Part shown: positions 1 to 64,000 of the stretch, in pieces
Layout: each line of letters starts with the position of its first letter
How positions within the stretch are numbered: position 1 is the first letter of the stretch
Source of the DNA: a virus
Strand: one strand, 5' to 3'
Virus record (IMG/VR): IMGVR_UViG_3300028829_004116
Span: 28,256 to 92,255 of that record
Length of the DNA stretch: 64,000 nucleotides
The notes under the pieces: model-generated
What the model was told of the DNA's origin: nothing
The model's database searches: none
What the model saw: the letters and a program-made list of their open reading frames with translations, nothing else
Position numbers and translations under genes: made by a program

Positions 1-1
1 G

Positions 2-3000
2 GACATACATGGATTAGAATATGTATATGAAGGAAGGTATTACGGCTATAATGCTAAGGTTATTACTGGCGATAAACCTAACGGATTTACAACTTTAGAC
101 TTTGAACCCGAATCTTCCTACTATTCAAACTCTCATATTTTAAATTCACTTAAAGGAAATTTATTAGTATATAGGACTATCTTTGAAGGTAAGATAGAAT
201 CAACAGAAACTAAGGTTGAACAGGGTCAATTTAAATATGAGATAACTGGTAGAGATGTAATAGGCGACCTTTTAAATACTGCTGTAAATACCAATTATAC
301 TTATTCCGATGAATTCGTTTATAGTACAATGAACCCCTTTAATGAAAATTATACAGACATAGGAAGAAATGTTAGTAGTATTTCAGGTGCAGTAGTAACA
401 GCCGATGGTGCGCCTAATGTAAATTTTGGAGATGTTCTTTATCTTAAGGGAACTCATGGTAGTTTAGACCCTTCTTATTATTTACTTGGTGTTGTAAAAA
501 GTGTAAGTGGGAATGATATTACCTTAGTTAAGGATTGCTATATACGCAAACACACTACCTTCGTTGGAGATACAACATTAGCCACTGATATATACAAGGC
601 GAGAAGGAGTGTATTGGCAGGTAAGACATTAGAAACTTCTCTTAGAAATACCGACAGGGCCACGACTTTAATAGGTAGTGCTGATAAAGGGGCGGTATTT
701 ACAACTGGAAAATATTTTGATTACGGAACTGCGTATGCCGATAATGGTAAATTAAATACAATTACAAGTAGGACAATAGAAGGCTGTACTTTTAGTAATA
801 CTTCAACAACCATAACAACACCTGCGGATGGAACTGCTGATTTAATAGCAGGAATGTTAGTAAGGGGAACGGGCATTCCTGATAAAGCAACCATTGTTAG
901 TATAACAAATACAACTACTTTCACCTTATCGGCTAATACAACTTCTGCTTCTGCAACAGGGGGCAACTCTTTAATTTTTGGAGACTTAAATGGTTTTGAA
1001 ATTAATAATTTAATTACAACAATTAGTGATGATACCGATTATACCGACTCACCAATTGCTTTTGATTTTCACTATAATACTATTTCTTCTATGGTTGACT
1101 TTCCGGTATTAAGTGAAGTAGACACAAAGGATGGATTAACACAGTTTGAGATAGGTTATGTTTCCCCTATTGTTGTAGGTAGAATAGAAACAGATAATTT
1201 ATTAGATACCTTTATTGAAAGTAGCGATACCGCACAAGCGAGTAGAAAGAATAATAGTATTTATTTAATTAACGGACAGGGTATGCCTCTCGGTGGTTTC
1301 TTACATTTACTTGGTGGTGAAGTTAATACTGATAAATCGCCCAAGACATTTAATAATGACTTTGAAGAGGACCCTACATTAAATGGAACAGTTAATAGTC
1401 AATATGCTTTAAGATTTAATTCACCTATTTGGAGATATGTAAATAAGTGTTTTGGTAGATTAACCAGAAATCTTGCTACTAAAATAACAAGTGCTAACAC
1501 TACTTATCCATTTCACTACAATGACTACTATGAAAAGGTAAGTAATTATCATTTTTATGCTTCCGGCTACAAAGCAAGTGTTGGTAGAATACCTACGGCT
1601 GATGAACATAAGGATGATACAGATGCCGATAAACCTTACAGGATAGAACTACCGACAGAAAGAACCGGTCTTTTACCAGCAGTAGGTTCGAGGTCATACG
1701 ATATTACCCGCTATCCTGATAATTTTAATACTTCTGAAAATCACTACGGAAGAAGGTTAGAAATTGACGACACCGGAATTAGTATGGTTGATAGATATAA
1801 GGCTACATATGAATTATATGATAACGATAGTGGCCCTTTACATATTTTTTCCATAGGTGACATTTACCCTGAAAGTAAAAAGAACCCTAATAATATAGGA
1901 TTTACCGAAGGAACTTACAGTAGAAGTATTGCTGACTACGGAGTTGTTTTTAAAGGGCAACCCAAAGGTGCTGAAGTGGTTCTTAGCCATACTAATTGGT
2001 CTGGAGTTTCTACTATTAAAAATAGATTAAACGATGATTATTTTTATCAACCTATTGAATCTTCTAAAGGTGATTTAAAAAGAATGAACCTTGTAAGATT
2101 AACTGATGTTACTTATGACATGATGATGAATGAAGTAGACTATGAAAATTACAAATTTGATAATTTTGGTGGACCTAAAACACATCAAATTATTAGTGAA
2201 CAAATTACCAAAAATAGTCACATAATTAAAAGTTTTACTGAATCAGGATTTAGTCCGATTGACATTACACTTACTTCTAATATTTCAGCAGGAACTACTA
2301 TTGCAGTAAATGATGATGGCTGGTTTGACACTGGAGGTAATTATATATATACTCTCTATACTGACCCTTTTGATTCATATTCAGCAAATAGCGCACACAA
2401 TGATTTTGATTACGGAGTCCCATTATTAATAGGGCAGGTTGCGAGTGTAAGTAATAATACTATTACTATTCCTGCTATAAGTGTTTCTCACCCAGCAGTA
2501 GGTTATACTTCCGGTTCAAAACTTTATGTTACAGTTAAGTTAGCCGCAGAAAGCGCAACTACAAATACTTTAAGTATTTCTGGAAATAATAGACAGCAAT
2601 TTCCTATAATAAAGGTAACAGAAGTAGATAATGGTGATGGTGTAATGGACCATAATTACAATACAACTATGGCTTTAGTTAATGTTGGTGACGGAAATAC
2701 TACCGGTCCGGACCTCGATGCCGGTGATGGTGATATTGCTGAAGAAAATAGATTCCCACTTAATGTTGATAATGGTACTATTGCTGCAACACTTCACGAT
2801 ATTAACGGCATTGTTAAACTTCCTTATATTCCTGATTCCATAACAGATGGAAGTCATTTTAACGGTAATAATGGACTCGAAACAACTACTGGAACTAATA
2901 CCCATATGTTTAGATGGAATTTTGATGCTAACTTTAATGGTGCTGTAATGACTATTACAAATGGAAAGGCTTTAGATTTTTTCCAATCAAACGGGCAGGG

Positions 3001-5293
3001 TAAAATGTGGTTTAACGGTACTACAATGGATATAGGTGCTGTTACAACTTCACAAGTATTTAGCCTTACGGTTGGTTCGGACAGCAGTTATAATCAAGTA
3101 ACATTGAGATTAACAAATGTAACTAATACGGCATTAACCTTTGCTACTGACACGGGGAGTACAAGTCCCGGTTGGTCTAATTCGGATGAAACAAATTGTG
3201 TATTAACAATAAAAGGTCACTCTACAACAGTGAGTAAATCTGCACAGAGATTATTCCCAATAAGAGCAATACAGGACAGCAAACATGGAGGTGCATTTAC
3301 ATTTAAAAATATGCACCCAGTTATTTTAGACATACCTACCTATTCTGGAAATACAGGGTCCGACGCATTAGGAACAAGTATTGAATGTAAGGCTACTGGT
3401 GCTATTATTACAGAAGAACCTGAAAGTATTTCACATTTTTCTATACAAGTAGGTGGGTTTAAACATGATGAAAGCGTATATGATGTAGACGGATTAGAAA
3501 TTTTAGTTCATAACGATTCAACAAGTAGTTCTGCTACCCCCGGAATATATGAAAATAATATTGGTGGAACAAATTTTGCTGGAGTAAGACCGATAGAAGT
3601 TTTATTCAAACCATTTATAGATGTATCAGATTTCACAGTAACAACACATGCCGATGATGCTAGTTTAAAAACTACTGAAAAGATTTTATCTACTAATATG
3701 AAGGTAGATGTTTTAGATTATAACGCCGGTAGCGGCACTAATGAATGGTTATGTTATTCTAATAATTTGACAGGTTACTATTTATATGGAAATAATAAAT
3801 TATATAAAATTATTTCTCACACTGTTGCTAAAGACTCTACAACATTTAAACATTATTTAAAAATAGATAATACCAATATTGCCAGCACAGGTCCTACGGT
3901 AGCCGCTACCCCAAGTGGTAATTTAACTCTTATGAAAATTAATCAAACCTGTACTTACGATTATTCACCTAAAGAAATACAATTAAATAAGCCTTCTTAT
4001 CTTTACACTAAAAAACCCGGACATGATAAAATGACAGATAAAGTACCTTCAGCACTTGATATAAGAGGTGGAAAGGAAATTCTTAATGGTGGATATTATT
4101 TAAGTGGTATCGCAAGGGGAGGTATTGAATCTTTATATACTGTAATTGAACCTGATGGCACTGGAGGTAGTTATTTAATACCTCGGACAAATTCTGATAT
4201 TTCATTTACAAATAGTTTTTCAATTAATAGCGAACATTCAGTGTATATAACTGACGGTATTAATTCACTAAGAACTTCTATGTTTGTAAGTAATAATAAG
4301 TCGTTGTCATTTACAGATATGAAAGAGATGAAAGGCACACCTTCTATCGGAAGTATTTTTACTATTACTACTAACCAAAATCCAGACTTTAAACCTGAAT
4401 CAATTAGTATCTGCGCCCCGTTTAAAGTCGTGAGAGAAGCAGAAGAAATTGCCGATGATATTTTATCTAAGGTTGGATTACCGTATAATAAATCAGATAA
4501 TACCGACAGATATTATTTAGCGGCAAATTACACAGGAGAGAATGCTCTTACTGCCACTAATAATGCCTTATCATTTAAAGGTTTAAAATTAAAAACAGCA
4601 GGGCAGGATATAATTATTACCAGTGATGAAGATGAAAAGGATTATAGAGATATTGTTTTTGATGAAGATGATGATAAATATTCTATCATTAGTATTAAAA
4701 AGGACAAAACTCTCTATGATAGATTTAACAAAGTAATTTTATACGGAGATGGAGTTAGAGGGTTTGCTTCTAATTACAGAGATATTAAAAAACGCAATAG
4801 AGAATATGTTAAAGAAGTCTACGACTTTTCAATTGTAGATTCAAAACAAGTACAAGAAAAGGCAATTAAATTATTAAAATTATTTACAAATTTACAGGAA
4901 GCCGTTGAGATTGAAGTTGGCAATAGAATACCTTTCTTAGAATCAGGACATATAGTTACAGTTAGTTTCCCAACTGAGGGTATTGATAGAGGGGAATATG
5001 TGGTAATAGAAGTTAATAGAGAAATGGCCTACCCCGTTAAAATACTGCTTGGACAATATAATAGAGATTTAGCAAATACATTTTCCATGTTACTTTCGGA
5101 AACACGCAATTTACAAGGGAGGTCTAAGCAAAAAGTTTATACGAGTGTGACCTCTCCTAATGTTGATATACAAGCGATGAAGGTGAAATTAGTTAGGGCG
5201 AGCATAACTAAAACAACACAAGCAACTGCCAGTAGTGGTTCAACATTAGGATTAACAAAGGGATTAGGTTTAGATTCGGGGATGGGACTATGA
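2..5293 (+). CDS. Tail hub / baseplate-like protein, 5'-partial
   Basis: The frame is open from base 2, so the gene begins outside the window; the first in-frame ATG (329) is internal. At least 1763 residues are encoded. The start of the visible part holds a short segment (FKYEITGRDVIGDLLN) and the C-terminal 250 residues hold a segment (IPFLESGHIVTVSFP, then YPVKILLGQYNRDL) that resemble the ends of phage late-control-D/gp27-type hub proteins. The long middle is rich in Thr, Ser, Asn and Gly, as in beta-rich insertions. I infer a tail hub or baseplate protein with large inserted domains. The next gene overlaps its stop by four bases (ATGA). The class (structural tail protein) is firmer than the exact subunit. 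Confidence 0.65.
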   Translation, partial: DIHGLEYVYEGRYYGYNAKVITGDKPNGFTTLDFEPESSYYSNSHILNSLKGNLLVYRTIFEGKIESTETKVEQGQFKYEITGRDVIGDLLNTAVNTNYTYSDEFVYSTMNPFNENYTDIGRNVSSISGAVVTADGAPNVNFGDVLYLKGTHGSLDPSYYLLGVVKSVSGNDITLVKDCYIRKHTTFVGDTTLATDIYKARRSVLAGKTLETSLRNTDRATTLIGSADKGAVFTTGKYFDYGTAYADNGKLNTITSRTIEGCTFSNTSTTITTPADGTADLIAGMLVRGTGIPDKATIVSITNTTTFTLSANTTSASATGGNSLIFGDLNGFEINNLITTISDDTDYTDSPIAFDFHYNTISSMVDFPVLSEVDTKDGLTQFEIGYVSPIVVGRIETDNLLDTFIESSDTAQASRKNNSIYLINGQGMPLGGFLHLLGGEVNTDKSPKTFNNDFEEDPTLNGTVNSQYALRFNSPIWRYVNKCFGRLTRNLATKITSANTTYPFHYNDYYEKVSNYHFYASGYKASVGRIPTADEHKDDTDADKPYRIELPTERTGLLPAVGSRSYDITRYPDNFNTSENHYGRRLEIDDTGISMVDRYKATYELYDNDSGPLHIFSIGDIYPESKKNPNNIGFTEGTYSRSIADYGVVFKGQPKGAEVVLSHTNWSGVSTIKNRLNDDYFYQPIESSKGDLKRMNLVRLTDVTYDMMMNEVDYENYKFDNFGGPKTHQIISEQITKNSHIIKSFTESGFSPIDITLTSNISAGTTIAVNDDGWFDTGGNYIYTLYTDPFDSYSANSAHNDFDYGVPLLIGQVASVSNNTITIPAISVSHPAVGYTSGSKLYVTVKLAAESATTNTLSISGNNRQQFPIIKVTEVDNGDGVMDHNYNTTMALVNVGDGNTTGPDLDAGDGDIAEENRFPLNVDNGTIAATLHDINGIVKLPYIPDSITDGSHFNGNNGLETTTGTNTHMFRWNFDANFNGAVMTITNGKALDFFQSNGQGKMWFNGTTMDIGAVTTSQVFSLTVGSDSSYNQVTLRLTNVTNTALTFATDTGSTSPGWSNSDETNCVLTIKGHSTTVSKSAQRLFPIRAIQDSKHGGAFTFKNMHPVILDIPTYSGNTGSDALGTSIECKATGAIITEEPESISHFSIQVGGFKHDESVYDVDGLEILVHNDSTSSSATPGIYENNIGGTNFAGVRPIEVLFKPFIDVSDFTVTTHADDASLKTTEKILSTNMKVDVLDYNAGSGTNEWLCYSNNLTGYYLYGNNKLYKIISHTVAKDSTTFKHYLKIDNTNIASTGPTVAATPSGNLTLMKINQTCTYDYSPKEIQLNKPSYLYTKKPGHDKMTDKVPSALDIRGGKEILNGGYYLSGIARGGIESLYTVIEPDGTGGSYLIPRTNSDISFTNSFSINSEHSVYITDGINSLRTSMFVSNNKSLSFTDMKEMKGTPSIGSIFTITTNQNPDFKPESISICAPFKVVREAEEIADDILSKVGLPYNKSDNTDRYYLAANYTGENALTATNNALSFKGLKLKTAGQDIIITSDEDEKDYRDIVFDEDDDKYSIISIKKDKTLYDRFNKVILYGDGVRGFASNYRDIKKRNREYVKEVYDFSIVDSKQVQEKAIKLLKLFTNLQEAVEIEVGNRIPFLESGHIVTVSFPTEGIDRGEYVVIEVNREMAYPVKILLGQYNRDLANTFSMLLSETRNLQGRSKQKVYTSVTSPNVDIQAMKVKLVRASITKTTQATASSGSTLGLTKGLGLDSGMGL

Positions 5294-5634
5294 TTACAAA
5301 ACAAGCAAGGGCTACAATAAAAGCAGATGTAATTTCTACATACACTCATTTTGAAGTAGGAACAGGTGGAGATTCTACAAACCCTAATGCTAATTCCTTA
5401 GACGCACCTTTAGCAAACAGGGCTACTGTAACTTCTGTTTCAAGTGGCGAATCCTCAGTAGATTTTTCTTTTACAGTTCAAGGTTCTACATTTGTAGGAC
5501 ACACGATTAAAGAAGTAGGAATCTTTTCAGCATCAACGGGTGGTAATATGTTGTTAAGAGTTAATTACGATGGCATTGGGCCATTAACATCACTCGATGA
5601 AATAGAATTTATTATAACAGTGGAAGTGGACTAA
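5290..5634 (+). CDS. Small tail-fibre-associated protein
   Basis: This 114-residue protein starts at an ATGA overlap with the hub gene. It contains a VGTGGDST segment, a FSFTVQGSTFVGHTIKEVG segment and then GGNMLLRVNYDG. This arrangement resembles the short beta-rich proteins that precede tail fibres in tailed viruses, including haloarchaeal ones. Its place between the hub and the long fibre gene supports a tail-tip or fibre-attachment role. The function is inferred; I see no catalytic motif. Confidence 0.55.
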   Translation: MITKQARATIKADVISTYTHFEVGTGGDSTNPNANSLDAPLANRATVTSVSSGESSVDFSFTVQGSTFVGHTIKEVGIFSASTGGNMLLRVNYDGIGPLTSLDEIEFIITVEVD

Positions 5635-7952
5635 TGACAATAACGACAGCAAATCAAAAAGGAATAACAACTTTGGGTGGAACCAGCGGTTTAGTAGACC
5701 AAACAGATAAAATGCACAGTGGACTTATAAAGGCTTTAGAGGTATTTGGACAGGGTAGAAAAATTATGGGACACGCTGGATTTGAAATATATGATTCGGG
5801 TTCCTATGTGGGTTATAGACTTAAACAACCTATACACTTTTTAGATTTAGGTCGCCATGTTACATATGAAACAAATTTAGAAGTTTCATATACTTCTCAA
5901 CAAAGAGATGCTAATTATGATAAATATGATTGGGTTGTATTAGTTCCTAATCATGGTGGTAATCCTGCACTTCTTATTGTTCCGGGGACTCTCGACGGTG
6001 CTAACGCTTTAGTTTCGGATATAACAGAAGGTTGTATTCCCGTTGCTTTGATTAAGGTTCCTGCTGGAACAGATACCGACGATACCACCGGTTATCAAGC
6101 ACAGTTATATACATTTAATAATCGTCGCCAAGATTTATCACTTGGATATGATGACGGGGCAACGCCACCTTATTATAAAAATACATTAACTGCTATTTCA
6201 TCCGCAGGAGGAACTACTTTTACTAATACTATTGGAGATTTAATTTTTGACAATACAGATGTTAACGACCAAATTGTTATGAGATTAGGAACTGATACTA
6301 CTGCTACCGCTTTTGAAGTTAGAAACGATTCCGACACAGCCGCTTTTAAAGTTAATGGTTTATCCGCTACTGATGTTGTAGGTAATTTAGTTGTCACACA
6401 GGGTTCAGCAGGTGGACAAATAGCACTTAAGATTGATAATGATGATGTTGATAAAGTTGCTTTAGGTATTGAAGCCGCAAATACAACTGCTAATGTTTTA
6501 GATATTACTGCTAATGCTTTGACTACCGGTGCGGTTATTAAAAGTTCTTCGACGGCATTAACTACTGGGGCGGCTATTGATTTAATTTCTACTTCTACAC
6601 CTGCTGATGGTAGTGGTTCTACACCCCACACTTTTAAAACTACTCAAGCGGGAACTGGAACTCATACAGTAAAGGGGCTACTTGTAGATGTAAATAAAAC
6701 CGGAGTTACGGATAATGGGAAAACAACTACTCTTACTGGAATACATTTAGATGTTGATGATACGGCTACAAATAATTCAGTAGGAACAGTAACTATGACA
6801 GGTTTAGATATAGATGTGAACTCGGCTAGTGATACTGGAACCATAAAAAACATTGGATTAGATGTAGAGGTTGCAGGGGCAGATACTAATTATGCCGCTT
6901 TATTTAATGGTGGTAATGTTGGTATTGGGACAACAGCACCAGAAAGAGCATTAGAAATAGAAGCCGCTTCAAACCCCGGAATTAGATTACAAGAAACGGG
7001 TCAATCGGGATATTTAGAGATGTTTGGTTTAGCAGATAGCCAAGCACAGATTAAAGCCACTAACGCAACTTCGGGAGAAACATGTAGTCTTGATATAGAT
7101 GTATCAACTGTATCGGGTAATAATCAAGTAATAAGATTTTTCCGTAATGCTAATACATCTTCTGCTGGTATTATCCAAGTTCACGACCCCGGAGAAGTAA
7201 CAACAACTTTAGCAGTTGTAGCCGCTAATGGAAAGACCTCGATAGGAAGTGGAACAGTTGATGCTAATTCAATGCTAACAGTCGAAGGGGCAATTTCTTT
7301 AGATGAAATAGGAGTTGCACCTACTAATACTGCTGATAGAGCGCAACTATATGCAATACAGGGAGATAGACATTTGCGTTATGTAGATGGTGCTGGTGTT
7401 GATTTACCTATATTATTAGGAGGAAAACATTCTATTTGGATTCCCGCAGAAGCAATTAGTCCGAGAAGTAATGCTGGTTGTGGTGCTTTGGCTACAACAG
7501 CCGCCGCTACAAATGGAAGACCTGATATTAGAGCATTACCTTTTGATAAAGATTCAGATGAACATGGACAATTTACAATAGCGATGCCCGCTACTTGGAA
7601 TGGAGGAACTGTGACAGCACAATTTTATTGGACTTCAACTTCTTCAACAACTTCCCATGATGTAACTTGGGCTATTCAAGGTGTTTCTTTAGCAAATGAT
7701 AATCCAATTGACACCGCTTTTGGAACTGCCGTGGTTAAACACGATACAGTAATAGCGGCTAAAGACCTTCATATTAGTGGTGAAACAGGTGCAATAACTG
7801 TTGCAGGTGCAGGTGCAGGAGAATTAGTTTGTTTTCAAGTTTATCGAGATGTTGATGGAAACGGAACTGCCGCTAATGATGATTTAAATGTTGATGCTTT
7901 ATTAATGGGAGTTAAAATATTTTATACTATTTCAAGAGGAAATGAGTCGTGA
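5634..7952 (+). CDS. Tail fibre / receptor-binding protein
   Basis: This 772-residue protein starts where the previous gene stops. The N-terminal 150 residues look like a virion attachment domain. Residues about 200-430 are repetitive and rich in Thr, Ala, Asp and Val, with short strands of the kind seen in triple-stranded beta fibres. Around residue 430 is NVGIGTTAPERALEIEAAS, a phrase common in phage fibre and spike proteins, and a globular C-terminal part follows. I infer a tail fibre that contacts the host surface. The Thr- and Ala-rich codons produce a long open frame on the opposite strand, which is not a gene. Confidence 0.65.
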   Translation: MTITTANQKGITTLGGTSGLVDQTDKMHSGLIKALEVFGQGRKIMGHAGFEIYDSGSYVGYRLKQPIHFLDLGRHVTYETNLEVSYTSQQRDANYDKYDWVVLVPNHGGNPALLIVPGTLDGANALVSDITEGCIPVALIKVPAGTDTDDTTGYQAQLYTFNNRRQDLSLGYDDGATPPYYKNTLTAISSAGGTTFTNTIGDLIFDNTDVNDQIVMRLGTDTTATAFEVRNDSDTAAFKVNGLSATDVVGNLVVTQGSAGGQIALKIDNDDVDKVALGIEAANTTANVLDITANALTTGAVIKSSSTALTTGAAIDLISTSTPADGSGSTPHTFKTTQAGTGTHTVKGLLVDVNKTGVTDNGKTTTLTGIHLDVDDTATNNSVGTVTMTGLDIDVNSASDTGTIKNIGLDVEVAGADTNYAALFNGGNVGIGTTAPERALEIEAASNPGIRLQETGQSGYLEMFGLADSQAQIKATNATSGETCSLDIDVSTVSGNNQVIRFFRNANTSSAGIIQVHDPGEVTTTLAVVAANGKTSIGSGTVDANSMLTVEGAISLDEIGVAPTNTADRAQLYAIQGDRHLRYVDGAGVDLPILLGGKHSIWIPAEAISPRSNAGCGALATTAAATNGRPDIRALPFDKDSDEHGQFTIAMPATWNGGTVTAQFYWTSTSSTTSHDVTWAIQGVSLANDNPIDTAFGTAVVKHDTVIAAKDLHISGETGAITVAGAGAGELVCFQVYRDVDGNGTAANDDLNVDALLMGVKIFYTISRGNES

Positions 7953-8418
7953 TACTATGTTTGGTAGAACAGTAAATGGGTTTGGTTCTTATGCAAATAG
8001 AACAGTAGCGGTTTCAGCAGTATCGGATATTTACAGTGAAGATGATATTGGAACAGGTGCAACAGGTGATGGTAATAGTAAGTTCACTAAAACCGTAGGA
8101 GGTTCTGCAACACATAATCAAAGGGTATTAGAACCATTAGAGGTTTCAGGAGGACAAGCAGTTACAGTTGGATTAAATGGTGAATGGACTGGAACGGAAA
8201 CTTCTATAAGTTGGTCTATATTAGAACTGGATAATGGTGCGGGTTTAGTTACTGGTATTTCTCCATCAAGCGGAACATCGGCAGGTTTTGACCCAGTATT
8301 TACAATAGCAGGTGGTAATCAACAAGGTAATCAGGCACTTTATCAACTTACATTACAGGTAGTAAATAGCGGTGGAACTACAACTAAAAATTGGGATTTT
8401 ATAATACTCGTTCCGTGA
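7942..8418 (+). CDS. Probable tail-fibre accessory (beta-sandwich-like) protein
   Basis: This 158-residue protein overlaps the fibre gene by 11 bases. Residues 60-158 look like an Ig-like beta sandwich rich in Gly, Thr and Ser, with hydrophobic strands alternating with GTG/GTS turns, ending in WDFIILVP. There are no cysteines or membrane segments. Its position after the fibre suggests a fibre tip or decoration protein. The family is not recognised. Confidence 0.45.
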   Translation: MSRDTMFGRTVNGFGSYANRTVAVSAVSDIYSEDDIGTGATGDGNSKFTKTVGGSATHNQRVLEPLEVSGGQAVTVGLNGEWTGTETSISWSILELDNGAGLVTGISPSSGTSAGFDPVFTIAGGNQQGNQALYQLTLQVVNSGGTTTKNWDFIILVP

Positions 8419-8471
8419 TAATAGACAAATATTAAATAGTCGTTATTAGTTCGTTTATAATAGTGGTAGGC

Positions 8472-8681
8472 ATGTCTGATTTAGATGAAGTCCTTGAAAG
8501 AGATTCGGATGGTAAGATTAATTGGCTTGTCTCGAAAGTGAATGACATTGACACACGAGTTCACACTATTGAAACAAACCATTTATTTCACATGGAAAAA
8601 GACATGGCTATGTTACGAAAGGGAGTTTATCTTCTTGCCGCAATCGGTATTACATATTTAACGGGAGTACAATTACTATGA
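8472..8681 (+). CDS. Small protein with C-terminal membrane segment
   Basis: This protein has 69 residues from the ATG at 8472; a GTG at 8463 would add three residues. An acidic N-terminal half is followed by a hydrophobic segment near residues 47-69 (VYLLAAIGITYLTGVQLL) that can span a membrane. The 3' end overlaps the next membrane protein by four bases. The pair resembles holin or lysis-accessory genes placed after tail fibres, but this is inference. An AT-rich TATA-like stretch (TTTATAAT near 8453) lies just upstream. Confidence 0.5.
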   Translation: MSDLDEVLERDSDGKINWLVSKVNDIDTRVHTIETNHLFHMEKDMAMLRKGVYLLAAIGITYLTGVQLL

Positions 8682-9118
8682 AACAAACAAAAGATACATT
8701 TAATGACAGAATGGTTAAGCGAACAGTATTACCAGCAATTTATCTATGGCTTTTAGCCGCAGGTTCAGTAGTGGCTATGGGTATTTTAAAACCCGATGTA
8801 GTCTTGAATAACCTTGATGGGTTTATTGCTCTTATAGCAATTATTGGTGGAACTGCCGCCCCTGCTCTTTCAACAGTTTTGCGTATGTGGGAATCCGAAC
8901 AGACCATTGAGATTGATAATATGGGCGTTGAAATGGAACATGAGCGTGACCGTGATGCACTAAAGAAGCAACACTTAATTGACTTAGAAAAGGTTCAACA
9001 GAAGCATGAACACGCCCTACTTACTGCGGCTCAAGAGCATAAACATATTGTTGAGAAGCATAAAGAAACCATTGTTAAACTTACACCTATCCATAAGATG
9101 GGTGAAAATACGGAGTAA
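8678..9118 (+). CDS. Two-pass membrane protein with coiled coil (holin-like)
   Basis: The protein has 146 residues. Two hydrophobic segments lie at about residues 17-37 and 48-68, separated by a short turn. From about residue 75 it is a charged His-, Lys- and Glu-rich coiled coil (KKQHLIDLEKVQQKHEHALL). Two N-terminal membrane helices with a charged tail, at the end of a tail module and next to another small membrane protein, fit a holin or other membrane-disrupting late protein. I do not recognise a family. Confidence 0.5.
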   Translation: MKQTKDTFNDRMVKRTVLPAIYLWLLAAGSVVAMGILKPDVVLNNLDGFIALIAIIGGTAAPALSTVLRMWESEQTIEIDNMGVEMEHERDRDALKKQHLIDLEKVQQKHEHALLTAAQEHKHIVEKHKETIVKLTPIHKMGENTE

Positions 9119-9123
9119 TAAAT

Positions 9124-9267
9124 ATGTGGCGAGATACTTTAAAAAAGGATGCTGAAACTTATTTTAGAGAAAAAATTGCGGAGTATGAGCGCAGATTAAA
9201 AAGGGACCCGAAAGATGTTAAGGCTAAAAATGCCTTGAAATATTATAGAGAACAATTAGGTGAGTAA
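9124..9267 (+). CDS. 47-aa protein with variant N-terminal tag MWRDTLKK
   Basis: The gene runs from ATG 9124 to TAA 9265-9267. The N-terminus MWRDTLKKD is a variant of the M-x-W-x-D-I-L-K tag carried by many genes in this window. The rest is a charged helix (ERRLKRDPKDVKAKNALKYYREQLGE) like the short YYREQL motif of other phage miniproteins. The next gene starts directly after the stop (TAAATG). Confidence 0.6.
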   Translation: MWRDTLKKDAETYFREKIAEYERRLKRDPKDVKAKNALKYYREQLGE

Positions 9268-9381
9268 ATGACACGATGTAATTTTTTAGATACTTGGTTT
9301 GATGAACAGTCAAAGATAATAGATAAAAAAGAAGAGAAAACTAAGAAAGATTTTGTAACTGGAAAGGAGGTAAAAAAATGA
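9268..9381 (+). CDS. 37-aa hypothetical protein
   Basis: The short frame starts on the ATG immediately after the upstream stop and ends in an ATGA overlap with the next tagged gene. It is Lys- and Asp-rich with one aromatic patch (FLDTWFDEQ). The last codons contain the strong Shine-Dalgarno sequence GGAGG of the downstream gene, so this ORF may serve partly as a translational coupler. No function can be assigned. Confidence 0.4.
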   Translation: MTRCNFLDTWFDEQSKIIDKKEEKTKKDFVTGKEVKK

Positions 9382-9713
9382 GTTGGCAAGATATATTAAA
9401 AGTTCATCCCATGTCACTAAAAGTTATAGGTTCTGCTATAAGACAGGCAATTAGTAATCATTTAGAAGAAACGGGTAGAAAAGATGTGTATGAGTTTGAA
9501 GAAATTATAAAACTGTTTCCTAAATATTTAGAAATAACGGGACAAAAATCTAAAGCAAGGTTAAAAAATAAATTTGAAAAGATGGTGATGAGATATATTC
9601 CCGAAGGATATGGAAAATTAAAAGAATTATTAACCGATAAAAAAGGTTATGCTATACCGAGTTCTATTGAATCCGCAATTACCGGATGGAAAAAAATAGG
9701 TGAAAACGAATGA
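9378..9713 (+). CDS. Tagged protein, MSWQDILK family tag (111 aa)
   Basis: The gene is preceded by GGAGGT seven bases before the ATG. The N-terminus MSWQDILKVHP is the consensus form of the shared tag. The body is a helical, basic domain (residues 12-105) with no catalytic motif that I recognise. It overlaps the next tagged gene by four bases. Together with the 9124 and 9710 genes it forms a small outlying cluster of tagged genes at the end of the tail module. Confidence 0.7.
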   Translation: MSWQDILKVHPMSLKVIGSAIRQAISNHLEETGRKDVYEFEEIIKLFPKYLEITGQKSKARLKNKFEKMVMRYIPEGYGKLKELLTDKKGYAIPSSIESAITGWKKIGENE

Positions 9714-9886
9714 GTTGGCAGGACATTCTAAAATACAATCGAAAACATTATGTTCGTGCAGGTCGTAAGCATAATGACCCTAAAACAATTAGTGTTCATC
9801 AAAAAATTTTAGAAATAGTTAATGACCCTAATATTCCAAGAAGAGAATTAGGTGCAAGAATAAAACAAATTTTAGAAGAGGAATAA
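9710..9886 (+). CDS. Tagged 58-aa protein (MSWQDILK)
   Basis: The gene starts in an ATGA overlap with the preceding tagged gene and stops at 9884-9886. The tag MSWQDILKYNR is followed by a basic segment and a helical C-terminal half (RRELGARIKQILEEE). It is the last gene of the plus-strand late module; a terminator hairpin follows within 50 bases. Confidence 0.65.
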   Translation: MSWQDILKYNRKHYVRAGRKHNDPKTISVHQKILEIVNDPNIPRRELGARIKQILEEE

Positions 9887-9928
9887 CTTTAGGCTAAAAA
9901 ATCAAATCGAAAAATTTGCATAAAAAAA

Positions 9929-9954
9929 GCCCCGACCCCCTATGGGGCCGAGGC
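9929..9954. terminator. Hairpin terminator between convergent operons
   Basis: A G/C-rich imperfect hairpin (GCCCCGACCCCC, loop CTAT region, then GGGGCCGAGGC) is flanked on both sides by A7 runs, so it is followed by a T run when read on the minus strand. It sits where the plus-strand late genes (ending 9886) meet the minus-strand replication block (ending 10046), consistent with termination there. About 90 bases of AT-rich sequence to 10045 hold nothing else that I see. Confidence 0.65.
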
Positions 9955-10045
9955 CAAAAAAAGTATCTTTCTAACTGTTATCTTTCTTCATAGGGTATAT
10001 GACCCCCCGAAATTGAACAGAACATTTTTTTAGGTTGAAACTCAA

Positions 10046-10639
10046 TTACCACTCCAAATCAATCTTCACCAACTCTCCTAAGTCTTCATCAAAAAAACTT
10101 AGATTGCCATTTTCCACACCCATTTTCCACACATCTAAAGTAAGTTGAGAATCCTTTAGGCAATACTTTGCCACATCTTCATACTTACCTTCACTCCACC
10201 ACCGGACAGCCATAAGTCCATCACCAGACTTTTGCGAATTAAGATTACACTTAGCGAGATTATCTAATTGAACTCGCTTACCTGCCGCCTTTGTCACCAT
10301 TCTTGATGTATCAATACAACGGGTTTCTTTCTCTTCGAGATACTTACGGACAATGTAAATGTCCATTGAATCTCGCAACGCAGGTAAATCAAATGCTACA
10401 ATATTGTGTCCAAGTAATTTACCTCCTTTTTGAAAGTGGTCGTCTAAGTCATACTTTAATTGCTTTAACTCCTTAACAACCGCACCTTCTATTTCCATAG
10501 GCTTATCAATATAAACCGTATTATTCTCTCCATCCGTAGTAGTAACACAAGTTACTTGCCACATATGGGTATTCTGCCAACCGCCTATATCAGCGGCTGT
10601 ATTTCCTGTTTCTATATCAAACGACAATATATTATTCAT
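10046..10639 (-). CDS. DEDDy-type 3'-5' exonuclease (RNase H-like)
   Basis: The protein has 197 residues. Exo I is SFDIETGN near residue 8 (Asp, Glu), Exo II is GHNIVAFDLPAL near residue 77, and Exo III is YCLKDSQLT near residue 158 with the YxxxD spacing of the DEDDy class. These are the metal-binding residues of PolB/DnaQ-like exonucleases. I infer processing of DNA ends during replication or repair. It is the promoter-distal gene of the minus block, and its start overlaps the 62-aa gene upstream by eight bases. Confidence 0.8.
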   Translation of the reverse strand: MNNILSFDIETGNTAADIGGWQNTHMWQVTCVTTTDGENNTVYIDKPMEIEGAVVKELKQLKYDLDDHFQKGGKLLGHNIVAFDLPALRDSMDIYIVRKYLEEKETRCIDTSRMVTKAAGKRVQLDNLAKCNLNSQKSGDGLMAVRWWSEGKYEDVAKYCLKDSQLTLDVWKMGVENGNLSFFDEDLGELVKIDLEW

Positions 10640-10820
10640 TTTTTTTCACTTCCATATTTTTAATTACATCAACGGGATAATTCATGTCCATCATTTCTAT
10701 GATTTTCAATAACATTTCTTCATCTATGTAATTAATAAATAAATCAATTATATCTTCCCTTGAAACTTCTTCTTCATCTAACACTTGTCTAAAGCGTAGT
10801 ATTCTATTTTTCATATACAT
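10632..10820 (-). CDS. 62-aa acidic helical hypothetical protein
   Basis: The gene has a strong AGGAGG site five to seven bases before the ATG, embedded in the end of the upstream helicase-like gene (TAATG junction). The protein is acidic and helical (DEEEVSREDIIDLFINYIDEE). No family is recognised. Its coupling to the helicase and exonuclease suggests a replication accessory, but nothing in the sequence proves it. Confidence 0.55.
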   Translation of the reverse strand: MYMKNRILRFRQVLDEEEVSREDIIDLFINYIDEEMLLKIIEMMDMNYPVDVIKNMEVKKNE

Positions 10821-12322
10821 TACTGCTTCCTCCTAATATACACTCGGTTGTTCATCTTTTTATTCTCGAACAAATGTTCTACATTATTCCATTCCCTATA
10901 AAAGGTTGGGCGACTTTTCTTAGTCATCTTCATATAGTTATTCACCAATTCGGTTTTTGAAACCCAGCCGTCTTTCTTTGAAGCAGATTGATAAACCTTA
11001 GCAATCATCTGCTCACGACCCTTTTCTGCTATACGCTTAGGACTCTTTTTCAATTTATCACTGAACCAAGTAGTAATTGAATCAAAACTTTGGTCTGTAA
11101 GAATCCTTGCTTGGTCAATGTGTCTTGCTGTGACAACCGGACTTTTTTCAGCACAAGCACAAAGAGCCGCCGCATTACACATATTATTAATTGTATTCAT
11201 CAAGAAAGTATTCAGTGCGGCATAAATATGGTCGGGAAAACCTTCCATGTATTTACGCATACCACGCCAAACAGTCTTTAATCTTTTTTGAGCATCCGGT
11301 GTAAAGGTTACAACTTTTCTTTTATCTCCAGTTTGTTTGTAACGCTCATCAGCCCAACAATAAATATCGTAAAGCATTTCCGAAAACTCTACTGTAAAGG
11401 CATCGGAACCATTTTCGTCTTCAACGATATTACCTACCATGTCTAAATATTCTTCTTCCATTTGCATCTTTAATGATTCGGGAACTTCACGGACATATAA
11501 CCACATACGCTGAAAGACACCCTTTGTAAGAATAACCTTTTCTAATCCCTGTGGAGGTAATGTCGTGGCCCACAAACTTCGCTGACAATCTACAACTAAA
11601 TCTTTACCCCATTCAGTCAAACGCTTTTTAATTAAATGGGTATCGGAATCCAACCGATTCATAAACTTTTGAAACATCATCACCGTGTCTTGCTTATGTT
11701 GTGTTTCCTTAAAGATACCTGAATGTTCAAACTCATCAAATGCAATAATACCTGAACCGAATAAAGCCCCGTTAATATTTATATCTATTTCTTCAGGCAT
11801 TGGGTTTCCATCAATATCTAAATTTTCTTCACCTCGCACCCAATCAGGATTAGGTTGACCCATTTTAATAGTTCCTAATAATGCTTGGTCTGTAAATGCG
11901 TCGGGATTTTGAAGGTTAAATTCATTTACACCATTTAGTGGACCTCTTGGGTTTTCTCCCTTTAGTGGGTGTTCATTTACTAATGTAAATGTTCTATTCC
12001 ATACGGGAGAAAGAAAGTCAAACATTGTTGTCTTTCCACTACGGGCTGTTTGAATCCAACAGTAATGTATTCTTGGGTCAAGTGAAAGACGACCTACGGG
12101 AACCCGTAATTTATCTTTTAATAATTGCCCAAGTGTAACAAAAAAGGCCATCTGTGCTGGATAGTCATTATACAGTGAAAACTGAGTTACAACTTCTGTC
12201 CACCTTTCTACAACTTTAGGCATCGTAACTGCACTTCTTCTTTCTGTTTCTATATCACCAACTTGCATTTTTTCCAATGCTTCATATAATTCCCATTCAT
12301 CTACTTCTAAATCTTCTGCCAT
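10820..12322 (-). CDS. AAA+ ATPase, probable replicative helicase (MCM-like, divergent)
   Basis: The protein has 500 residues. The Walker A-like segment is TARSGKTT near residue 93; its first Gly is replaced. Walker B is IIAFDEFEHSG near residue 190, similar to the IDEFDKM box of MCM helicases, followed by a sensor-like LWATTLPP and an arginine-rich FQRMW. The last 70 residues read as a winged helix, as at the C-terminus of MCM. I infer the replicative helicase because no other candidate is present beside the primase and polymerase. A primase-helicase or DUF3987-type ATPase is the alternative. Confidence 0.6.
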   Translation of the reverse strand: MAEDLEVDEWELYEALEKMQVGDIETERRSAVTMPKVVERWTEVVTQFSLYNDYPAQMAFFVTLGQLLKDKLRVPVGRLSLDPRIHYCWIQTARSGKTTMFDFLSPVWNRTFTLVNEHPLKGENPRGPLNGVNEFNLQNPDAFTDQALLGTIKMGQPNPDWVRGEENLDIDGNPMPEEIDININGALFGSGIIAFDEFEHSGIFKETQHKQDTVMMFQKFMNRLDSDTHLIKKRLTEWGKDLVVDCQRSLWATTLPPQGLEKVILTKGVFQRMWLYVREVPESLKMQMEEEYLDMVGNIVEDENGSDAFTVEFSEMLYDIYCWADERYKQTGDKRKVVTFTPDAQKRLKTVWRGMRKYMEGFPDHIYAALNTFLMNTINNMCNAAALCACAEKSPVVTARHIDQARILTDQSFDSITTWFSDKLKKSPKRIAEKGREQMIAKVYQSASKKDGWVSKTELVNNYMKMTKKSRPTFYREWNNVEHLFENKKMNNRVYIRRKQ

Positions 12323-13002
12323 TAGTATTTCACCTCTTGTTCTTCATTTAACGCTTTTGATATATTGGTGGCCGTCACTTTACCAATACCTTTTACTTTC
12401 ATAATATCCTTAATTTCGCATGTAGCGATTTCTAATAATGACCCGAACTCTTCTAAAAGAATACGAGCCTTTTCTACTGTTACACCTTGAATCGTGCAAA
12501 GTATATCCAACCTCACATCATCCGTTCTTGTTTTCTTTGGTAACATTTTCTGTAAATCAATTTCTTTATCACAGTGATGTTCACAAGCAACAATAAAGTG
12601 TGCGGCTGATTCTACATCTGCTACCCATATAGGTGTTGTTTTTGTATTCAATGCTATGCTGGATAATGCACCTATAAACATTTTTTGCAGTTTAATCCGC
12701 CACCCTCTATTATTATACGAGTTTTTTACATGGTTAAGATACGAACCCGCATCCGATAGATTACCATAAATAATAATATAATTTCTCGCATACGAGTCTT
12801 CCATGTTGCTAATTTGATTAAACATTCTTTTATTACGCACTGATTGTAAAAAGTCTTCAACACTTTTTGCTTCAATACACACATCACCTATAATGTAATC
12901 CCCCACTTCTAAGAATACTTTTTCTGCACTGATATTAGATAGCATAGAATACTGTATTACCAACTCGCTTAACACTGAATCTTCTCTACTGTCTATCATC
13001 AT
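12322..13002 (-). CDS. ERCC4/XPF-family nuclease with HhH domain
   Basis: Starting at the ATG that overlaps the primase stop (ATGATG at 13002), the protein has 226 residues. Longer frames start inside the primase gene without a ribosome site. Residues 1-130 follow the ERCC4 nuclease pattern: IDSRED, then VGDYIIGDVCIEAKS, where the usual ERK core appears as EAK. Residues 165-222 contain two helix-hairpin-helix units (IQGVTVEKARILLEEFG and VKGIGKVTATNIS). This family cleaves branched DNA such as flaps and fork structures. The Arg-to-Ala change in the core deserves attention but Glu and Lys are kept. Confidence 0.8.
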   Translation of the reverse strand: MMIDSREDSVLSELVIQYSMLSNISAEKVFLEVGDYIIGDVCIEAKSVEDFLQSVRNKRMFNQISNMEDSYARNYIIIYGNLSDAGSYLNHVKNSYNNRGWRIKLQKMFIGALSSIALNTKTTPIWVADVESAAHFIVACEHHCDKEIDLQKMLPKKTRTDDVRLDILCTIQGVTVEKARILLEEFGSLLEIATCEIKDIMKVKGIGKVTATNISKALNEEQEVKY

Positions 13003-14042
13003 TCTAAAGCCCCCTGTGGGTATCTCCAGCACTTTCCTATGCAATACCCCTTACTGATTAAAGTTTGACAAGACGGGGCCATATAACGCTTATTTACTAC
13101 ATAAGAAACAGCCTGTCTCGTTATTCTTTCATCATAGTCAATCCATACATCTTCATCCGATGCAATCTTTTTAATCTCACCTGATATAATACCGGTAATA
13201 TCTACAAGTGCATCCCCACCTACTTCTCTTGGTGAACAATCTAAACCCTTCTCAACAACTGCTAAGTCGGATAAGAACTCATTATACCATTGAACTAAGT
13301 AATGTCGAGATTCATGTAATGGGTTATGAGTCATTACTGCCGCATTAAGACATGGAAGGATAGGTAAATCTCCCGGACTATCTACATTATCTATTTCTAT
13401 TTCTGCCGCTTCCATTTCTTTTACCTGCGGCCATTGAACTAAATTATTACCGTAAAATTGCGTAGGTTGCTTTCGTGGTTTCCTTGCTAATTCTGTAATT
13501 TCCTTTAGCGATTTTTTCAAATCAGCACGAATTAGATTTATTGAAAACAACTTAGCCCCCATATGATATGTGTTCTGTGTTCTTCTCAACCTTGCTGTGT
13601 TAATAACTCGATTGTCTAAACGAGGTGATTTATTACAAACATCGTGACAAATATTAAAAAAAGCCTTTACTCTTCTAAGGTCCCATGTTCTTTTACCATA
13701 AACAAATATGTAGAAACCCCGACCACTGAAAGCCATACTGTGTTTGTAGTTGTTTTCTGTAAGCCATTTATGTAAAACTCTCATATCTTCTAATGCCTCG
13801 TCTAAGGATTCATCTCCATGTGCGTCGATGTCTAAAAACAATCTGTCGATATTTACTGTATGTTCAAGTCCCCGGTCTTTTGAAAACTCATCGTAATCAT
13901 AGACTGAGGTATAAACATTCATGCGCCCGTTGTGCGCTTTTACGAAGTTTGTATATTGTTCTTTATTTTGCACTACAACTCTTCTTGGTTGTATTGCATT
14001 TTCTAATGGGCTACCTGCCCACATTTCTCTCGGATAATTCAT
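12999..14042 (-). CDS. Archaeal-type primase, PriS catalytic core fused to PriL-like Fe-S domain
   Basis: I choose the ATG at 14042, which follows GGTGATGAG, over one 18 codons earlier. The product has 347 residues. The catalytic AEP core shows RLFLDIDAHGD near residue 72 (DxD metal site) and AFSGRGFYIFV near residue 103 (SGRG nucleotide-binding motif). The C-terminus has cysteines near residue 218 and 259, then PSCQTLISKGYCIGKCWRYP, the signature of the PriL 4Fe-4S domain. Archaeal and eukaryotic primases carry these two parts on separate subunits; here one chain holds both. It makes primers for the adjacent PolB system. Confidence 0.82.
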   Translation of the reverse strand: MNYPREMWAGSPLENAIQPRRVVVQNKEQYTNFVKAHNGRMNVYTSVYDYDEFSKDRGLEHTVNIDRLFLDIDAHGDESLDEALEDMRVLHKWLTENNYKHSMAFSGRGFYIFVYGKRTWDLRRVKAFFNICHDVCNKSPRLDNRVINTARLRRTQNTYHMGAKLFSINLIRADLKKSLKEITELARKPRKQPTQFYGNNLVQWPQVKEMEAAEIEIDNVDSPGDLPILPCLNAAVMTHNPLHESRHYLVQWYNEFLSDLAVVEKGLDCSPREVGGDALVDITGIISGEIKKIASDEDVWIDYDERITRQAVSYVVNKRYMAPSCQTLISKGYCIGKCWRYPQGALE

Positions 14043-14050
14043 CTCATCAC

Positions 14051-14152
14051 CTAATCTATCATATCTAAAAAGTCCCTTGAGTCGCATAGCGAACAAAGTT
14101 CTTTATCTTTGTCTGTAAGTTCTGCCTTACAGTATTTGCATTTCTTTTTCAA
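14051..14152 (-). CDS. 33-aa CxxC zinc-knuckle protein, TTG start
   Basis: A TTG directly follows the TAG stop of the upstream gene and opens a frame reading MKKKCKYCKAELTDKDKE, with a second pair CSLC. The two CxxC pairs 11 residues apart make a plausible zinc ribbon and a lysine-rich start is typical of such miniproteins. It stops eight bases before the primase start. TTG initiation by reinitiation, or readthrough of TAG from the upstream frame (same frame), are both possible. Confidence 0.5.
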   Translation of the reverse strand: MKKKCKYCKAELTDKDKELCSLCDSRDFLDMID

Positions 14153-14503
14153 CTATAACACCTTCGTATCTTTTTTAATCTGTTTTTTCAACTCTTCCTT
14201 TGTAAGAGTAATCTTATCTTTCTGTTCTTCTATGGTAGGGGGGACTTGTGGAACTTGTGAAAGCATTACAGGTGCTTCGTCGATAAGTTCAAGCATCTGC
14301 GTCTTAGCATAAAAGGTAGCCTTTTCCTTCCACCAACCTTTTACTAAGTCTTTCTGTTCTTGGCCTAAGAAATCAAGCATCTCTCCCCAAGAAGGTTCTT
14401 CCATATTATTTATAATTTGAGATATAACATCTTCCATTTTCATTAACTCCTTGAATGTCCACTTGTATTCTGTAATTTCTTTGAGAATTTTAGAACCAAT
14501 CAT
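14153..14503 (-). CDS. 116-aa hypothetical protein
   Basis: The ATG at 14503 is preferred: GGTGGG lies about eight bases upstream and the overlap with the upstream nuclease gene is then only 14 bases. The protein has two Trp-containing helical segments (EYKWTFKELMKMED, PSWGEMLDFLG, KGWWKEKA) and a lysine-rich C-terminus. No family recognised. It sits between the RecB-like nuclease and the primase, so a replication or recombination role is possible. Confidence 0.6.
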   Translation of the reverse strand: MIGSKILKEITEYKWTFKELMKMEDVISQIINNMEEPSWGEMLDFLGQEQKDLVKGWWKEKATFYAKTQMLELIDEAPVMLSQVPQVPPTIEEQKDKITLTKEELKKQIKKDTKVL

Positions 14504-15389
14504 AATTTGTCCCACCACCGGTTGCTTCACAATGTTCAAAATGTCCACAGTGAATACACTTTTTATGGAAATACGAGAAAGGAAACTCCTTTAGCATATA
14601 TCCGTCTACTAACTTTTGTATAGAATTTTCAACAGAAGTCATTGACCTCTTCTTTGTTTCCTCTACAAATATGTAATTACTCTTAGGAAAAATCCAACCC
14701 CAATGTGTAATTGCGTATTGAGGGTCTAACCCTGCGGCTATTAAATCATCTTCATCTGCGTTTTCATAAAGCATTTGATAGAAGGCCATTTCTTTTCTCA
14801 TATTAGTTTTCTTACTATCTTTCCATGCACCCGTCTTTAACTCAAATGGGATATAACCATTGTCGTCAAAAAACATTCTATCAATAATACCCTGCAAATG
14901 GATATTAATTCCATTAACTCTAATACTAGCGTTTAGTAGTATTTCATTACCAACGGGTATAAAGTGTTCTACTGTTCCTTCGTGGACACACTCGATAAAT
15001 CTTTCTGCTTGCCATGCTGACAAAGCCCTATACAAATCCTTAGTATCTTCATCTTTACCTTCTGGGTAGTAATCTCTAAAGTGTTTAACAAGTTTATTGG
15101 AATCATCAATAAAAGGCATAGCCTTTTCTGTATCAACCATTTTCCAAAAATCTTCTTGAGCGTTGTGAACTATTGTTCCCCTTAACATAGCCTCCGATGT
15201 TTTTTGTTTCTTTTTACCTTCGGCAAATGGGTCATAACTATAACGATAAGAACCGTTGCAGAAGTTAAATGTTCCAAGAGAAGACTTTGTAATCTTCAAA
15301 GTTGGTCCATCTACATCATCGGGGTTCCATTGATAGGTAAATCCATTGTCTAAATCTTTTTTTGTCCATTCTGTTGCGTATTCAATCAT
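14490..15389 (-). CDS. Cas4/RecB-family PD-(D/E)XK exonuclease with Fe-S cysteines
   Basis: The protein has 299 residues. The nuclease core is visible as GIIDRMFFDD near residue 165 followed by IPFELKTGAW near residue 180 (D...ExK). One cysteine near residue 43 (FNFCNGSYR) and a C-terminal group CIHCGHFEHC near residue 280 match the 4Fe-4S ligands of Cas4/AddB-like nucleases. These enzymes resect DNA ends. No CRISPR genes are nearby, so a role in viral replication or recombination is inferred. Confidence 0.8.
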   Translation of the reverse strand: MIEYATEWTKKDLDNGFTYQWNPDDVDGPTLKITKSSLGTFNFCNGSYRYSYDPFAEGKKKQKTSEAMLRGTIVHNAQEDFWKMVDTEKAMPFIDDSNKLVKHFRDYYPEGKDEDTKDLYRALSAWQAERFIECVHEGTVEHFIPVGNEILLNASIRVNGINIHLQGIIDRMFFDDNGYIPFELKTGAWKDSKKTNMRKEMAFYQMLYENADEDDLIAAGLDPQYAITHWGWIFPKSNYIFVEETKKRSMTSVENSIQKLVDGYMLKEFPFSYFHKKCIHCGHFEHCEATGGGTNYDWF

Positions 15390-15871
15390 TGTTTCACTTC
15401 CTTTAATTCATCAATTAAGGCTGATGCTTCACCTCTTGTCATATCCTCTCGGATAGATTCTTCACCACCTAATTTAATTATGTAATTTCTTTGGGCTTCG
15501 GTCACAGGACCGTTATGGTTCTTTACAGTCTTTGTTTGAGTAATGCCCTTTTCTTCAAAAGCGGCTCTACGCAAACTTGCTGTTGTATTGTCATGGCATT
15601 CTTTACAAACTTCAACAACATTACTGCGGGAGTGGATAAGATATTCCTTACCTATCTCTCTACATCTATGCTGTGAAATAATATGATGCCATTCGGTCTT
15701 TCCTTCTGCAAAACAAATATTACAATGCCCTTGTTTTTTCCAAAACTGTCTTTCTTCTTTAACAACTTTTAAAAACTCCTGTTCAATAGTTTCTATTTCT
15801 TCTTGCTTCTTTTTCTTGCGTTGCTGTAATGCCCTTAATGTCTTATAATATGTTCCTTCTTTTTTTCCCAT
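15386..15871 (-). CDS. HNH endonuclease
   Basis: Translation starts at ATG 15871, overlapping the PolB stop (TAATG), and gives 161 residues. A coiled, Lys- and Glu-rich N-terminus is followed by the HNH fold: CNIC, EWHHIISQ near residue 63, then NVVEVCKECHDNTT near residue 87, with the two CxxC pairs binding structural zinc. The C-terminal 40 residues (PVTEAQRNYIIKLGG) resemble a small DNA-binding helix pair. It could be a free-standing homing-type nuclease or a replication nuclease. Confidence 0.75.
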   Translation of the reverse strand: MGKKEGTYYKTLRALQQRKKKKQEEIETIEQEFLKVVKEERQFWKKQGHCNICFAEGKTEWHHIISQHRCREIGKEYLIHSRSNVVEVCKECHDNTTASLRRAAFEEKGITQTKTVKNHNGPVTEAQRNYIIKLGGEESIREDMTRGEASALIDELKEVKQ

Positions 15872-18330
15872 TACCACCACTCCTCTAAAGTTGTTTGGTT
15901 TATGTCTTTCTTTATGAGTTTAATAGGCCACTCCATGCTTTCAAATACAAGCAAAGCCTTCTTAATAATTTCTCCATTAGCGATAAACTCCCAATCAGGT
16001 GTGAACATATCTTTAATATCCTTAAATTTTAAGAACGAAATATATTCACACGATTTAGATACACCGTTTAAGATGTAACATTTTTCTTCTAAGTCTGTAT
16101 TATTAATTTTAAAATAATAATACGCATCACCTTTCTTAATTTTACCTAAACCCTGTTGGTTATGGTAAATAATTCCTGCTGAACCTCCAGCAATCATATC
16201 GTAGTCCTCAATATTTCTTCGAAGTCTACTACGCTTACTAATTTCTCTCAAAGATACCTCACCTTTGACTACTTTTGCATACTCTTTATTACAATAATCT
16301 ATGACTTCCTTTTCCTCTTTGAAAGAAGCAACCATTCTTAGTAGGTTTTCTTGAAATTTCTTAGCAACTTTTGTCTCATTTGACTTTTTCATTTCGAACC
16401 CCATTACGAAGAACTTATCTTCCGGTAAATACTCCCCATCCTTCCAAGAAAGATAGCCGCAATAGCGATTTTTCTTCTTAGAAAGGAAAAACTTACTGGC
16501 AAACTTTTCAAACTCTAATTCTACTGGTTCTCGGAAGATTTCTCGTGAAATATAGTCATTTAACAGGACTCTTAGTTGTTTTGCATCGTCAACATCACGA
16601 ACTTTAACAAAAACTGAATCCGTATGTCCATAAATAACTTCGTAGCCCAACTCTTGCGCTTTAAAAGCAGTTTCACGCATAGCATGACGAGCAGAAGCAG
16701 TAATTGATTGAACCATTTCCATATCAGCCCAACCAAAACCTTCTTTTGCGAGAATACCGTAGAAAGCATTTACGGCTCTCTTCGTAGCCATCTGTGCTGA
16801 GTCCCACTTAATATATTCTTCGTCTGTTTTAGCCTCTTTACGCAGAGTTTTGTATTCATCCCGTAAAGCCATCATGTCGATAACTGCTTGTGGTAAAAGA
16901 CCAAGTGTATCTTTTTCGTAGTAATATGTTGGCTTTTCATCAAAGCCCCCTAAATTTTTAGGTGTATTTACCCACACTGGATAACCATGACCACGCTTAG
17001 TTTCCCATGAGATATTTACTGCGGCCATCATAGAAGGGTAAAGTGATTTGAAATCAAACACGGCTACATTTTCATGTAGTCCGTAAGTCCCTTCTAATGT
17101 TGGGTCCATAACGAAAGCACCGTCATATCTTTCCTTTTCGGTTTTAACTCCCGTTGGGGGAATCCATCCAGACTTACGCATAAAATATACTCCACCCATT
17201 TGAGAATTATGATATGTATTCTCGAAAGGACATACGATAAGTCTTTGTAGGGCAAGACTGTTTTCACTTACATTCAATTTATTATCAATGTTCACACACA
17301 AATCTACATCTACCTTAGCATATTCAAGGTAAGTCTTAGTGTCTTCTAACCATGCCCGTTCATAGAACTCTAAGTCTTCAAATTTAGAACTCTCAACCTT
17401 ACGCTCACTGAGAACAAGATTAGCACAATCATCCAACTTTAGAGAGGGCAATGTACCGTTTTGAGAATCAGTCCAAAGGCGTTCAAATCTATCCATTAGA
17501 CAGAAAGTTAATCTGCCACGAATAGGCTGTGCGCTATTAAAGTATTTTTCATCTCCTGTACCTTTTCCTAATTGCCAACCTGTGGTTTCTCCATTACTAA
17601 ACTTTCTACGAACATCTTTAATTTCCCCACAAGGAGACATGCGATTAGGGTCAATACCTAATTTACACATACGCTTGATAATTTGAGGAATATCGTAGCC
17701 GAGAACATACCAACCAATAATCATATCAGGGTCTTGTTCCTCCATCATTTCAATAAATGCGTAAAACATTTCTGTTTCACTTTGATAAACCTGCACATAA
17801 TCAAGGCTGGAAAACTTTACATTTTTGTAATCCACACGGGCCTCTTTAGGAAACCAAGTCATCACCGTATTCTTTTTAGTAAATGAATCGTAGATACTTA
17901 GCACTGTTGTTTTACCATCATGCACTCCACCTACTTGAGACTCAATATCAAAATACCATTTACGGTGTTCGTATTCTTTAATCTCAGTCATTCGGTCAAC
18001 AGCATAAAGACGCTTAATATCAACATCTGCTTGATAGGTAGCGATTCCCTGATTATGAAATTCATTCATAAGAGTCCAACGGTCTTTAGGGTTATGATAA
18101 GTAATCTTTTTTAGTCCTTTACCGTGTAGGCTTTCCCAATCCCCCCATTCAATATCTACGGGTATTGCTCTTTTCTTCCCATAGTTTTTAACAACCATTT
18201 GAGACTGATGCCAATGAGATGCGCCGGAGATAAAGAAATAAGGTTTGTAGTCCTTTATTGTTTCTTCCTTTCTTTTCCCACCTTCTCTCCATCGTAGATG
18301 TATATTACTGCCCTTCGTGTCTATTATCAT
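15871..18330 (-). CDS. polB: DNA polymerase family B
   Basis: The protein has 819 residues from ATG 18330 (a TTG two codons upstream is less likely). The exonuclease domain begins with KWYFDIES near residue 124. Polymerase motif A is DFKSLYPSMM near residue 424, motif B contains KRAVNAFYGILA, and motif C is YGHTDSVFV near residue 566; FLSKKKNRYCGYL follows. All catalytic acids are present, so proofreading and synthesis should both be active. It is the main replicative polymerase of the virus, with PCNA and the clamp loader encoded upstream in the same block. Confidence 0.95.
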   Translation of the reverse strand: MIIDTKGSNIHLRWREGGKRKEETIKDYKPYFFISGASHWHQSQMVVKNYGKKRAIPVDIEWGDWESLHGKGLKKITYHNPKDRWTLMNEFHNQGIATYQADVDIKRLYAVDRMTEIKEYEHRKWYFDIESQVGGVHDGKTTVLSIYDSFTKKNTVMTWFPKEARVDYKNVKFSSLDYVQVYQSETEMFYAFIEMMEEQDPDMIIGWYVLGYDIPQIIKRMCKLGIDPNRMSPCGEIKDVRRKFSNGETTGWQLGKGTGDEKYFNSAQPIRGRLTFCLMDRFERLWTDSQNGTLPSLKLDDCANLVLSERKVESSKFEDLEFYERAWLEDTKTYLEYAKVDVDLCVNIDNKLNVSENSLALQRLIVCPFENTYHNSQMGGVYFMRKSGWIPPTGVKTEKERYDGAFVMDPTLEGTYGLHENVAVFDFKSLYPSMMAAVNISWETKRGHGYPVWVNTPKNLGGFDEKPTYYYEKDTLGLLPQAVIDMMALRDEYKTLRKEAKTDEEYIKWDSAQMATKRAVNAFYGILAKEGFGWADMEMVQSITASARHAMRETAFKAQELGYEVIYGHTDSVFVKVRDVDDAKQLRVLLNDYISREIFREPVELEFEKFASKFFLSKKKNRYCGYLSWKDGEYLPEDKFFVMGFEMKKSNETKVAKKFQENLLRMVASFKEEKEVIDYCNKEYAKVVKGEVSLREISKRSRLRRNIEDYDMIAGGSAGIIYHNQQGLGKIKKGDAYYYFKINNTDLEEKCYILNGVSKSCEYISFLKFKDIKDMFTPDWEFIANGEIIKKALLVFESMEWPIKLIKKDINQTTLEEWW

Positions 18331-18478
18331 TTTCAATCACTATCCATTCATTAATCTTGAAACTTATTCCTTCACCTTGAAGGTATTCCATAAACAAATA
18401 CTCTAAATGCTCTCGCAAATAATTAGTATCTTCCCATTCCTCACCGACTTCAATGTGTCCGTTAATATTAATTTTCAT
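18305..18478 (-). CDS. 57-aa hypothetical protein upstream of PolB
   Basis: The gene starts at a TAATG junction with the MazG-like gene and ends 26 bases inside the PolB gene. The protein reads MKININGHIEVGEEWEDTN at its start and continues with an amphipathic helix and a beta strand. The overlap on both sides and the clear coupling make it real. No function is assigned. Confidence 0.55.
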   Translation of the reverse strand: MKININGHIEVGEEWEDTNYLREHLEYLFMEYLQGEGISFKINEWIVIENDNRHEGQ

Positions 18479-18717
18479 TAAACTTCCTCCATTAAGTCTG
18501 CAAATTCTTCACCATATTTAGCGGCTAACTTCAATCTCTCAAAGTCTCTCATTAGTCTTTCAACATATACAGCCGCATCCATTAGTTCTTCTTGTAAGTG
18601 AACAAGCCATTCAAGTGTGTTTAAATCAGTGCGTTCCATTGTAACGCCGTATTTATTCTTACCCACTTCGGCTCTTTCACGAATTTTTTTAATTACCTGT
18701 TCTTCGTATTTACTCAT
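18478..18717 (-). CDS. MazG-like / NTP pyrophosphohydrolase-like small protein
   Basis: The 79-residue protein contains KIRERAEVGKNKYGVTMER, then LEWLVHLQEELMDAAVYVERLM. The EWLxHxxEELxDAxxYxE pattern is a single MazG-type helical motif with metal-binding acids, typical of short phage MazG-like proteins. Such proteins are thought to hydrolyse non-canonical or excess dNTPs. A role in nucleotide pools fits its place next to PolB; activity is inferred. Confidence 0.65.
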   Translation of the reverse strand: MSKYEEQVIKKIRERAEVGKNKYGVTMERTDLNTLEWLVHLQEELMDAAVYVERLMRDFERLKLAAKYGEEFADLMEEV

Positions 18718-18723
18718 TCTTTT

Positions 18724-18987
18724 TCACCAACTTAAACCACTTGGGTATTGAGAAGGATTGTAGCCCCCTCCAAAATTCCATACTATCGTGTAACCTAAAC
18801 CCTTCCAGTGTCTAATAATAGAATCCCAATGATGTTGATTCTTAAAGTGAAGTCCTGAACTACATTTCATTCTTCCATCTTTTATGGCTCTTTTTATACA
18901 GCGTTCACCTTCTTCGATAATTAATCTTTCTTCTATTTGGTATAGTTCTGTTTGTTCAACTATTTTTCTTGCTTCATCTGCTCTCAT
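18724..18987 (-). CDS. 87-aa hypothetical protein
   Basis: The gene starts in an ATGA overlap downstream of the 18984 gene with a GGTGAAGAAGA ribosome site. It has a helical acidic N-terminal half and an aromatic, Gly-rich C-terminal end (VWNFGGGYNPSQYPSG). No motif recognised. Confidence 0.55.
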   Translation of the reverse strand: MRADEARKIVEQTELYQIEERLIIEEGERCIKRAIKDGRMKCSSGLHFKNQHHWDSIIRHWKGLGYTIVWNFGGGYNPSQYPSGLSW

Positions 18988-19184
18988 TCTTCTTCACCCA
19001 TTTGTTTTAATACGCTATCAGCCATCATTATAGCCATACTTCGACTACCCATAGCAAATGCGATTTGAACAGACTTACTCTTAGCATACATTCTTAGAAA
19101 CTGCGCTTCATCTATGTTCTTACTTTGTAGTAATTGTTGTATTCTTGCATCTAATTGTCTTACTGTTTCTACTAATTCATCCAT
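18984..19184 (-). CDS. 66-aa helical hypothetical protein
   Basis: The ATG at 19184 lies one base past the PCNA stop; the longer frame from 19208 starts inside PCNA and is rejected. The protein is entirely helical (DELVETVRQLDARIQQLLQ). The C-terminal GEEE is forced by the next gene's ribosome site. Its coupling with PCNA suggests a replication accessory protein. Confidence 0.55.
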   Translation of the reverse strand: MDELVETVRQLDARIQQLLQSKNIDEAQFLRMYAKSKSVQIAFAMGSRSMAIMMADSVLKQMGEEE

Positions 19185-19185
19185 A

Positions 19186-19959
19186 TTAAACACCCAACCT
19201 CGGCGCACGAAGCACAGTTACTTGCTCATTAGCAAAGATAACGGGTTTTTCATCGTCGTAAAGAATGATAACTTCTCGTTCTCTACTTACTAATTTGCTA
19301 ATAGGTAAAGAGATTTCAACAGTAGCCTTTCTGTCTGTACCAACGGCAGCAATTTCTGTAAATACACTTTCGTTATTCTTGGTAGAACTGACGAGAAGTT
19401 TATCTCCATCCCATTCAATTCTATAAATTGAATTACCTACCTTCTCGGCAAGCATCATCGCTTCTGTAAGTTCGTCGGATTCAACATCAAGCATTGTTTT
19501 TAGTGCAAGTTTTTCAGTAACAAAAATGTCCTGTTCCTCTCTTACCATTTTTCTAATTGACCTACGGGTTAAGTTTCGCAACTTGTCTTTTAATCTGTAT
19601 ATAACATGAAGTTCTTCATGTCTACCCAATACCGGCAGGGTTACAATACTATTACCTGAAGCCAATTCTATTTTTCCATCATCACTTCTAAACACTAAGT
19701 CGGTATCTGTTAAATACTTTTCAAGTGTAGAGCCGGACAAATTAACCATTCCGTTAACCGCCTCTTCATCGTTGTGTCTATAAACCACATAAGTAAAATT
19801 ATTTGCATTTTGAATATACACCATTCCGTCTTCCACTTCGATAAATAAATCGTCGCATAAGACACTGGTTTTATTACTCATACCTTCATTGTATTTTCCC
19901 CGTAGTCTGCAAATATTAATTGCTTCTTTTAATTCTTTTCCATTCATTCTAAATTCCAT
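19186..19959 (-). CDS. pcn: PCNA-like sliding clamp
   Basis: The 257-residue length fits PCNA (about 245-260). The pattern fits the two-domain clamp fold: N-terminal KELKEAINICR, VEDGMVYIQNANNFTYVVYR, a central acidic linker region around residue 130, and the C-terminal IILYDDEKPVIFANEQVTVLRAPRLGV resembling the lower-domain strands before the PIP-binding C-tail. A GGAGG site precedes the ATG. A 60-base AT-rich leader with a TATA-like GATATAGG and short TGTTA repeats lies upstream and may carry an internal promoter. Confidence 0.85.
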   Translation of the reverse strand: MEFRMNGKELKEAINICRLRGKYNEGMSNKTSVLCDDLFIEVEDGMVYIQNANNFTYVVYRHNDEEAVNGMVNLSGSTLEKYLTDTDLVFRSDDGKIELASGNSIVTLPVLGRHEELHVIYRLKDKLRNLTRRSIRKMVREEQDIFVTEKLALKTMLDVESDELTEAMMLAEKVGNSIYRIEWDGDKLLVSSTKNNESVFTEIAAVGTDRKATVEISLPISKLVSREREVIILYDDEKPVIFANEQVTVLRAPRLGV

Positions 19960-20019
19960 TTAAATTCCTCCATAATATAACATAACATAACAGCACCCCT
20001 ATATCAAAAACCATTACAC

Positions 20020-20928
20020 TCAAAGGTTGTTTTCTTTGATTGGCACTAAGCCATTCCAAGTAACCTTACCTTTGTTGTTTTCAAACAACATGAAGGATTG
20101 TCCCTCATTGTCTGCGTTGGTCTTTGACTTGAGAACCTTAGCGTGTAATTTTGTCGTGTTGTTTCTTTCTTCACGATATGTGTGGATATGTTGAAACAAC
20201 TTTGCAGTAGTAGACTTTTCCCAATCGGGCTTTTGTCCAACAACTTCAAATCCATCATGCACTTCTTTCATATGTGTGATGAAAAACTTATGACATTGGA
20301 GTTGACAAGCGGCCTTAAACAATCGCTTGTATTCTTCTGTTCGTGCATACCATTGTGTCGGAACCATTTTGACTTTATCAGCCGCTCTTGGGTCCTTACC
20401 TTTAATGTGGTTTAGTCTGGCAATCATATTTGTAGTATCAAGCCAAGTATCAAGACCATCAAAAACGATAGCCTTTACACCTTCAACTTCAATTGTTTCT
20501 TCACCGTATTCAATTTTCTTTGTTTCAATTGCTTCCTTAACCATTCCCATAAAGAAACGGGCCATATCAGCAGTAGCCAAGTAATCCACTGTCATGTCTT
20601 CTTTGTAGACATGAGGATTATAGATAAACACTTTATCATCACTCGACCAATGTTGCCTCCATGTAGGTTCTGCACCTTCATCAAAGTCAAGAATAAAAAC
20701 CCAATGGGTTTCTTTTTCTTCATCAGTTCTGCAATCAATTGCTAATCCGGTTTTTCCAGTACCGGGGTCTCCGCTAATTCCACACAACATATATGCTGAT
20801 TCATTTTCCATCAAACGCTTTCGCTGATTAAAAGCCTTAGCCTTTGCACTTGCGAAAGCACTTTTCACATCTTCTTCTTTTGCACTCTTTACGAGATTAC
20901 TCGCCTTTCCTTTTCCTTTCAAACTCAT
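20020..20928 (-). CDS. RecA-superfamily ATPase, Sak4-like
   Basis: The protein has 302 residues. Walker A is GDPGTGKTG near residue 52, and the Walker B strand is KAIVFDGLDTW near residue 148. A conserved QWYARTEEYKRLF stretch precedes KFFITHMKE (sensor-like). This matches the compact RecA-like Sak4/AAA_24 proteins of tailed phages, which act in single-strand annealing or strand exchange. The N-terminal 40 residues are lysine-rich and probably extended. Confidence 0.75.
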   Translation of the reverse strand: MSLKGKGKASNLVKSAKEEDVKSAFASAKAKAFNQRKRLMENESAYMLCGISGDPGTGKTGLAIDCRTDEEKETHWVFILDFDEGAEPTWRQHWSSDDKVFIYNPHVYKEDMTVDYLATADMARFFMGMVKEAIETKKIEYGEETIEVEGVKAIVFDGLDTWLDTTNMIARLNHIKGKDPRAADKVKMVPTQWYARTEEYKRLFKAACQLQCHKFFITHMKEVHDGFEVVGQKPDWEKSTTAKLFQHIHTYREERNNTTKLHAKVLKSKTNADNEGQSFMLFENNKGKVTWNGLVPIKENNL

Positions 20929-21116
20929 TATTCTTCCTCCTTAAATTGTTCACTTAATATTTTTAGTTGTTTTTCATGCACTAAGCGTGTGAACATTTTA
21001 CCGCTTTTCATGTGAAAACGAACACTGTATCTGTCGTATTCGTTATCATCTTCTTTCCATTCTATTGTTTCTACCTCTTCGAGGTCTAGTAGTATTTCAT
21101 TCATTTTAATTATCAT
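20928..21116 (-). CDS. 62-aa hypothetical protein
   Basis: The gene has a good site (AAGGTGAAAAG) before its ATG and a TATA-like CTATATTTAAA about 15-25 bases further upstream, so a local promoter is possible. The protein looks like a small beta-rich domain (YDRYSVRFHMKSGKMFTRLV) with an acidic C-terminus. A short hairpin (ATAGG...CCTAT) lies in the 76-base gap upstream. Confidence 0.5.
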   Translation of the reverse strand: MIIKMNEILLDLEEVETIEWKEDDNEYDRYSVRFHMKSGKMFTRLVHEKQLKILSEQFKEEE

Positions 21117-21192
21117 CTTTTCACCTTTTTAAATATAGGCTTCGCACCTATCCGAATGTCATTCAGCCGCCAACATTTACACGGAAGTTAAA

Positions 21193-21348
21193 TCAAAGCA
21201 TATCTTCAATCTTGTCCGAGAGCAACAATAAGGTTGAAGCCCACAGACCAACAAAAATACCCAAGTTTTCATCGTAAGCGGCATAAACACCGATACTAAG
21301 CAAAATCGAGGCAACGCTTGTAATCAAACCAATTTTCTTGTAATTCAT
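21193..21348 (-). CDS. 51-aa two-segment membrane protein
   Basis: The ORF runs from ATG 21348 to TGA. Two hydrophobic stretches (IGLITSVASILLSIGVYAA, then LGIFVGLWASTLLLL) are joined by the polar turn YDEN, a typical helical hairpin. It lies between the ssDNA-binding candidate and the Sak4-like gene. A membrane role early in infection is inferred only from topology. Confidence 0.55.
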   Translation of the reverse strand: MNYKKIGLITSVASILLSIGVYAAYDENLGIFVGLWASTLLLLSDKIEDML

Positions 21349-21353
21349 TTAAA

Positions 21354-22592
21354 TCACCAAAACTCCATTGATTCGCCTTCTGCTTCTTCTTCAACGACTA
21401 CACCGGTTGCACTTCGAGCATAAACACCATACAAGTTAATTGTCACAGGGTTATATTCACCGTCAATAGGCATTCCGTCTTCATCCTTCTTTTGGGTTTG
21501 ATTTGTTCGCCCAACAATAATAACATCGGAACCAACTCCGAAGTTAATATCAATATGAGAAGGAACCCAAATAGGTGTTGATTCAGGAATATCGTCTTCA
21601 TCGAAACCGTAATTAGCATCGACAGGTTCAACCCAAATAACTCGGTTTCCACTTCGCTCATTAGGAGTAAGATTCATACTCGTAACAATTCCATCAGTAA
21701 CTACAAGGCGCAAACCTTGTTGTTGAGAAATTAGGTCATGGTAAGAATCCAACTCAATCATATCTGCAAGGTATTCTGCTGTATGCTCAACGAGAATGTC
21801 TTCCATAGATTCACCGGAAACATCAATCCATCGAGGGTCTTCTTCATCAAGAACATCGAGATAATTCATACTCGATAGAGTCTTGTTGCGAATACCGTAA
21901 ATTGCATTTCTTTCTTCATTAAACAAACCATAAATGGTAGTCCAACGGAATGTTTCAACATTGAAATTCTTTGCTTGGTCGTTCTTCAATTGAAGGGACC
22001 AAAGTTGCATATCGCCATCTTCTTTCATTCCAATGAAATGCGCTCGAAGTTTAAACTCTTCTTTAGGCAAAGGCTTTCCGTAATTCTTATTTGTATCGCC
22101 AGATGCCCAAGACTTAACAGGGTCAACAGGAACAATCCAATGGTCTTCACCAACTTCCATAGCCGAAGCCGGAAGTTGAGGAATAACTCTTGTGTCCCAT
22201 TCACCATTCTTAACTTGAGTCTTTTCGTAAGACCCACCTTCTGTAAGTGTCACTTCTGCAATCAATTCATCTTTCAATGCTTGTGAAGAATCACTGTTAA
22301 ACTTACTCAACACATTCTTTCGCTTCCATTCCATTACATCACGGGCCGGTTCAATACCGATAAAGAAACCTGTTCCCGCATTACCGAAACCTGTTGAGGC
22401 TGTTCGATTAGATGCAAGACGGCCACGAACATAATTACGAGTCAAAGTCAAAGCAACAAGTTGTTGTCGCTCATCTTCCAAGTCGAGATTATTGCTACTG
22501 CCAATCTCCGTGTATTTTTCATTCATTTCTCCGACTTCAATACTTAGTCGGGTCGCCAAACTGTTCAGTTCTTTTTCTACTCTTTCAATCAT
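21354..22592 (-). CDS. Candidate ssDNA-binding protein with acidic C-terminal tip
   Basis: The chosen start at 22592 follows GGAAAGTG; the longer frame starts inside the RFC gene. The 412-residue protein has a coiled N-terminus (residues 1-60) and several beta-rich parts. Near the C-terminus a stretch (GVGSDVIIVGRTNQ and VTINLYGVYAR) reads like an OB fold. It ends EEEAEGESMEFW: an acidic tail with aromatic end, like the partner-binding tip of bacterial SSB and T7 gp2.5. Position between RFC and Sak4 supports an RPA/SSB-like role. The family assignment is inference. Confidence 0.5.
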   Translation of the reverse strand: MIERVEKELNSLATRLSIEVGEMNEKYTEIGSSNNLDLEDERQQLVALTLTRNYVRGRLASNRTASTGFGNAGTGFFIGIEPARDVMEWKRKNVLSKFNSDSSQALKDELIAEVTLTEGGSYEKTQVKNGEWDTRVIPQLPASAMEVGEDHWIVPVDPVKSWASGDTNKNYGKPLPKEEFKLRAHFIGMKEDGDMQLWSLQLKNDQAKNFNVETFRWTTIYGLFNEERNAIYGIRNKTLSSMNYLDVLDEEDPRWIDVSGESMEDILVEHTAEYLADMIELDSYHDLISQQQGLRLVVTDGIVTSMNLTPNERSGNRVIWVEPVDANYGFDEDDIPESTPIWVPSHIDINFGVGSDVIIVGRTNQTQKKDEDGMPIDGEYNPVTINLYGVYARSATGVVVEEEAEGESMEFW

Positions 22593-22621
22593 ATTTTTCA
22601 CTTTCCTTTTTTTTATTTTTT

Positions 22622-23527
22622 TTATTTCATAAACTGTGCTGTGAACCAAGCCACAAGCACCTTTGGAGTCACACTTCTGCTTCTCCACTCCATTTCTCCT
22701 ACTGCACCTACTACCTTAAACTTCTCGGTAGCAGATAATTCCATATCCAAAACACATTGTAAGAGTTTCCCACATATATCTTTTACAGTATGACCTGCAA
22801 AAACAAGCCTATGTAAAAAGTCTAATGCTTCGGGGTTCTTATCAAGAAGTTGCTTCAAACAATTCTTGTAAGGTCCCATGTGTTCATTAAGTAGATTATC
22901 CGGTGTTTTTCCGGAATAAATACACGCCTGTAATTCATTGATTGCTCGGCGCATATCCCCCCCACAAATATCTACAATTTTGCGAGCGTTTTCTTCAGTA
23001 AAATCTGCATTATTCTCGGTAATAATTTCCATTAAACGATTTACCTGAACATCTTCAGGGATTGGTGTAAAGAAATAGTTCGCACAACGAGAACGAATTG
23101 CGTCATCAACAGCATATGGGTCGTTGCAAGCAATAATAAAACGAACATTGGTCGCCCGTTCCATTACTCTTTTCAAGGCCCGTTGCGAATCACGAGTCAT
23201 TCCTTCTAATTCATCAAGAAAACAAATTTTAAACTTGTTCCCAGTTACTGAACGAGTGTTGACAAAGTTGGTAATAGTCTGTCGAACTGTTTCTAATTTA
23301 CGGTCTTGACTCGCATTAATTTCTAAGAAGTCTGTGTCTTTATCATCACCAAGAAAGTGATTAGCCAATACATGGGCCGCAGTTGTTTTACCAATCCCCG
23401 GAACTCCATACATAAGAACCGGAGGTAAATTACCTTTACTTATCCATGTTTCTGCATCGGCAACAAACTTATGTTGTCCAATCAAATCTCCTATTACATT
23501 CGGTCTATATTTTTCTGTCCAATTCAT
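22622..23527 (-). CDS. rfcS: Clamp loader small subunit (RFC-S)
   Basis: The protein has 301 residues, slightly shorter than cellular RfcS. It opens MNWTEKYRPNVIGDLIGQ, the RFC-box start. Walker A is GVPGIGKTT near residue 43, Walker B is FLDELEGM near residue 106, and the arginine-finger SRC motif appears as AIRSRCANYFF near residue 150. It loads PCNA onto primed DNA. No full RFC large subunit is evident; the AAA+ protein at 25749 is a possible partner. The coincidental MNWTEKY start is not the shared tag. Confidence 0.9.
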   Translation of the reverse strand: MNWTEKYRPNVIGDLIGQHKFVADAETWISKGNLPPVLMYGVPGIGKTTAAHVLANHFLGDDKDTDFLEINASQDRKLETVRQTITNFVNTRSVTGNKFKICFLDELEGMTRDSQRALKRVMERATNVRFIIACNDPYAVDDAIRSRCANYFFTPIPEDVQVNRLMEIITENNADFTEENARKIVDICGGDMRRAINELQACIYSGKTPDNLLNEHMGPYKNCLKQLLDKNPEALDFLHRLVFAGHTVKDICGKLLQCVLDMELSATEKFKVVGAVGEMEWRSRSVTPKVLVAWFTAQFMK

Positions 23528-23714
23528 TCAAATCTCTCCTTACTATATTTATCGCATTTGATGGGTCAGTTGCCATCACTTCGACTATTTTTTCTTCTCC
23601 ATTTATTTTAAATTTTACAACATGTAATACTGTTTCCATCATATCCGTTTCTGGAGTATTTGGATATTTGGTATATGAAATAAAGTTTGTAAAGTAGTAT
23701 GGTTCACCCTCCAT
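23505..23714 (-). CDS. 69-aa hypothetical protein
   Basis: A beta-beta-alpha-like small protein: VLHVVKFKINGEEKIVEVMATDPSNAINIVRRDL. The pattern resembles small phage proteins in which a strand pair is followed by a helix. The last 23 bases overlap the clamp-loader gene. No function assigned. Confidence 0.5.
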   Translation of the reverse strand: MEGEPYYFTNFISYTKYPNTPETDMMETVLHVVKFKINGEEKIVEVMATDPSNAINIVRRDLNELDRKI

Positions 23715-23716
23715 TA

Positions 23717-25258
23717 CTACTCACCTATCAAACAATTTGCTGTTAAGACATAACCTGCCACACTAACAGCCGAGCGTAGTGAAGACTTTACAACTCGAAC
23801 AGGGTCAAAAATTTCACCATTTTCTATGAAAGTGTTGGTAATACCGTCGTAAAAGTGTCCCTTCATAATGTCTTTATTAAATGATGAATCCATTCTTTTT
23901 CCATTAATATTATAATATATCTTTTTCAAAGGAGACTTTAATGCTTCATAGAAAACTTTTTGAACACCTAAAGATTGTATATTATTATTACTAATCGAAG
24001 GGGTCAAGTTATAAAGTTCAACACCTGCACCTCGGATAACTCCTTCTGCAATAGCCGCCCTTGTAGCATTCAAGGCATCGTCTACCCTTTCTAATTTATT
24101 TTGAATCTCTTGTTCGGACATTCCACTAATACCAATAACTGCGGCACTACCTTGAAGTTTTCCATAACGAACTGAGTGTTTCTTTTGGTAAAACTCATTC
24201 TCGGCCATAGATTCTTCAACTGCAATTTCATCAAGGCGTTCTAAAAGTAAATCATCATTACCCATGAATCCCAAGAATGCGGCCTTCTTGGATGAAATAA
24301 TTGCCTTATTACATTGTCCGTAGTATGAGGCGTTAATATCAAGTAGCGACATATCTAATTCTTTGTTAATCATTTTACCACCCGTAAAGATAGCCAAGTC
24401 GTTTAACTTCTCAGTCTGCCAAAATGAAATATCTTCTGCTTGCACAATACAAGCGTTGATATTTCCGTTCACTTGATTCATTACAAATGTATTTAGTGCA
24501 ACTGCCCCAATAGAAGTGCATAGAACAATCAAAGGTCGGTTCTTTTTCTTAGCGAATTCAAGTGCAGGAATAAGTTGAGCAAAGTCATTAATATCTGCAT
24601 TTGAAATTAGTATCCACGGTTTTTCAAATGTATTGCTTTCACCAAATATTTTTGTCAAAACAGGGTTAATATATCCCTTGTCGCATTCAAAGCCCTCGAT
24701 AAAAGAAACAGTGTCCTCACCCGTAGGTGAAGGTTCAACTGAGATAACTCCATCGTATCCTATTTTTTCTACGGCTGAGTAAATTAGTTCAGCCATATTT
24801 TCATCATTGTTTGCACTGATTTTTGCTACATGGTAAATATCTCTACCCTCAATCTTCGAGGATAAATTATCCAATTCTTTACATGTTATTTCACACAGTC
24901 TTTCGAGTTCACTACGAATAGCAACACCTGTATATTGACTTAGTAGATTTTTACCATTTTCAATTAGAGATTGAGCCATGATTGTCGAACTCGTAGTTCC
25001 ATCACCAGCATTTTCTTGCGCTCTTGATGCAACTTCGATGACAAGTTTAGCACCTGCATTAGCCATTTTATCTTCAAGAACAATATTTTTTGCAACAGTC
25101 ACACCATCATTAACAACCAAAGGAGGCAAGCCATCTCTTCTATCAATAATAACACTACGAGTTGCAGGGCCTAAAGTCACACCAACTGCATTAGCAACTG
25201 CGTTAACCCCTTCGATTAATTTTTCTCTCGCTTCATTTCCATACAAAATAGACTTCAT
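23717..25258 (-). CDS. groEL: Group I chaperonin (GroEL-like)
   Basis: The 513-residue protein follows GroEL rather than thermosome: REKLIEGVNAVANAVGVTLGP near residue 12, the nucleotide site NDGVTVAK and DGTTSSTIMAQSL near residue 86, GYDGVISVEPS near residue 165, and RVDDALNATRAAIAEGVIRGAG near residue 400. The Asp of DGTTS needed for ATP hydrolysis is present. The Gly-Met-rich tail of bacterial GroEL is missing. The GroES gene lies immediately upstream with a four-base overlap. It probably folds capsid or other viral proteins. Confidence 0.9.
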   Translation of the reverse strand: MKSILYGNEAREKLIEGVNAVANAVGVTLGPATRSVIIDRRDGLPPLVVNDGVTVAKNIVLEDKMANAGAKLVIEVASRAQENAGDGTTSSTIMAQSLIENGKNLLSQYTGVAIRSELERLCEITCKELDNLSSKIEGRDIYHVAKISANNDENMAELIYSAVEKIGYDGVISVEPSPTGEDTVSFIEGFECDKGYINPVLTKIFGESNTFEKPWILISNADINDFAQLIPALEFAKKKNRPLIVLCTSIGAVALNTFVMNQVNGNINACIVQAEDISFWQTEKLNDLAIFTGGKMINKELDMSLLDINASYYGQCNKAIISSKKAAFLGFMGNDDLLLERLDEIAVEESMAENEFYQKKHSVRYGKLQGSAAVIGISGMSEQEIQNKLERVDDALNATRAAIAEGVIRGAGVELYNLTPSISNNNIQSLGVQKVFYEALKSPLKKIYYNINGKRMDSSFNKDIMKGHFYDGITNTFIENGEIFDPVRVVKSSLRSAVSVAGYVLTANCLIGE

Positions 25259-25479
25259 CCTTTCACCGCCACTACATCTTCTAATTTAATAGCAACATAT
25301 TCTATTCCTTCATCGTGAAATGTATATCCATTTTTGTAATAGACATACCTTCCAACCATATCACCAACAGGAGAATCATATACAATTCCTCCATTTTGGT
25401 TCGCATTCAATATAATACCACTGTCAGTGGTAGTTCTTCTTTCATTTTTTATTAACACATAGTCATTCATTTGTTTCAT
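25255..25479 (-). CDS. groES: Co-chaperonin GroES-like
   Basis: I choose ATG 25479, which follows GAGGTG, giving 74 residues (bacterial GroES about 95). DYVLIKNERRTTTDSGIIL contains the mobile-loop hydrophobic triplet (IIL) that docks on GroEL. GDMVGRYVYYKNGYTF and the final VAIKLEDVVAVKG match the beta barrel and its closing strand. It caps the adjacent GroEL. Confidence 0.85.
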   Translation of the reverse strand: MKQMNDYVLIKNERRTTTDSGIILNANQNGGIVYDSPVGDMVGRYVYYKNGYTFHDEGIEYVAIKLEDVVAVKG

Positions 25480-25484
25480 TTTTT

Positions 25485-25625
25485 TCACCTCATTAGTCCC
25501 CACGCAATTACTACGAGGGTGATTACATTAACAATAGAAACGCTTATTGCGATTTTATTGGTAATGTGTAATTCGCTTGCCATTTTCTTAGTCAGTTCAA
25601 TTAGAGTCTTCATGTCTTCTTTCAT
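25485..25625 (-). CDS. 46-aa single-pass membrane protein
   Basis: ATG 25625 follows GGTGAAAG. The N-terminal half is charged and helical; the C-terminal half (IAISVSIVNVITLVVIAWGLM) spans a membrane. It overlaps the upstream 50-aa gene by 29 bases and ends five bases before GroES. No function assigned. Confidence 0.5.
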   Translation of the reverse strand: MKEDMKTLIELTKKMASELHITNKIAISVSIVNVITLVVIAWGLMR

Positions 25626-25749
25626 ACTCTTTCACCGCCTCGTCTAATGTCATCTCGTTTTCATAACACTCACGCATGAACTTATAGGGTAGCCTATTAA
25701 GCATTTCCCCAGCCCATTTTGTAAATGCTTCTCCATTTCCTTTTCTCAT
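25597..25749 (-). CDS. 50-aa hypothetical protein
   Basis: The gene starts at a TAATG junction with the AAA+ gene. The protein is charged and helical: FTKWAGEMLNRLPYKFMREC followed by an acidic/basic tail. Both ends overlap neighbours, so it is translationally coupled. No family is recognised. Confidence 0.5.
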   Translation of the reverse strand: MRKGNGEAFTKWAGEMLNRLPYKFMRECYENEMTLDEAVKEYERRHEDSN

Positions 25750-26588
25750 TAAAATTCCTCTAATCCTTTCATTTTTCTTGTTGTTATTCTCTTTCTTCTT
25801 TCCTTACTAATACCCAAAACTTTACATTCTTCGGGTAATAATTTCTTAGCGGCCCACTTAGCATACTCAACATCTTTTACAAGGTTGCGAACTAAGTAGC
25901 CATCTGTTTCCTTTAGTCCTAATTTAAGACATATAGCCGGAAACAGACTCGAAGACTTTCTCTTAGGTGGAGTCATTGTGACATAACCACCCTCCCAAGA
26001 ATAAGCCAATAGCGCATAGAAATAGTCCTTCGGCCATCTATGTAGCGTTGATGCTACAAATGCTAATTTATTGTTATTAGGCATTGAGGCTGAAGCCCAT
26101 GAAAGTATCTGCATAGGTGGGGGTTCATGCAAACGCACACCTTTGTAAAAGTCATCACGGTCTTTCATTTTAATGTAGTTGCCCGTAAGCGACCACATAT
26201 TTGCCTCAAAGGTTTTAACCTCATCACAGTTTTTAGCATATAGTGTTTTAATCACCATTTGATTTCTGTTGGTTCTGCCGCACAGTTTAACTTGACACGC
26301 ATTGATAATTGCTTTAGGAACATCTTTCTTATTAATAGATGTAAGCACTACCTTTCTACCGGAATAGATTAAATCCATAATCTTTTCCTTGTCGGCTTTG
26401 TAATGCACATCTTCAATAATAATGCTCACATCAATAGGCCAAGAATATACATCGTCGATTGGTATATCATTGGCTTGATAACGCACATATTCTTTTGTTT
26501 CTAATGCGGCTGTCGCACTGTAAGTTTTACCTGTACCGGCTTTACCTACAAAAATTTTAGGTTTCTTCTTCTCTTCTGTTATCTTCAT
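25749..26588 (-). CDS. AAA+ ATPase (clamp-loader/DnaA-like), 279 aa
   Basis: Walker A is VGKAGTGKT near residue 14, the Walker B-like strand is VSIIIEDVHY near residue 53 (ED rather than DE), and VVLTSINKKDVPKAI is a sensor-1-like strand. A region of helices follows (WPKDYFYALLAYSWEGG), then a basic C-terminus (KERRKRITTRKMKG). It could be a helicase loader or a reduced RFC large subunit for the nearby RfcS. Neither is proved. Confidence 0.6.
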   Translation of the reverse strand: MKITEEKKKPKIFVGKAGTGKTYSATAALETKEYVRYQANDIPIDDVYSWPIDVSIIIEDVHYKADKEKIMDLIYSGRKVVLTSINKKDVPKAIINACQVKLCGRTNRNQMVIKTLYAKNCDEVKTFEANMWSLTGNYIKMKDRDDFYKGVRLHEPPPMQILSWASASMPNNNKLAFVASTLHRWPKDYFYALLAYSWEGGYVTMTPPKRKSSSLFPAICLKLGLKETDGYLVRNLVKDVEYAKWAAKKLLPEECKVLGISKERRKRITTRKMKGLEEF

Positions 26589-26907
26589 TTAAAATCATCT
26601 CGAACTCATATCTACTATCGTTGTTCATATGTTCACCGTTGCGAACCATTTCCATTAACCGGATAAATTTACCCCACACTTTGCTCTTTGACGGAACATT
26701 TCGGGGAAAAATATCACATATTCGTAAAACATCAAGTCTTCTACGAATAACTATTGTATCTACTCTACGACCACGCTCTCTTTTTAACTGACAATTAACT
26801 TGTAGTCTTTCAAGTGCTTGGGTCATTGGTATTAACATCTGTTCGGGTAATCGCAACTTAATGTCATACCTCGGTTCCCAACCTCGCTTACTAATAATTC
26901 CTACCAC
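26557..26907 (-). CDS. LAGLIDADG-like DNA-binding protein, start uncertain
   Basis: From GTG 26907 the protein has 116 residues. The open frame continues upstream to the TAA of the preceding gene; that extra part reads TEGQIQGILLLAGIPQF, resembling the degenerate first helix of a LAGLIDADG fold. The downstream pattern (YDIKLRLPEQ, LERLQVNCQLKRERGRR, VIRRRLDVLRICDIFP) fits the saddle strands and helices of that family. The helix would require an ATT start at 26967 (GGTGGG precedes it) or TAA readthrough. The acidic active residue appears lost, so DNA binding without cleavage is possible. Confidence 0.4.
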   Translation of the reverse strand: MVGIISKRGWEPRYDIKLRLPEQMLIPMTQALERLQVNCQLKRERGRRVDTIVIRRRLDVLRICDIFPRNVPSKSKVWGKFIRLMEMVRNGEHMNNDSRYEFEMILNEDNRREEET

Positions 26908-26967
26908 TTTGAACTGTGGTATTCCTGCGAGTAAAAGTATTCCTTGAATCTGTCCTTCTGTATAAAT

Positions 26968-27192
26968 TTAAAGCCCACCGAAGGTATCATACAATGTGAT
27001 TTCCCATGTGTGAAACTCTTTGTGTCCTTTAATAAACATTCCGGCTTTGTCTTTTGGTCCTATGAATTTTTCTCCACAGACAAAACAATGAACGGCAACT
27101 ATTTCACTACCACGCTTTACTCCGTCGTGGCTGATAATGTCTACAATGTTGCCTTCTTCGATAGGTTGTTGGTCTAATTCTTCATCCCACAT
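26968..27192 (-). CDS. 74-aa putative zinc-binding protein
   Basis: The gene begins inside the end of the 27182 gene. An acidic N-terminus leads into VAVHCFVCGEKF and then GHKEFHTWEI. One CxxC and a pair of His (HxxxH) can bind one zinc, as in C2H2-type knuckles. The stop is followed in the same frame by an open frame (see the LAGLIDADG-like gene). Confidence 0.55.
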   Translation of the reverse strand: MWDEELDQQPIEEGNIVDIISHDGVKRGSEIVAVHCFVCGEKFIGPKDKAGMFIKGHKEFHTWEITLYDTFGGL

Positions 27193-27496
27193 ACTCTCTC
27201 ATATAATCCCTGAGAGTTTTATTCTTATTATACTTTGCATCAGGAGAGGAGACAATTTTCGTTTTCACGATTTTAGTTTCCGTTTTATTATCCATCATAT
27301 TTTTTAATCTTTTATACAAAACTTTTGCTGCTCTATCGTATCTTTTTTTATCTGCATCTTTCCATGAAGGATAGTTACTAAATGGGGACTTCTTATAAAG
27401 TCCCATTTCTTCTTCTAATACCTCCCACAAAATGCTTTCTAAAAGTCTACTAACTCCTTCTTCTACATTTTTAGGTGCATCTTCGTCGCCATACAT
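27182..27496 (-). CDS. 104-aa hypothetical protein
   Basis: Start at ATG 27496, six bases after the upstream stop; the frame from 27505 would need TTG. The protein is helical, with an acidic first half and a lysine-rich second half (MMDNKTETKIVKTKIV). No motif is recognised. It overlaps the following zinc-binding gene by 11 bases. Confidence 0.5.
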   Translation of the reverse strand: MYGDEDAPKNVEEGVSRLLESILWEVLEEEMGLYKKSPFSNYPSWKDADKKRYDRAAKVLYKRLKNMMDNKTETKIVKTKIVSSPDAKYNKNKTLRDYMREYVG

Positions 27497-27501
27497 AAAT
27501 A

Positions 27502-27699
27502 TCAACTCAATGGTGAAGAAGTAACTTCTTCTAATGTCCAGCGTAGGGTTTTCAAAACTCCACGCAACGCTGTGTAGTTACGCAGACATTCTGCATTTTC
27601 TTTTGTGTCCATTGTTCGTGAATGAAAACGGTCACGCCAATATTTTGCTTCACCTTCTGCTTGTAACAACATTGCCCTAATTTCTTCTTCGCTTTTCAT
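27502..27699 (-). CDS. 65-aa helical hypothetical protein
   Basis: A GGAGAAAT site precedes the ATG. The whole chain is predicted helical by eye (EEEIRAMLLQAEGEAKYWRDRF ... RGVLKTLRWTLEEV). Charged heptads suggest a coiled coil. No family recognised. Confidence 0.5.
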   Translation of the reverse strand: MKSEEEIRAMLLQAEGEAKYWRDRFHSRTMDTKENAECLRNYTALRGVLKTLRWTLEEVTSSPLS

Positions 27700-27701
27700 A
27701 T

Positions 27702-27944
27702 TTATTTCTCCTTATAATTCGGATGATTTTTTGGCAATCTATGTAGTCTGCGGTCACACATATTTTGCATATATTGTGCCACACTTGCTACTGATTGTCC
27801 AAACCTTTTTTCCGCTACATCATCATTAGCGGGAACCATGTCATACTTTACACGCTCAATTGCTTCAGCAATTACTGAAGAATCGAGAAGTGCTTGTAAG
27901 ATTTCATATTCACCGTGGGTCACTGTCTTGATTCTCGACAACAT
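27702..27944 (-). CDS. 80-aa hypothetical protein
   Basis: ATG 27944 is preferred over the GTG two codons upstream; GGGGTGA precedes it. It overlaps the end of the 27910 gene in another frame. Helical content with a basic C-terminus (CDRRLHRLPKNHPNY). No function assigned. Confidence 0.5.
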   Translation of the reverse strand: MLSRIKTVTHGEYEILQALLDSSVIAEAIERVKYDMVPANDDVAEKRFGQSVASVAQYMQNMCDRRLHRLPKNHPNYKEK

Positions 27945-28080
27945 TTTCACCCCATAGTGCGTGTGTAAATCCTAAAGTATAGTTGCGAATCAATGTAAGT
28001 TTTGCAACCAAAGCCTTTTGACTTGATTTGTTTGCCATGTCGATTGCTTCATCAATTTGTTTAATTAAATTATTCAGCAT
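27910..28080 (-). CDS. 56-aa hypothetical protein
   Basis: GGTGATTGGA precedes ATG 28080, which lies inside the end of the histone-fold gene. The protein is an amphipathic helix pair (LIKQIDEAIDMANKSSQKALVAKLTLIRNY). It overlaps both neighbours, which argues for coupled translation. No family recognised. Confidence 0.5.
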   Translation of the reverse strand: MLNNLIKQIDEAIDMANKSSQKALVAKLTLIRNYTLGFTHALWGENVVENQDSDPR

Positions 28081-28372
28081 TCCAATCACCGAACTCTTCT
28101 TCAGTCATTTCTGTTTCTCTTGAAATTACTTCACCTGTATAGGCTTCTTCATCTATTTCATCCACACGATTATCCAACATTGTAAGGTATGCCAATCGAA
28201 CATCTGTTGCTCGTAAGCGTGAATTATTACCACGCTTTTGTGCTTCATAGTTCGACAAGTTAACCAATGCTTCAATCAGTTGTTTCGCTCTTTCTTGAAA
28301 TTCAATTGCCGCATCTTGTGTAACGCCACGCTTTCCTTTCCACATTCTCATTATTTCTCTAATACTAACCAT
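28070..28372 (-). CDS. Histone-fold protein
   Basis: The 100-residue protein contains a segment from residue 17 to 67 with the archaeal histone layout: VTQDAAIEFQERAKQLIEAL (alpha-1/alpha-2), a long central helix through NLSNYEAQKRG, then SRLRATDVRLAYLTML, which corresponds to the RKTIKAEDVRLA ending of histones. A basic N-terminus (REIMRMWKGKR) and an acidic C-terminal tail of about 30 residues are extra. I infer a dimerising DNA-binding protein that compacts viral DNA or acts on host chromatin. The fold is inferred by pattern only. Confidence 0.62.
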   Translation of the reverse strand: MVSIREIMRMWKGKRGVTQDAAIEFQERAKQLIEALVNLSNYEAQKRGNNSRLRATDVRLAYLTMLDNRVDEIDEEAYTGEVISRETEMTEEEFGDWNAE

Positions 28373-28776
28373 TTTTTCAGTCCTCCTTCTTTATAAAAGT
28401 GTTTTGTTTCAGCAGTTTGGATATTAATACATATCCACATTGAACCTATTAGACTACTGACCTCTAATACTTCCCAATTCTTTTTGAGAATGCCCAATGT
28501 TTTCATAATCATTCCGGAACCATAAATTGTATTATATTCCTTAGAAAGGATGGGCAAGTTATCATGCACATACTGTATAATATGCGGTTGTTGAATACTT
28601 GCCCAAACCTCTCCACTTATTTCAAAAAATCCTGTTCCATTACATACGATACATTTATTTCCCTCGCATACGGGACACTCAATTTCTCTATCACCAAATG
28701 TAGGAAACCTTACAACTCGAAGGCTTCTCGGTCTACTATCTTCGTCATTCTTTCCCCTTCTGTTGTTTTCTCCCAT
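28351..28776 (-). CDS. Zinc-finger (DnaJ-like CxxC) protein
   Basis: The 141-residue protein has CPVCEGNKCIVCNGTGFFEI at about residues 34-53, the CxxC...CxxCxGxG pattern of DnaJ-type zinc fingers, after a basic Arg-rich start. The rest is a small mixed alpha/beta domain. AAGGAGA lies nine bases before the ATG, within the JAMM gene, with a 67-base overlap. It may bind nucleic acid or protein; no specific role is evident. Confidence 0.6.
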   Translation of the reverse strand: MGENNRRGKNDEDSRPRSLRVVRFPTFGDREIECPVCEGNKCIVCNGTGFFEISGEVWASIQQPHIIQYVHDNLPILSKEYNTIYGSGMIMKTLGILKKNWEVLEVSSLIGSMWICINIQTAETKHFYKEGGLKKWLVLEK

Positions 28777-29447
28777 ATCATGTGTTCTCCTTTTCCAATA
28801 ACAATTGCTTCTTGATTAATAGGTCGCCAATTACGCAGGGTTCTATTATCTGTTCCAGACCAAAAGGCATAACCAAAGGGATGAGTATGAATCCAACAAC
28901 GGATAGGAATACTCATTCCTGTAACATTTACCCCGCCATAATCTACATAACCCGGACTTCCACTATTCATAAATAGTTTTCCTTTACGGTCTACAATAAC
29001 TGATACTTCAAGGCCCGGTAGAATACTGGTAGAAGCATTCCAAATTGCATCTAAAAATCTACGGTCACGAGGAATATCTTCTCCTTTTCGCAATAAATGT
29101 CCCCAAACTTCATTAATTTCTTTTTGCCAGACTTCAGCAGGAATATCTGTATGTTGAACATTTAGTGGGCCTTTTGGTTCTGTTCCACGGAAAAAGGAAC
29201 TCATAGCCCCTCCTTCGTATTTAGGTTCAACTTTAGCACCGTAAGTTTGTAGGGTTTCTTGAACCCATTCGGTGTTATCTTCTTCACGAATTATTGCTAC
29301 AACTTCATACCTTGAGTTGATAACTAATTCATCAATGTATTCCGCATCGTTCTCAGGTTCCCAAGTTTCATAGAACAAGTCTATCATATCCTCGGTCACT
29401 TCTTCTTCATGTCCAATTATTTCTTCTCTTACTATTTTATCACTCAT
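28710..29447 (-). CDS. JAB/MPN (JAMM) metallopeptidase
   Basis: Start at ATG 29447, four bases into an overlap with the E1-like gene. The 245-residue protein carries its JAMM motif near residue 185: IRCWIHTHPFGYAFWSGTDN, that is HxHP(x)nSxxD, the zinc-binding set of deubiquitinating Rpn11/AMSH-like peptidases. The preceding strands (LEVSVIVDRKGKLFMNSGSPG) fit the MPN fold. The N-terminal 80 residues are acidic and unassigned. Its coupling to the E1-like gene is the classic arrangement of prokaryotic ubiquitin-like systems. Confidence 0.82.
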   Translation of the reverse strand: MSDKIVREEIIGHEEEVTEDMIDLFYETWEPENDAEYIDELVINSRYEVVAIIREEDNTEWVQETLQTYGAKVEPKYEGGAMSSFFRGTEPKGPLNVQHTDIPAEVWQKEINEVWGHLLRKGEDIPRDRRFLDAIWNASTSILPGLEVSVIVDRKGKLFMNSGSPGYVDYGGVNVTGMSIPIRCWIHTHPFGYAFWSGTDNRTLRNWRPINQEAIVIGKGEHMIWEKTTEGERMTKIVDREAFEL

Positions 29448-30022
29448 GCGCTCACCACAATATGTTTTGGAGTATAATCTCCAGCAAAGAATCTTTGAAC
29501 CCATTGTGCGCCATAACCTGCAACCGCTACATGAGTAAAGTGGACTCCTTGATTACTTTTATCCCAATTATCACCTTGACATGAAAAAGAACCTTCCGGT
29601 CCTGCTGTTAATGTCGAGTAAAGTTTCGGGTCTTCATCCGAACTTACAAGCAAACCGGCTCGACCCTGCGCTCTCAAATCAAGCCATCTAATGCCTGATT
29701 TATAAAGCATCTTTCGCACATCTAAGTTATCAGCACAACATATAACTAAGTCATACCCTTCAATTTGAGAAGGTGTAAGAACCTTATATGGTTGAGATTT
29801 AAAGACAAATCTTTGTGATAGTGCTTCTGCTTTATTCAAGCCAACATCATCAGCATCAAAGTTTTGATAACTTAGGTTTTTCATTTCAACAACATCAGGG
29901 TCATACACTGTAATGTCGTATAACCTCGTAGTTGTAATCATTCTATTTGGTCTATCTAATAGTGAAATCAAGTAAGACCCAATTCCACCGCATCCAATAA
30001 TCATTATTTTATTTTTCTTCAT
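29444..30022 (-). CDS. E1-like (ThiF/MoeB family) adenylating enzyme
   Basis: ATG 30022 overlaps the TFB-like stop (ATGA). The 192-residue protein has the Rossmann motif MIIGCGGIGSYL near residue 8, YDPDVVEMKNLSYQNF near residue 37 (acidic residue and Asn/Gln of the ATP site), and VICCADNLDVRKML near residue 91. SFSCQGDNW near residue 150 offers a candidate catalytic cysteine. These enzymes adenylate the C-terminal glycine of ubiquitin-like proteins. It is shorter than MoeB (about 250) and lacks the CxxC zinc pairs. A candidate substrate lies at 36257-36463. Confidence 0.82.
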   Translation of the reverse strand: MKKNKIMIIGCGGIGSYLISLLDRPNRMITTTRLYDITVYDPDVVEMKNLSYQNFDADDVGLNKAEALSQRFVFKSQPYKVLTPSQIEGYDLVICCADNLDVRKMLYKSGIRWLDLRAQGRAGLLVSSDEDPKLYSTLTAGPEGSFSCQGDNWDKSNQGVHFTHVAVAGYGAQWVQRFFAGDYTPKHIVVSA

Positions 30023-30621
30023 ACATATTTCCCCATTTTTTTTACATGTCGCCATACGGTATTTTCACTTACATGAAACATTCTTGCTACCTTACCGTAT
30101 GACAAGTCGGTAGCCAAATATATACAGGACATGAGAACTTCTTTCGTTATTTTCATGTCATCAGATACATAGGTAATTAATTTCTTCGCATTCAAATTAT
30201 GTGTATCACAGAACTCATGCGCCTCTTCAACTGAATAAACTAAGTCTATGTTGAAAATGTTCTGTAATCTTTTAACAACGGTTTTAGCCCTGCGTGTTTT
30301 AACCCCCATGAAGCCGCCCAACTTTGCTAAATTGAGCGACTTGTTGTTAAGGAACACTACTGCTACTGATAGTTCCGACATAGTATAATTACCCTTGAGT
30401 AAGGCAACATAAGATGAGCGAAACATTTTTTTAATTTCTTCTGTTTTTTCTATTCCAAATTCACTACAAATTAGAGATAATTCTACTAAGTTTCTATCCA
30501 CTTTAACGGAATTATTTATCTCCATAATTCTCGAAACATTAATAAAATTACAAGCCTCGCATACATAGAGGTTTATCTCCTTGTCGAATTTATTTCTACC
30601 GGAACAATATAGACAAGGCAT
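30019..30621 (-). CDS. TFIIB-like transcription factor (TFB)
   Basis: The 200-residue protein begins with a zinc ribbon (CLYC at residue 3, CEAC near residue 21). It continues with helices of a cyclin-like fold and ends with a helix-turn-helix: ITKEVLMSCIYLATDLSYGKVARMFHVSENTVWRHVKKM, the pattern of the TFB second cyclin repeat that contacts the BRE element. Cellular TFB has about 300 residues, so one repeat may be reduced. I infer redirection of host RNA polymerase to viral promoters, perhaps those in the 41-44 kb region. Confidence 0.68.
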   Translation of the reverse strand: MPCLYCSGRNKFDKEINLYVCEACNFINVSRIMEINNSVKVDRNLVELSLICSEFGIEKTEEIKKMFRSSYVALLKGNYTMSELSVAVVFLNNKSLNLAKLGGFMGVKTRRAKTVVKRLQNIFNIDLVYSVEEAHEFCDTHNLNAKKLITYVSDDMKITKEVLMSCIYLATDLSYGKVARMFHVSENTVWRHVKKMGKYV

Positions 30622-31882
30622 CCCAATCGACTCTATTTTTTATTTTGTATCTTTCATATCCTCTTAGGGTTGAAACTTGGGAAAAGGTATGAACATCGTT
30701 TAACAATGCCATAGACCTTGCCGCAAATTGGTCTCCAATTGAAATACCTGTATGTGCTTGGTCGATACATATTGGTCCGAAAAGATAGTATTTTTTACCG
30801 GATTTTTTATCTGACCACAGTTGGTCTGCCCTAACATTAGGTAGTCCAGTATCACTATTCGCCTCATACACAGGTGTACCGTTTTGTTTTGTTATTTTAA
30901 AATTACTTATACAAAACACAGCGTATGTAGAAACATCTTGTCTTCCTGCCTTATAGCCTCTATCGACTACCAACCAATCTAAGTTCTTTCCCCTAACTGC
31001 CATGCTTTGTTTTTCAACTTTATCAATAATCATAGCCTTTTCGAAGATTTTACCCTTGAACCTTTCTGTGAGGTCTTTGAATAATTCCATGCTTCTTTTT
31101 TCGACAAGTGAAGACTTGCGATTTTGTTCCAAGAACGCATATACTACTTGTATTTCGCTTTTGGATAAGAACTCTTCACGGGATAAGTAATATAGTTCTT
31201 CGGGACTTACACCTAAGAATTTGTTTTTATTCCCTCTACATGAATTAATAAAAGACTTGATTTGAGTGTCTTTAAATTCCACCCACACGCCTTCATAAAG
31301 TTCAATTGCAGAATGTTCCTTTCCAGTTTTTTCTAAATTGAGAAGGGTGGTAATTTTATTATTATTATTATCAAAAAATGTGTATTCAATTTTGTTAACA
31401 ATTGCTGAAGAGATTTTCGGGTCTGTTTCAATAATCATATCTACGAATTTACTAAACTTTTTCTCATCTTTACTGATAGCAAGTTTCATTAAAATACCGG
31501 GAACACAAGAATTAAGGCGGGTTTTAGTTAATTTATTACCGTTCAAATAGTATTTACCTTCATAGTGTTGAAAGATAACCTTGCCATATGCACTAAAAAA
31601 TGCAAAGGTTTCTTGTCTTTTAAAGCAATTATTTAACAGTTTAACGACGGTTCTGGCAAAATAATTTATAGTTTGGTCGTTTCCTTCCCTAACCGAATGG
31701 TCGTTAACACCCCGGTTTCTATAATATCTATATCCCCGATATTCCGTATGGGTAGAAACCGTAGAAATAAAGGTCGTCAGTTGTCTTTGTCTTGCAGTAA
31801 TTGTAACACTGAAAGTTTGACCGCCCCCAGCCTTTACCCTTTTAATTAATTTTGTTACGCTTTTAATTCCTTCTTCATTCAT
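30596..31882 (-). CDS. 428-aa hypothetical protein
   Basis: The ATG at 31882 sits in the overlap with the upstream 79-aa gene. The large protein has a basic N-terminal 100 residues, a mixed middle and a C-terminal portion with DWLVVDRGYKAGRQDVSTYAV and YYLFGPICIDQAHTGISIGD. No motif that I can name. Its overlap with the TFB-like gene suggests the two act together. Confidence 0.55.
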   Translation of the reverse strand: MNEEGIKSVTKLIKRVKAGGGQTFSVTITARQRQLTTFISTVSTHTEYRGYRYYRNRGVNDHSVREGNDQTINYFARTVVKLLNNCFKRQETFAFFSAYGKVIFQHYEGKYYLNGNKLTKTRLNSCVPGILMKLAISKDEKKFSKFVDMIIETDPKISSAIVNKIEYTFFDNNNNKITTLLNLEKTGKEHSAIELYEGVWVEFKDTQIKSFINSCRGNKNKFLGVSPEELYYLSREEFLSKSEIQVVYAFLEQNRKSSLVEKRSMELFKDLTERFKGKIFEKAMIIDKVEKQSMAVRGKNLDWLVVDRGYKAGRQDVSTYAVFCISNFKITKQNGTPVYEANSDTGLPNVRADQLWSDKKSGKKYYLFGPICIDQAHTGISIGDQFAARSMALLNDVHTFSQVSTLRGYERYKIKNRVDWDALSILFR

Positions 31883-32114
31883 ATTCCTCATCCGCCTGTG
31901 CAAATCTAATTTGTTCTCGCAAGTAGCCATCACATAATTCTGTTAACTTATCCTGCATTTGTTGTGCCATCCCCGGAATTGCATTTCTCATCAACCCCAA
32001 CCAAACTCGGTGATGTTGGTTAATATATAATATTGGGTGTAGGCCACCTTCATCCATAGTAATAGTCAAGGGTGGTAGTTCCATATCATCAACAATGTGA
32101 AATTCGATTCTCAT
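31875..32114 (-). CDS. 79-aa hypothetical protein
   Basis: A beta-rich first half (MRIEFHIVDDMELPPLTITMDE, ILYINQHHRVW) leads to a helical second half. It starts in an ATGA overlap with the 32111 gene. The arrangement is common among small archaeal virus proteins; no function assigned. Confidence 0.5.
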   Translation of the reverse strand: MRIEFHIVDDMELPPLTITMDEGGLHPILYINQHHRVWLGLMRNAIPGMAQQMQDKLTELCDGYLREQIRFAQADEEYE

Positions 32115-32311
32115 TGTTTATCCCCCAAGTCTTTTAGATATTCCAAGTGTGGCTTTTTCAGCGTTTGTCTACTTACCATCACATGAGGAAATTGCGTGTA
32201 AAGAACAGGCAATACCTCAAGTAATTTCTTTTCTTCTTCATATGTCTTAGTCCAAACCGAACCATTCGATTTGAAACTCGTCACTCTAAAAATTATATTT
32301 TCTTTCTCCAT
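32111..32311 (-). CDS. 66-aa hypothetical protein
   Basis: The gene starts inside the end of the 32293 gene with GGAGATG upstream. The product has two strands then a helix (ENIIFRVTSFKSNGSVWTKT, EEKKLLEVLPVLY). No motif. Confidence 0.45.
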   Translation of the reverse strand: MEKENIIFRVTSFKSNGSVWTKTYEEEKKLLEVLPVLYTQFPHVMVSRQTLKKPHLEYLKDLGDKQ

Positions 32312-32523
32312 ATTTTTTCATCTCCTTTACTTATACATTCATAAATTGGGTTATTTTTTAGATACATGGCTACCTCCTGTGTTGTAGGTATTATTCTTCT
32401 TATTCGCCCGCCATGTGTGGGCAAATCAATTACTGCTGATATAATTTGTTTATTGCTACGAGGTTCCCCATCCTCCATAACAGTATCAATTGGTATCAGT
32501 GCGTGTTTCTTTTTAAATTTCAC
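32293..32523 (-). CDS. 76-aa hypothetical protein, GTG start
   Basis: The frame could begin at several non-ATG codons. I prefer GTG 32523, since GGTGGAG lies just before it and the overlap with the reductase stop is then only 11 bases. The start reads MKFKKKHALIPIDTV. A small beta-rich protein with a lysine-rich tail. No function assigned. Confidence 0.42.
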   Translation of the reverse strand: MKFKKKHALIPIDTVMEDGEPRSNKQIISAVIDLPTHGGRIRRIIPTTQEVAMYLKNNPIYECISKGDEKIWRKKI

Positions 32524-34390
32524 AGACTCCACCTGCACAAGCAATTTCTCCCTTGAGGTCTGTATTGTCCTCAAGTTCAGTTATTTGTGTGAGGTCTACC
32601 TTATTCAAGGTTCCTACGAGTTCGTTGTATTGTTCTTCTGTGATTGTTTCAAATGGTGCTTGTTTGTATGAACCACCGTCATAAGGTAGTACGGAAAGAC
32701 CGTTATAGTATTCACGGTTATTCCACATCCATTCTCCAACAAAATCCCATTCTACATCCTTTAATGAAACGGTTGCAGAAACATTGTGGGTGTTAATGCC
32801 ATCAACATGACCATTACGAACCCAAGTCTTTGAAAACAAACGGATTCTTTCAAGGAGTGAAAGTGCTGACTCTTTACGAGTTGTAGAACCTTCGGGTGCT
32901 TTTTGAGGAATACTAATTACTGCCGTATCATGTGGCGAGAAGTATTCATCTTCAACAAGTTGAGGGTGTTCATTAACAAGGTATGAGTAAATTGCCTCAT
33001 TCTTTCCAACACGAATGCGTCTAATGTAGAAGTCATCGTGCCATGCGTGGATTCCGGAAGAAGTTCCTAAAACCAAACTGGTAGTTCCAGCAGGTTTGAT
33101 ACAGGTCAACCTACTCGCAGGTTTTATTCCAATTTTTTCTGCATATATTCTATTAGTTTGCTTGATAACTTCTGTCCCATAATTCAATAAAGTTTCAGGA
33201 TTTACCCCAAGTTTTTCATAAGTATTTGAGGCAATTCCCGTCATACTTACACCTAAAAGTGCATCTTTTTCTGTTGCCTTTTTCCAACAATCTCGCAAAT
33301 AATGGAAGTCAGAATAACCAGCCTGAAGAGTTCCTAATAATGCCGCTGCTTCGCATCGCCCATAGAAATCTAATTCCGAATCTACCGATGAAGCGTTAAT
33401 TTCTGTAAGATTACAGAACTGATATGGTCTCAAAGCAATCTCGCAACACGGGTTTGTTCCCCAATCTTTGTCATTACTAAAGTAAATACCCGGTTCTCCT
33501 GCTCCAGATTCCTGAATTCGTTTCCACAGTCCCAAAAAGAACGGTTTTGTTACACGATTTCTAATTAAAACTGCTGAATTATTTGCTCTCCCACGCTGAG
33601 GATTTTGTTCCCACCATGTTCCACTTTTACATGAAATCATATCTTTATCGTCAGCACTAAATAATGAAATTAATGCGGCTCTACGAATACCACCTGCAAG
33701 AACTGAGTCTGCAATATGACACATCATGTCGTGAACTTCGATAGGTTTTAGTGAATAACCATCAGGTTTTCCTAATAAAAGATTCTCAATCTTAACTAAA
33801 CATTCCCGCAAAGGTGCAGGGCCGGGAGCCTTTCCACCACTTGTGACTAATAGAGAACCCTTGACTCTAATATCCGAGTAATCAAATACGGGTGTGCTTA
33901 GATTTTGTCCCATGTAAGCCTTTAGTAGAATCTTAACTGCGTCTGCCCACCCTTCGATAGAGTCGCTAACTAAATATCGTCGCTTCTTATCAGGACTTGG
34001 TTTACGGATTAAAGGCAATCTTTCAACATGGTGTCTTTGGACAGAATATCCAACTCCAGTTCCACCAAGAAGTAGAAACATTGCTTCGGAAAAACATTCC
34101 AAAGAATCAACAGGCATATATGCACAATTATAGATTCGATTCGGTGAAATTTCAATTGACTTTCCACCAAATTGTAGGCTACGCATTGAAGGCAAAACTT
34201 TCTTCTTCAACACATAATTTTCATACAACTTTCGTATATCTCCCTCAAGTTGAGGGTAATGTTGAATGTGCATATTCATGTTTCGTTCACACAGTTCATC
34301 CCATGTTTCTCTTCGTAATTTGTCCTTTTGATACTTGGCATACTTCATATGTACGGTAATATCGCTCAAAATGTCTGTTTCTTTGTTCAT
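32513..34390 (-). CDS. nrdJ: Ribonucleotide reductase, class II (adenosylcobalamin-dependent)
   Basis: The 625-residue protein shows LPSMRSLQFGG near residue 66, NCAYMPVDSLECFSEAMFLLLGGTGVGYSVQ near residues 88-118 (split here for brevity: NCAYMP and GGTGVGYSVQ), the active-site NPCCEIALRPYQFCNLTEI near residue 316, and a C-terminal redox pair CAGGVCEI at the very end. The single-chain layout without a separate NrdB points to the B12-dependent class II type. It makes deoxynucleotides for viral DNA synthesis without oxygen dependence. Confidence 0.88.
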   Translation of the reverse strand: MNKETDILSDITVHMKYAKYQKDKLRRETWDELCERNMNMHIQHYPQLEGDIRKLYENYVLKKKVLPSMRSLQFGGKSIEISPNRIYNCAYMPVDSLECFSEAMFLLLGGTGVGYSVQRHHVERLPLIRKPSPDKKRRYLVSDSIEGWADAVKILLKAYMGQNLSTPVFDYSDIRVKGSLLVTSGGKAPGPAPLRECLVKIENLLLGKPDGYSLKPIEVHDMMCHIADSVLAGGIRRAALISLFSADDKDMISCKSGTWWEQNPQRGRANNSAVLIRNRVTKPFFLGLWKRIQESGAGEPGIYFSNDKDWGTNPCCEIALRPYQFCNLTEINASSVDSELDFYGRCEAAALLGTLQAGYSDFHYLRDCWKKATEKDALLGVSMTGIASNTYEKLGVNPETLLNYGTEVIKQTNRIYAEKIGIKPASRLTCIKPAGTTSLVLGTSSGIHAWHDDFYIRRIRVGKNEAIYSYLVNEHPQLVEDEYFSPHDTAVISIPQKAPEGSTTRKESALSLLERIRLFSKTWVRNGHVDGINTHNVSATVSLKDVEWDFVGEWMWNNREYYNGLSVLPYDGGSYKQAPFETITEEQYNELVGTLNKVDLTQITELEDNTDLKGEIACAGGVCEI

Positions 34391-34704
34391 GCTTTTTCAC
34401 TCCTTTCTTCTACTTTATCAACCTTTACTTGCCAGATTTTGACAACTCTTTTTACCCCCAAACCACTGTTCGTTGATTCTTCTCCAACGGCTTCAAAGGG
34501 ACCCTTAGATAATACATTTACGAGTGCGTTAATCTGCAATCCGTGTTTAGTATTATCGTTTAACCAGTAGTAAATATCGAGAGTATTTGCTTGACCTCCG
34601 GCCATAGATAAATACTCAGTAATCCACTGAATAAACTTTTTATGTTTGTTATTACCAACAGCGGGTGCTGGTCTTTCATGTAATTTTATTCTTCTATTAT
34701 TCAT
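34387..34704 (-). CDS. 105-aa winged-helix-like hypothetical protein
   Basis: ATG 34704 follows GAGGTGATTAAA; the longer open frame reads through the tRNA-Leu gene and is rejected. Residues 22-75 look like a winged helix (HKKFIQWITEYLSMAGGQANTLDIYYWL, then VLSKGPFEAVG). The C-terminus overlaps the reductase start. It may regulate transcription; this is inference. Confidence 0.5.
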   Translation of the reverse strand: MNNRRIKLHERPAPAVGNNKHKKFIQWITEYLSMAGGQANTLDIYYWLNDNTKHGLQINALVNVLSKGPFEAVGEESTNSGLGVKRVVKIWQVKVDKVEERSEKA

Positions 34705-34726
34705 TTTAATCACCTCAATAATAAGT

Positions 34727-34809
34727 GGCGGGGGTGGGATTCGAACCCACGAAGCAATACGCACCGGAATTTAAGCCCGGCCCCTTTGACCGTACTTGGG
34801 AACCCCGCC
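34727..34809 (-). tRNA. tRNA-Leu (anticodon UAA)
   Basis: Read on the minus strand, the 7-bp acceptor stem is GGCGGGG with CCCCGCC. The anticodon stem CCGGG/TCCGG encloses the loop CTTAAAT, giving anticodon TAA. A long variable arm of about 13 bases (class II) and the T arm GTGGG-TTCGAAT-CCCAC follow. The next base (34726) is A, the leucine discriminator; CCA is not encoded. UUA is a frequent codon in the AT-rich viral genes. Confidence 0.92.
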
Positions 34810-34821
34810 CTTATTATTTAT

Positions 34822-35115
34822 TTATTCTTCACCCTCTTCAACTTTAGGGTGACAGTTACATTCGCAAGAATCTTCACAAACTCTTACAGGTGCTTTACCA
34901 ACAGCAAGGCGGTAGCATCCAAAATCCATTCGTTGAAACTTTTTACAGCCTCCACCATTTTCACATTGATAACGGAAAACAGGGGCATCTGGCTTTGAGC
35001 AAGCACAAAGTTGTCGCTCGCAATCTGCCCACGGTTTTTTTAATTCTAATCTCGTACCATTAACTGTCAGCACATTCTTCTTGTCTTTACTTACAAATCT
35101 TTCATAATTCATCAT
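34822..35115 (-). CDS. 97-aa cysteine-rich zinc-binding protein
   Basis: ATG 35115 follows GGAGG by eight bases and overlaps the upstream stop. Ten cysteines (CERQLCACSKPD, CENGGGCKKF, FGCYRL, VCEDSCECNCH) could hold two or more metal ions. It is not a known finger type. It ends with GEE owing to the acidic tail common in this block. Confidence 0.5.
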   Translation of the reverse strand: MMNYERFVSKDKKNVLTVNGTRLELKKPWADCERQLCACSKPDAPVFRYQCENGGGCKKFQRMDFGCYRLAVGKAPVRVCEDSCECNCHPKVEEGEE

Positions 35116-35294
35116 ATTATATTCCTCCATATTATTTGGTTATCCTTTTTAATGGCGATAACTTTCCATTCTGTTGCATAAATTTGGTTGGTATTATTAT
35201 CAACCTGCAAGTTACAACACTTACATATTCTATATCCCCGTAGGGTTTCTTTCAGTATTAATACTGTATCGCAGTTAAAACATTTTATCATCAT
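35112..35294 (-). CDS. 60-aa zinc-ribbon protein
   Basis: KCFNCDTVLIL near residue 4 and ICKCCNLQV near residue 23 form two CxxC pairs 17 residues apart, a compact zinc ribbon. The C-terminal half has beta strands (YATEWKVIAIKKD). It overlaps the cysteine-rich gene downstream. Likely nucleic-acid binding. Confidence 0.55.
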   Translation of the reverse strand: MMIKCFNCDTVLILKETLRGYRICKCCNLQVDNNTNQIYATEWKVIAIKKDNQIIWRNII

Positions 35295-35313
35295 TTTAAT
35301 TACCTCGAATAGG

Positions 35314-35388
35314 TGGACAATACCGGATTTGAACCGGTGGTCGCTCGGTTATGAGCCGAGTGCATTAACCATACTATGCTAATTGTCC
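35314..35388 (-). tRNA. tRNA-Met (anticodon CAU; elongator Met or Ile2)
   Basis: On the minus strand the acceptor stem GGACAAT pairs with ATTGTCC, followed by discriminator A; CCA is not encoded. The anticodon stem CTCGG/CCGAG encloses CTCATAA, giving CAT. The T arm is ACCGG-TTCAAAT-CCGGT. The initiator hallmark (three G:C pairs GGG/CCC in the anticodon stem) is absent, so it is elongator Met or a tRNA-Ile read after lysidine/agmatidine-type modification. Confidence 0.9.
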
Positions 35389-35390
35389 AT

Positions 35391-35465
35391 TGGCGGGCAT
35401 ATCAGGAATCGAACCCGAATCTTCGGCTTAGAAGGCCAAAATGCTATCCATTACACCATATGCCC
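35391..35465 (-). tRNA. tRNA-Arg (anticodon UCU) with encoded CCA
   Basis: On the minus strand the acceptor GGGCATA pairs with TATGCCC, discriminator G, and CCA is encoded (35391-35393). The anticodon stem TTGGC/GCCGA encloses CTTCTAA, anticodon TCT, reading AGA. The D arm has the TAATGGATAGCA pattern typical of this tRNA. It lies two bases from tRNA-Met, so the two are probably cut from one transcript. Confidence 0.92.
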
Positions 35466-35472
35466 AATTGAT

Positions 35473-35802
35473 TCATTCTTCTTCCCATTTCCTCCAACTA
35501 TCATCGGGTTCAACAGGGGTATCTACTCTTTTTAGAATACCATATTCCTCACCTTTTGCAAGAAACCATTTTATTTCTTTAGGAGAATATTTTTCTTTAT
35601 TATCCATAACTTCAGGTAGCATATCCATATATATTTCTACTTCAGCACTTTCAAAGGATGGGTAGGTTAACATGGTCTTGAAACCAGCAATTGAACCTTC
35701 CCTCTTCTCTACCTTCTGTATTTTGCTCATCATAATGTGTGATTTACGAAATGTTAGTATTGCTTTCGGCAAATCAATTATCATTCTCAGCGACCAGTGC
35801 AT
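35473..35802 (-). CDS. 109-aa hypothetical protein
   Basis: ATG 35802 has the strong site GGAGG six bases upstream, inside the end of the next gene upstream; another ATG at 35781 is possible. The product has a basic first half and an acidic, Trp-containing C-terminus (EPDDSWRKWEEE). No family recognised. Confidence 0.5.
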   Translation of the reverse strand: MHWSLRMIIDLPKAILTFRKSHIMMSKIQKVEKREGSIAGFKTMLTYPSFESAEVEIYMDMLPEVMDNKEKYSPKEIKWFLAKGEEYGILKRVDTPVEPDDSWRKWEEE

Positions 35803-36136
35803 CGAATTCCTCCTTTCTTTTGTTGTAGACCGCTTTGAGAAGATGTTTATTTTCAAAGGACTTCATTGTTCTGCGAAACTGCCTTAGAGTATTAAGATTA
35901 AATTCATTCCAATCAGATATAATTACTTGCATTATTTCTTTTGAATTAACATAGACATAACTATTATGGTTAGGTAAAGTTATGGACAGACACTTTTGTA
36001 TGTGTTTTCTAGTTTGCTGGGTATAATCATAGATATACGGCCAATTAGAGTTACGGTCTTCAGTTTCATTTTCTCTTTCAATTTCTTCAATAATTTGAGG
36101 CCAGTATTTAGCCTTCCACGATTTTTTTACAGTCAT
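35774..36136 (-). CDS. 120-aa hypothetical protein
   Basis: The ATG follows GAGGAATTACT and lies directly after a terminator-like hairpin. The protein is helical and basic (KKSWKAKYWPQIIEEIERENE; LRQFRRTMKSFENKHLLKAVYNKRKE). No motif. It is the first gene after the 120-base gap below the ubiquitin-like gene, so it may respond to attenuation there. Confidence 0.5.
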   Translation of the reverse strand: MTVKKSWKAKYWPQIIEEIERENETEDRNSNWPYIYDYTQQTRKHIQKCLSITLPNHNSYVYVNSKEIMQVIISDWNEFNLNTLRQFRRTMKSFENKHLLKAVYNKRKEEFDALVAENDN

Positions 36137-36150
36137 AGTAATTCCTCAAT

Positions 36151-36178
36151 AAAAAAAGCGGGTTTTTTAGCAGACCCG
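36151..36178 (-). terminator. Hairpin with T7 run (terminator or attenuator)
   Basis: On the minus strand CGGGT-CTGCTAAAAA-ACCCG is followed by C and T7. It lies in a 120-base gap between the ubiquitin-like gene and the 120-aa gene. A second perfect 5-bp hairpin (GCCCA/TGGGC) is at 36195-36209. Together they may end or attenuate transcription within the long minus block. Confidence 0.5.
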
Positions 36179-36256
36179 AAACTGCACTTGTTATGCCCAC
36201 AAGTTGGGCTACTCACTATACCTGCGAGATAAGGTTGGCAACAGAGAATTACCTAT

Positions 36257-36463
36257 TCAATAGCAACCTCCAACAATTGCTTGAGTTAGCACTACATCTG
36301 TAATGTCTTCTGCGTTCATGTTTGCTATTTCGTCATGCGAAACCAATTCACCGTTAATGTAAGCCCAGTGTGTCGGGTGGTCCAAAATCTGCTGAATTGC
36401 TTCGTCTGCCGATAAGTCTAATTCTGTGTGTCCTGTCTGATTTAAAATTGTTACCTTTACCAT
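36257..36463 (-). CDS. Ubiquitin-like beta-grasp protein ending in GG-CY
   Basis: The 68-residue protein starts VKVTILNQTGHTELDLS (two strands and turn), continues with a helix (ADEAIQQILDH), then HWAYINGELVSHDEIA and ends DITDVVLTQAIVGGCY. This is the beta-grasp order of ThiS, MoaD, Urm1 and SAMP proteins, whose C-terminal Gly-Gly is adenylated by E1. Here two residues follow the GG, so trimming would be needed, a task for a JAMM peptidase. The virus encodes an E1-like enzyme and a JAMM protein 7 kb downstream. Fold and role are inferred from pattern. Confidence 0.62.
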   Translation of the reverse strand: MVKVTILNQTGHTELDLSADEAIQQILDHPTHWAYINGELVSHDEIANMNAEDITDVVLTQAIVGGCY

Positions 36464-36465
36464 AT

Positions 36466-36765
36466 TTATTCCTCCAATGTTCCATTTTCTGTTACCTTTT
36501 TGCCGTCTTTTATCATCTCGCTGACGGCCTTACGAGTTTTTCTCTTTGTACTTTCAATTCTTGCGTCGGAAATGATACCGATTGCATGGAGTGAATTAAT
36601 CATCCCCATGTAGGTAGCCATAGCCGTTTCCAATTGCGCCTGTTGTTCTTCATCGAGCCAAAGACCACCCGTTGCTTTCTTCAACATCTTTTCAATTTCT
36701 TCCTGTCCTATCAGGCCCATGTTCATTAGTCCTTCAAGTTGCTTCATATATCCTTCTTCATTCAT
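36466..36765 (-). CDS. 99-aa hypothetical protein
   Basis: Helical protein with a Met- and Gly-containing first half (KQLEGLMNMGLIGQEEIEKML), a Gln/Glu middle, and a basic C-terminal helix (ARIESTKRKTRKAVSEMIKDG). Upstream gene overlaps its start by eight bases. No family recognised. Confidence 0.5.
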   Translation of the reverse strand: MNEEGYMKQLEGLMNMGLIGQEEIEKMLKKATGGLWLDEEQQAQLETAMATYMGMINSLHAIGIISDARIESTKRKTRKAVSEMIKDGKKVTENGTLEE

Positions 36766-37009
36766 TATTATCTCTCCTTATGTCCCATAGGTTAACGGAG
36801 TATTTGACTCCAGTTTCTCCTGTGAGTGTTACCTTATCAATCTTGCGAATCATAGAATCGCACTTCATAATCATACCTAAACTTCTAGCAGTTGCACCGC
36901 CAAGTCCAGTCGTTTTTTTCTCAATATAATTGAGAACTTCTTGTGTAGTTGCTGGACCATTTTCCCTCAAAAATTCTCTACACCAGTTTCTTTTTCTTAT
37001 TTGGGCCAT
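36758..37009 (-). CDS. 83-aa winged-helix protein
   Basis: The product looks like a complete winged helix: RNWCREFLRENGPATTQEVLNYI, then GGATARSLGMIMKCDSMIRKI and a wing (VTLTGETGVKYSVNLW). Such short proteins in viral early blocks often bind promoter DNA. The target is unknown. Confidence 0.6.
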   Translation of the reverse strand: MAQIRKRNWCREFLRENGPATTQEVLNYIEKKTTGLGGATARSLGMIMKCDSMIRKIDKVTLTGETGVKYSVNLWDIRRDNNE

Positions 37010-37010
37010 T

Positions 37011-37139
37011 TTATCCCCTCATTGAGTGAACTCTTTTGTTCTGTAATGTTGCACATTCTTCGTGATAGCCCAGTTTAATTTCATCTGGGTGTAATAGAGA
37101 CCCACCACATATTACGCAGTTTGTATGAATTCCATTCAT
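37011..37139 (-). CDS. 42-aa zinc-binding miniprotein
   Basis: The frame from ATG 37139 encodes MNGIHTNCVICGGSLLHPDE, then a His/Cys pair (YHEECATLQN). CxxC plus HxxxC can hold one zinc. It starts in the overlap with the 37136 gene and ends two bases before the winged-helix gene. Confidence 0.5.
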   Translation of the reverse strand: MNGIHTNCVICGGSLLHPDEIKLGYHEECATLQNKRVHSMRG

Positions 37140-37405
37140 TCTTCATCACCCCAAACATAGTCATCAAAGTCCATCATTGCTGAATCATTGTGAAGAACTT
37201 GCTTGTAAGCCCATTTAGTCGCCCTTGTTAACTGTTCACTCAACCTCTTGATGTATGCTTCTTTTTCCTTTACTTGTCTTTTTAAAACAACAACAGGGTT
37301 ATCTTCACTACCTGCCCAACCGCAACGGTAACAAACATAGTAGTCTTCATCAACTTGTTCAGCCATTCTTCCACAGCCTTCTCCTTGACATTGTATTTCT
37401 TTCAT
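37136..37405 (-). CDS. 89-aa zinc-ribbon plus coiled-coil protein
   Basis: CQGEGCGRMAEQ near residue 5 and YVCYRCGWAG near residue 24 form a ribbon. A coiled coil follows (VLKRQVKEKEAYIKRLSEQL). The tail is acidic (VWGDEE), produced by the next gene's ribosome site. Likely a DNA- or protein-binding adaptor. Confidence 0.55.
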   Translation of the reverse strand: MKEIQCQGEGCGRMAEQVDEDYYVCYRCGWAGSEDNPVVVLKRQVKEKEAYIKRLSEQLTRATKWAYKQVLHNDSAMMDFDDYVWGDEE

Positions 37406-37635
37406 TCTTCATCTCTCCTTAGTGTGTGGTCGGCATAGTAGCCTTCACGGTATATCTCTTTTGCCAAGCCCGAAAAACAAGCCTTGCAGAAGTGTGTAGC
37501 AAGGCTACCACCTCCGGTCCAATCGTATATTATCTGACCTTTTAATGAGTGGACTTCGAGTATATTAAGTCTACCTTCGGTAAGAATTACCTCCGCAGGT
37601 GAATCACATATATGACACTTTGATAGTTCAGTCAT
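37402..37635 (-). CDS. 77-aa zinc-binding protein
   Basis: CHICDSPAEVIL near residue 7 and THFCKACFSGL near residue 48 form two CxxC pairs. In between are strands with a GGG loop. It overlaps both neighbours by four bases. No specific family. Confidence 0.55.
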   Translation of the reverse strand: MTELSKCHICDSPAEVILTEGRLNILEVHSLKGQIIYDWTGGGSLATHFCKACFSGLAKEIYREGYYADHTLRRDEE

Positions 37636-37970
37636 TCTTCTTCACCTACCATTTCCACTAATGCTTCTATACCAAATGCCCCAACCATTAGGTCAAGGTG
37701 ATGATTAGTTTCTTCAAACAATGCAGTAAGCCGCTTGACTTCCTCGCACTTCTCTTTGTAAGCGTCAAAAATAAGTGGTGCGTCTGCTATCAAGTTTGCA
37801 TCAGCATCGGAAAACCCAACGAGAGTATGTCTTCCATCATGCTGTTGAGCATAAGCGATGAATCTAAATGAAGGTGATTCCCCATTCATAACAAAGTTAT
37901 CCCCAACTATTCTCCAACCGACTTCATTATCACCTTTCGTATGTCCTTCGTACTTGTCTGTGTTAATCAT
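37632..37970 (-). CDS. 112-aa conserved phage-type hypothetical protein
   Basis: The start (DKYEGHTKGDNEVGWRIVG) and the middle (DADANLIADAPLIFDAYKEKCEEVKRL) match a pattern frequent in small phage proteins (KYEGHTxGPW, then DAxLIADAP). The second half is a coiled coil. The function of that family is unknown to me. Confidence 0.6.
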   Translation of the reverse strand: MINTDKYEGHTKGDNEVGWRIVGDNFVMNGESPSFRFIAYAQQHDGRHTLVGFSDADANLIADAPLIFDAYKEKCEEVKRLTALFEETNHHLDLMVGAFGIEALVEMVGEEE

Positions 37971-38089
37971 TCTTCCTCATCCCCTGACCCTTGCATCTTT
38001 TCTTCGATTTTTATCATTTTGAACAAAAGTTCAGCGAAAAACATGATAATAATTATGAGAATTCCGGAGTAAATCATCTTAATAATCAT
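37967..38089 (-). CDS. 40-aa single-pass membrane protein
   Basis: ATG 38089 follows GGTGATTTTCGG. The N-terminal two-thirds (IIKMIYSGILIIIIMFFAELLF) spans a membrane and the tail is acidic (GSGDEEE). It overlaps the genes on both sides by four bases. Confidence 0.5.
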   Translation of the reverse strand: MIIKMIYSGILIIIIMFFAELLFKMIKIEEKMQGSGDEEE

Positions 38090-38514
38090 CCGAAAATCAC
38101 CTTGCTAAATAGAGCATATTGTAGAAAAACATCTGCTGTAATTGCGTCCCAGTTTTCGGTAATAAAATCGTTGTAATGTCTAGGACTTTCCTCGTGCATT
38201 AATTTTAGACCTTCGAACAATTTATCAATTGTTAGGTAAAACTTGCCTTCCGGGGTGTCTATTTCTAATTCATGTCCTTTGTAACCCGATGTTCCATCCA
38301 AAACAAAAGGAACTTGGTGATACCACCGCCAACTTGTAATAGTATGTGAGAAATCGTTAGCAAAAAGACTGTGAAGTTTTCTTGTTTCCACACTGACATT
38401 TATAGTGCCGAACCAATAATTACTTCCACCTTCAAAGGCTGTCACCATTAGGTCCCAAAGTTCTTCTTCTTCAAATTTTCTACCATCTACTTCTACAGTT
38501 CTTCTATTTCTCAA
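38086..38514 (-). CDS. 142-aa conserved phage-type hypothetical protein
   Basis: The product contains LWDLMVTAFEGGSNYWFGTI near residue 19 and LTIDKLFEGLKLMHEESPRHYNDFI near residue 92. This combination is common in small proteins of tailed phages and always of unknown function, as far as I know. No catalytic motif is obvious. Confidence 0.6.
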   Translation of the reverse strand: MRNRRTVEVDGRKFEEEELWDLMVTAFEGGSNYWFGTINVSVETRKLHSLFANDFSHTITSWRWYHQVPFVLDGTSGYKGHELEIDTPEGKFYLTIDKLFEGLKLMHEESPRHYNDFITENWDAITADVFLQYALFSKVIFG

Positions 38515-38749
38515 GTCTATTCCCCCACCAAGTAATGTCTACTTTATTACACATTTCGTGCGTTATTTCAATGTCTTCTACCGTCAAATCGTTTGATGTA
38601 TCAAGTGCCGCCTTAATCAAAACCTTTACAGCAATATCATATGCTTCATCCATGTTAACATCAAGCATCAAAGCAATCTTCATTGAATCCTGCTTTGATA
38701 TTTTATTTTCCAAAAAGTCTTTCAAATAATCTTTCATTTCTTCGCTCAT
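38504..38749 (-). CDS. 81-aa helical hypothetical protein
   Basis: Acidic helices (EEMKDYLKDFLENKISKQDSM, MDEAYDIAVKVLIKAAL) resemble a small HTH or helical bundle. It is coupled to both neighbours by short overlaps. No family recognised. Confidence 0.5.
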   Translation of the reverse strand: MSEEMKDYLKDFLENKISKQDSMKIALMLDVNMDEAYDIAVKVLIKAALDTSNDLTVEDIEITHEMCNKVDITWWGNRLEK

Positions 38750-38868
38750 TCGTCACCACCACACTTACATTTTTCTTGTAATGCTCGCCATGCGTCTACA
38801 TAGTTCACATTACTACTATCTTCATACCAAGTGTCTACGCCGCATTTGCATGTTATTTCTCTTCTCAT
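38746..38868 (-). CDS. 40-aa zinc-binding miniprotein
   Basis: ATG 38868 follows GGTGAAGAAGA. The product begins MRREITCKCGVDTWYED and ends CKCGGDE, two CxCG pairs about 25 residues apart, a minimal zinc ribbon. Confidence 0.5.
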   Translation of the reverse strand: MRREITCKCGVDTWYEDSSNVNYVDAWRALQEKCKCGGDE

Positions 38869-39179
38869 TCTTCTTCACCTTCGCATGTTTTACAATGTAT
38901 TTTTGCTTCAAATTCTGGCCTATGAACCATAGGTCTTCGGCATTTGATAGCCGTCTTCATTCCTGCCAGTTGAAAAGCCTCATCGGTTTCCATGTGAACT
39001 TCTCTATGGTAGTCGCCCATTCTATTCCATAGTTCCATACGGCATATCATTTCACCGTCTACTTCTGCATAGAATACACAGTTACGGTATCGAATGTAAA
39101 ATTCCTTACCGCCCATTAGTTTCCCTTCAATTTGTGTCGGGGCCACTCCACTTGTTATTTTATAATTTTTAATTATCAT
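38865..39179 (-). CDS. 104-aa hypothetical protein
   Basis: A beta-rich protein (MGGKEFYIRYRNCVFYAEVDGEMICRM) with a C-terminal KIHCKTCEGEEE that could bind metal. It overlaps the 39176 gene by four bases. No family recognised. Confidence 0.5.
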   Translation of the reverse strand: MIIKNYKITSGVAPTQIEGKLMGGKEFYIRYRNCVFYAEVDGEMICRMELWNRMGDYHREVHMETDEAFQLAGMKTAIKCRRPMVHRPEFEAKIHCKTCEGEEE

Positions 39180-39328
39180 TTTCGTTCACCTACTGTTATT
39201 TTAAAACTTTCACTACAACCGATACATCTAAATTTCCACACATTAGGTGCTCTTTCGTAATTTATAAACGCCATTCGCCATCCAGTTTCACAGTTATTTT
39301 TACATTTTATATTTTTTATTTTAGCCAT
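39176..39328 (-). CDS. 50-aa zinc-ribbon miniprotein
   Basis: The frame from ATG 39328 encodes KCKNNCETGWRM near residue 8 and FRCIGCSESFKI near residue 34. The C-x3-C and CxxC pairs suggest a zinc ribbon. The start lies inside the end of the 39316 gene. Confidence 0.5.
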   Translation of the reverse strand: MAKIKNIKCKNNCETGWRMAFINYERAPNVWKFRCIGCSESFKITVGERK

Positions 39329-39801
39329 TCTGGTCTTCCTCCTTTTCTATACTTTGCGAAATGTTTTTTCTCTGCAATGTAATAGTTACGATACGCTTGT
39401 ATTGTATCGTCACATTTGTACTTCTCAGGCATACACTGTGGAGGTTCTCTCCAACCTGTGCCTAAATCTTCGGGTGGTTTATCCAACACACCTATGAATC
39501 TCGAACTGCCGTGTATCTTTCCATAACGGCGAGTGTATTCTTTGCACATCTCGACATATAGTTCATAATGCCATAGATATTGCTCATTTGTCTCCCTTGT
39601 CCAAATGGTTGAGGGATGACCTACATGAGCAGGTTTGAACAACTTTGCACAATTTAGTCTCTCAACCTTTTCTAAAGTGTTTGCTTTACACCAATGAGCG
39701 GCGCATAACATTTGAGCCGATTCGGTTATCATTTTCACTACATGTTTGTCGCATAATTCTTGTGCAGAAATCTGCGGGTTTCCTAAATAAAATATGTTCA
39801 T
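39316..39801 (-). CDS. Conserved phage protein, DNA glycosylase-like family (first gene of minus block)
   Basis: The 161-residue protein starts MNIFYLGNPQISAQELCDKHVVKMITESAQ and includes HPSTIWTRETNEQYLW and a C-terminal YRNYYIAEKKHFAKY. The residues CDKHxVKMxxExAQ, HPSTxWxR and the length match a family widespread in tailed phages that I associate with pyrimidine-dimer glycosylase-like proteins; the biochemical role is uncertain. It is the promoter-proximal gene of the minus block, with AAGGTGAAC before its ATG. Confidence 0.6.
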   Translation of the reverse strand: MNIFYLGNPQISAQELCDKHVVKMITESAQMLCAAHWCKANTLEKVERLNCAKLFKPAHVGHPSTIWTRETNEQYLWHYELYVEMCKEYTRRYGKIHGSSRFIGVLDKPPEDLGTGWREPPQCMPEKYKCDDTIQAYRNYYIAEKKHFAKYRKGGRPEWLK

Positions 39802-39858
39802 TTTTGTTCACCTTTTTATTTTTTTTTATTTTGTTTTTTCCTCGATGCTTGTCTTGTT

Positions 39859-39878
39859 AGGGAAACTTACATTTCCCT
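39859..39878 (-). promoter_or_regulatory. Leader hairpin of the minus-strand block
   Basis: A perfect 7-bp inverted repeat, AGGGAAA / TTTCCCT with a 6-base loop, lies 58 bases upstream of the first minus-strand gene, followed by an A-rich stretch and the ribosome site. It may be part of the mRNA leader or an operator. Confidence 0.4.
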
Positions 39879-39923
39879 GATGAAAAGTTAGATTGTGTTA
39901 GATATGGGTCATATTGACCGACA

Positions 39924-40200
39924 TTCTCACCGTGAGACATATGAGAAACACAAAGTGTAGGAGATAATCGCCCTACCTCATACATTTCGCATGACATTCT
40001 CACTTTCTCATGTTTCTCACTCAGTATGCCTTACACATATATACATACATAATACATACTGATATATATAATAATAATAATAAGAAAATAGAGTTAAGAG
40101 TATATGAGAATATTGAGAATATGAGAATGTGAAACACTTTGTTTTCTATAATCCCAATATATACTACAAACTGTTTTCTCATGTGTGTCTCAAATGAGAA
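39924..40200. repeat. AT-rich region with ten TGAGAA hexamers (possible origin or operator)
   Basis: TGAGAA or its complement TTCTCA occurs at 39924, 39942, 39997, 40005, 40014, 40105, 40114, 40122, 40176 and 40195. Many are extended to ATGAGAATG. ACAAAGTGT appears at 39950 and 40259 and inverted near 40133. The stretch 40040-40085 is nearly pure A/T with TATATATA and ATAATAATAATAA. No ORF fits. The region sits at the switch between the minus block and the central genes. Clustered short repeats plus a low-melting stretch is the usual look of an origin; an operator array is the alternative. Confidence 0.45.
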
Positions 40201-40398
40201 TGTCCAACGGATTGTAATACATAGTATAAATTAAATAAAACATAATAAAGTAAATAATACAAAGTGTTTTTTAGGTTTGGTTTCTTATGTGAACATTTGA
40301 AATAATTGGTTCAATGCGTTCAAGTGACTTGAGATAGTCAATGAGGGGGCCAAATGGCTATAAGGTGGTGGCGGTTTGAATGCAGCGAATGAAAGTAA

Positions 40399-40414
40399 GT
40401 GTAGCACTCTACAC
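40399..40414. repeat. GTGTAG hairpin plus third copy
   Basis: GTGTAG-CACT-CTACAC forms a perfect 6-bp hairpin, and a further GTGTAG follows at 40418-40423. It lies in a gene-free stretch between the hexamer repeats and the first ACCATATGGT palindrome. Function unknown. Confidence 0.4.
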
Positions 40415-40514
40415 TAGGTGTAGCGCATAACACCACTATTATTCACCAATAATTATTATCTGTTTTAACTACCATATGGTTGCGGTATCGTTAATTTGTT
40501 TAGTAGCAACCTCG

Positions 40515-40551
40515 AAAAAAAGGCCCCCCACCCCTCCGAAGAAGGGTGAGG
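40515..40551 (-). terminator. Terminator of the 40623 gene
   Basis: On the minus strand CCTCACCC pairs with GGGGTGGG (one G-U) around a 9-base loop, followed by GGCC and T7. It is 50 bases downstream of the short peptide ORF that follows the 117-aa gene, so it should end that transcript before the hexamer-repeat region. Confidence 0.6.
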
Positions 40552-40599
40552 AGCGGCACTCCTACTTAAAAGCAGGTGAAAACGACTAATTCGACTTAA

Positions 40600-40626
40600 T
40601 CATTCATCATCATCAAAGAGGTTCAT
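40600..40626 (-). CDS. Acidic micropeptide MNLFDDDE
   Basis: An 8-codon ORF starts in an ATGA overlap with the stop of the 117-aa gene (...CAATGA) and reads MNLFDDDE. The same arrangement, with MSIFFDDDE, follows the 221-aa gene on the other strand, and two similar short ORFs lie at 43535 and 43632. The repetition on both strands argues against chance. Expression is not shown. Confidence 0.45.
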   Translation of the reverse strand: MNLFDDDE

Positions 40627-40976
40627 TGAGAAGCCGCCTTAATGGATGCGATTTTGGCTTTAGTGAGTCGCTCACTGATGTTTTCGATTGTTCGGTCACG
40701 AGGAACCGACAAATCGGGATAAGCATTGAAAATTGCATGAAGCATCTTTGACGATTCTACAACATCGGCTTTTTCAGCCTCATTCAATACCACTTTCAAG
40801 CGTGTTCCCTTGATAATAAGGTGAACCTGTTCAACCCATTGTCCGACTCTTGGCGAGTCGGGGTGTTGTTCAATTCGCTCCAAATACATTTGAACATCAT
40901 CAATGTTCATTGGGTCGTTTGCTTCATTTTCAAGCCATATGTTGGCCTTCGCTACTACTTTTTCGGTGTCAAGCAT
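40623..40976 (-). CDS. 117-aa protein under the palindrome promoter
   Basis: ATG 40976 follows GGAGAG. The protein is helical: DTEKVVAKANIWLENEA, IEQHPDSPRVGQWVEQVHLIIKG, and a basic C-terminus (ERLTKAKIASIKAASQ). I recognise no family. It is driven by the minus-strand copy of the palindrome/TATA promoter (41022-41060) and, like the 221-aa gene, ends in SQ followed by an overlapping acidic micropeptide. These shared features suggest one regulon. Confidence 0.6.
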   Translation of the reverse strand: MLDTEKVVAKANIWLENEANDPMNIDDVQMYLERIEQHPDSPRVGQWVEQVHLIIKGTRLKVVLNEAEKADVVESSKMLHAIFNAYPDLSVPRDRTIENISERLTKAKIASIKAASQ

Positions 40977-41021
40977 TCTTATCTCTCCTGCCCTTTCGGG
41001 TATTATTATCATCTAATTAAA

Positions 41022-41060
41022 CCCTATAAGGTAGTAAGCAAATCAGCCTTACCATATGGT
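41022..41060 (-). promoter_or_regulatory. Palindrome/TATA promoter, copy 1
   Basis: On the minus strand ACCATATGGTAAGG (41051-41060 plus four) is followed by a spacer with ATTTG and then CTACCTTATAGG, with the TATA core at 41024-41030. The spacing equals that of copies at 41625 and 42544. The 117-aa gene starts about 50 bases downstream. Confidence 0.6.
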
Positions 41061-41234
41061 TCAAGATTTCAAAAAATAAAAAGTTCAGGCGAAGCGAAAC
41101 TTGTTAAAGGGTGGCTTGAGGGTGGTGAAAAGAACAAGTCTTTACTTTGCGGTTTTTTGAAACAACGAAGTGTCTTTAATCTCAGGCTCGTACCTTACCA
41201 TATGGTAATAACGACAAGTGAAGTGTAAGGAGTA

Positions 41235-41301
41235 AGCAGTATTCAATGAACAATACTGCTACGACGCAACATTCTTCACCGAGTTTATCCTTAATAAAAG
41301 G
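41235..41301 (+). ncRNA. Hairpin module, copy 1 (candidate small RNA)
   Basis: Perfect 9-bp hairpin AGCAGTATT / AATACTGCT with an 8-base loop, then CTACGAC, then a second hairpin CCTT/AAGG at 41289-41301. The same order, with the stem sequence conserved and the loop changed, recurs at 43886-43951. Both copies follow ACCATATGGTAATAA and AAGGAGTA. A loop-variable, stem-conserved pair suggests RNA structure under selection. A 32-codon ORF over this copy has no counterpart in copy 2, so I do not call it. Confidence 0.45.
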
Positions 41302-41624
41302 TATGGACATTCCATTTTCCGAGGGAGTGAACTCCCCGTGACAAAATATTGCCCACCCTCATACCACCCTATTTTATCACTATCGGAACCATATGGTAAG
41401 GAAACATAATGTTTTCTATGTTAAGCGAAAAGAAATGTATGCAAAGACTAATACATTCTTTGAGCGGCAGGGCTATTAGCCCAATAGAAGGGCATTAGTA
41501 TTGCGAAACCTGACGAAAAATAAGGACCGTAAAAGACGACTTCGCAAACCTTTGCTTCATTTCCCTCCCACATGCACACCCATATTCTGCAAAATTTGCC
41601 TCACCGTTTTTTACTTGCTTCGCA

Positions 41625-41663
41625 TCCATATGGTAAGGAAAATTTGTCGAACACCTTATATCT
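41625..41663 (+). promoter_or_regulatory. Palindrome/TATA promoter, copy 2
   Basis: TCCATATGGTAAGGA, then AATTTGTCG, then ACACCTTATATCT with the TATA core at 41656-41663. The 221-aa gene starts 42 bases downstream (GGGGGTT before its ATG). The sequence matches copy 3 closely through the whole block. The gene-free stretch 41061-41624 upstream contains palindromes at 41197 and 41388, the hairpin module and the G-rich pairs, and nothing else that I see. Confidence 0.65.
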
Positions 41664-41704
41664 ATTTCGTCATAGGTAATGATACCCGAAGGGGGTTAAG
41701 TATT

Positions 41705-42370
41705 ATGGCTGATAAAACAGACAAAAAAATGATGACTGACGATGAATGGAATGCGTGGACCGCTGATGTTAAAACATTTGTAGAAAACAAGGCTGAGGTT
41801 TTGCGACTTACAGCACTTCCCGAAAACGATGAACAGTTGCGTGGAGGCGAGGCATTTAATGCCGATAACTTTGAAGATGATTTTCAAGATATTGTTAATT
41901 TCTTAAGCCGTGGTTCTACCCGAATCGCTATGCGTGGAATATACAAGACTGATATTCTTTCCCGTGGTCGAAAAATGTCACTTTGGCCTAAGCGTCAAGG
42001 TGGCGGTGTTTCAATGCCAGCATATCAACAAACGGTTCTTAATCAAGCGGATGCAATTTACTCAGAAGCATATACCGCTTTTTGGAATGTTCTTGAAGAA
42101 CACGGTGCTTCTCACCTTGAAATGACTCGTGCTTCAAATGTCAAACAAGAAGATGGGCAACCTTACTCGAATGTTCAAGCATTCGTTAAGACTCGAAAGA
42201 CTTCAAAGATTGCAGGTCTTAAAGCAGACATCAAGGACAATCTTTGGGTTGATGCAAATAACGAAAAGAAGTTCAGTATTTCAAATGCACTTCTTCGACC
42301 TGCCGACCCATCAAAAGCACCTGTGGTCGAACAGGCTCAAGACGACAATGAAGAAGAGGACTCTCAATGA
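41705..42370 (+). CDS. 221-aa protein under the palindrome promoter
   Basis: The start at 41705 (MADKTDKKMMTDDEW) is chosen over an upstream extension that would run through the promoter. The N-terminal 80 residues are acidic and helical, the middle has MSLWPKRQGGGVSMPAYQQTVL and a helical FWNVLEEHG segment, and the C-terminus is acidic (QDDNEEEDSQ). I recognise no family. The high expression-type codon use and dedicated promoter suggest an abundant early protein, perhaps DNA-binding. Confidence 0.65.
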   Translation: MADKTDKKMMTDDEWNAWTADVKTFVENKAEVLRLTALPENDEQLRGGEAFNADNFEDDFQDIVNFLSRGSTRIAMRGIYKTDILSRGRKMSLWPKRQGGGVSMPAYQQTVLNQADAIYSEAYTAFWNVLEEHGASHLEMTRASNVKQEDGQPYSNVQAFVKTRKTSKIAGLKADIKDNLWVDANNEKKFSISNALLRPADPSKAPVVEQAQDDNEEEDSQ

Positions 42371-42396
42371 GTATCTTCTTTGACGACGATGAATGA
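42367..42396 (+). CDS. Acidic micropeptide MSIFFDDDE
   Basis: A 9-codon ORF starts at an ATGA overlap with the 221-aa gene and reads MSIFFDDDE. Its stop lies within a perfect 8-bp hairpin, GAATGATT-TTT-AATCATTC (42391-42409), a possible transcription end. It is the plus-strand partner of the micropeptide at 40600. Confidence 0.45.
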   Translation: MSIFFDDDE

Positions 42397-42543
42397 TTTT
42401 TAATCATTCGGGGAATTGACGGGTTAAAGAAAAGAACTCGCTGTGTTGAGTAAACAATGCAGGGCAAAACAAATCGGAGTTATGGATTCTCCTTAAAAAT
42501 CCACCTTTTTTAAGGCAAGGTCTATCATACAAATTACTTTGAT

Positions 42544-42583
42544 ACCATATGGTAAGGATAATTTGTAGCACACCTCATATAGG
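42544..42583 (+). promoter_or_regulatory. Palindrome/TATA promoter, copy 3
   Basis: ACCATATGGTAAGGA, then TAATTTGTAG, then CACACCTCATATAGG with the TATA-like core at 42575-42583. It is nearly identical in layout to copies 1 and 2. The gene at 42603 starts 20 bases past the TATA core, so its mRNA would be nearly leaderless. Confidence 0.6.
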
Positions 42584-42602
42584 TTTTGATGGCGGCTAAG
42601 GT

Positions 42603-42776
42603 ATGTTTTGGAAGAAACGAGAACCGAAGTTTGTAATTAAAGTTAAGCAGAACCGCTACGAGAAGTTCATCATTGATGAATTGCGTGTAAGTGCGGATAG
42701 TCAAGAAGAGTTAGAAAAAGAACTCATTCTTGCACTAAAACAAATCTCTCAACAACTTCAGGAGATGAACGCTTGA
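42603..42776 (+). CDS. 57-aa hypothetical protein
   Basis: The frame from ATG 42603 reads MFWKKREPKFVIKVKQNRYEK at its start, followed by helices (SQEELEKELILALKQISQQL). Basic N-terminus and coiled C-terminal half. It is the first of three coupled genes behind promoter copy 3 and ends in a TGATG junction. Confidence 0.55.
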   Translation: MFWKKREPKFVIKVKQNRYEKFIIDELRVSADSQEELEKELILALKQISQQLQEMNA

Positions 42777-42970
42777 TGAGAATTGGCCCTGTTGCACCTT
42801 TAGGTCATGGCTTTGTTGAAAAGCCTTATACTAATTGTAAATGGTGTCAAACAAAACTCGACCCCAACCAACACATGATGTATTATTGCGATACCGCTTG
42901 TTTTCATAAACAAAACATAACGGGTGGAATGATACAAACCTTTTATGTTCCAAAGGAGGAAGAAGAATGA
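42776..42970 (+). CDS. 64-aa zinc-finger protein
   Basis: ATG 42776 overlaps the upstream stop. CKWCQTKLDPNQH near residue 21 and YYCDTACFHKQ near residue 37 (CxxC and CxxxC) can form a treble-clef or ribbon zinc site. The tail is KEEEE. Probably a nucleic-acid-binding regulator; inferred from zinc site and position. Confidence 0.58.
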   Translation: MRIGPVAPLGHGFVEKPYTNCKWCQTKLDPNQHMMYYCDTACFHKQNITGGMIQTFYVPKEEEE

Positions 42971-43131
42971 AATACCCAGAAAAATTCATAACAGCGGCTC
43001 TAATTAAAATGGACTCCGAAGAACTTTCTGCTTTGGCAGATGCTCTATGGGAAGATTGGAAAAGAGTCAACGATGCTTTGAATGTAGTTAAGGATATGGA
43101 ACTACAACAAAGTGAAGCAAGTGAAGAATAA
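42967..43131 (+). CDS. 54-aa acidic helical protein
   Basis: AAGGAGG lies about 11 bases before the ATG, which overlaps the upstream stop. The product is helical and acidic (MDSEELSALADALWEDWKRV). Last gene of the three-gene unit; a hairpin at 43274-43295 may end the transcript. Confidence 0.52.
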   Translation: MKYPEKFITAALIKMDSEELSALADALWEDWKRVNDALNVVKDMELQQSEASEE

Positions 43132-43273
43132 TTCCTTAGCGGTGGAGGGTGGCATAAGGTGGGGTATGATAATGATGGTAAGTTATCTACGCCCTTTCTA
43201 CCTAATCTTGGTGATTAAAGTGATAAATATAAAAGAGAGTAGTAATTCTAATCTCGGCCAAAAATAATTACCG

Positions 43274-43295
43274 AAAGGGTGTAAGGCCCTTTTCT
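43274..43295 (+). terminator. Hairpin downstream of the 42603 unit
   Basis: GAAAGGG-TGTAAGG-CCCTTTTC forms a 6-7-bp stem, 140 bases after the last gene. The surrounding gene-free interval 43132-43490 also holds a G-rich pair (43146) and a T-rich stretch near 43441-43462 that resembles an archaeal oligo-T terminator. I see no other gene there. Confidence 0.4.
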
Positions 43296-43534
43296 ACTCC
43301 CTAAAAAGAGATATGTGGGTTTGTTTAATAAAAATACTAAAAGTTTAAGGCTTGTTTTCGTTTGTGCTTCGTTTATTCGGGGTTTTTTGATAGAACATAA
43401 GATGGCGGCTGTGAAAAGTCGGTCTTAGGTATTTTCCCACTATCTTTTTTTTCTTTTTTTATGATAAGGCTTGGTTACAAATTACCCCTTACCATATGGT
43501 ATGCACAGCATAATACCGCAGGAGGTGAACAGGA

Positions 43535-43570
43535 ATGATTTGTGAAGACGATGAATGCGATTGCGAATAA
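43535..43570 (+). CDS. Acidic micropeptide MICEDDECDCE
   Basis: An 11-codon ORF has GGAGGTGA seven to eight bases upstream of its ATG, a far better site than chance suggests. It is preceded by ACCATATGGTA and a leader that can fold (GGTAT...ATACC). It reads MICEDDECDCE, acidic with three cysteines. The leader is duplicated in front of the next micropeptide. Confidence 0.45.
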   Translation: MICEDDECDCE

Positions 43571-43631
43571 TCATTCTATTTCTGTTACCATATGGTAGGC
43601 GTAAGCATAATCTACCGCAGGAGGTGTAAAA

Positions 43632-43655
43632 GTGTTCTTTGACGATGACGAGTAA
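43632..43655 (+). CDS. Acidic micropeptide (GTG)FFDDDE
   Basis: A 7-codon ORF starts with GTG after GGAGGTG and reads MFFDDDE. Upstream is the same layout as at 43491: ACCATATGGTA, AGCATAAT, ACCGCAGGAGGTG. With MSIFFDDDE and MNLFDDDE it makes a series with a common FDDDE ending. Confidence 0.45.
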   Translation: MFFDDDE

Positions 43656-43675
43656 CCCCGTATCTAACTTTTCTT

Positions 43676-43742
43676 ACCATATGGTAGGGCTGGCGTGACA
43701 TGTAAATGTATAGCCAAAATGCACACCTTACCTATATATAAG
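43676..43742 (+). promoter_or_regulatory. Palindrome followed by strong TATA box
   Basis: ACCATATGGTAGGG at 43676 is followed 46 bases later by CACACCTTACC-TATATATAAGG, a near-ideal archaeal TATA box (43732-43742). No protein-coding frame starts within the next 390 bases, so the product may be a non-coding RNA spanning the second hairpin module. Confidence 0.5.
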
Positions 43743-43885
43743 GACATATCTTATGGAACTTTAACACAGCCGTTCCTTATTCCCACCCTCAAGCACACCC
43801 TACATTCGTCACTCTCCGTGTTAAAATTCCATAACATACTTTCTACTACATAGAACCATATGGTAATAATAATGAGGAAGGAGTA

Positions 43886-43951
43886 GGCAGTATTCACAAG
43901 ATAATACTGCTACGACTGAACGAGTATATATATATCCTTAAAAAATAAGGA
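43886..43951 (+). ncRNA. Hairpin module, copy 2 (candidate small RNA)
   Basis: GCAGTATT / AATACTGC with an 8-base loop (plus a closing G-U), then CTACGAC, then TCCTTA / TAAGGA at 43935-43951. It is the second copy of the module at 41235, again directly after ACCATATGGTAATAA. The gene-free interval 43656-44137 holds this module, three palindromes and two G-rich pairs. Confidence 0.45.
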
Positions 43952-44137
43952 CATAATGTCATTATTTTCGTTAGTAAGTGAAAATATCTTCCCACCCACA
44001 TACCTACCCATATTTTTATTATCTACGAACCATATGGTAAGTAAAAAGGTAGTCCAAAAATTTACCTTACCATATGGTTCACTTTGGGAATTTTTTTATT
44101 AAAAAACATTAAATACGCAAAGCCCGTCATAATAAAT

Positions 44138-44506
44138 ATGCGAGATTTTATGAAAAAAGTTGTGCGCCAACATAAAAATACCTTATATCTACCCTCAATG
44201 TGGGCCATGATGGAAGAAATAGATAAAATATTATGGCTTTGGGACCATTTTGACACACTTTGGCGCAACTCATACCCCCCTCCAGCCAATAATCAAGAAG
44301 AATTAGGCTTAATACTTGCGGAGATACGCAAAACTCGGCAAAACTGTAAAACTTTATATAGACATTGCGAGTTAGACTGTAATAGTTGGAGTGCATTACA
44401 AGACTTACCTTTAGAAACTCTCGTAATTCGCCAAAAGGGGAATACACTTGACAAAAAAGACTCAAATAAACAAAAAGATACGGCGAAAGAAAGGAGAGCC
44501 AAGTAA
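44138..44506 (+). CDS. 122-aa hypothetical protein
   Basis: Start at ATG 44138 (a second ATG at 44150 is possible); no clear ribosome site. The product is Trp-, Met- and His-rich and helical (LYLPSMWAMMEEIDKILWLWDHFDTLWRN) with a basic tail. It opens the late plus-strand block, 60 bases after the last palindrome and an A/T-rich TATA-like stretch. Confidence 0.5.
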   Translation: MRDFMKKVVRQHKNTLYLPSMWAMMEEIDKILWLWDHFDTLWRNSYPPPANNQEELGLILAEIRKTRQNCKTLYRHCELDCNSWSALQDLPLETLVIRQKGNTLDKKDSNKQKDTAKERRAK

Positions 44507-44570
44507 AAAGAGTGAAAAGTTAAGGCCAAATAAACCAAACTATCAAAGAAAACAAAGGAGAAATAAATAA
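44448..44570 (+). CDS. 40-aa highly basic miniprotein, TTG start
   Basis: The frame from TTG 44448 (AAAAGGGG seven bases before) overlaps the end of the 122-aa gene and reads MTKKTQINKKIRRKKGEPSK, ending YQRKQRRNK. About half of its residues are Lys or Arg. It ends one base into the next ATG (TAATG). A DNA- or RNA-binding peptide, or a chance frame in A-rich DNA; the coupling favours a gene. Confidence 0.4.
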   Translation: MTKKTQINKKIRRKKGEPSKKSEKLRPNKPNYQRKQRRNK

Positions 44571-44671
44571 TGTCGGGAATAAACTTTCGCTGGGAATGGA
44601 TTAAAAAAGAAAAATTTTTTTTCGCTAGTCCCAAAAAAATTCCCGGCCAATTTTTGAAAAAGGCGGTGTAA
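44570..44671 (+). CDS. 33-aa basic/aromatic miniprotein
   Basis: AAAGGAG lies about eight bases before ATG 44570. The product reads MSGINFRWEWIKKEKFFFAS at its start. The WEWIKKE segment loosely echoes the shared tag. It ends two bases before the first large tagged gene. Confidence 0.45.
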   Translation: MSGINFRWEWIKKEKFFFASPKKIPGQFLKKAV

Positions 44672-44673
44672 TA

Positions 44674-45345
44674 ATGGATTGGAAGGATATATTAAAAATT
44701 AAAATAAACAGTTTAAGTGATGCTTCAAGGGTAGCGAGAGATTATGTGCCGGAAGATTACATAGAGGGGCATTTACTTACACAAGAAGAATATGATAAAT
44801 TGTCCAATGAGGAAAAAAGAAAATATCATAAGAAAGTTTATAATAAATACGCAAATTTAAATCTAAATAATAGAAGAGAGGCCAAATGGCATAATAACAA
44901 TGCAGGGCGAATAAAGACCGATATAGGAAATGCTATTTTAAAACCCCACCCCACAGAAGAAGAAGATTTTAAGCCAGCACCAACAGGCTTTCCGGCAAAA
45001 CCAAATAGTTATAAAAATATTTTACAAGGGTCAGGTAGAAGATTATATGGACCATATAGACTTCGTACAGCAAAAGCACACGGATATAGAGTACCGAGAA
45101 AACCACAAAGAAAAAGGGGTCCAAAAAGAAAAAGGGGTGCAAAAAAGGGTTCAAAACACGAGTCTACAAAATTAAGAGAAAAACGACAAAACGAGAAAAT
45201 CAACCAAATCATCGTTGATTATTTTAAAATCTATAACAGTAGGTTTGGCCGTAATCCCACTTTACAAGAAATAGCAAATGAAGAGGATAGACCCCTTACA
45301 GTAGATGAAATTGAATCGTTTAAGAGATATGCACAGGGTAGGTAA
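44674..45345 (+). CDS. Tagged protein (MDWKDILK), basic, 223 aa
   Basis: The tag MDWKDILKIKI is followed by a helical part, a Pro-rich linker near residue 90, and a very basic stretch near residues 120-165 (KPQRKRGPKRKRGAKKGSK). A C-terminal helix-turn-helix-like end (GRNPTLQEIANEEDRPLTVDEI) follows, resembling a sigma/TFB-type HTH. An internal KNILQGSGRRLYGPYRLR near residue 114 partly repeats the tag core. DNA binding is likely. Confidence 0.68.
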   Translation: MDWKDILKIKINSLSDASRVARDYVPEDYIEGHLLTQEEYDKLSNEEKRKYHKKVYNKYANLNLNNRREAKWHNNNAGRIKTDIGNAILKPHPTEEEDFKPAPTGFPAKPNSYKNILQGSGRRLYGPYRLRTAKAHGYRVPRKPQRKRGPKRKRGAKKGSKHESTKLREKRQNEKINQIIVDYFKIYNSRFGRNPTLQEIANEEDRPLTVDEIESFKRYAQGR

Positions 45346-45350
45346 TTAAA

Positions 45351-46031
45351 ATGGGTTGGCAGGATATTTTAAAGTCGAAAGAGGAAAGTCGAAAACAAGA
45401 ACGAGATAAACTTTTAGAGGAATTAGTAAATAATGTTCATTTTTTTAACCCTAATATAGGAATATTTCCTATTGTTCGACGGCCTGTGCCGAGATTGAAA
45501 CCCTTAGTAAGAAGTTTAGAGTTTATGAGGCCCATTAAAGATGATATAAAATTTTTCCCATTCGGTGAACGAAAGATTTATGTCGAATATACTTTTGAAG
45601 TATTTGGGATAGAATGTGGTATTAGTTATAGGTTAAGAGAATTAGGTCAAATTTCTGAAGATAATTTTATTACGATAGGCGGAAATGAAGTATGTGTGAA
45701 GGCTACCAGTGAAATGACGAATGGAGATTTTTTAACTACCTTAGTGTATGCGGTAAAAAATAATGCTATTCCCGACATTGTAAAATTCGTCACCTATTCG
45801 TCATCCAAAGGACATAAATATCGTGTGGACTCACATGTTTATGATTCCAGTGAAAAGAATTATAAAAGGTCTTTTCTTATTCAACTTTACACGGAATGGG
45901 AAGAATCTGATTTATTTGATAATAATGAAGATATAAATATGGAATTAATAAATAACAGTTTTAATTTAAATGATATTAATTTCTGGCTTGCTCAATTTGA
46001 AGTGCCTGAAGACATTTTAGGGAGATGGTAA
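45351..46031 (+). CDS. Tagged protein (MGWQDILK), paralog 1 of 3
   Basis: 226 residues. The body shares the pattern RSLEFMRPIKDD, CVKATSEMTNGDFLTTLVYA with the next gene, so the two are tandem paralogs of about 30% visual similarity; the third gene is more distant. The fold is unrecognised; beta strands predominate from residue 60 to 170. One base separates it from the next gene. Confidence 0.68.
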   Translation: MGWQDILKSKEESRKQERDKLLEELVNNVHFFNPNIGIFPIVRRPVPRLKPLVRSLEFMRPIKDDIKFFPFGERKIYVEYTFEVFGIECGISYRLRELGQISEDNFITIGGNEVCVKATSEMTNGDFLTTLVYAVKNNAIPDIVKFVTYSSSKGHKYRVDSHVYDSSEKNYKRSFLIQLYTEWEESDLFDNNEDINMELINNSFNLNDINFWLAQFEVPEDILGRW

Positions 46032-46032
46032 T

Positions 46033-46728
46033 ATGGGTTGGCAAGATATATTAAAGAATAGAAGACGAGATACGGCTCAAGAGATACTAATTTCCTTCCG
46101 AGAATTTACACCAATACGAGAAATAACTAAAGAGGAAGAAGACCGAGTTCTTTCATCTATGTATTTCGACACTAGGCCCCTTGTTTATAAAAGAACTTTA
46201 GAATTTATGAAACCCTTTGATGAAATTAAGAGAGATGGTTTAGATTTTGTTTTTAAATTCGATATAGAGGGAGTGCCTTTTACATATAAATTGCCGTTTT
46301 TACCGGATAGTGCGGCTCGTGCGGGTAGAGGTATTGGTGAAAAAGCATTCGATAATTTCCCGAAAATGGACTCAACTGGAATGCGTTTTTGCATAAAGGC
46401 CACAAGAGAAATGACAAATGGGGATTTTATGGTTACACTTCTTCTCGCAAGTGAAAATAACTCATTACCTCCAATTCTTACTCTTCCCGCATATGTAGAA
46501 AGACACATGCCGGAAACTAAAATGCACGAATCATTATCTTTCCCCACAGACAGCAATGTGAGAACCATTTTTGATGGAAATGAACTCGATTACAAGACAA
46601 CACTTTTAGAGAGAATATGGGAACATGTAGAAGGTCTTGATGAAATGGACTGGCCGAAGGTTTTCATTTGGAAGATTAATGAACAGTTAAAGGAATACAT
46701 ACCTGAAGAATTATTAGGGAAATGGTAA
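46033..46728 (+). CDS. Tagged protein (MGWQDILK), paralog 2 of 3
   Basis: 231 residues with the shared core RTLEFMKPFDEI and CIKATREMTNGDFMVTLLLA and the same ending (PEELLGKW versus PEDILGRW). The tag is identical to that of paralog 1 although the bodies have diverged strongly. This indicates selection on the tag itself. Confidence 0.68.
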   Translation: MGWQDILKNRRRDTAQEILISFREFTPIREITKEEEDRVLSSMYFDTRPLVYKRTLEFMKPFDEIKRDGLDFVFKFDIEGVPFTYKLPFLPDSAARAGRGIGEKAFDNFPKMDSTGMRFCIKATREMTNGDFMVTLLLASENNSLPPILTLPAYVERHMPETKMHESLSFPTDSNVRTIFDGNELDYKTTLLERIWEHVEGLDEMDWPKVFIWKINEQLKEYIPEELLGKW

Positions 46729-46729
46729 T

Positions 46730-48094
46730 ATGGGTTGGCAAAATATATTAAAGGCTTTTGACCGAGACGAATGGGAAAAATTTTTTAACGAACACATAAA
46801 CCCACAATTAAAAGGGTGGGAAATTAGGCCATTCTGGTCTGGAGATGTAGTTTTTCAAAGTTTAACCGAGAACTTAAGCATTAGGGGTAATATTCCAAAA
46901 GAGATATTTGTTCGAAATCCAAAAGACGGGGGTTTCTTTAATATTAACCTAATCTTGAGGTTACTAAAACCTTCTATTCGTTCATTAGATTGGTTTTTAG
47001 AAGTTACTAAAAATCTCGATGTAAAGTATGAGAGTGATTTAATTACTGTCACAGGCGAATCCTCGTTAAGTTATACTATTATGTCAACTCAACTGAAATC
47101 GAGTGGCTGTTATGAAGTGGAAACTGAAGAAGGTTATAATATTTGTATAGAAATAGATGGTGCAAAACCAGTAGGAGATAATATATTAGCATTAACATTG
47201 GCGTTGTTAAATGATGAATCAACAAGAAATGAAATTCAAGGTATTGACGAATATTTAGACCGAACCGGAGAGGTTGAATGTCAGATTTGTGGCAATTACG
47301 AACAAGTAGCATTTGGTGATTATAATTATGAATTTAGATGTGATGCATGTGGGGCTTCCTCAAATGTTGAACAAATTAATTTTGCTCCCGGTTTTTCAGC
47401 CGAAACAACTGTTTTATACGCAGAAGGACCTGAGGGGACATTTGACCCACAGTATAATCATGCTTATGGTGATAAATTTTATCAGGGTAATAAGTTATTT
47501 TCACTATATGACCCTGAAAATTATGAATTATTTGTAGTAGGTTATGGTGATAATGACTTTAACGATATATTGTTTGAGACAAATGTGGAGGGCGTATATG
47601 AAATAGAACATGGTACGGAACTATATTCGGAAGACGGTTATGAAATTGATATAGAAACTGTATATAATAATATTGGAGACGAAAATGAATTTATTAATTT
47701 TGCGAAAGAATATTATGATATGGAATTAATTTTAAATACTTTAGAGTATGAGGAAGACGGAGAATATTGGACCAAAGATGGAAAAAAATACGAACTCGTT
47801 GACGGAGAAATGATTGAACAGGATAAAGATGAAATTACAAAGAACTTAAGTAGTAAAGCCGTTCTCCCTATTAATATGAAGTGGACAGACTATCTTAAAA
47901 AAACTTCTAAAACAGAGGCTGGGGATTGGGAATCTGCCTTAAAGAGTTTTATTTCCGATGGTAAAAAATTGGGAATACCTTTGTCGGTAATGGAATTATT
48001 AAAGTTGGCTAAAGAAGCAACGACTTCGCAAAGCGAAGGTTTTGAAACCCTACACCGACCTACCTTCAGTGAGGAGGAAGAGGAAGATGTTTGA
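46730..48094 (+). CDS. Tagged protein (MGWQNILK), paralog 3 with zinc ribbon and second internal tag
   Basis: 454 residues. Residues 1-170 correspond to the paralogous domain (IRSLDWFLEVTKN, YNICIEIDGAKPVGDN). A zinc ribbon follows (CQICGNYEQVAF ... FRCDACGASS, residues 186-211), then an acidic Tyr- and Glu-rich middle. At residue 383 a second tag-like motif, MKWTDYLKK, starts a 72-residue C-terminal domain ending in EEEEEDV. It looks like two tagged modules fused. Confidence 0.68.
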   Translation: MGWQNILKAFDRDEWEKFFNEHINPQLKGWEIRPFWSGDVVFQSLTENLSIRGNIPKEIFVRNPKDGGFFNINLILRLLKPSIRSLDWFLEVTKNLDVKYESDLITVTGESSLSYTIMSTQLKSSGCYEVETEEGYNICIEIDGAKPVGDNILALTLALLNDESTRNEIQGIDEYLDRTGEVECQICGNYEQVAFGDYNYEFRCDACGASSNVEQINFAPGFSAETTVLYAEGPEGTFDPQYNHAYGDKFYQGNKLFSLYDPENYELFVVGYGDNDFNDILFETNVEGVYEIEHGTELYSEDGYEIDIETVYNNIGDENEFINFAKEYYDMELILNTLEYEEDGEYWTKDGKKYELVDGEMIEQDKDEITKNLSSKAVLPINMKWTDYLKKTSKTEAGDWESALKSFISDGKKLGIPLSVMELLKLAKEATTSQSEGFETLHRPTFSEEEEEDV

Positions 48095-49208
48095 ATGGGA
48101 CCGACAAGGTGCATTGGCATTATTTGGGGAATATAAGGCTTTTTGGGGACCAAGTAAAAATGCTGAATTTGGCATTACAGGTAGGCCTGATGCTAATACA
48201 AGAAAAGTTAATGCTAAGTCTGTTTATCTTTCAGTAGAGAATCATGGCCGTGTCGGAATGTCAAGAAAAAATATAGACTTTTCCGGCGGTGGTGCAATTT
48301 TAGAAAAACTTTTATCTTTCTTAGAGCGAGAAACTTTTCTTGAAGAAGACCTTCTCGATTTTGAAGACATGGAAAGAGATTTAGACAGATTAGAAACGAG
48401 GCCAAATAGAAATCCCGCTAATATAACATTTAGAACTATGACCTCCTTCAAACCTCCAGCAACCGATGATGATGAACCTGAAATTAAAAGAGGTGTAGTC
48501 GCTGGACATTTTTTAACAATACCTTACTGGGAATACCGAAAATGGAAGGCTGATAAAATAAATGACTCCTTTCCGAGTGACAGACCTAAAGAGGAGTGGT
48601 ATGCGTTTTCTAAGGATGGTGGTGAGCCACCAAAGAATAAAGCAAAACCTCCTCTATGGCAAGCATTATTGGGTGAGAAAAATAGCCTTAGAAAACTTGT
48701 AAATGATATTAAAGAATTAGTTGAAAAGAGTATGGGGCCGGGCGGCGCACCAATAAAAATTGATGTTAATGCTAATTTAGGCCCAAGAACTGGAGAAAGG
48801 TTGGCCGCTATTGCTGGGCTAAATAAGGCAATACGAGAAGTTATGGCTGACGGGACTATTTACACAAAGGGTAGAAGATTTCCCGTGAAGAGTAGACTTA
48901 ACGATGCGGTGAGAAATAAAACATTTAATATTAGTTCTTCGGACCTTGCCATACTCGTAGAAACCTGTACTGTTAAGATTGACGGTGAGCGTGTTGAGAT
49001 TGACGAAGTGGTTAATTACGAGAAGATAAATAATATTACAATGCGTTTCCCGAAGAGTAATAAGACACTTAATAATGTAGTTCGAGCAGTAATGGGCGAA
49101 CAAATGGAAACATTCAAAGTTCCCGGTAGCACTGAGGGAGATGGAATTACTCTCAAGCAACTCGATGCTATGGAAGCGTTTAGTAATTTAATGAAGGCGA
49201 TAAAATGA
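48087..49208 (+). CDS. 373-aa hypothetical protein (untagged)
   Basis: ATG 48087 overlaps the previous stop and follows a GAGGAGGAAGAGG site. Residues 1-60 are aromatic (MFEWDRQGALALFGEY), the middle is acidic, residues 200-260 helical and the C-terminus beta-alpha. It lacks the tag although it stands among tagged genes. No family recognised; the context suggests a virion or assembly protein. Confidence 0.55.
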   Translation: MFEWDRQGALALFGEYKAFWGPSKNAEFGITGRPDANTRKVNAKSVYLSVENHGRVGMSRKNIDFSGGGAILEKLLSFLERETFLEEDLLDFEDMERDLDRLETRPNRNPANITFRTMTSFKPPATDDDEPEIKRGVVAGHFLTIPYWEYRKWKADKINDSFPSDRPKEEWYAFSKDGGEPPKNKAKPPLWQALLGEKNSLRKLVNDIKELVEKSMGPGGAPIKIDVNANLGPRTGERLAAIAGLNKAIREVMADGTIYTKGRRFPVKSRLNDAVRNKTFNISSSDLAILVETCTVKIDGERVEIDEVVNYEKINNITMRFPKSNKTLNNVVRAVMGEQMETFKVPGSTEGDGITLKQLDAMEAFSNLMKAIK

Positions 49209-49756
49209 ATAACAGTAGAGGACCGTTAAATAGTAGTGGAAATTGGTGGTCGATTATTAAGGCATACGAAGATTTACAAGAAGAAAGTTATCAGGCCGCT
49301 TACATTGTAGTTGAAGAAATTATCAACTCTATCGGTAATGAAGAAATTTCCGAATTATTAACAGAAATGTTAGATATTTGGGATGGAGATAACTTAAGAG
49401 TTCACGCTACAGGTGGACTAGTATCTGGTGGAACTCAACATGTGGGTTATGCTCAAGAAAATAGATTAACCCCCGCACAGCAAACAAGAATGGATGAATT
49501 AGAGGAACAAGTGAAAGAGGGAACTATTACCAGAGTAGATAATAAAGAATATGAAAGATTAGTAACTTTAGCAGGTTTCGCATTACAAAAACCCCAATCA
49601 GCCGGAATAATTATGTTTGCTGTAAGAACTCCGGATTCAGTATATGCGACTGAACCTACACAAATTTATTTTAATGAAGAGGGCGATGATAAGTTTTCAA
49701 CCACCACAATAGCGGAGTTTATTAAAGATTTAAATGAGGTAATAGAAAATGCGTAA
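49205..49756 (+). CDS. 183-aa protein with near-N-terminal tag variant (NWWSIIK)
   Basis: The first 12 residues (MNNSRGPLNSSG) precede NWWSIIKAYEDL, a tag variant moved inward. Residues 20-65 are an acidic helix and residues 68-183 a mixed domain. The start overlaps the previous gene (ATGA). No function assigned. Confidence 0.58.
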   Translation: MNNSRGPLNSSGNWWSIIKAYEDLQEESYQAAYIVVEEIINSIGNEEISELLTEMLDIWDGDNLRVHATGGLVSGGTQHVGYAQENRLTPAQQTRMDELEEQVKEGTITRVDNKEYERLVTLAGFALQKPQSAGIIMFAVRTPDSVYATEPTQIYFNEEGDDKFSTTTIAEFIKDLNEVIENA

Positions 49757-50411
49757 AATTCGTAAGTCTTGCCCTCTTTGTAATCATCCTGATAGGGATA
49801 ACTTAGAAATAGAAATTCTTGAAGGTCGCATGGATGCGAATGCTCTTGATAGAGAAGAAGGTTGGAGAGCCGGAACTACAAGAAAACATATGCAGGAACA
49901 TTTGAATGCGTATCACGATGATTCAAATGATAAGTGCGCTTTATGTGTAGCACCAAATAGAAAGGATTTGGAAGCGGCAATTGTAGACGGACATATGAAA
50001 CCGAGTAAGGTTGCAGAATATTTAGAAGTCGGTGTCGATGCTATTAACCTACATATGAAAAAACACCTCAAACCTATCGTTCAACAATCGGCGGCATTAG
50101 ATGTAGCCCGTGTAGAATTGAATGAGATTGACTTACTTTCACAAAATGTTTCAATGTTGCAGGGCAAGATTCAACAATTTATCACAGACAATGAAGATTT
50201 AGATTTCAAGACAGTGGATTCTTTGGTAAAACTTAGTAAAGAAATTCGTGAGTCGCTAAAGTATGCGCTGGAATTTAAGGGCAAATTAATACATAAAAGA
50301 GAAGAAACAGTGGTTATTCAACAGATTGAAGTTATACAAAAGGTTCTTATAGAAAGATACCCCGAAGTATGGACTGAGATACGAGATGATATTGCGGAGA
50401 GATTAGCATGA
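49749..50411 (+). CDS. Tandem zinc-finger protein, possible small terminase-like
   Basis: 220 residues. Two related units of about 55 residues each start CPLCNHPDRDNLEIEIL (residue 9) and CALCVAPNRKDLEAAIV (residue 63), and end in HMQEHL and HMKKHL, so each has a CxxC...H-x3-H zinc site fused to a helix-turn-helix-like segment. The second half is helical and probably oligomerising. A DNA-binding protein ahead of the terminase could be the small terminase subunit; the 10-kb distance from TerL weakens this. Confidence 0.6.
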   Translation: MRKIRKSCPLCNHPDRDNLEIEILEGRMDANALDREEGWRAGTTRKHMQEHLNAYHDDSNDKCALCVAPNRKDLEAAIVDGHMKPSKVAEYLEVGVDAINLHMKKHLKPIVQQSAALDVARVELNEIDLLSQNVSMLQGKIQQFITDNEDLDFKTVDSLVKLSKEIRESLKYALEFKGKLIHKREETVVIQQIEVIQKVLIERYPEVWTEIRDDIAERLA

Positions 50412-50875
50412 GTTGGTGGAATATAATTAAACAAGATTGGGAACTTTATGCTATGCAATTTTCACTTCAATTATCTTTTGATAATTTAACTGCCTATCGA
50501 ATCACCCTTAACCAAGAAGAACAAAACTATTTTAAGGAAATATTTAGTAAAACACCAGCAATGCACCATTTATTTATTGCACCTCATAGTGCCTCTATAA
50601 GAGTTAATGAAATACCAGAAAAAATAAATAATTTAGATGAAGAAGTTATGTCTATGACAGGTATGGGTAGACTAAGTGATAAAGAAAAATTAGATTTAGT
50701 AAGGTTGCGACCAAACACATACTCTTTAATTGAGCATGATGGTGGTTTTAGCAACCCATCTCAATTAAAATATGTTATGGGAAATGAGTTAATATTCCGC
50801 CGTACAGTAATTGCTATGGAAAATTCAGTACAACAGATTAAAGATAATAAAAGAGATGTCGGGTTTATTCCGTAA
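50408..50875 (+). CDS. Tagged protein (MSWWNIIK), 155 aa
   Basis: ATGA overlap with the zinc-finger gene. The tag variant is MSWWNIIKQDW. The body has beta-rich parts (YAMQFSLQLSFDNLTAYRITL) and a helical second half. No family recognised. Confidence 0.62.
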   Translation: MSWWNIIKQDWELYAMQFSLQLSFDNLTAYRITLNQEEQNYFKEIFSKTPAMHHLFIAPHSASIRVNEIPEKINNLDEEVMSMTGMGRLSDKEKLDLVRLRPNTYSLIEHDGGFSNPSQLKYVMGNELIFRRTVIAMENSVQQIKDNKRDVGFIP

Positions 50876-50899
50876 ATATAAAAATGGGGAGAGATTACA

Positions 50900-51112
50900 A
50901 TGAGTTGGAAAGATATACTAAAGGAACACCCGATGGAACGCAAAAAGCGGTTGAAAAAAGAAAAGAAAGAAATACGAAGAAGAGAAGAGGCTAATTGCAA
51001 ATGTCCTAGAAAACCAGATGGTAGTCACGATTTAGAAAGAAATTGCATGTGCGGGTTTTTCCAAGATACCAGTAATGATGGAGAAAAATTAGATTTTAAG
51101 TTGTTTGAATGA
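50900..51112 (+). CDS. Tagged protein (MSWKDILK) with Cys motif, 70 aa
   Basis: The tag is followed by a strongly basic helix (MERKKRLKKEKKEIRRREE), then a Cys-rich end (NCKCPRKPDGSHDLERNCMC) able to bind metal. GGGGAGA precedes the start. Nucleic-acid binding is likely. Confidence 0.62.
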   Translation: MSWKDILKEHPMERKKRLKKEKKEIRRREEANCKCPRKPDGSHDLERNCMCGFFQDTSNDGEKLDFKLFE

Positions 51113-51121
51113 GGGATTAGC

Positions 51122-51745
51122 ATGAATTGGTTTGATATTCTAAAAATTAAATTTAAGCCAGTAGACCGTGATAGACCTGCACCTAATATTAAAGTGGAAC
51201 CGTCATTATCAGGTGAAGTAGGGAGTTATAATTCGGAAACAGGTGAAACCGTTATTTCAGCCAATCCCGATGTGACTCCTGAACAACTTGCAGATACATT
51301 AGCACATGAATCAACACATGAAGTCCAATTTGGTACAGAACCCATATTAAGAGAAATTATAAATAATTCAGCAAATAGTATTATTGCATTACTTTATGCT
51401 GCAAAGGCTACACCGATAGAAGAATTAACCGATGAAGTAGTAAATGATTTACTTTCAGATGTAGAACTGGGCTTAGGTAATTCTATAAAATTATTCCTCG
51501 AACAAGAATTTACAATAGAAACACAAGCCTACTCATTGGATAGAAATTTTGAAACTCGACAAGACCGAAATAAATTTGCTGGACATATTATAGACCATTT
51601 TGAGCGAAGAATTTTAATGTCGATGAAGGTAATTGATTTAGAAGATGAAAAGGTAGAAATACTGTTGAGGGGATTGATAGAAACTCTCGAACCCATACTT
51701 TTAAGGATTTTTAGAACTTTTGTAATAAGGGAGGGTAGACAATGA
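51122..51745 (+). CDS. Tagged zincin-like metallopeptidase candidate (MNWFDILK), 207 aa
   Basis: After the tag, residues 35-75 read GEVGSYNSETGETVISANPD and then LADTLAHESTHEVQFG, containing HExxH (residues 62-66 by eye). The Glu-rich helices after it could supply the third ligand, as in gluzincins. The short beta hairpin before the helix (GETVIS) fits phage zincin-like domains. I infer a peptidase acting in assembly or delivered to the host; the small helical C-terminal half is unassigned. Confidence 0.58.
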   Translation: MNWFDILKIKFKPVDRDRPAPNIKVEPSLSGEVGSYNSETGETVISANPDVTPEQLADTLAHESTHEVQFGTEPILREIINNSANSIIALLYAAKATPIEELTDEVVNDLLSDVELGLGNSIKLFLEQEFTIETQAYSLDRNFETRQDRNKFAGHIIDHFERRILMSMKVIDLEDEKVEILLRGLIETLEPILLRIFRTFVIREGRQ

Positions 51746-52101
51746 AGTGGCAAGATATTTTAAAATACGACGACATACCGGCTATGTTTGAAGACCTGCG
51801 TAGAGAAATTGTAGAATACTTCCCACCTCGTTATATTGGTGATGCCAACCAACCAACTTCAATAATAGGTATTATATTTTTATTAATAGACCATTTAGAA
51901 AGTCCTATGTATGCCGAGCCGAGAACACAGGGAGTATTACGAACATTAATGAGAAAAATTGATAAAGCGCAAGACCAATTTTCCGAAGACGAGGGACATG
52001 ATGAAGCCTTTGTAGATGGCAATACTTTATTTTATGCAACTGTTTCTGGAATAATTGACAAAATTAGTGAAGCGTTAAAAGTAAGGGAGGAATATACATG
52101 A
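51742..52101 (+). CDS. Tagged protein (MKWQDILK), 119 aa
   Basis: Tag followed by a helical domain (DIPAMFEDLRREIVEYFPP, IIGIIFLLIDHLESP). Both ends overlap neighbours by four bases. No family recognised. Confidence 0.62.
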   Translation: MKWQDILKYDDIPAMFEDLRREIVEYFPPRYIGDANQPTSIIGIIFLLIDHLESPMYAEPRTQGVLRTLMRKIDKAQDQFSEDEGHDEAFVDGNTLFYATVSGIIDKISEALKVREEYT

Positions 52102-52304
52102 GTTGGGAAACTATCCTTAAACTTGATTGGCGAGAAATGCTCGACTCTTATATAACCGAAGACAGTTTATTTCAAAACATTTATAAACACCTTACCGACA
52201 GTCTTGGTTATAACGCACCGTCGAAAGACGAGGTTATTGACTATTTAGAAGAAAATTACGAAAGACATAAATTATGGTCAAACTTATGGAGTGAAAAAAA
52301 ATGA
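52098..52304 (+). CDS. Tagged protein (MSWETILK), 68 aa
   Basis: A short helical protein: tag, then LDWREMLDSYITEDSLF and a C-terminal YLEENYERHKLWSNLWSEKK. The last 50 bases of this gene and the start of the next are duplicated further right at 52663. Confidence 0.6.
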   Translation: MSWETILKLDWREMLDSYITEDSLFQNIYKHLTDSLGYNAPSKDEVIDYLEENYERHKLWSNLWSEKK

Positions 52305-52720
52305 ACTGGAAAAATATACTAAAAAACGCAACCGTACCACAAGATTACGATGAAAAACTAATTGCCGCCATGATGAAGCGAGGTAATGAAAAGCCTAACT
52401 TTGGTTATATTAATTTTGACAATGCAAGGCAGTTGGCTTCATTTAAACTTAATGAGCCATTGAATGTGACGACAGAATATCGAAAAGTGGCAATGCACAT
52501 GAGAGATTTATTGGGAGAAGCATTGGCTGGAACTTACAACCATCGAGATTTCGATGCTAGCGAGTACCTCAATAATCCCGAATCTTATGTTAGTGATGCT
52601 CAAACACAATCTAGTTTTCCTATAGAAAAAATTGCTGAGAGAATTGGCGGAAGATAAGGGAGATTACGAAAGACATAAATTATGGAGTGAAAAAAAATGA
52701 ACTGGGAAAATATACTTAAA
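52255..52720 (+). repeat. Direct duplication of a tag-start segment
   Basis: The stretch from ATTACGAAAGACATAAATTATGG through GTGAAAAAAAATGAACTGG and ATATACT occurs at 52255-52323 and again at 52663-52720, with a 12-base deletion (TCAAACTTATGG) in the second copy. It carries the end of one gene, the ribosome-site region and the ATG plus tag of the next gene. This shows how a tag can be copied in front of a new body. Confidence 0.75.
52301..52657 (+). CDS. Tagged protein (MNWKNILK), 118 aa
   Basis: Tag followed by a mostly helical domain (YDEKLIAAMMKRGNEKP, VTTEYRKVAMHMRDLLGEALAG) and a C-terminal acidic/polar end. The start is in the first copy of the duplicated segment. No family recognised. 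Confidence 0.62.
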   Translation: MNWKNILKNATVPQDYDEKLIAAMMKRGNEKPNFGYINFDNARQLASFKLNEPLNVTTEYRKVAMHMRDLLGEALAGTYNHRDFDASEYLNNPESYVSDAQTQSSFPIEKIAERIGGR

Positions 52721-52984
52721 GCAAAATTTATGAAAGATACCGAAGGAAAATATACTGTTTCTGATGCTTATGAACCTAGAGAATTTGATAAAATCTTACA
52801 TGACCCAGCAAAACAGACTGAAAGGAATCAAATTACAGTAGATAGATTTCCTCACAAACATACAAGTGAGGGTCATCAATATTATGAAACAGATTATGGT
52901 TTTTCAGTCTGTATGCAATGTAAAGTAAAGGTTCGACCTAAAGTTCACAAAGAAATAACAGGAAGAGCAGCATCAGGATATTAG
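52697..52984 (+). CDS. Tagged protein (MNWENILK) with metal-binding end, 95 aa
   Basis: The start comes from the second copy of the duplicated segment. After the tag is an extended region, then HKHTSEGHQYYETDYGFSVCMQCKV (His and CxxC), a likely zinc site. No family recognised. Confidence 0.62.
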   Translation: MNWENILKAKFMKDTEGKYTVSDAYEPREFDKILHDPAKQTERNQITVDRFPHKHTSEGHQYYETDYGFSVCMQCKVKVRPKVHKEITGRAASGY

Positions 52985-52996
52985 GTAAGTGAAAGA

Positions 52997-53218
52997 ATGA
53001 CATGGAAAGATATTACTAAAAACCTTACACCGGAACAAGTAAGAACTATGGAACGAAGTGTAAAAAAAACAGGCGTTTGCCGAAGATGTAAAAGAAGTGT
53101 TAAAACTTGGGAACCATGTCCTATGAATTTACCCCCACTACCAATAAAACCTAATTGTCCAATGAAGACTGAATACAAGGACTCTAATAGTAGGGGTCCA
53201 TTTACTGCGAGGGATTAA
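52997..53218 (+). CDS. Tagged protein (MTWKDITK) with zinc knuckle, 73 aa
   Basis: Tag variant MTWKDITKNLT. CRRCKRSV near residue 28, then C and C at residues 41 and 54, within a Pro-rich end. Short, basic and metal-binding; nucleic-acid contact likely. Confidence 0.6.
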   Translation: MTWKDITKNLTPEQVRTMERSVKKTGVCRRCKRSVKTWEPCPMNLPPLPIKPNCPMKTEYKDSNSRGPFTARD

Positions 53219-53219
53219 C

Positions 53220-53432
53220 TTGTGGTTCGATGTATTGCGTAAGAAAAGTAAAGCCCGACGAAAAAAGGGTAGTAAGCAATATAAGAAAAAGAAATCTAAA
53301 ACAAAGAAAGACGCTTGTTATCGCAAGGTAAAAAGTCGTTATAAAAAATGGCCCTCCGCCTACGCTTCAGGTGCTTTAGTCCAATGTCGTAAAGTTGGTG
53401 CGGCTAATTGGGGTAATTCAAAAAAGAAGTGA
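53220..53432 (+). CDS. Basic protein with variant tag and DUF5872-like motif, 70 aa, TTG start
   Basis: The TTG at 53220 gives MWFDVLRKKS, a variant tag at the exact N-terminus. Then a run of Lys/Arg (ARRKKGSKQYKKKKSKTKK), then KDACYRKVKSRYKKWPSAYASGALVQ and KVGAANWGNS, a pattern widespread in small proteins of marine cyanophages and large DNA viruses (the family I know as DUF5872-type). Probably a virion-associated DNA-binding protein. Confidence 0.65.
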   Translation: MWFDVLRKKSKARRKKGSKQYKKKKSKTKKDACYRKVKSRYKKWPSAYASGALVQCRKVGAANWGNSKKK

Positions 53433-53436
53433 TACT

Positions 53437-54258
53437 ATGAATTGGCAGGAAATACTCAAGGAAGAATGGTTTAATAATCTTCCTAAGAGTAAGCAAAAAC
53501 AACTTAATTCCGAACCTTCATTCAATGTTAGTATTCCTGAAATGTCATTTCCCGATAACGAGAAGGAAATACCAAAGGTTCTAAAAATTATGGAAGGTCA
53601 AGATTTAGATAAAAAAACTATTCACAATTTAGACAAAAATAACCATAAGATGATGCTCGACATTGTTGAGGAAAAAATGTCCGATTGGAAGGGTTTTCTT
53701 GAAGATTTAGATATATATTCGTTTCGCCTAAAAAAGAAATACGGTAGAAAGAGACCTTATTTAGTTTCGGATAAAATTAAATCTTTAACAGATACAGATG
53801 ACACACCTTCTTTTCCAAGCGGTCACGCCATTGACGCACATGCGTTGGCAAAGGTTCTCGGTGAGAAATATCCTGATAAGAAAAAAGAACTTAACATTAT
53901 GGCAGATTCAATTTCACTTTCCCGTGTTCAAATGGGAAGTCATTATCCAAGTGATATAGAAGCAGGTAAAAAAGTAGGACTTATGCTCGCTGATGCGTAT
54001 TTAGATATTTCTAAATCTTGGGAAGATATTTTACAAAGTGGCGATAACTTTAAGAGAGAGAAGGCGGAAGGCTTACATGGGTGGTTTTCTCGACGGGGCG
54101 GAAAGGGTAAATCAAAAGGTTGGGTAAGTTGTTCTTCATGTGGAAAGAAAAACGGACCTAAACCTTGTGGAAGAAAAGACGCTTCAAAGGGAACAAAGAG
54201 AAGATGCCGCCCAACTTGTGGCGCGTGTAAAACTTACAAAAGGAGGAAAGGAAAATGA
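53437..54258 (+). CDS. Tagged PAP2-type phosphatase with DUF5872-like tail
   Basis: Start ATG 53437 gives the tag MNWQEILKEEW. The PAP2 signature is complete: K99-x6-R106-P107, PSGH at 127-130, and SR-x5-H with S162, R163, H169, D173. A second tag-like motif, KSWEDILQSGD, lies at 193-203, followed by AEGLHGWFSRRGGKGKSKGW and a Cys-rich end (CSSCGKKNG ... CGACKTYKRRKGK), as in DUF5872-like phage proteins. No membrane segment is visible, so a soluble acid-phosphatase-type enzyme is likely. Confidence 0.78.
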   Translation: MNWQEILKEEWFNNLPKSKQKQLNSEPSFNVSIPEMSFPDNEKEIPKVLKIMEGQDLDKKTIHNLDKNNHKMMLDIVEEKMSDWKGFLEDLDIYSFRLKKKYGRKRPYLVSDKIKSLTDTDDTPSFPSGHAIDAHALAKVLGEKYPDKKKELNIMADSISLSRVQMGSHYPSDIEAGKKVGLMLADAYLDISKSWEDILQSGDNFKREKAEGLHGWFSRRGGKGKSKGWVSCSSCGKKNGPKPCGRKDASKGTKRRCRPTCGACKTYKRRKGK

Positions 54259-54599
54259 GTTGGCAAGACATATTAAAAAGGGGAAAGCGTAAAAAAATTA
54301 ATATGCCTCTTTTTAGAGAAGCCCTCGGAGTCGCTACGGCTACCCTAAACACATTTACTCTTTCAGAAATTTTACCACTTGCACAAGAATTATATAAAGA
54401 GTATTTACTTAGGGATGGTATTTTTACTAAGGCTGGACCTGCCACCCATCACGCTAAAATCGTTTTTAGTACCCGTGGTAGAGCCGGTACATTTTTTGGT
54501 ACGGTCATTAATAATCTAGGGGTTCATCGTTCTACTACCCGAAGGAAAAAACTACCATCGGGAGCAGCAGAAACTATTTACGAAAAAGTGGAGGAATAG
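54255..54599 (+). CDS. Tagged protein (MSWQDILK), 114 aa
   Basis: Tag followed by RGKRKKINMPLFREALG and a beta/alpha domain with FSTRGRAGTFFGTVINNLG. Basic overall. It starts in an ATGA overlap with the PAP2 gene. No family recognised. Confidence 0.62.
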   Translation: MSWQDILKRGKRKKINMPLFREALGVATATLNTFTLSEILPLAQELYKEYLLRDGIFTKAGPATHHAKIVFSTRGRAGTFFGTVINNLGVHRSTTRRKKLPSGAAETIYEKVEE

Positions 54600-54601
54600 A
54601 A

Positions 54602-55018
54602 ATGAGTTGGCAAGATGGTCTAAAGAAAAAACAAACTAAGTTTGGTTTTCAAAGAACTTTGGGCGGTGAAAGTATTGCTAATCTTGACCCGATTGAAGAA
54701 GCGGTAAGACAAAAAGAGGAGGCCGACAAATCTTTATCCGAAAGAAAAAGGCGTGAAGCAGAAAGGTTGGCAGTAGCAAATCGTAAGGGACAAGAAAATT
54801 TTAAAAAGGAAATTACAAGTACAGATTTAAGAGTTGACCGATTTGAAGAATTGATAGAACAAATTCAAATAATGATTGATTTAATAAATGAAAGAGAAAG
54901 AGACCCCGATAATAGTTATAGAGTAAAAATTGCTGAGGCATATAATACTATTCTGGGTTCATTCAACGAAGTAAGAGAAGATATGTTTCAGTTTAAAATA
55001 GAACTTGATTTGGAATAA
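54602..55018 (+). CDS. Tagged protein (MSWQDGLK), coiled coil, 138 aa
   Basis: Tag variant with Gly at the Ile position, MSWQDGLKKK. Residues 35-138 are a long charged coiled coil (AVRQKEEADKSLSERKRRE ... DRFEELIEQIQIMIDLIN). It is the last of the tagged run. A scaffold-like role is possible. Confidence 0.62.
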   Translation: MSWQDGLKKKQTKFGFQRTLGGESIANLDPIEEAVRQKEEADKSLSERKRREAERLAVANRKGQENFKKEITSTDLRVDRFEELIEQIQIMIDLINERERDPDNSYRVKIAEAYNTILGSFNEVREDMFQFKIELDLE

Positions 55019-55086
55019 CTATAAATACCCCATTCCTCTAAGAGGTAATTAGGGATTCATATGAGTACAGAAGAAAGTATAAGGCT

Positions 55087-55161
55087 TTGATTCAAAAGGC
55101 GTTGCCGAAAGTAATAATTGTTTTGGGTGGAGTTTTGGGAATTTACATGATGCTTAAGTGA
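55087..55161 (+). CDS. Possible 24-aa membrane peptide, TTG start
   Basis: The frame from TTG 55087 reads MIQKALPKVIIVLGGVLGIY and ends MMLK before a stop that overlaps the next gene's possible GTG start. It is a single hydrophobic helix. It may be part of a longer frame without a clear start. Low confidence. Confidence 0.3.
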   Translation: MIQKALPKVIIVLGGVLGIYMMLK

Positions 55162-55166
55162 TAGGT

Positions 55167-56852
55167 ATGGTTAATTCTATAAAGGGTAGCCTTGCTCGTG
55201 CTGTGCGTGAGCGCAAGGGAAATGATACTGCGTATTTAGATAAACTTAGAAATCGTGAGTTGTCTTTTAATAATATGAAAGATATTTTAGAATTAATTGA
55301 TGAAGCAAAAGATGAAAAAAGTATGTTTTATGATGATATAGTTTCTAATAAAAGAGACCCTGAAGAAGTTATTGAAACCTTACAAGCCCTGTATGATGAG
55401 AAATCCGGTGACGGGTTTGGCGCATATTATTCATTACCCTACGGTGACGGTCAAACAATTGGTGATAAAACTACGGGCAATCCGGTTAATTGGGTAGAAG
55501 AAAATATTCAAGAATTGTATGATGAAATACTCAAAGGTAATCCAGTTGCTTTTTTAAGCGGCATGGCTATATTGGTGAGTAGAGAAAGAATAGGGGATTC
55601 GGGTAGACAAAGAACCCTCGACCGATTAAAAATATTATTTTCTAAAATACAAACCGATGCTGAACGCTGGGAATCCGTTAACAAAGAACAGTTAGAAGGA
55701 GCCATAGAAGGTAATGAAATAACGCAGGGGTATAACATAGTCCAAAAACTCAATGCCCTACATGTGGAAGATAAAGAATATGCTAAAGTAAATCTATCAA
55801 CATGGATGAGAAGTTCAAATTACGATGAAGAGAGTTTCGTCAAGGTAATGAGAATATACACACATATGTTAAATCGCTCAACATCTAATTTTACCGGCCC
55901 ACTTGTTGACTTTTACGAAGGTAGCAATTTTGAAGTCAAGACTTCGCTATTGGCTAAACTAATAAAAGCAAGAGGCTCTTTAGCCTTAGAAACCCTTTTC
56001 AGCAACTATCTTACATTTAGATTTTCACGGGGAGGCAGGGGAGGTTCTGCCGTAGGTGGTGGAGATTTAATTAGTAGAAAAAATGTTACGGACTGGATTC
56101 TCAATAATAATACAGATGCCTATTCAACATTAAGACTTAAAACTTCGGAAGACGCAGGATTTGATGAAGATGAAACTGAGGAAGATAGACAACGGCGTAT
56201 TCGTCGTAATGTAAGAATATCGAATAGCGAAACTCAAAGACAATTTAATGAATGGAAAGGCTCTCTTATCCCCCAAGCCGATGATGTAGGACCAAGAATT
56301 AGACGCGCTATTTTACAGTCTCGCACAGTATTAGAAAAATACGACTATGTTTTTATGCTTAGTGTCTACCATAGACTTTTGAAAATAAAATTTGAAGAGG
56401 AACAATTTGATGTAATACCTTCACAATATAATTTTTCCTTGTTGGAAGAAGAAGGTAAAGAATCATTTGAAATAAAGGCAGAACAATTTAAAAATGCTAT
56501 CTCATTAGCACTTACATTTAACCCAACTTCGATAGAAGGAATAAATAATGTCCTTTCTACTTTAAAAGACTTAGAAGATGAAGAACCAAGAGATTACTTC
56601 AACACCGTTGCTCAAAATGCACCGGCTCTCGAAAAACAAATATTAGATGGGATAGATAAATTATTTAGCCCAATACCAAAAATAATAGTAGAAGAAATAT
56701 CTAAGGTTCTTTCGACTCTAAATCCAAATCAAATAGAATCTCAACGAAATTATATAAAAATAGGTAATCAAAACCCATATGAGTATCTACATAGCATAGA
56801 TGCACTTTATGATGAAAACTTGGAAAGAGACCCCGACTACTACAAAAGGTGA
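55167..56852 (+). CDS. 561-aa hypothetical protein
   Basis: ATG 55167 is taken as start (a GTG at 55158 is possible). Residues 1-60 are basic and helical, residues 90-260 alpha-rich, a Gly-rich GRGGSAVGGG lies near 295, then a strongly acidic DEDETEEDRQRRIRR region. No family recognised. With the next gene it forms a pair of large unknown proteins next to the terminase, probably structural or packaged. Confidence 0.55.
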   Translation: MVNSIKGSLARAVRERKGNDTAYLDKLRNRELSFNNMKDILELIDEAKDEKSMFYDDIVSNKRDPEEVIETLQALYDEKSGDGFGAYYSLPYGDGQTIGDKTTGNPVNWVEENIQELYDEILKGNPVAFLSGMAILVSRERIGDSGRQRTLDRLKILFSKIQTDAERWESVNKEQLEGAIEGNEITQGYNIVQKLNALHVEDKEYAKVNLSTWMRSSNYDEESFVKVMRIYTHMLNRSTSNFTGPLVDFYEGSNFEVKTSLLAKLIKARGSLALETLFSNYLTFRFSRGGRGGSAVGGGDLISRKNVTDWILNNNTDAYSTLRLKTSEDAGFDEDETEEDRQRRIRRNVRISNSETQRQFNEWKGSLIPQADDVGPRIRRAILQSRTVLEKYDYVFMLSVYHRLLKIKFEEEQFDVIPSQYNFSLLEEEGKESFEIKAEQFKNAISLALTFNPTSIEGINNVLSTLKDLEDEEPRDYFNTVAQNAPALEKQILDGIDKLFSPIPKIIVEEISKVLSTLNPNQIESQRNYIKIGNQNPYEYLHSIDALYDENLERDPDYYKR

Positions 56853-56857
56853 AATGA

Positions 56858-59455
56858 ATGAATATTATAAGTGAACAGGAATTTGGAGAACTATTAGACG
56901 AATTTATACGAGAAGGTGAGTTTAAAAATAAAACTGGAAATTTAGAAGAGGATAAACAGATTCTAAATAGAATAGCAGGTAAGACAGAAAAATTAGAAAA
57001 TATCGAAGCCCGCCTACCACAGATGGATGAACGCATAAAGACAATTGCCGCCCTTTCCGATTTAGCAGAAATTGTAGAAGTAGATATGTTATTAGGTCCG
57101 GACAAAATTTTTACAAAACAAACCTCTAAGGTTTTATCCGATTCATATTCCGTTGCTGAGGTATTTAACAGACTTACGGATATTACACAGACGGCTTGGG
57201 ATGAAAGAGTATCTCTTACGGGCGATAACTGGAAAGTAACAATGGCCCAATGTGAGGCATATATACAAGATGGAGTTTTTAAAGAATACCCTGAAATAGA
57301 TGATATTTTAGTTGGTGTGATTATTGCTGGAGAAAAGCAGACCGAGGGAAGAGAAGAGGTTCAAGTAGACACCAAAAAACTTGACGAACTCTTTGACGGT
57401 TTTAGAAAATATCAATTGGAAGACGCTGGAGATAGAAAAAAGATTTACGAATACTGGGCAGGAACAGATGCTACATTTAAGTCATTTGAGGAAATAGTAA
57501 TTGAAATGCCAATTATGGATGCAGTTATTAGACTAAAAAGAGAAGACCCCGAACAAGCAAGAACTTCGATGGACAATACAAGAAAGGTTATTCTTGAAAA
57601 ATATAGTAAAGTAATTGATAAAATTAATAATTTAAAAATACCCAAATATACTATTACATATCCAACTCCACCAACAATGGACCAATATTCTCAAGAAGTT
57701 TCTTTGGTTAAGTTAGCCGGAGATTTGGTCTATCAAATCACAAGAGTAGATACAAAAGAATATAGAGAAATATTTTCAAGAGGAATTTCAAGCGATGAGG
57801 TAGACATTCAAGATGAAACTCAATACGCACAAAATGAAAATCCCGGCGATAATACAACAACTTCTTCCGTTGATTACGATGTTCAAGTTGGTGAAGAATT
57901 AGTAGCCGAAGTAGAAATGATAGAAAAAATGGCCGACCCACTTTCTCTATTAGCGGCTAAATTAAATAAATCTCAATTGTATGTTGAAGACGGTTTAGCA
58001 ACAAAGGTTGAAGAGAAGGTTGTTGAAGAATTATCGGAATATTTACAGAACCCTGATATTTTAGATATGGTAAAGGAAAGTTATTTGGACCAAATAAAGG
58101 AATTCGTGGGAGAGATAAAAAGCGACTTCGTAAAAGAAGGGCCTTACACTTTTATGATTTTAGACGATAAGAAAAATAGTAGTATATTGACTAAATTTAA
58201 ATCCGACACGGAAAAATATAAATTTACCTTAGAATACTACCAACCAGTGACACAAGATAATAATATTAAACTAATATTAAAAACAGTTGAAAAAAATTCA
58301 TATATAGATTATATTAATTCTGTAAATGAAATGGCAAACGAGTTATTCGACACCATAGTTGAAATTAAAAATATATTACCAGAAGCCCGCTTTAACAGAA
58401 ATGTAGCAAGAAAGCCAGTTAGAAAAAAGCCCGGTTCGGCAAGAACCGCTTCTTTATCGGGTGGTAATTATATTGAACAGCCGGGAGAATTCTCAGAAAC
58501 ATTACAAGGGAAAGATGATTTGACCTACGGGTTCTTCGAACAATTAGTTTCTATATTTAATCAATATTATTTTGACATTATAGACTCCCGCTATCTGTTT
58601 GAAATGGATAAACCTAATTTTATTCAATCAGATTCATACAAAAAAATTGCCGCACTTTCTACAAAAACTGGAACAAGTGTAAGAGCGGGCATTAGAAGGG
58701 CTATGGTTAAAAGAGCAAATATCAATATTACCAAAGAGGATTTTAAAAAATTAAATGGCTTTTTTGATGGTCTTAAGCGTTACAGTCAACTTGAAACCCA
58801 AAAGGCGATTGAACTTTTTGATAATGTAACGCCTGTTTTTAGAAAATTATATTTGATGGATTTACCTGAGAGCGATTCGAGAAGAAAACAGATTACTTCT
58901 ATTAACCAAAATCTTACAAATTACATGGGCAAATTACTATTTGAAATACTTGTAGCCTCACAAAGAATAAGTGAAGGTGACGCAAATATATCCGTTTCTT
59001 ACAAGGGTAAATCTTTAGACGAATACAGAGATGCGTCAACGGACATAACACAGTTAAAAATATTTGATGTTTTAGAAGACGAAGAGTTTATAGAATACGC
59101 AAGAGATAATGGTTTAGCCACCTCACTTAGAAAACTAAAGAGAACCCTACGAAGAAATCCATTAAAGATTACAAGAAAACTTACTGATAAAGATGCCATG
59201 TATAAAGCATATGTTGAGGCTCTCGATACTCTTAAAAGTAATAGAGGTGAAAAAATCTACAAGGCATATTTCGACTTTAACGATGTTGGTGATGTAGAAT
59301 ATGTATTAGATTTAATAGAAAAGGAGGACCACATCGACCTTTATGCTCGTGATATTGAGGGTATTATAAAATCATACGATTCATTTAACACGCTATCTTC
59401 TTACTACGGAATTAGCGACGATATAATTTACAAAGTCAAGGGGCTATTTAGATGA
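56858..59455 (+). CDS. 865-aa hypothetical protein
   Basis: Acidic and helical throughout with many Ile/Glu/Lys repeats; a flexible basic stretch (VARKPVRKKPGSARTASLSGG) near residue 515 separates two halves. Its size and coiled content suggest a structural or injected protein. No enzymatic motif is visible. It overlaps the GNAT-like gene by four bases. Confidence 0.55.
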   Translation: MNIISEQEFGELLDEFIREGEFKNKTGNLEEDKQILNRIAGKTEKLENIEARLPQMDERIKTIAALSDLAEIVEVDMLLGPDKIFTKQTSKVLSDSYSVAEVFNRLTDITQTAWDERVSLTGDNWKVTMAQCEAYIQDGVFKEYPEIDDILVGVIIAGEKQTEGREEVQVDTKKLDELFDGFRKYQLEDAGDRKKIYEYWAGTDATFKSFEEIVIEMPIMDAVIRLKREDPEQARTSMDNTRKVILEKYSKVIDKINNLKIPKYTITYPTPPTMDQYSQEVSLVKLAGDLVYQITRVDTKEYREIFSRGISSDEVDIQDETQYAQNENPGDNTTTSSVDYDVQVGEELVAEVEMIEKMADPLSLLAAKLNKSQLYVEDGLATKVEEKVVEELSEYLQNPDILDMVKESYLDQIKEFVGEIKSDFVKEGPYTFMILDDKKNSSILTKFKSDTEKYKFTLEYYQPVTQDNNIKLILKTVEKNSYIDYINSVNEMANELFDTIVEIKNILPEARFNRNVARKPVRKKPGSARTASLSGGNYIEQPGEFSETLQGKDDLTYGFFEQLVSIFNQYYFDIIDSRYLFEMDKPNFIQSDSYKKIAALSTKTGTSVRAGIRRAMVKRANINITKEDFKKLNGFFDGLKRYSQLETQKAIELFDNVTPVFRKLYLMDLPESDSRRKQITSINQNLTNYMGKLLFEILVASQRISEGDANISVSYKGKSLDEYRDASTDITQLKIFDVLEDEEFIEYARDNGLATSLRKLKRTLRRNPLKITRKLTDKDAMYKAYVEALDTLKSNRGEKIYKAYFDFNDVGDVEYVLDLIEKEDHIDLYARDIEGIIKSYDSFNTLSSYYGISDDIIYKVKGLFR

Positions 59456-60036
59456 AGAGTATGAAGATGAAGGATGGAACAGTAATTACTTTTCCTGATA
59501 AAATATACTCGGATGATGAACTTGTAGATTTATGGGCCGCAGTTGGTTGGAAACATATACCGAGAAGAGAAAGACTTACTATTGCGGAAATTAGTCGTGT
59601 AGAACCCGATGGGTATTATATTGCTATGGATGGTGAATATATTGTTGCTCATTGTGGTTGGGTTGATAGAGGAGATATTTTTCAAACCTGTGGGACAAAG
59701 GTAAGTAAAGGTTATACATTTAGAAGTTATAAAGGTGAAGGCATATCCAATGTTCTTCGTCAAAAAAGACTTGAGGTAATAGGTAGTAATCCCGCCATGT
59801 CGTTTATTAATAATTCAACCGAAGGTTGGTTAAAAAGTTTAATGAAAGAAGGCTGGGAAATAGGAAGTGCTGAAGATTTACCAGAACAGTATCAAGACCT
59901 TGCTCAACAATTATCCGACTCTTATACTATCCTAATATTAAATATTAAATCAAAGGCTATGAAAAAGGCTTGGGAAATTTTAAAGAATCGTCGTAGTAAA
60001 AAGGCATATAAGCGTAAAAAGGAGAGGAAAGAATAA
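59452..60036 (+). CDS. GNAT-like protein with C-terminal tag-like motif
   Basis: 194 residues. Residues 45-140 follow an acetyltransferase pattern: VEPDGYYIAMDGEYIVAHCGW, then YTFRSYKGEGISNVLRQKRLE and NPAMSFINNSTEGWLKSLMKEGWE. The C-terminal 25 residues contain MKKAWEILKNRRSKK (W at 174), the tag core moved to the C-terminus, followed by a Lys/Arg tail. The overlap with terminase suggests late expression. GNAT membership is inferred from pattern. Confidence 0.5.
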   Translation: MKSMKMKDGTVITFPDKIYSDDELVDLWAAVGWKHIPRRERLTIAEISRVEPDGYYIAMDGEYIVAHCGWVDRGDIFQTCGTKVSKGYTFRSYKGEGISNVLRQKRLEVIGSNPAMSFINNSTEGWLKSLMKEGWEIGSAEDLPEQYQDLAQQLSDSYTILILNIKSKAMKKAWEILKNRRSKKAYKRKKERKE

Positions 60037-61448
60037 TGGACTTACTTACAGAAATGGATATGAAAGCCTCCGATGGTAATTTTGAATATTTCTTTACAAA
60101 AATTCTCGGAATGGAAATGGCAGACTTTCACCGTGATTGGCTACAATCAGTTCACGACACTCAAAGAACTGTAATTATTTGTTCTCGTGACCACGGAAAA
60201 TCTGTATTCTTTCACTCTTGGTGTATCTATCAATTAATTTTTCAACCTCCGCCGTATCAAATGATTTACATTTCATCAAACCAAAAGCAGACAATGGTTC
60301 ACATGAAAGACATTGACCGAATGTTCACAAACATTCCTGCCCTAAGAAAATATAAACCTAAAGCAGGTTGGGCTGTCGGCTCAATGAGATTAACAAACGG
60401 AAATGAAATACTTGAGCGTTCCGTTGGTTCACAAATTCGTGGACTTCACCCTCAAGAGATTATTATTGACGACCCGATGAAGGAGTTTTCTGTTGCCGCT
60501 ATACAGCGAGTCACAGATTGGTTTTGGGGTGACATGATTCCTACTCTTCACCACACCGCTACTTTGCGAATGGTCGGTACACCTTTCACATACACTGATA
60601 TATTTGCCGCATTGGAGGAAAACCCTGAATATGATGTGCAACGCTATCCAGCGATAAATGAAACAGGGGATGCTCTTTGGCCCTCCCGTTGGGATATAGA
60701 TTCTTTAGAAAAGAGAAGGCGAGAAATCGGTTCTTCTAAGTTTACAAGAGAATATCTTTGCATACCAATTTCATCCAACACGATGTTATTTGGAAAAGAA
60801 TTTATCGACAAGTCTAAAGACCGAACAAGTAAGTTATCGTATCATGGCAATACTGAGGCATTCAAATACTACATTGGCTATGACCCCTCACTTTCAGCAG
60901 ACGGGGATTACACAGTAATGATGGTTATTGAAGTAGATGAGGATATGAATAAAAAGGTGGTTTGGATGGTAAGAGAAAAAAATATGGATTTCCGTTCACA
61001 CATCACCCGCATTACAGACCTTTGCGAGAGATACAAACCCGAAGTTGTAATGATTGAAACTAATACATTCGCAAAGTCCTTCGCTATGGAATTGCGTGAC
61101 ATATCCGACTTTCCCGTTAAAGAATTTACAATGCACCGTAAGAAGAAAGAGGAAATTATTCTTAACTTGCAGATGAATTTGGAGAATAATAAAATTATAC
61201 TACCCTATGCGGATGAAAAAGCAAAGGGTGTTTCCGACGCAATTATACAAGAACTCGAAGCATTCGGTATTAGCAGTACGGGAAAAATTGAAGGTTTGGG
61301 CGCACACGATGATATTGTTATTGCCCTCGCTTTGGCTAATCACGCCACAAAGTCTTTTAATGATGCTTTCATAGACATAGACAGTAGCGGGTTATTTGGA
61401 ACACCAAAACAAGATTTCGGAGGTGGAATATATGGAATTAATATGTAA
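60036..61448 (+). CDS. terL: Terminase large subunit
   Basis: 470 residues. The ATPase has Walker A-like CSRDHGKSVF near residue 49, a Q-like YISSNQKQT, and Walker B IIIDDPMKE near residue 142. The RNase H-like nuclease has YIGYDPSLSADGDY near residue 282, VVMIETNTFAKS near residue 335, and AHDDIVIALALA near residue 424, the three acidic sites. It cuts and pumps DNA into the capsid. It is followed by a LAGLIDADG protein and the portal. Confidence 0.92.
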   Translation: MDLLTEMDMKASDGNFEYFFTKILGMEMADFHRDWLQSVHDTQRTVIICSRDHGKSVFFHSWCIYQLIFQPPPYQMIYISSNQKQTMVHMKDIDRMFTNIPALRKYKPKAGWAVGSMRLTNGNEILERSVGSQIRGLHPQEIIIDDPMKEFSVAAIQRVTDWFWGDMIPTLHHTATLRMVGTPFTYTDIFAALEENPEYDVQRYPAINETGDALWPSRWDIDSLEKRRREIGSSKFTREYLCIPISSNTMLFGKEFIDKSKDRTSKLSYHGNTEAFKYYIGYDPSLSADGDYTVMMVIEVDEDMNKKVVWMVREKNMDFRSHITRITDLCERYKPEVVMIETNTFAKSFAMELRDISDFPVKEFTMHRKKKEEIILNLQMNLENNKIILPYADEKAKGVSDAIIQELEAFGISSTGKIEGLGAHDDIVIALALANHATKSFNDAFIDIDSSGLFGTPKQDFGGGIYGINM

Positions 61449-62805
61449 GGAAGATGAAATTAATACAGACGAACTTCGCAGAAAGTTGCCAGAACTTGAA
61501 GAGGCACAAAGACTTGAAGCGGAAAAAAAGAAAGAAATAAAAGATTTATTGAAACTTAGTGAATGGCTACCATATCAGTCAATTGATGAAACTGAAGTTA
61601 TCAAAGACATTTCTAAAATATATCAAGTTAATCTCACCGAAGCAAGAAATATGCTTTCTTCTTTTCCTGAAGAACCACTAATTGATAACAAACCTATACC
61701 GGATATTGTTAAAGATTTACGAAATATGCGTAGAAAATTGAAGGGTGATTCGAGAATGAAAATGAGTAAGACAATAGACCATCTGATTAACGCATATGGT
61801 GAACATTTGAATAAGTGCATGGATTCTATATATTGGATTTCGCCATACAAGCCCGCACTTAAATTACTTACTCCAGATTTAGTCACTCTAAGAAAATTGG
61901 AACATATTAAAGACGGAGATGTGAGGGCAAATATTCTTGATAATCTTACAAAGATGTGGGAGGCTAATATATTTAAAAATGAATTAGACTACGGTAAAGA
62001 ATATACTGATTATACTAAAGTGTTTAAGGAGAGTAAGAAAAATATTCGCTCTACAATTAAAGACATTTCACATCAATCAATTAGAAAGTCAAGACAAGAT
62101 GTATTGGATAACATTATCACTAAAACTATTTGTAATAATCCGGGTATCTCAAGTAATAGTATTCACTCGATGTTGCCCAAAAGTTATCATCGTTCTACTA
62201 CACCACAGACAATTTCTAAAATGTTAAGAAGAATTAACGCCACGAATGTTAACGGAGATTACTACATTCTTAGTGATACTATAAAGAAAGACCTTTATGG
62301 ATATGTAGCAGGATTTATTGACTCGGATGGTTATATTACTATGGACTCGTCTTATTCTCCCCGTGTAGGCATGATTGCCACAGGAGATAGAGGTCGTGCA
62401 TTTTTCCAAGAAATGGAAAAGGAACTAAAAATTGGCCGCCTACATTTAGACCAAAAGGTGGGAGAAAATAACCGTAGTCAGCATAGGTTAAATTTTTATA
62501 GTCAAAACGATATTACAAAATTGTTAGACAAGTGCCTACCCCACCTTCGTATGAAAAAGGAACAAGGTAGGCTTTTACAAGAGGCTATTAAAATTAAGAA
62601 ACATTACAAGAAAGAACCGTGGGCAAAAGACAGAATGGTAGAAATTTTTAAACTTATCAAGTGGGAAAACTGGAAGGATGCCCGCAAGCAAGGTGCTGTT
62701 GAATTTGAAAAATATGATATACGGCCCGATAATATTTCAAAATATAAGGATAACTGTAAGTGGGATTTAATGAACGAGATGGATTCTATCGTTAAGGAGG
62801 AATAA
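61432..62805 (+). CDS. LAGLIDADG-domain protein between terminase and portal
   Basis: Start ATG 61432 follows GGAGGTGG, inside the end of the terminase. 457 residues: an acidic helical N-terminus, a basic middle, a winged-helix-like part at 215-280 (NIITKTICNNPGISSNSIHSML), then the LAGLIDADG signature GYVAGFIDSDGYITM near residue 290 and matching strands to about 420. One LAGLIDADG copy implies a homodimer or a half-site nuclease. It could be a domesticated homing nuclease involved in packaging. Confidence 0.65.
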   Translation: MELICKEDEINTDELRRKLPELEEAQRLEAEKKKEIKDLLKLSEWLPYQSIDETEVIKDISKIYQVNLTEARNMLSSFPEEPLIDNKPIPDIVKDLRNMRRKLKGDSRMKMSKTIDHLINAYGEHLNKCMDSIYWISPYKPALKLLTPDLVTLRKLEHIKDGDVRANILDNLTKMWEANIFKNELDYGKEYTDYTKVFKESKKNIRSTIKDISHQSIRKSRQDVLDNIITKTICNNPGISSNSIHSMLPKSYHRSTTPQTISKMLRRINATNVNGDYYILSDTIKKDLYGYVAGFIDSDGYITMDSSYSPRVGMIATGDRGRAFFQEMEKELKIGRLHLDQKVGENNRSQHRLNFYSQNDITKLLDKCLPHLRMKKEQGRLLQEAIKIKKHYKKEPWAKDRMVEIFKLIKWENWKDARKQGAVEFEKYDIRPDNISKYKDNCKWDLMNEMDSIVKEE

Positions 62806-62807
62806 AT

Positions 62808-64000
62808 ATGGGACTAAGAGATAGATTTAGAACACTAATAAGGAGAAGAACACCTATTCCTACTGAAAAGGAAGTATATAATTTAGGTATTCAAGAGCGC
62901 AGATACCCCCAACATTACGCAGGGCGGTATTTATACGATACGGCTAAAAACTCAACTGTTGTTCGAACTTGTTTGGTTCAACTTAAAAATGAGGTTTTCC
63001 GCCGAGGGTATGAATGGAAAAAGGCATTTGACATGAAGTGTAATAACTGTGGATATGAACACCAAAAACATGTAGAAGAGTGTATGAACTGCGATTCTAC
63101 TGATTTGAGAACTCCAAATTACAGTCAAAAGGTGTATGCTGAAAATTTCTTTAAGCACCATGTAAATGATTCACACCAGTTATTTATTGACATTCTAAAG
63201 GAACTTGAAACTGACCTCAATGTTATGGATGATGCGTTCCTGATTTTAGTTAAGGATTATTTCTTAGAAGAAAATGGTGAAATAGCCATGTCTAAAATAA
63301 ATGAAATTTATAGAGGCGACCCAACGACAATGTTTATTGAAGTTGATGAGGATGGAGATAGGGGGCATGAAAGATATACCTGTGTCACACATAGAGATTT
63401 TATTTCTGAGGAAAGATATGAAAAGTGTGGGATATGTGGGAGTAATTTGCATCCTATCGAATTTACAAATAAAACCGCTCAAGCAGAACAACATTATATT
63501 ACAGGTGAGGTGGTTCATTTTAGTAAGTATTCACCTACAAGATTATACGGCCACCCACCTGTGATTACCCTATTTAATTACATATTTACCCTACAGGCTA
63601 TGGAGTCTTATATCAGCACTTCATACCAAAAGATGAGAACACCAAAGGGTATTCTTGCTGTGCAGACGAATAACATGGAGTCGCTGGTAAAGTATTGGAA
63701 GGGTGTTAAGGAAAAGTTGGAACAAGACCCACACTATATTCCTATCATGGGTATTGAATCCGAAGGTGGTTCTCGTGGTTCAGTTGAATGGATTCCGTTT
63801 ATGAACAGTCTAAAAGAAATGGATTATACTGCCGTTAAGGAAGACTTGAGAACAAGAATCTCCGCTTTCTACGGTGTAAGTAATATATTCATGGCAGATA
63901 ATACTGCTTCCGGTGGACTTAATTCGGAAGGTATGCAAATTCTCGTTACAAATCGTGCTGTTGAAATGGCTCAAGGTGTCTATAACAAATATTTATTTCC
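62808..64000 (+). CDS. Portal protein, 3'-partial, with zinc-ribbon insertion
   Basis: GGAGG lies nine to thirteen bases before ATG 62808, and the frame stays open to the window edge (about 397 residues). The region DLRTRISAFYGVSNIFMAD, then GGLNSEGMQILVTNRAVEMAQ, near residues 345-390 is the helical core of tailed-virus portals. Inserted near residue 77 is CNNCGYEHQKHVEECMNC, and near 185-210 CVTH ... CGIC: two possible zinc sites not usual in portals. The portal forms the ring through which DNA passes. Confidence 0.82.
   Translation, partial: MGLRDRFRTLIRRRTPIPTEKEVYNLGIQERRYPQHYAGRYLYDTAKNSTVVRTCLVQLKNEVFRRGYEWKKAFDMKCNNCGYEHQKHVEECMNCDSTDLRTPNYSQKVYAENFFKHHVNDSHQLFIDILKELETDLNVMDDAFLILVKDYFLEENGEIAMSKINEIYRGDPTTMFIEVDEDGDRGHERYTCVTHRDFISEERYEKCGICGSNLHPIEFTNKTAQAEQHYITGEVVHFSKYSPTRLYGHPPVITLFNYIFTLQAMESYISTSYQKMRTPKGILAVQTNNMESLVKYWKGVKEKLEQDPHYIPIMGIESEGGSRGSVEWIPFMNSLKEMDYTAVKEDLRTRISAFYGVSNIFMADNTASGGLNSEGMQILVTNRAVEMAQGVYNKYLF

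Follow-up and report, generated by a model that had tools for sequence, protein, structure and literature searches.

The window, the whole 64-kb stretch of DNA analysed here, is part of a 92-kb virus record of the magrovirus type. It carries 12 copies of the palindrome CCATATGG, all of them at 40472-44077, and this region holds two genes with an acidic micro-ORF at their ends as well as two standalone micro-cassettes.

Gene A (minus strand, 40623..40976) encodes a protein of 117 aa that starts with MLDTEK behind GGCAGGAGAGATAAGA; the mechanical ORF reaches 41012. Gene B (plus strand, 41705..42370) encodes a protein of 221 aa with an acidic disordered C-tail. The promoter of gene B (plus strand, 41626..41664) consists of the palindrome CCATATGG, TTTGT and then the TATA-like CACCTTATATCTA, a layout common to the gene-cassette promoters listed. 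A preliminary description of this DNA proposed that two micro-ORFs overlap gene stops as ATGA, and this is what we find. MNLFDDDE (minus strand, 40600..40626) overlaps the stop of gene A as the 3'-terminal cistron of its cassette, and MSIFFDDDE (plus strand, 42367..42396), preceded by AAGAGGA, overlaps the stop of gene B.

The two standalone micro-cassettes lie on the plus strand. Micro-cassette 1 is bounded by a palindrome (TTACCATATGGTAT, 43492..43499) and contains a P1 hairpin (GGTAT..ATACC, 43498..43517) that covaries across 23 cassettes, the Shine-Dalgarno (SD) sequence AGGAGGTGA (43520..43528; -15.9 kcal/mol with the anti-SD) and the micro-ORF MICEDDECDCE (43535..43570). A palindrome at 43588..43595 separates it from micro-cassette 2, which comprises a P1 hairpin (GGTAG-GC-GTAA-GC..CTACC, 43594..43616), the SD sequence AGGAGGTG (43619..43626; -13.9 kcal/mol), the micro-ORF (M)FFDDDE with a GTG start (43632..43655), a P2 3' arm (AACTTTTCTTACC, 43667..43679) whose partner is GGTGTAAAAGT in the SD spacer and start region, and a closing palindrome at 43677..43684. 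Both standalone ORFs have the leader first described for them, the CCATATGG palindrome followed by a strong GCAGGAGGTG site. All four micro-ORFs lie where they had been placed, but the last one starts with GTG rather than ATG, and MICEDDECDCE is a related Cys/acidic peptide that lacks the FDDDE end attributed to it.

Acidic micro-ORFs are a conserved feature of magrovirus palindrome regions

The FDDDE-stop pattern TTYGAYGAYGAYGARTRA has exactly three matches in the 64 kb and none in each of 100 dinucleotide-preserving shuffles. All three frames fall within the 3.6 kb that contain every one of the 12 palindromes, and DDDE is coded in three different ways, as originally noted. In the relative L005, the counterpart of MNLFDDDE is MNHFDDDE, coded GAC GAT GAT GAA, and the copy of MSIFFDDDE is identical. 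The GTG-start FFDDDE micro-ORF is kept in L005 and many other relatives; the MICEDDECDCE cassette has no L005 counterpart.

Among 50 related virus records, six contain the FDDDE-stop pattern, with 11 matches against none in the reversed control, and matches with comparable coordinates lie inside palindrome clusters. All retrieved magrovirus palindrome regions carry acidic micro-ORFs, except one truncated by the contig end. The palindrome regions (63.9 kb) contain 66 acidic ORFs of 5-16 codons (1.03/kb), compared with 43 in 1,553 kb of control DNA (0.028/kb). Likewise, 28 of 44 genes of at least 110 aa inside palindrome regions have an acidic ORF over their stop, whereas outside these regions only 1 of 1063 does; that sole gene sits at a palindrome-region edge. 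This enrichment, the linkage to gene ends and the absence of matches in shuffles led us to reject a chance origin. Furthermore, the frames are kept in related viruses while the surrounding DNA diverges, the opposite of frames being lost from conserved DNA. With palindromes at their borders, the cassettes are reshuffled from one relative to another.

A search of a genome collection for the FDDDE end matched only virus contigs binned into bacterial MAGs. In GenBank phage records, terminase relatives were all below 60% identity and no close magrovirus was found. The magrovirus paper searched (PMC10160649) does not mention palindromes or peptides.

An overlapping acidic micro-ORF follows the gene in 6/6 members of the gene A family and in 22/22 members of the gene B family, even though identity to the window copy falls to 11-30% in the latter. 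Gene A matches nothing in Pfam at E<=0.1, and its one PHROG match, to a family of unknown function, is marginal (E 0.032); its predicted structure (AlphaFold2) is all-helical, with no PDB match in Foldseek at E<=0.001. Gene B has no family or fold match (Pfam, PHROGs, AlphaFold2, Foldseek). The A and B proteins match neither a Pfam family at E<=0.01 nor a solved fold, and they are mostly not basic overall. In the A2 family (n=4), the proteins themselves end in-frame with FDDE, and three of the four genes contain an internal GGAGG-8 nt-ATG from which this acidic tip would also be made as a free peptide.

Standalone cassettes are short, structured units

Standalone cassettes measure 80-135 bp from palindrome to palindrome and contain a covarying hairpin, a near-perfect Shine-Dalgarno sequence and an ORF of 6-11 codons, encoding peptides such as MFFDDDE, MFDDDE, MFDCDE, MYCDDE and MFNEDDE. 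Several carry Cys (MICEDDECDCE, MFDCDE, MFDDCE, MFDCDD, MFCDDD, MYCDDE), and DCDE and DDCE are codings of two closely related cassettes. The TATA-like promoter of the gene cassettes is absent from the standalone ones. Roughly half of the standalone ORFs point toward a convergent gene; behind many others come noncoding cassettes or genes with their own promoter.

We assessed stem covariation by permuting hairpin arms: the arms of P1, whose stems are variable, and of P2 fit their own partners better than permuted ones in 5000/5000 permutations. In the standalone P2 stem, the spacer and start codon are paired with the 3' UTR. Rfam 15 covariance models gave no credible match in three palindrome regions. 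We rejected a reading of GATGATGA as a C/D-box-like RNA, as the box is destroyed by codings such as GACGATGACGAG.

Translation signals and substitutions by codon position point to selection on the peptide

Acidic ORFs have a median anti-SD duplex energy of -9.5 kcal/mol versus -1.8 for the remaining 1,477 ORFs of 5-16 codons in the palindrome regions (p 2.5e-24). The difference holds for coupled ORFs taken alone (p 2e-12), and the standalone ORFs (n=21) reach a median of -12.1 kcal/mol. An SD-like site and an NTG start are present in nearly all coupled ORFs, the last cistrons of their cassettes. In register with NTG and stop, the third codon position is free to change: substitutions per site are 0.12, 0.12 and 0.43 at codon positions 1, 2 and 3 and 0.30 in the flanks, in pairs that are not independent and were selected for acidity. 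The SD strength and the third-position variation suggest selection on the translated peptide, and together with the ORF enrichment and gene-end linkage they lend strong support to the peptide-level selection first proposed from the differing codons.

Nearly all the peptides end in D or E; the G032 lineage uses A instead, and a final F is seen in none of those listed. We also considered E-runs as the Shine-Dalgarno sequence of the next gene, which holds for KEEEE-type ends and many control matches but not for D-rich ends. The KEEEE-type ends belong to a three-gene cassette, for example at 42968 in the window.

Discussion

The existence and conservation of the micro-ORFs, their ribosome sites and the constraint on the encoded peptide are well supported by the comparative sequence data. 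We propose that acidic micropeptides, most of them 6-11 residues long, form a family that is encoded in the magrovirus palindrome region and made by ribosomes. They would share one plan: Met, then hydrophobic or aromatic residues (one or a few), three to five Asp/Glu (sometimes Cys) and a C-terminus that is usually Asp or Glu. Two routes would lead to them: structured mini-mRNAs that stand alone and have a near-perfect Shine-Dalgarno sequence, and termination-reinitiation at the ends of A- and B-family cassette genes. The free peptides would be made at high yield and accumulate, and may serve as acidic C-terminal tips that are detached and act in trans, that is, as abundant short linear motifs. 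Such tips could fill a basic pocket that serves a viral or host protein in nucleic-acid binding or partner docking, where nucleic acid or tail-bearing proteins would be their competitors.

There is precedent for both steps. Reiterative translation is possible for ORFs of 2-8 codons and was shown for the 7-codon mccA (PMC6495379), and an isolated Hfq acidic-tip peptide binds in trans to the basic Hfq core and competes with RNA (PMC5606850). We tentatively favor free acidic C-tips acting in trans on a basic pocket of a candidate partner as the best explanation, at odds somewhat short of even. That a whole virus order deploys these hexa- to undecapeptides, each directly encoded in a palindrome cassette or at a gene end, as trans-acting acidic effectors reprogramming a basic host or viral protein is possible, and we hold it a little more loosely. 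Pairing of the start region in P2 may reflect regulation or a function of the RNA itself, and peptides this short may degrade fast; both points speak against trans action, as do the mostly non-basic A and B proteins, the absence of the TATA-like promoter from standalone cassettes and the capacity of early acidic runs in a nascent chain to act in cis on the ribosome (PMC11282234).

The preliminary description had compared the peptides with the acidic C-tips of SSB-like proteins and suggested decoys or regulators. The decoy or regulator idea gives the best fit and is strengthened by the A2 proteins, with their in-frame FDDE and internal start sites. Like the tips of SSB, T7 gp2.5 and Hfq, the micropeptides place a short Asp/Glu-rich motif at a free C-terminus, yet those tips are protein tails and the micropeptides are free. 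The E. coli SSB tip, MDFDDDIPF, ends in Pro-Phe. The micropeptides have a hydrophobic residue N-terminal to the acidic run and no terminal Pro-Phe, which leaves the specific SSB analogy only a loose one.

AimP, the hexapeptide of arbitrium phage communication, is likewise a six-residue viral peptide but is processed from a secreted precursor, whereas the micro-ORF itself is the peptide and has no signal sequence. The MccA minigene, the microcin C precursor, resembles the standalone ORFs in its strong SD and approximately 7 codons, which suit reiterative high-yield translation (PMC6495379). MccA, however, ends in Asn, while the micropeptides end in D, E or A and are encoded by archaeal viruses, whose genomes carry several copies. 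Furthermore, no mccB-like adenylyltransferase was matched by Pfam among the neighbouring A, B and A2 genes and the three-gene cassette of the window.

The strongest alternative, though a rather doubtful one, is a cis-acting element in which translating a very short, early-acidic ORF matters and the peptide does not. Ribosomes would be paused, destabilised or trapped (by intrinsic ribosome destabilisation or minigene drop-off) at the 3' ends of cassette mRNAs and on standalone RNAs, which would adjust the fate of the mRNA or shut down host translation. Early acidic runs destabilise E. coli ribosomes, and the leader peptide MgtL, also a short ORF with acidic residues near its N-terminus on a structured RNA, senses Mg2+ in this way (PMC11282234). 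Six to eight codons behind a very strong Shine-Dalgarno sequence are typical of a minigene, the covarying stem P2 contains the start codon, and coupled ORFs are final cistrons. However, the destabilisation data come from bacteria rather than archaea, and drop-off requires neither the conserved aromatic or hydrophobic residue nor the tolerated Cys. Unlike MgtL, about half of the standalone ORFs lack a regulated downstream gene on their transcript; the genes beyond them are convergent, so the ORFs cannot be their leaders. Micro-ORFs also occur, again unlike MgtL, as the last cistron of gene cassettes. Because standalone and coupled forms have only the SD site and the acidic peptide in common, and not RNA structure or context, we favor trans over cis action.

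It is less probable still that the conserved entity is a nucleic-acid element, in which GGU...ACC stems between palindromes form structured RNAs or DNA hairpins, GAN repeats serve as a spacer or protein-binding motif, and coding is coincidental. The permutation result and the shuffling of palindrome-bounded cassettes are consistent with it. However, the acidic frame persists in coupled ORFs, where the surrounding sequence differs, both inside gene ends and past them; Shine-Dalgarno sites are properly spaced, the frame survives D-to-C exchanges, and variation at third codon positions is free and follows the frame set by NTG and stop (in data selected for acidity).

Programmed frameshifting could give the A and B proteins their acidic tails, with standalone ORFs as by-products. 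In the A, B and C genes of the window and L005 the tail is always in the -1 frame, gene C of L005 has a slippery-like GGGGGGA ahead of its stop, and the A2 family carries FDDE in-frame. Tails lie in the +1 frame, however, in B members L139, L141, L142, L143, L144, L147, L149 and L151; the presence of both frames, together with the coupled ORFs' own NTG starts and SD-like sites, makes a frameshift fusion very unlikely, and a standalone cassette lacks any gene upstream in which a shift could occur. Equally improbable are bulk-made Asp/Glu/Cys chelators or metal sensors. In their favor, Cys stands among the acidic residues of several standalone peptides and shifts position at constant composition; against them, Cys is absent from most members, and metal binding does not require the consistent hydrophobic residue ahead of the acidic run.

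Poseidoniales are abundant ocean archaea, and magroviruses are their viruses. The conserved magrovirus genes described here, many of 6-8 codons, are among the shortest proposed for any virus. They sit under standard gene-finding cut-offs, so that annotation would miss a conserved feature of abundant ocean viruses. Two arrangements sharing just the acidic peptide make an unusually clean comparative case for selected gene products of about 7 residues, and synthetic peptides allow direct tests of the hypotheses. If the peptides do act in trans, they would constitute a previously unknown class of viral effectors, encoded by some of the shortest autonomous genes known.

Acidic micro-ORFs recur in palindrome regions

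Four micro-ORFs for acidic peptides, which the preliminary description gave as ending in (F)DDDE, are all found as described: MNLFDDDE (40600-40626, minus), MSIFFDDDE (42367-42396, plus), MICEDDECDCE (43535-43570, plus) and (GTG)FFDDDE (43632-43655, plus). The last, however, has GTG as its start codon, and MICEDDECDCE, a variant that mixes Cys with acidic residues, has an end other than FDDDE. FDDDE followed by a stop occurs three times in 64 kb versus none among 100 shuffles. All 12 copies of the CCATATGG palindrome in the window lie within 40472-44077, and a search of the whole record for its 14-base form found copies confined to this region.

The search of related viruses that the preliminary description had proposed recovered FDDDE- or FDDEE-stop frames in 6 of 50 related records; within these six, all frames comparable with listed palindromes lie inside palindrome clusters. 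The closest relative, L005 (gene B 81% identical), retains three of the four: MNHFDDDE, whose tail shows a synonymous GAT to GAC change, MSIFFDDDE and (GTG)FFDDDE. The MICEDDECDCE cassette is missing from L005, where an inserted gene has an additional micro-ORF, TTG-FDDE, at its end. In the palindrome regions of ~16 further records we saw an acidic micro-ORF pattern wider than FDDDE. In the most divergent lineage read (L145, PolB 48% identical), the acidic peptides terminate in Asp-Ala (..DEDA, ..DDDA, ..DDDDDA; 1353-1434, 5170-5290, 6169-6303). An 81-83 bp cassette of record L149 (671) codes for (ATG)RDDDE; in five other records (L141 5241, L142 6713, L147 5023, L148 5289, L151 1327) ATA replaces this ATG and the RDDDE frame is kept.

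The 92,255-bp record, whose bases 28256-92255 form the window, fits the ICTV profile of Magrovirales, which infect Poseidoniales, are 90-110 kb long and combine PolB with divergent modules for morphogenesis and replication (PMC12999244); formal classification is absent for every record compared. The window codes for a family B DNA polymerase, a Cpn60-type chaperonin, a ribonucleotide-reductase-like protein, an RFC-like AAA ATPase, an ERCC4-type nuclease and a PD-(D/E)XK nuclease. Relatives of its terminase (67-99% identity) are encoded on many IMG/VR contigs. Magrovirus terminases 80-81% identical also occur on L167 (NZTP01000014.1, Altibacter MAG) and L168 (NZMJ01000115.1, Maricaulis MAG), contigs assigned to these bacterial MAGs probably by misbinning. 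At 61396-62805, an ORF overlapping the terminase end carries GYVAGFIDSDGYI, judged by eye a LAGLIDADG-like homing-endonuclease motif.

Micro-ORFs are enriched and have strong Shine-Dalgarno sites

Acidic ORFs of 5-16 codons number 66 in 63.9 kb of palindrome regions versus 43, for the most part E-runs, in 1,553 kb of control loci. An acidic micro-ORF overlaps the end of 28 of 44 genes of at least 110 aa inside palindrome regions versus 1 of 1063 outside (descriptive Fisher p 3e-43), the sole outside case (L127) being at the edge of such a region. Median Shine-Dalgarno (SD) strength is -9.5 kcal/mol for acidic ORFs (standalone, -12.1; coupled, -7.1) versus -1.8 kcal/mol for 1,477 other short ORFs of the same regions (descriptive p 2.5e-24 for all acidic ORFs and 2e-12 when coupled ORFs are taken by themselves). 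In aligned tails, substitutions at codon positions 1, 2 and 3 are 0.12, 0.12 and 0.43 (flanks, 0.30); p-values are descriptive because tails were chosen for acidity, pairs are non-independent and some records are near-identical. The SD and gene-end tests are independent of this codon argument.

Organization of the cassettes

We gathered 23 distinct standalone micro-cassettes, each spanning 80-135 bp from palindrome to palindrome in the order P1 hairpin, GCAGGAGG(G/T), ORF of 6-11 codons, P2. P1 begins inside the right-hand half of the opening palindrome and has the form GGT..GC-GNNA-GC..ATATT..ACC, with stem variants GGTAG/CTACC, GGTAT/ATACC, GGTTCAT/ATGAACC, GGTCAT/ATGACC and GGTTGTCCA/TGGACACC; in P2 the spacer and start codon pair with the 3' UTR, reaching the ACC of the next palindrome. 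Both stems pair better with their own arms than with permuted arms (5000/5000 permutations). Support for the stems rests on covariation, since the z-scores for folding single cassettes are modest (mean -1.5); no Rfam family gave a credible match in the three palindrome regions searched.

A TATA-like box between palindrome and start codon is present in gene cassettes and absent from standalone ones. Gene cassettes share a promoter layout of palindrome, ~10 nt, TTTGT or CTTTG, ~8 nt and TATA-like CACCTTATAT (41626-41664 and other gene cassettes), and some standalone micro-cassettes stand back to back with a gene promoter across the palindrome (e.g. record L143, 4977). A second, noncoding class of roughly 90-240 bp (41052-41626, 43677-44030 and many relatives) has one G-rich strand of GGGTGGCTTGAGGGTGG type, a possible G-quadruplex, and often a GCAGTATT..AATACTGC hairpin. 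Palindrome-bounded cassettes are shuffled and inverted among relatives, as if the non-directional CCATATGG sites served as recombination points (window 41052-41198, 43856-44030; L005 1518-1691, 2106-2253; related record L137 1382-1540); the reverse complement of L005 2106-2253 is window 41052-41198.

Coupled micro-ORFs lie at the gene stop in 22/22 members of family B (gene B, 41705-42370, plus) and 6/6 of family A (gene A, 40623-40976, minus), and start with ATG, GTG, TTG or CTG. The predicted structures of the A and B proteins are all-helical and of moderate confidence (pLDDT 77 and 75, pTM 0.48 and 0.45), and a fold search with them gave no match. Four adjoining genes (44674, 45351, 46033, 46730) start with MGWQDILK, MDWKDILK or a closely similar sequence, and two of the four have C-terminal DILGRW or ELLGKW; a micro-ORF of L005 (~5589), MGWQDILGRW, unites both motifs.

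Free acidic C-tips as the putative product

Standalone and coupled arrangements have a ribosome-binding site and an acidic peptide in common and little besides, suggesting that the peptide is the common product. From these sequence comparisons we favor micropeptides that would act in trans as free acidic C-tips, because of this shared peptide and because two closely related cassettes with near-identical flanks carry DCDE in one and DDCE in the other, D/E exchanges are common, and the four proteins of cassette gene family A2 end in their own frame in FDDE (FDIE in one). Three A2 members also have an internal ATG with GGAGG 8 nt upstream, predicting a free MFSFDDE or MFHIFDDE. Cys occurs in several standalone peptides.

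The main rival holds that translating acidic codons early in an ORF acts in cis (PMC11282234); it may still apply but loses support, since roughly half of the standalone ORFs run towards convergent genes. An acidic tail fused to the gene product by frameshifting is disfavoured, since coupled ORFs occur in the -1 frame (ATGA-type overlap) and the +1 frame alike.

The proposal of trans-acting C-tips has a parallel in Hfq, whose acidic tip, as an isolated peptide, binds the basic core of the protein in trans and competes with RNA (PMC5606850). One ribosome can repeatedly translate a very short ORF with a strong SD (PMC6495379), which would give a high micropeptide yield. We found no description of magrovirus acidic micropeptides in the literature searched. 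These micropeptides are a real, conserved and translated-looking family of magroviruses, for which the mechanism given here is a proposal.
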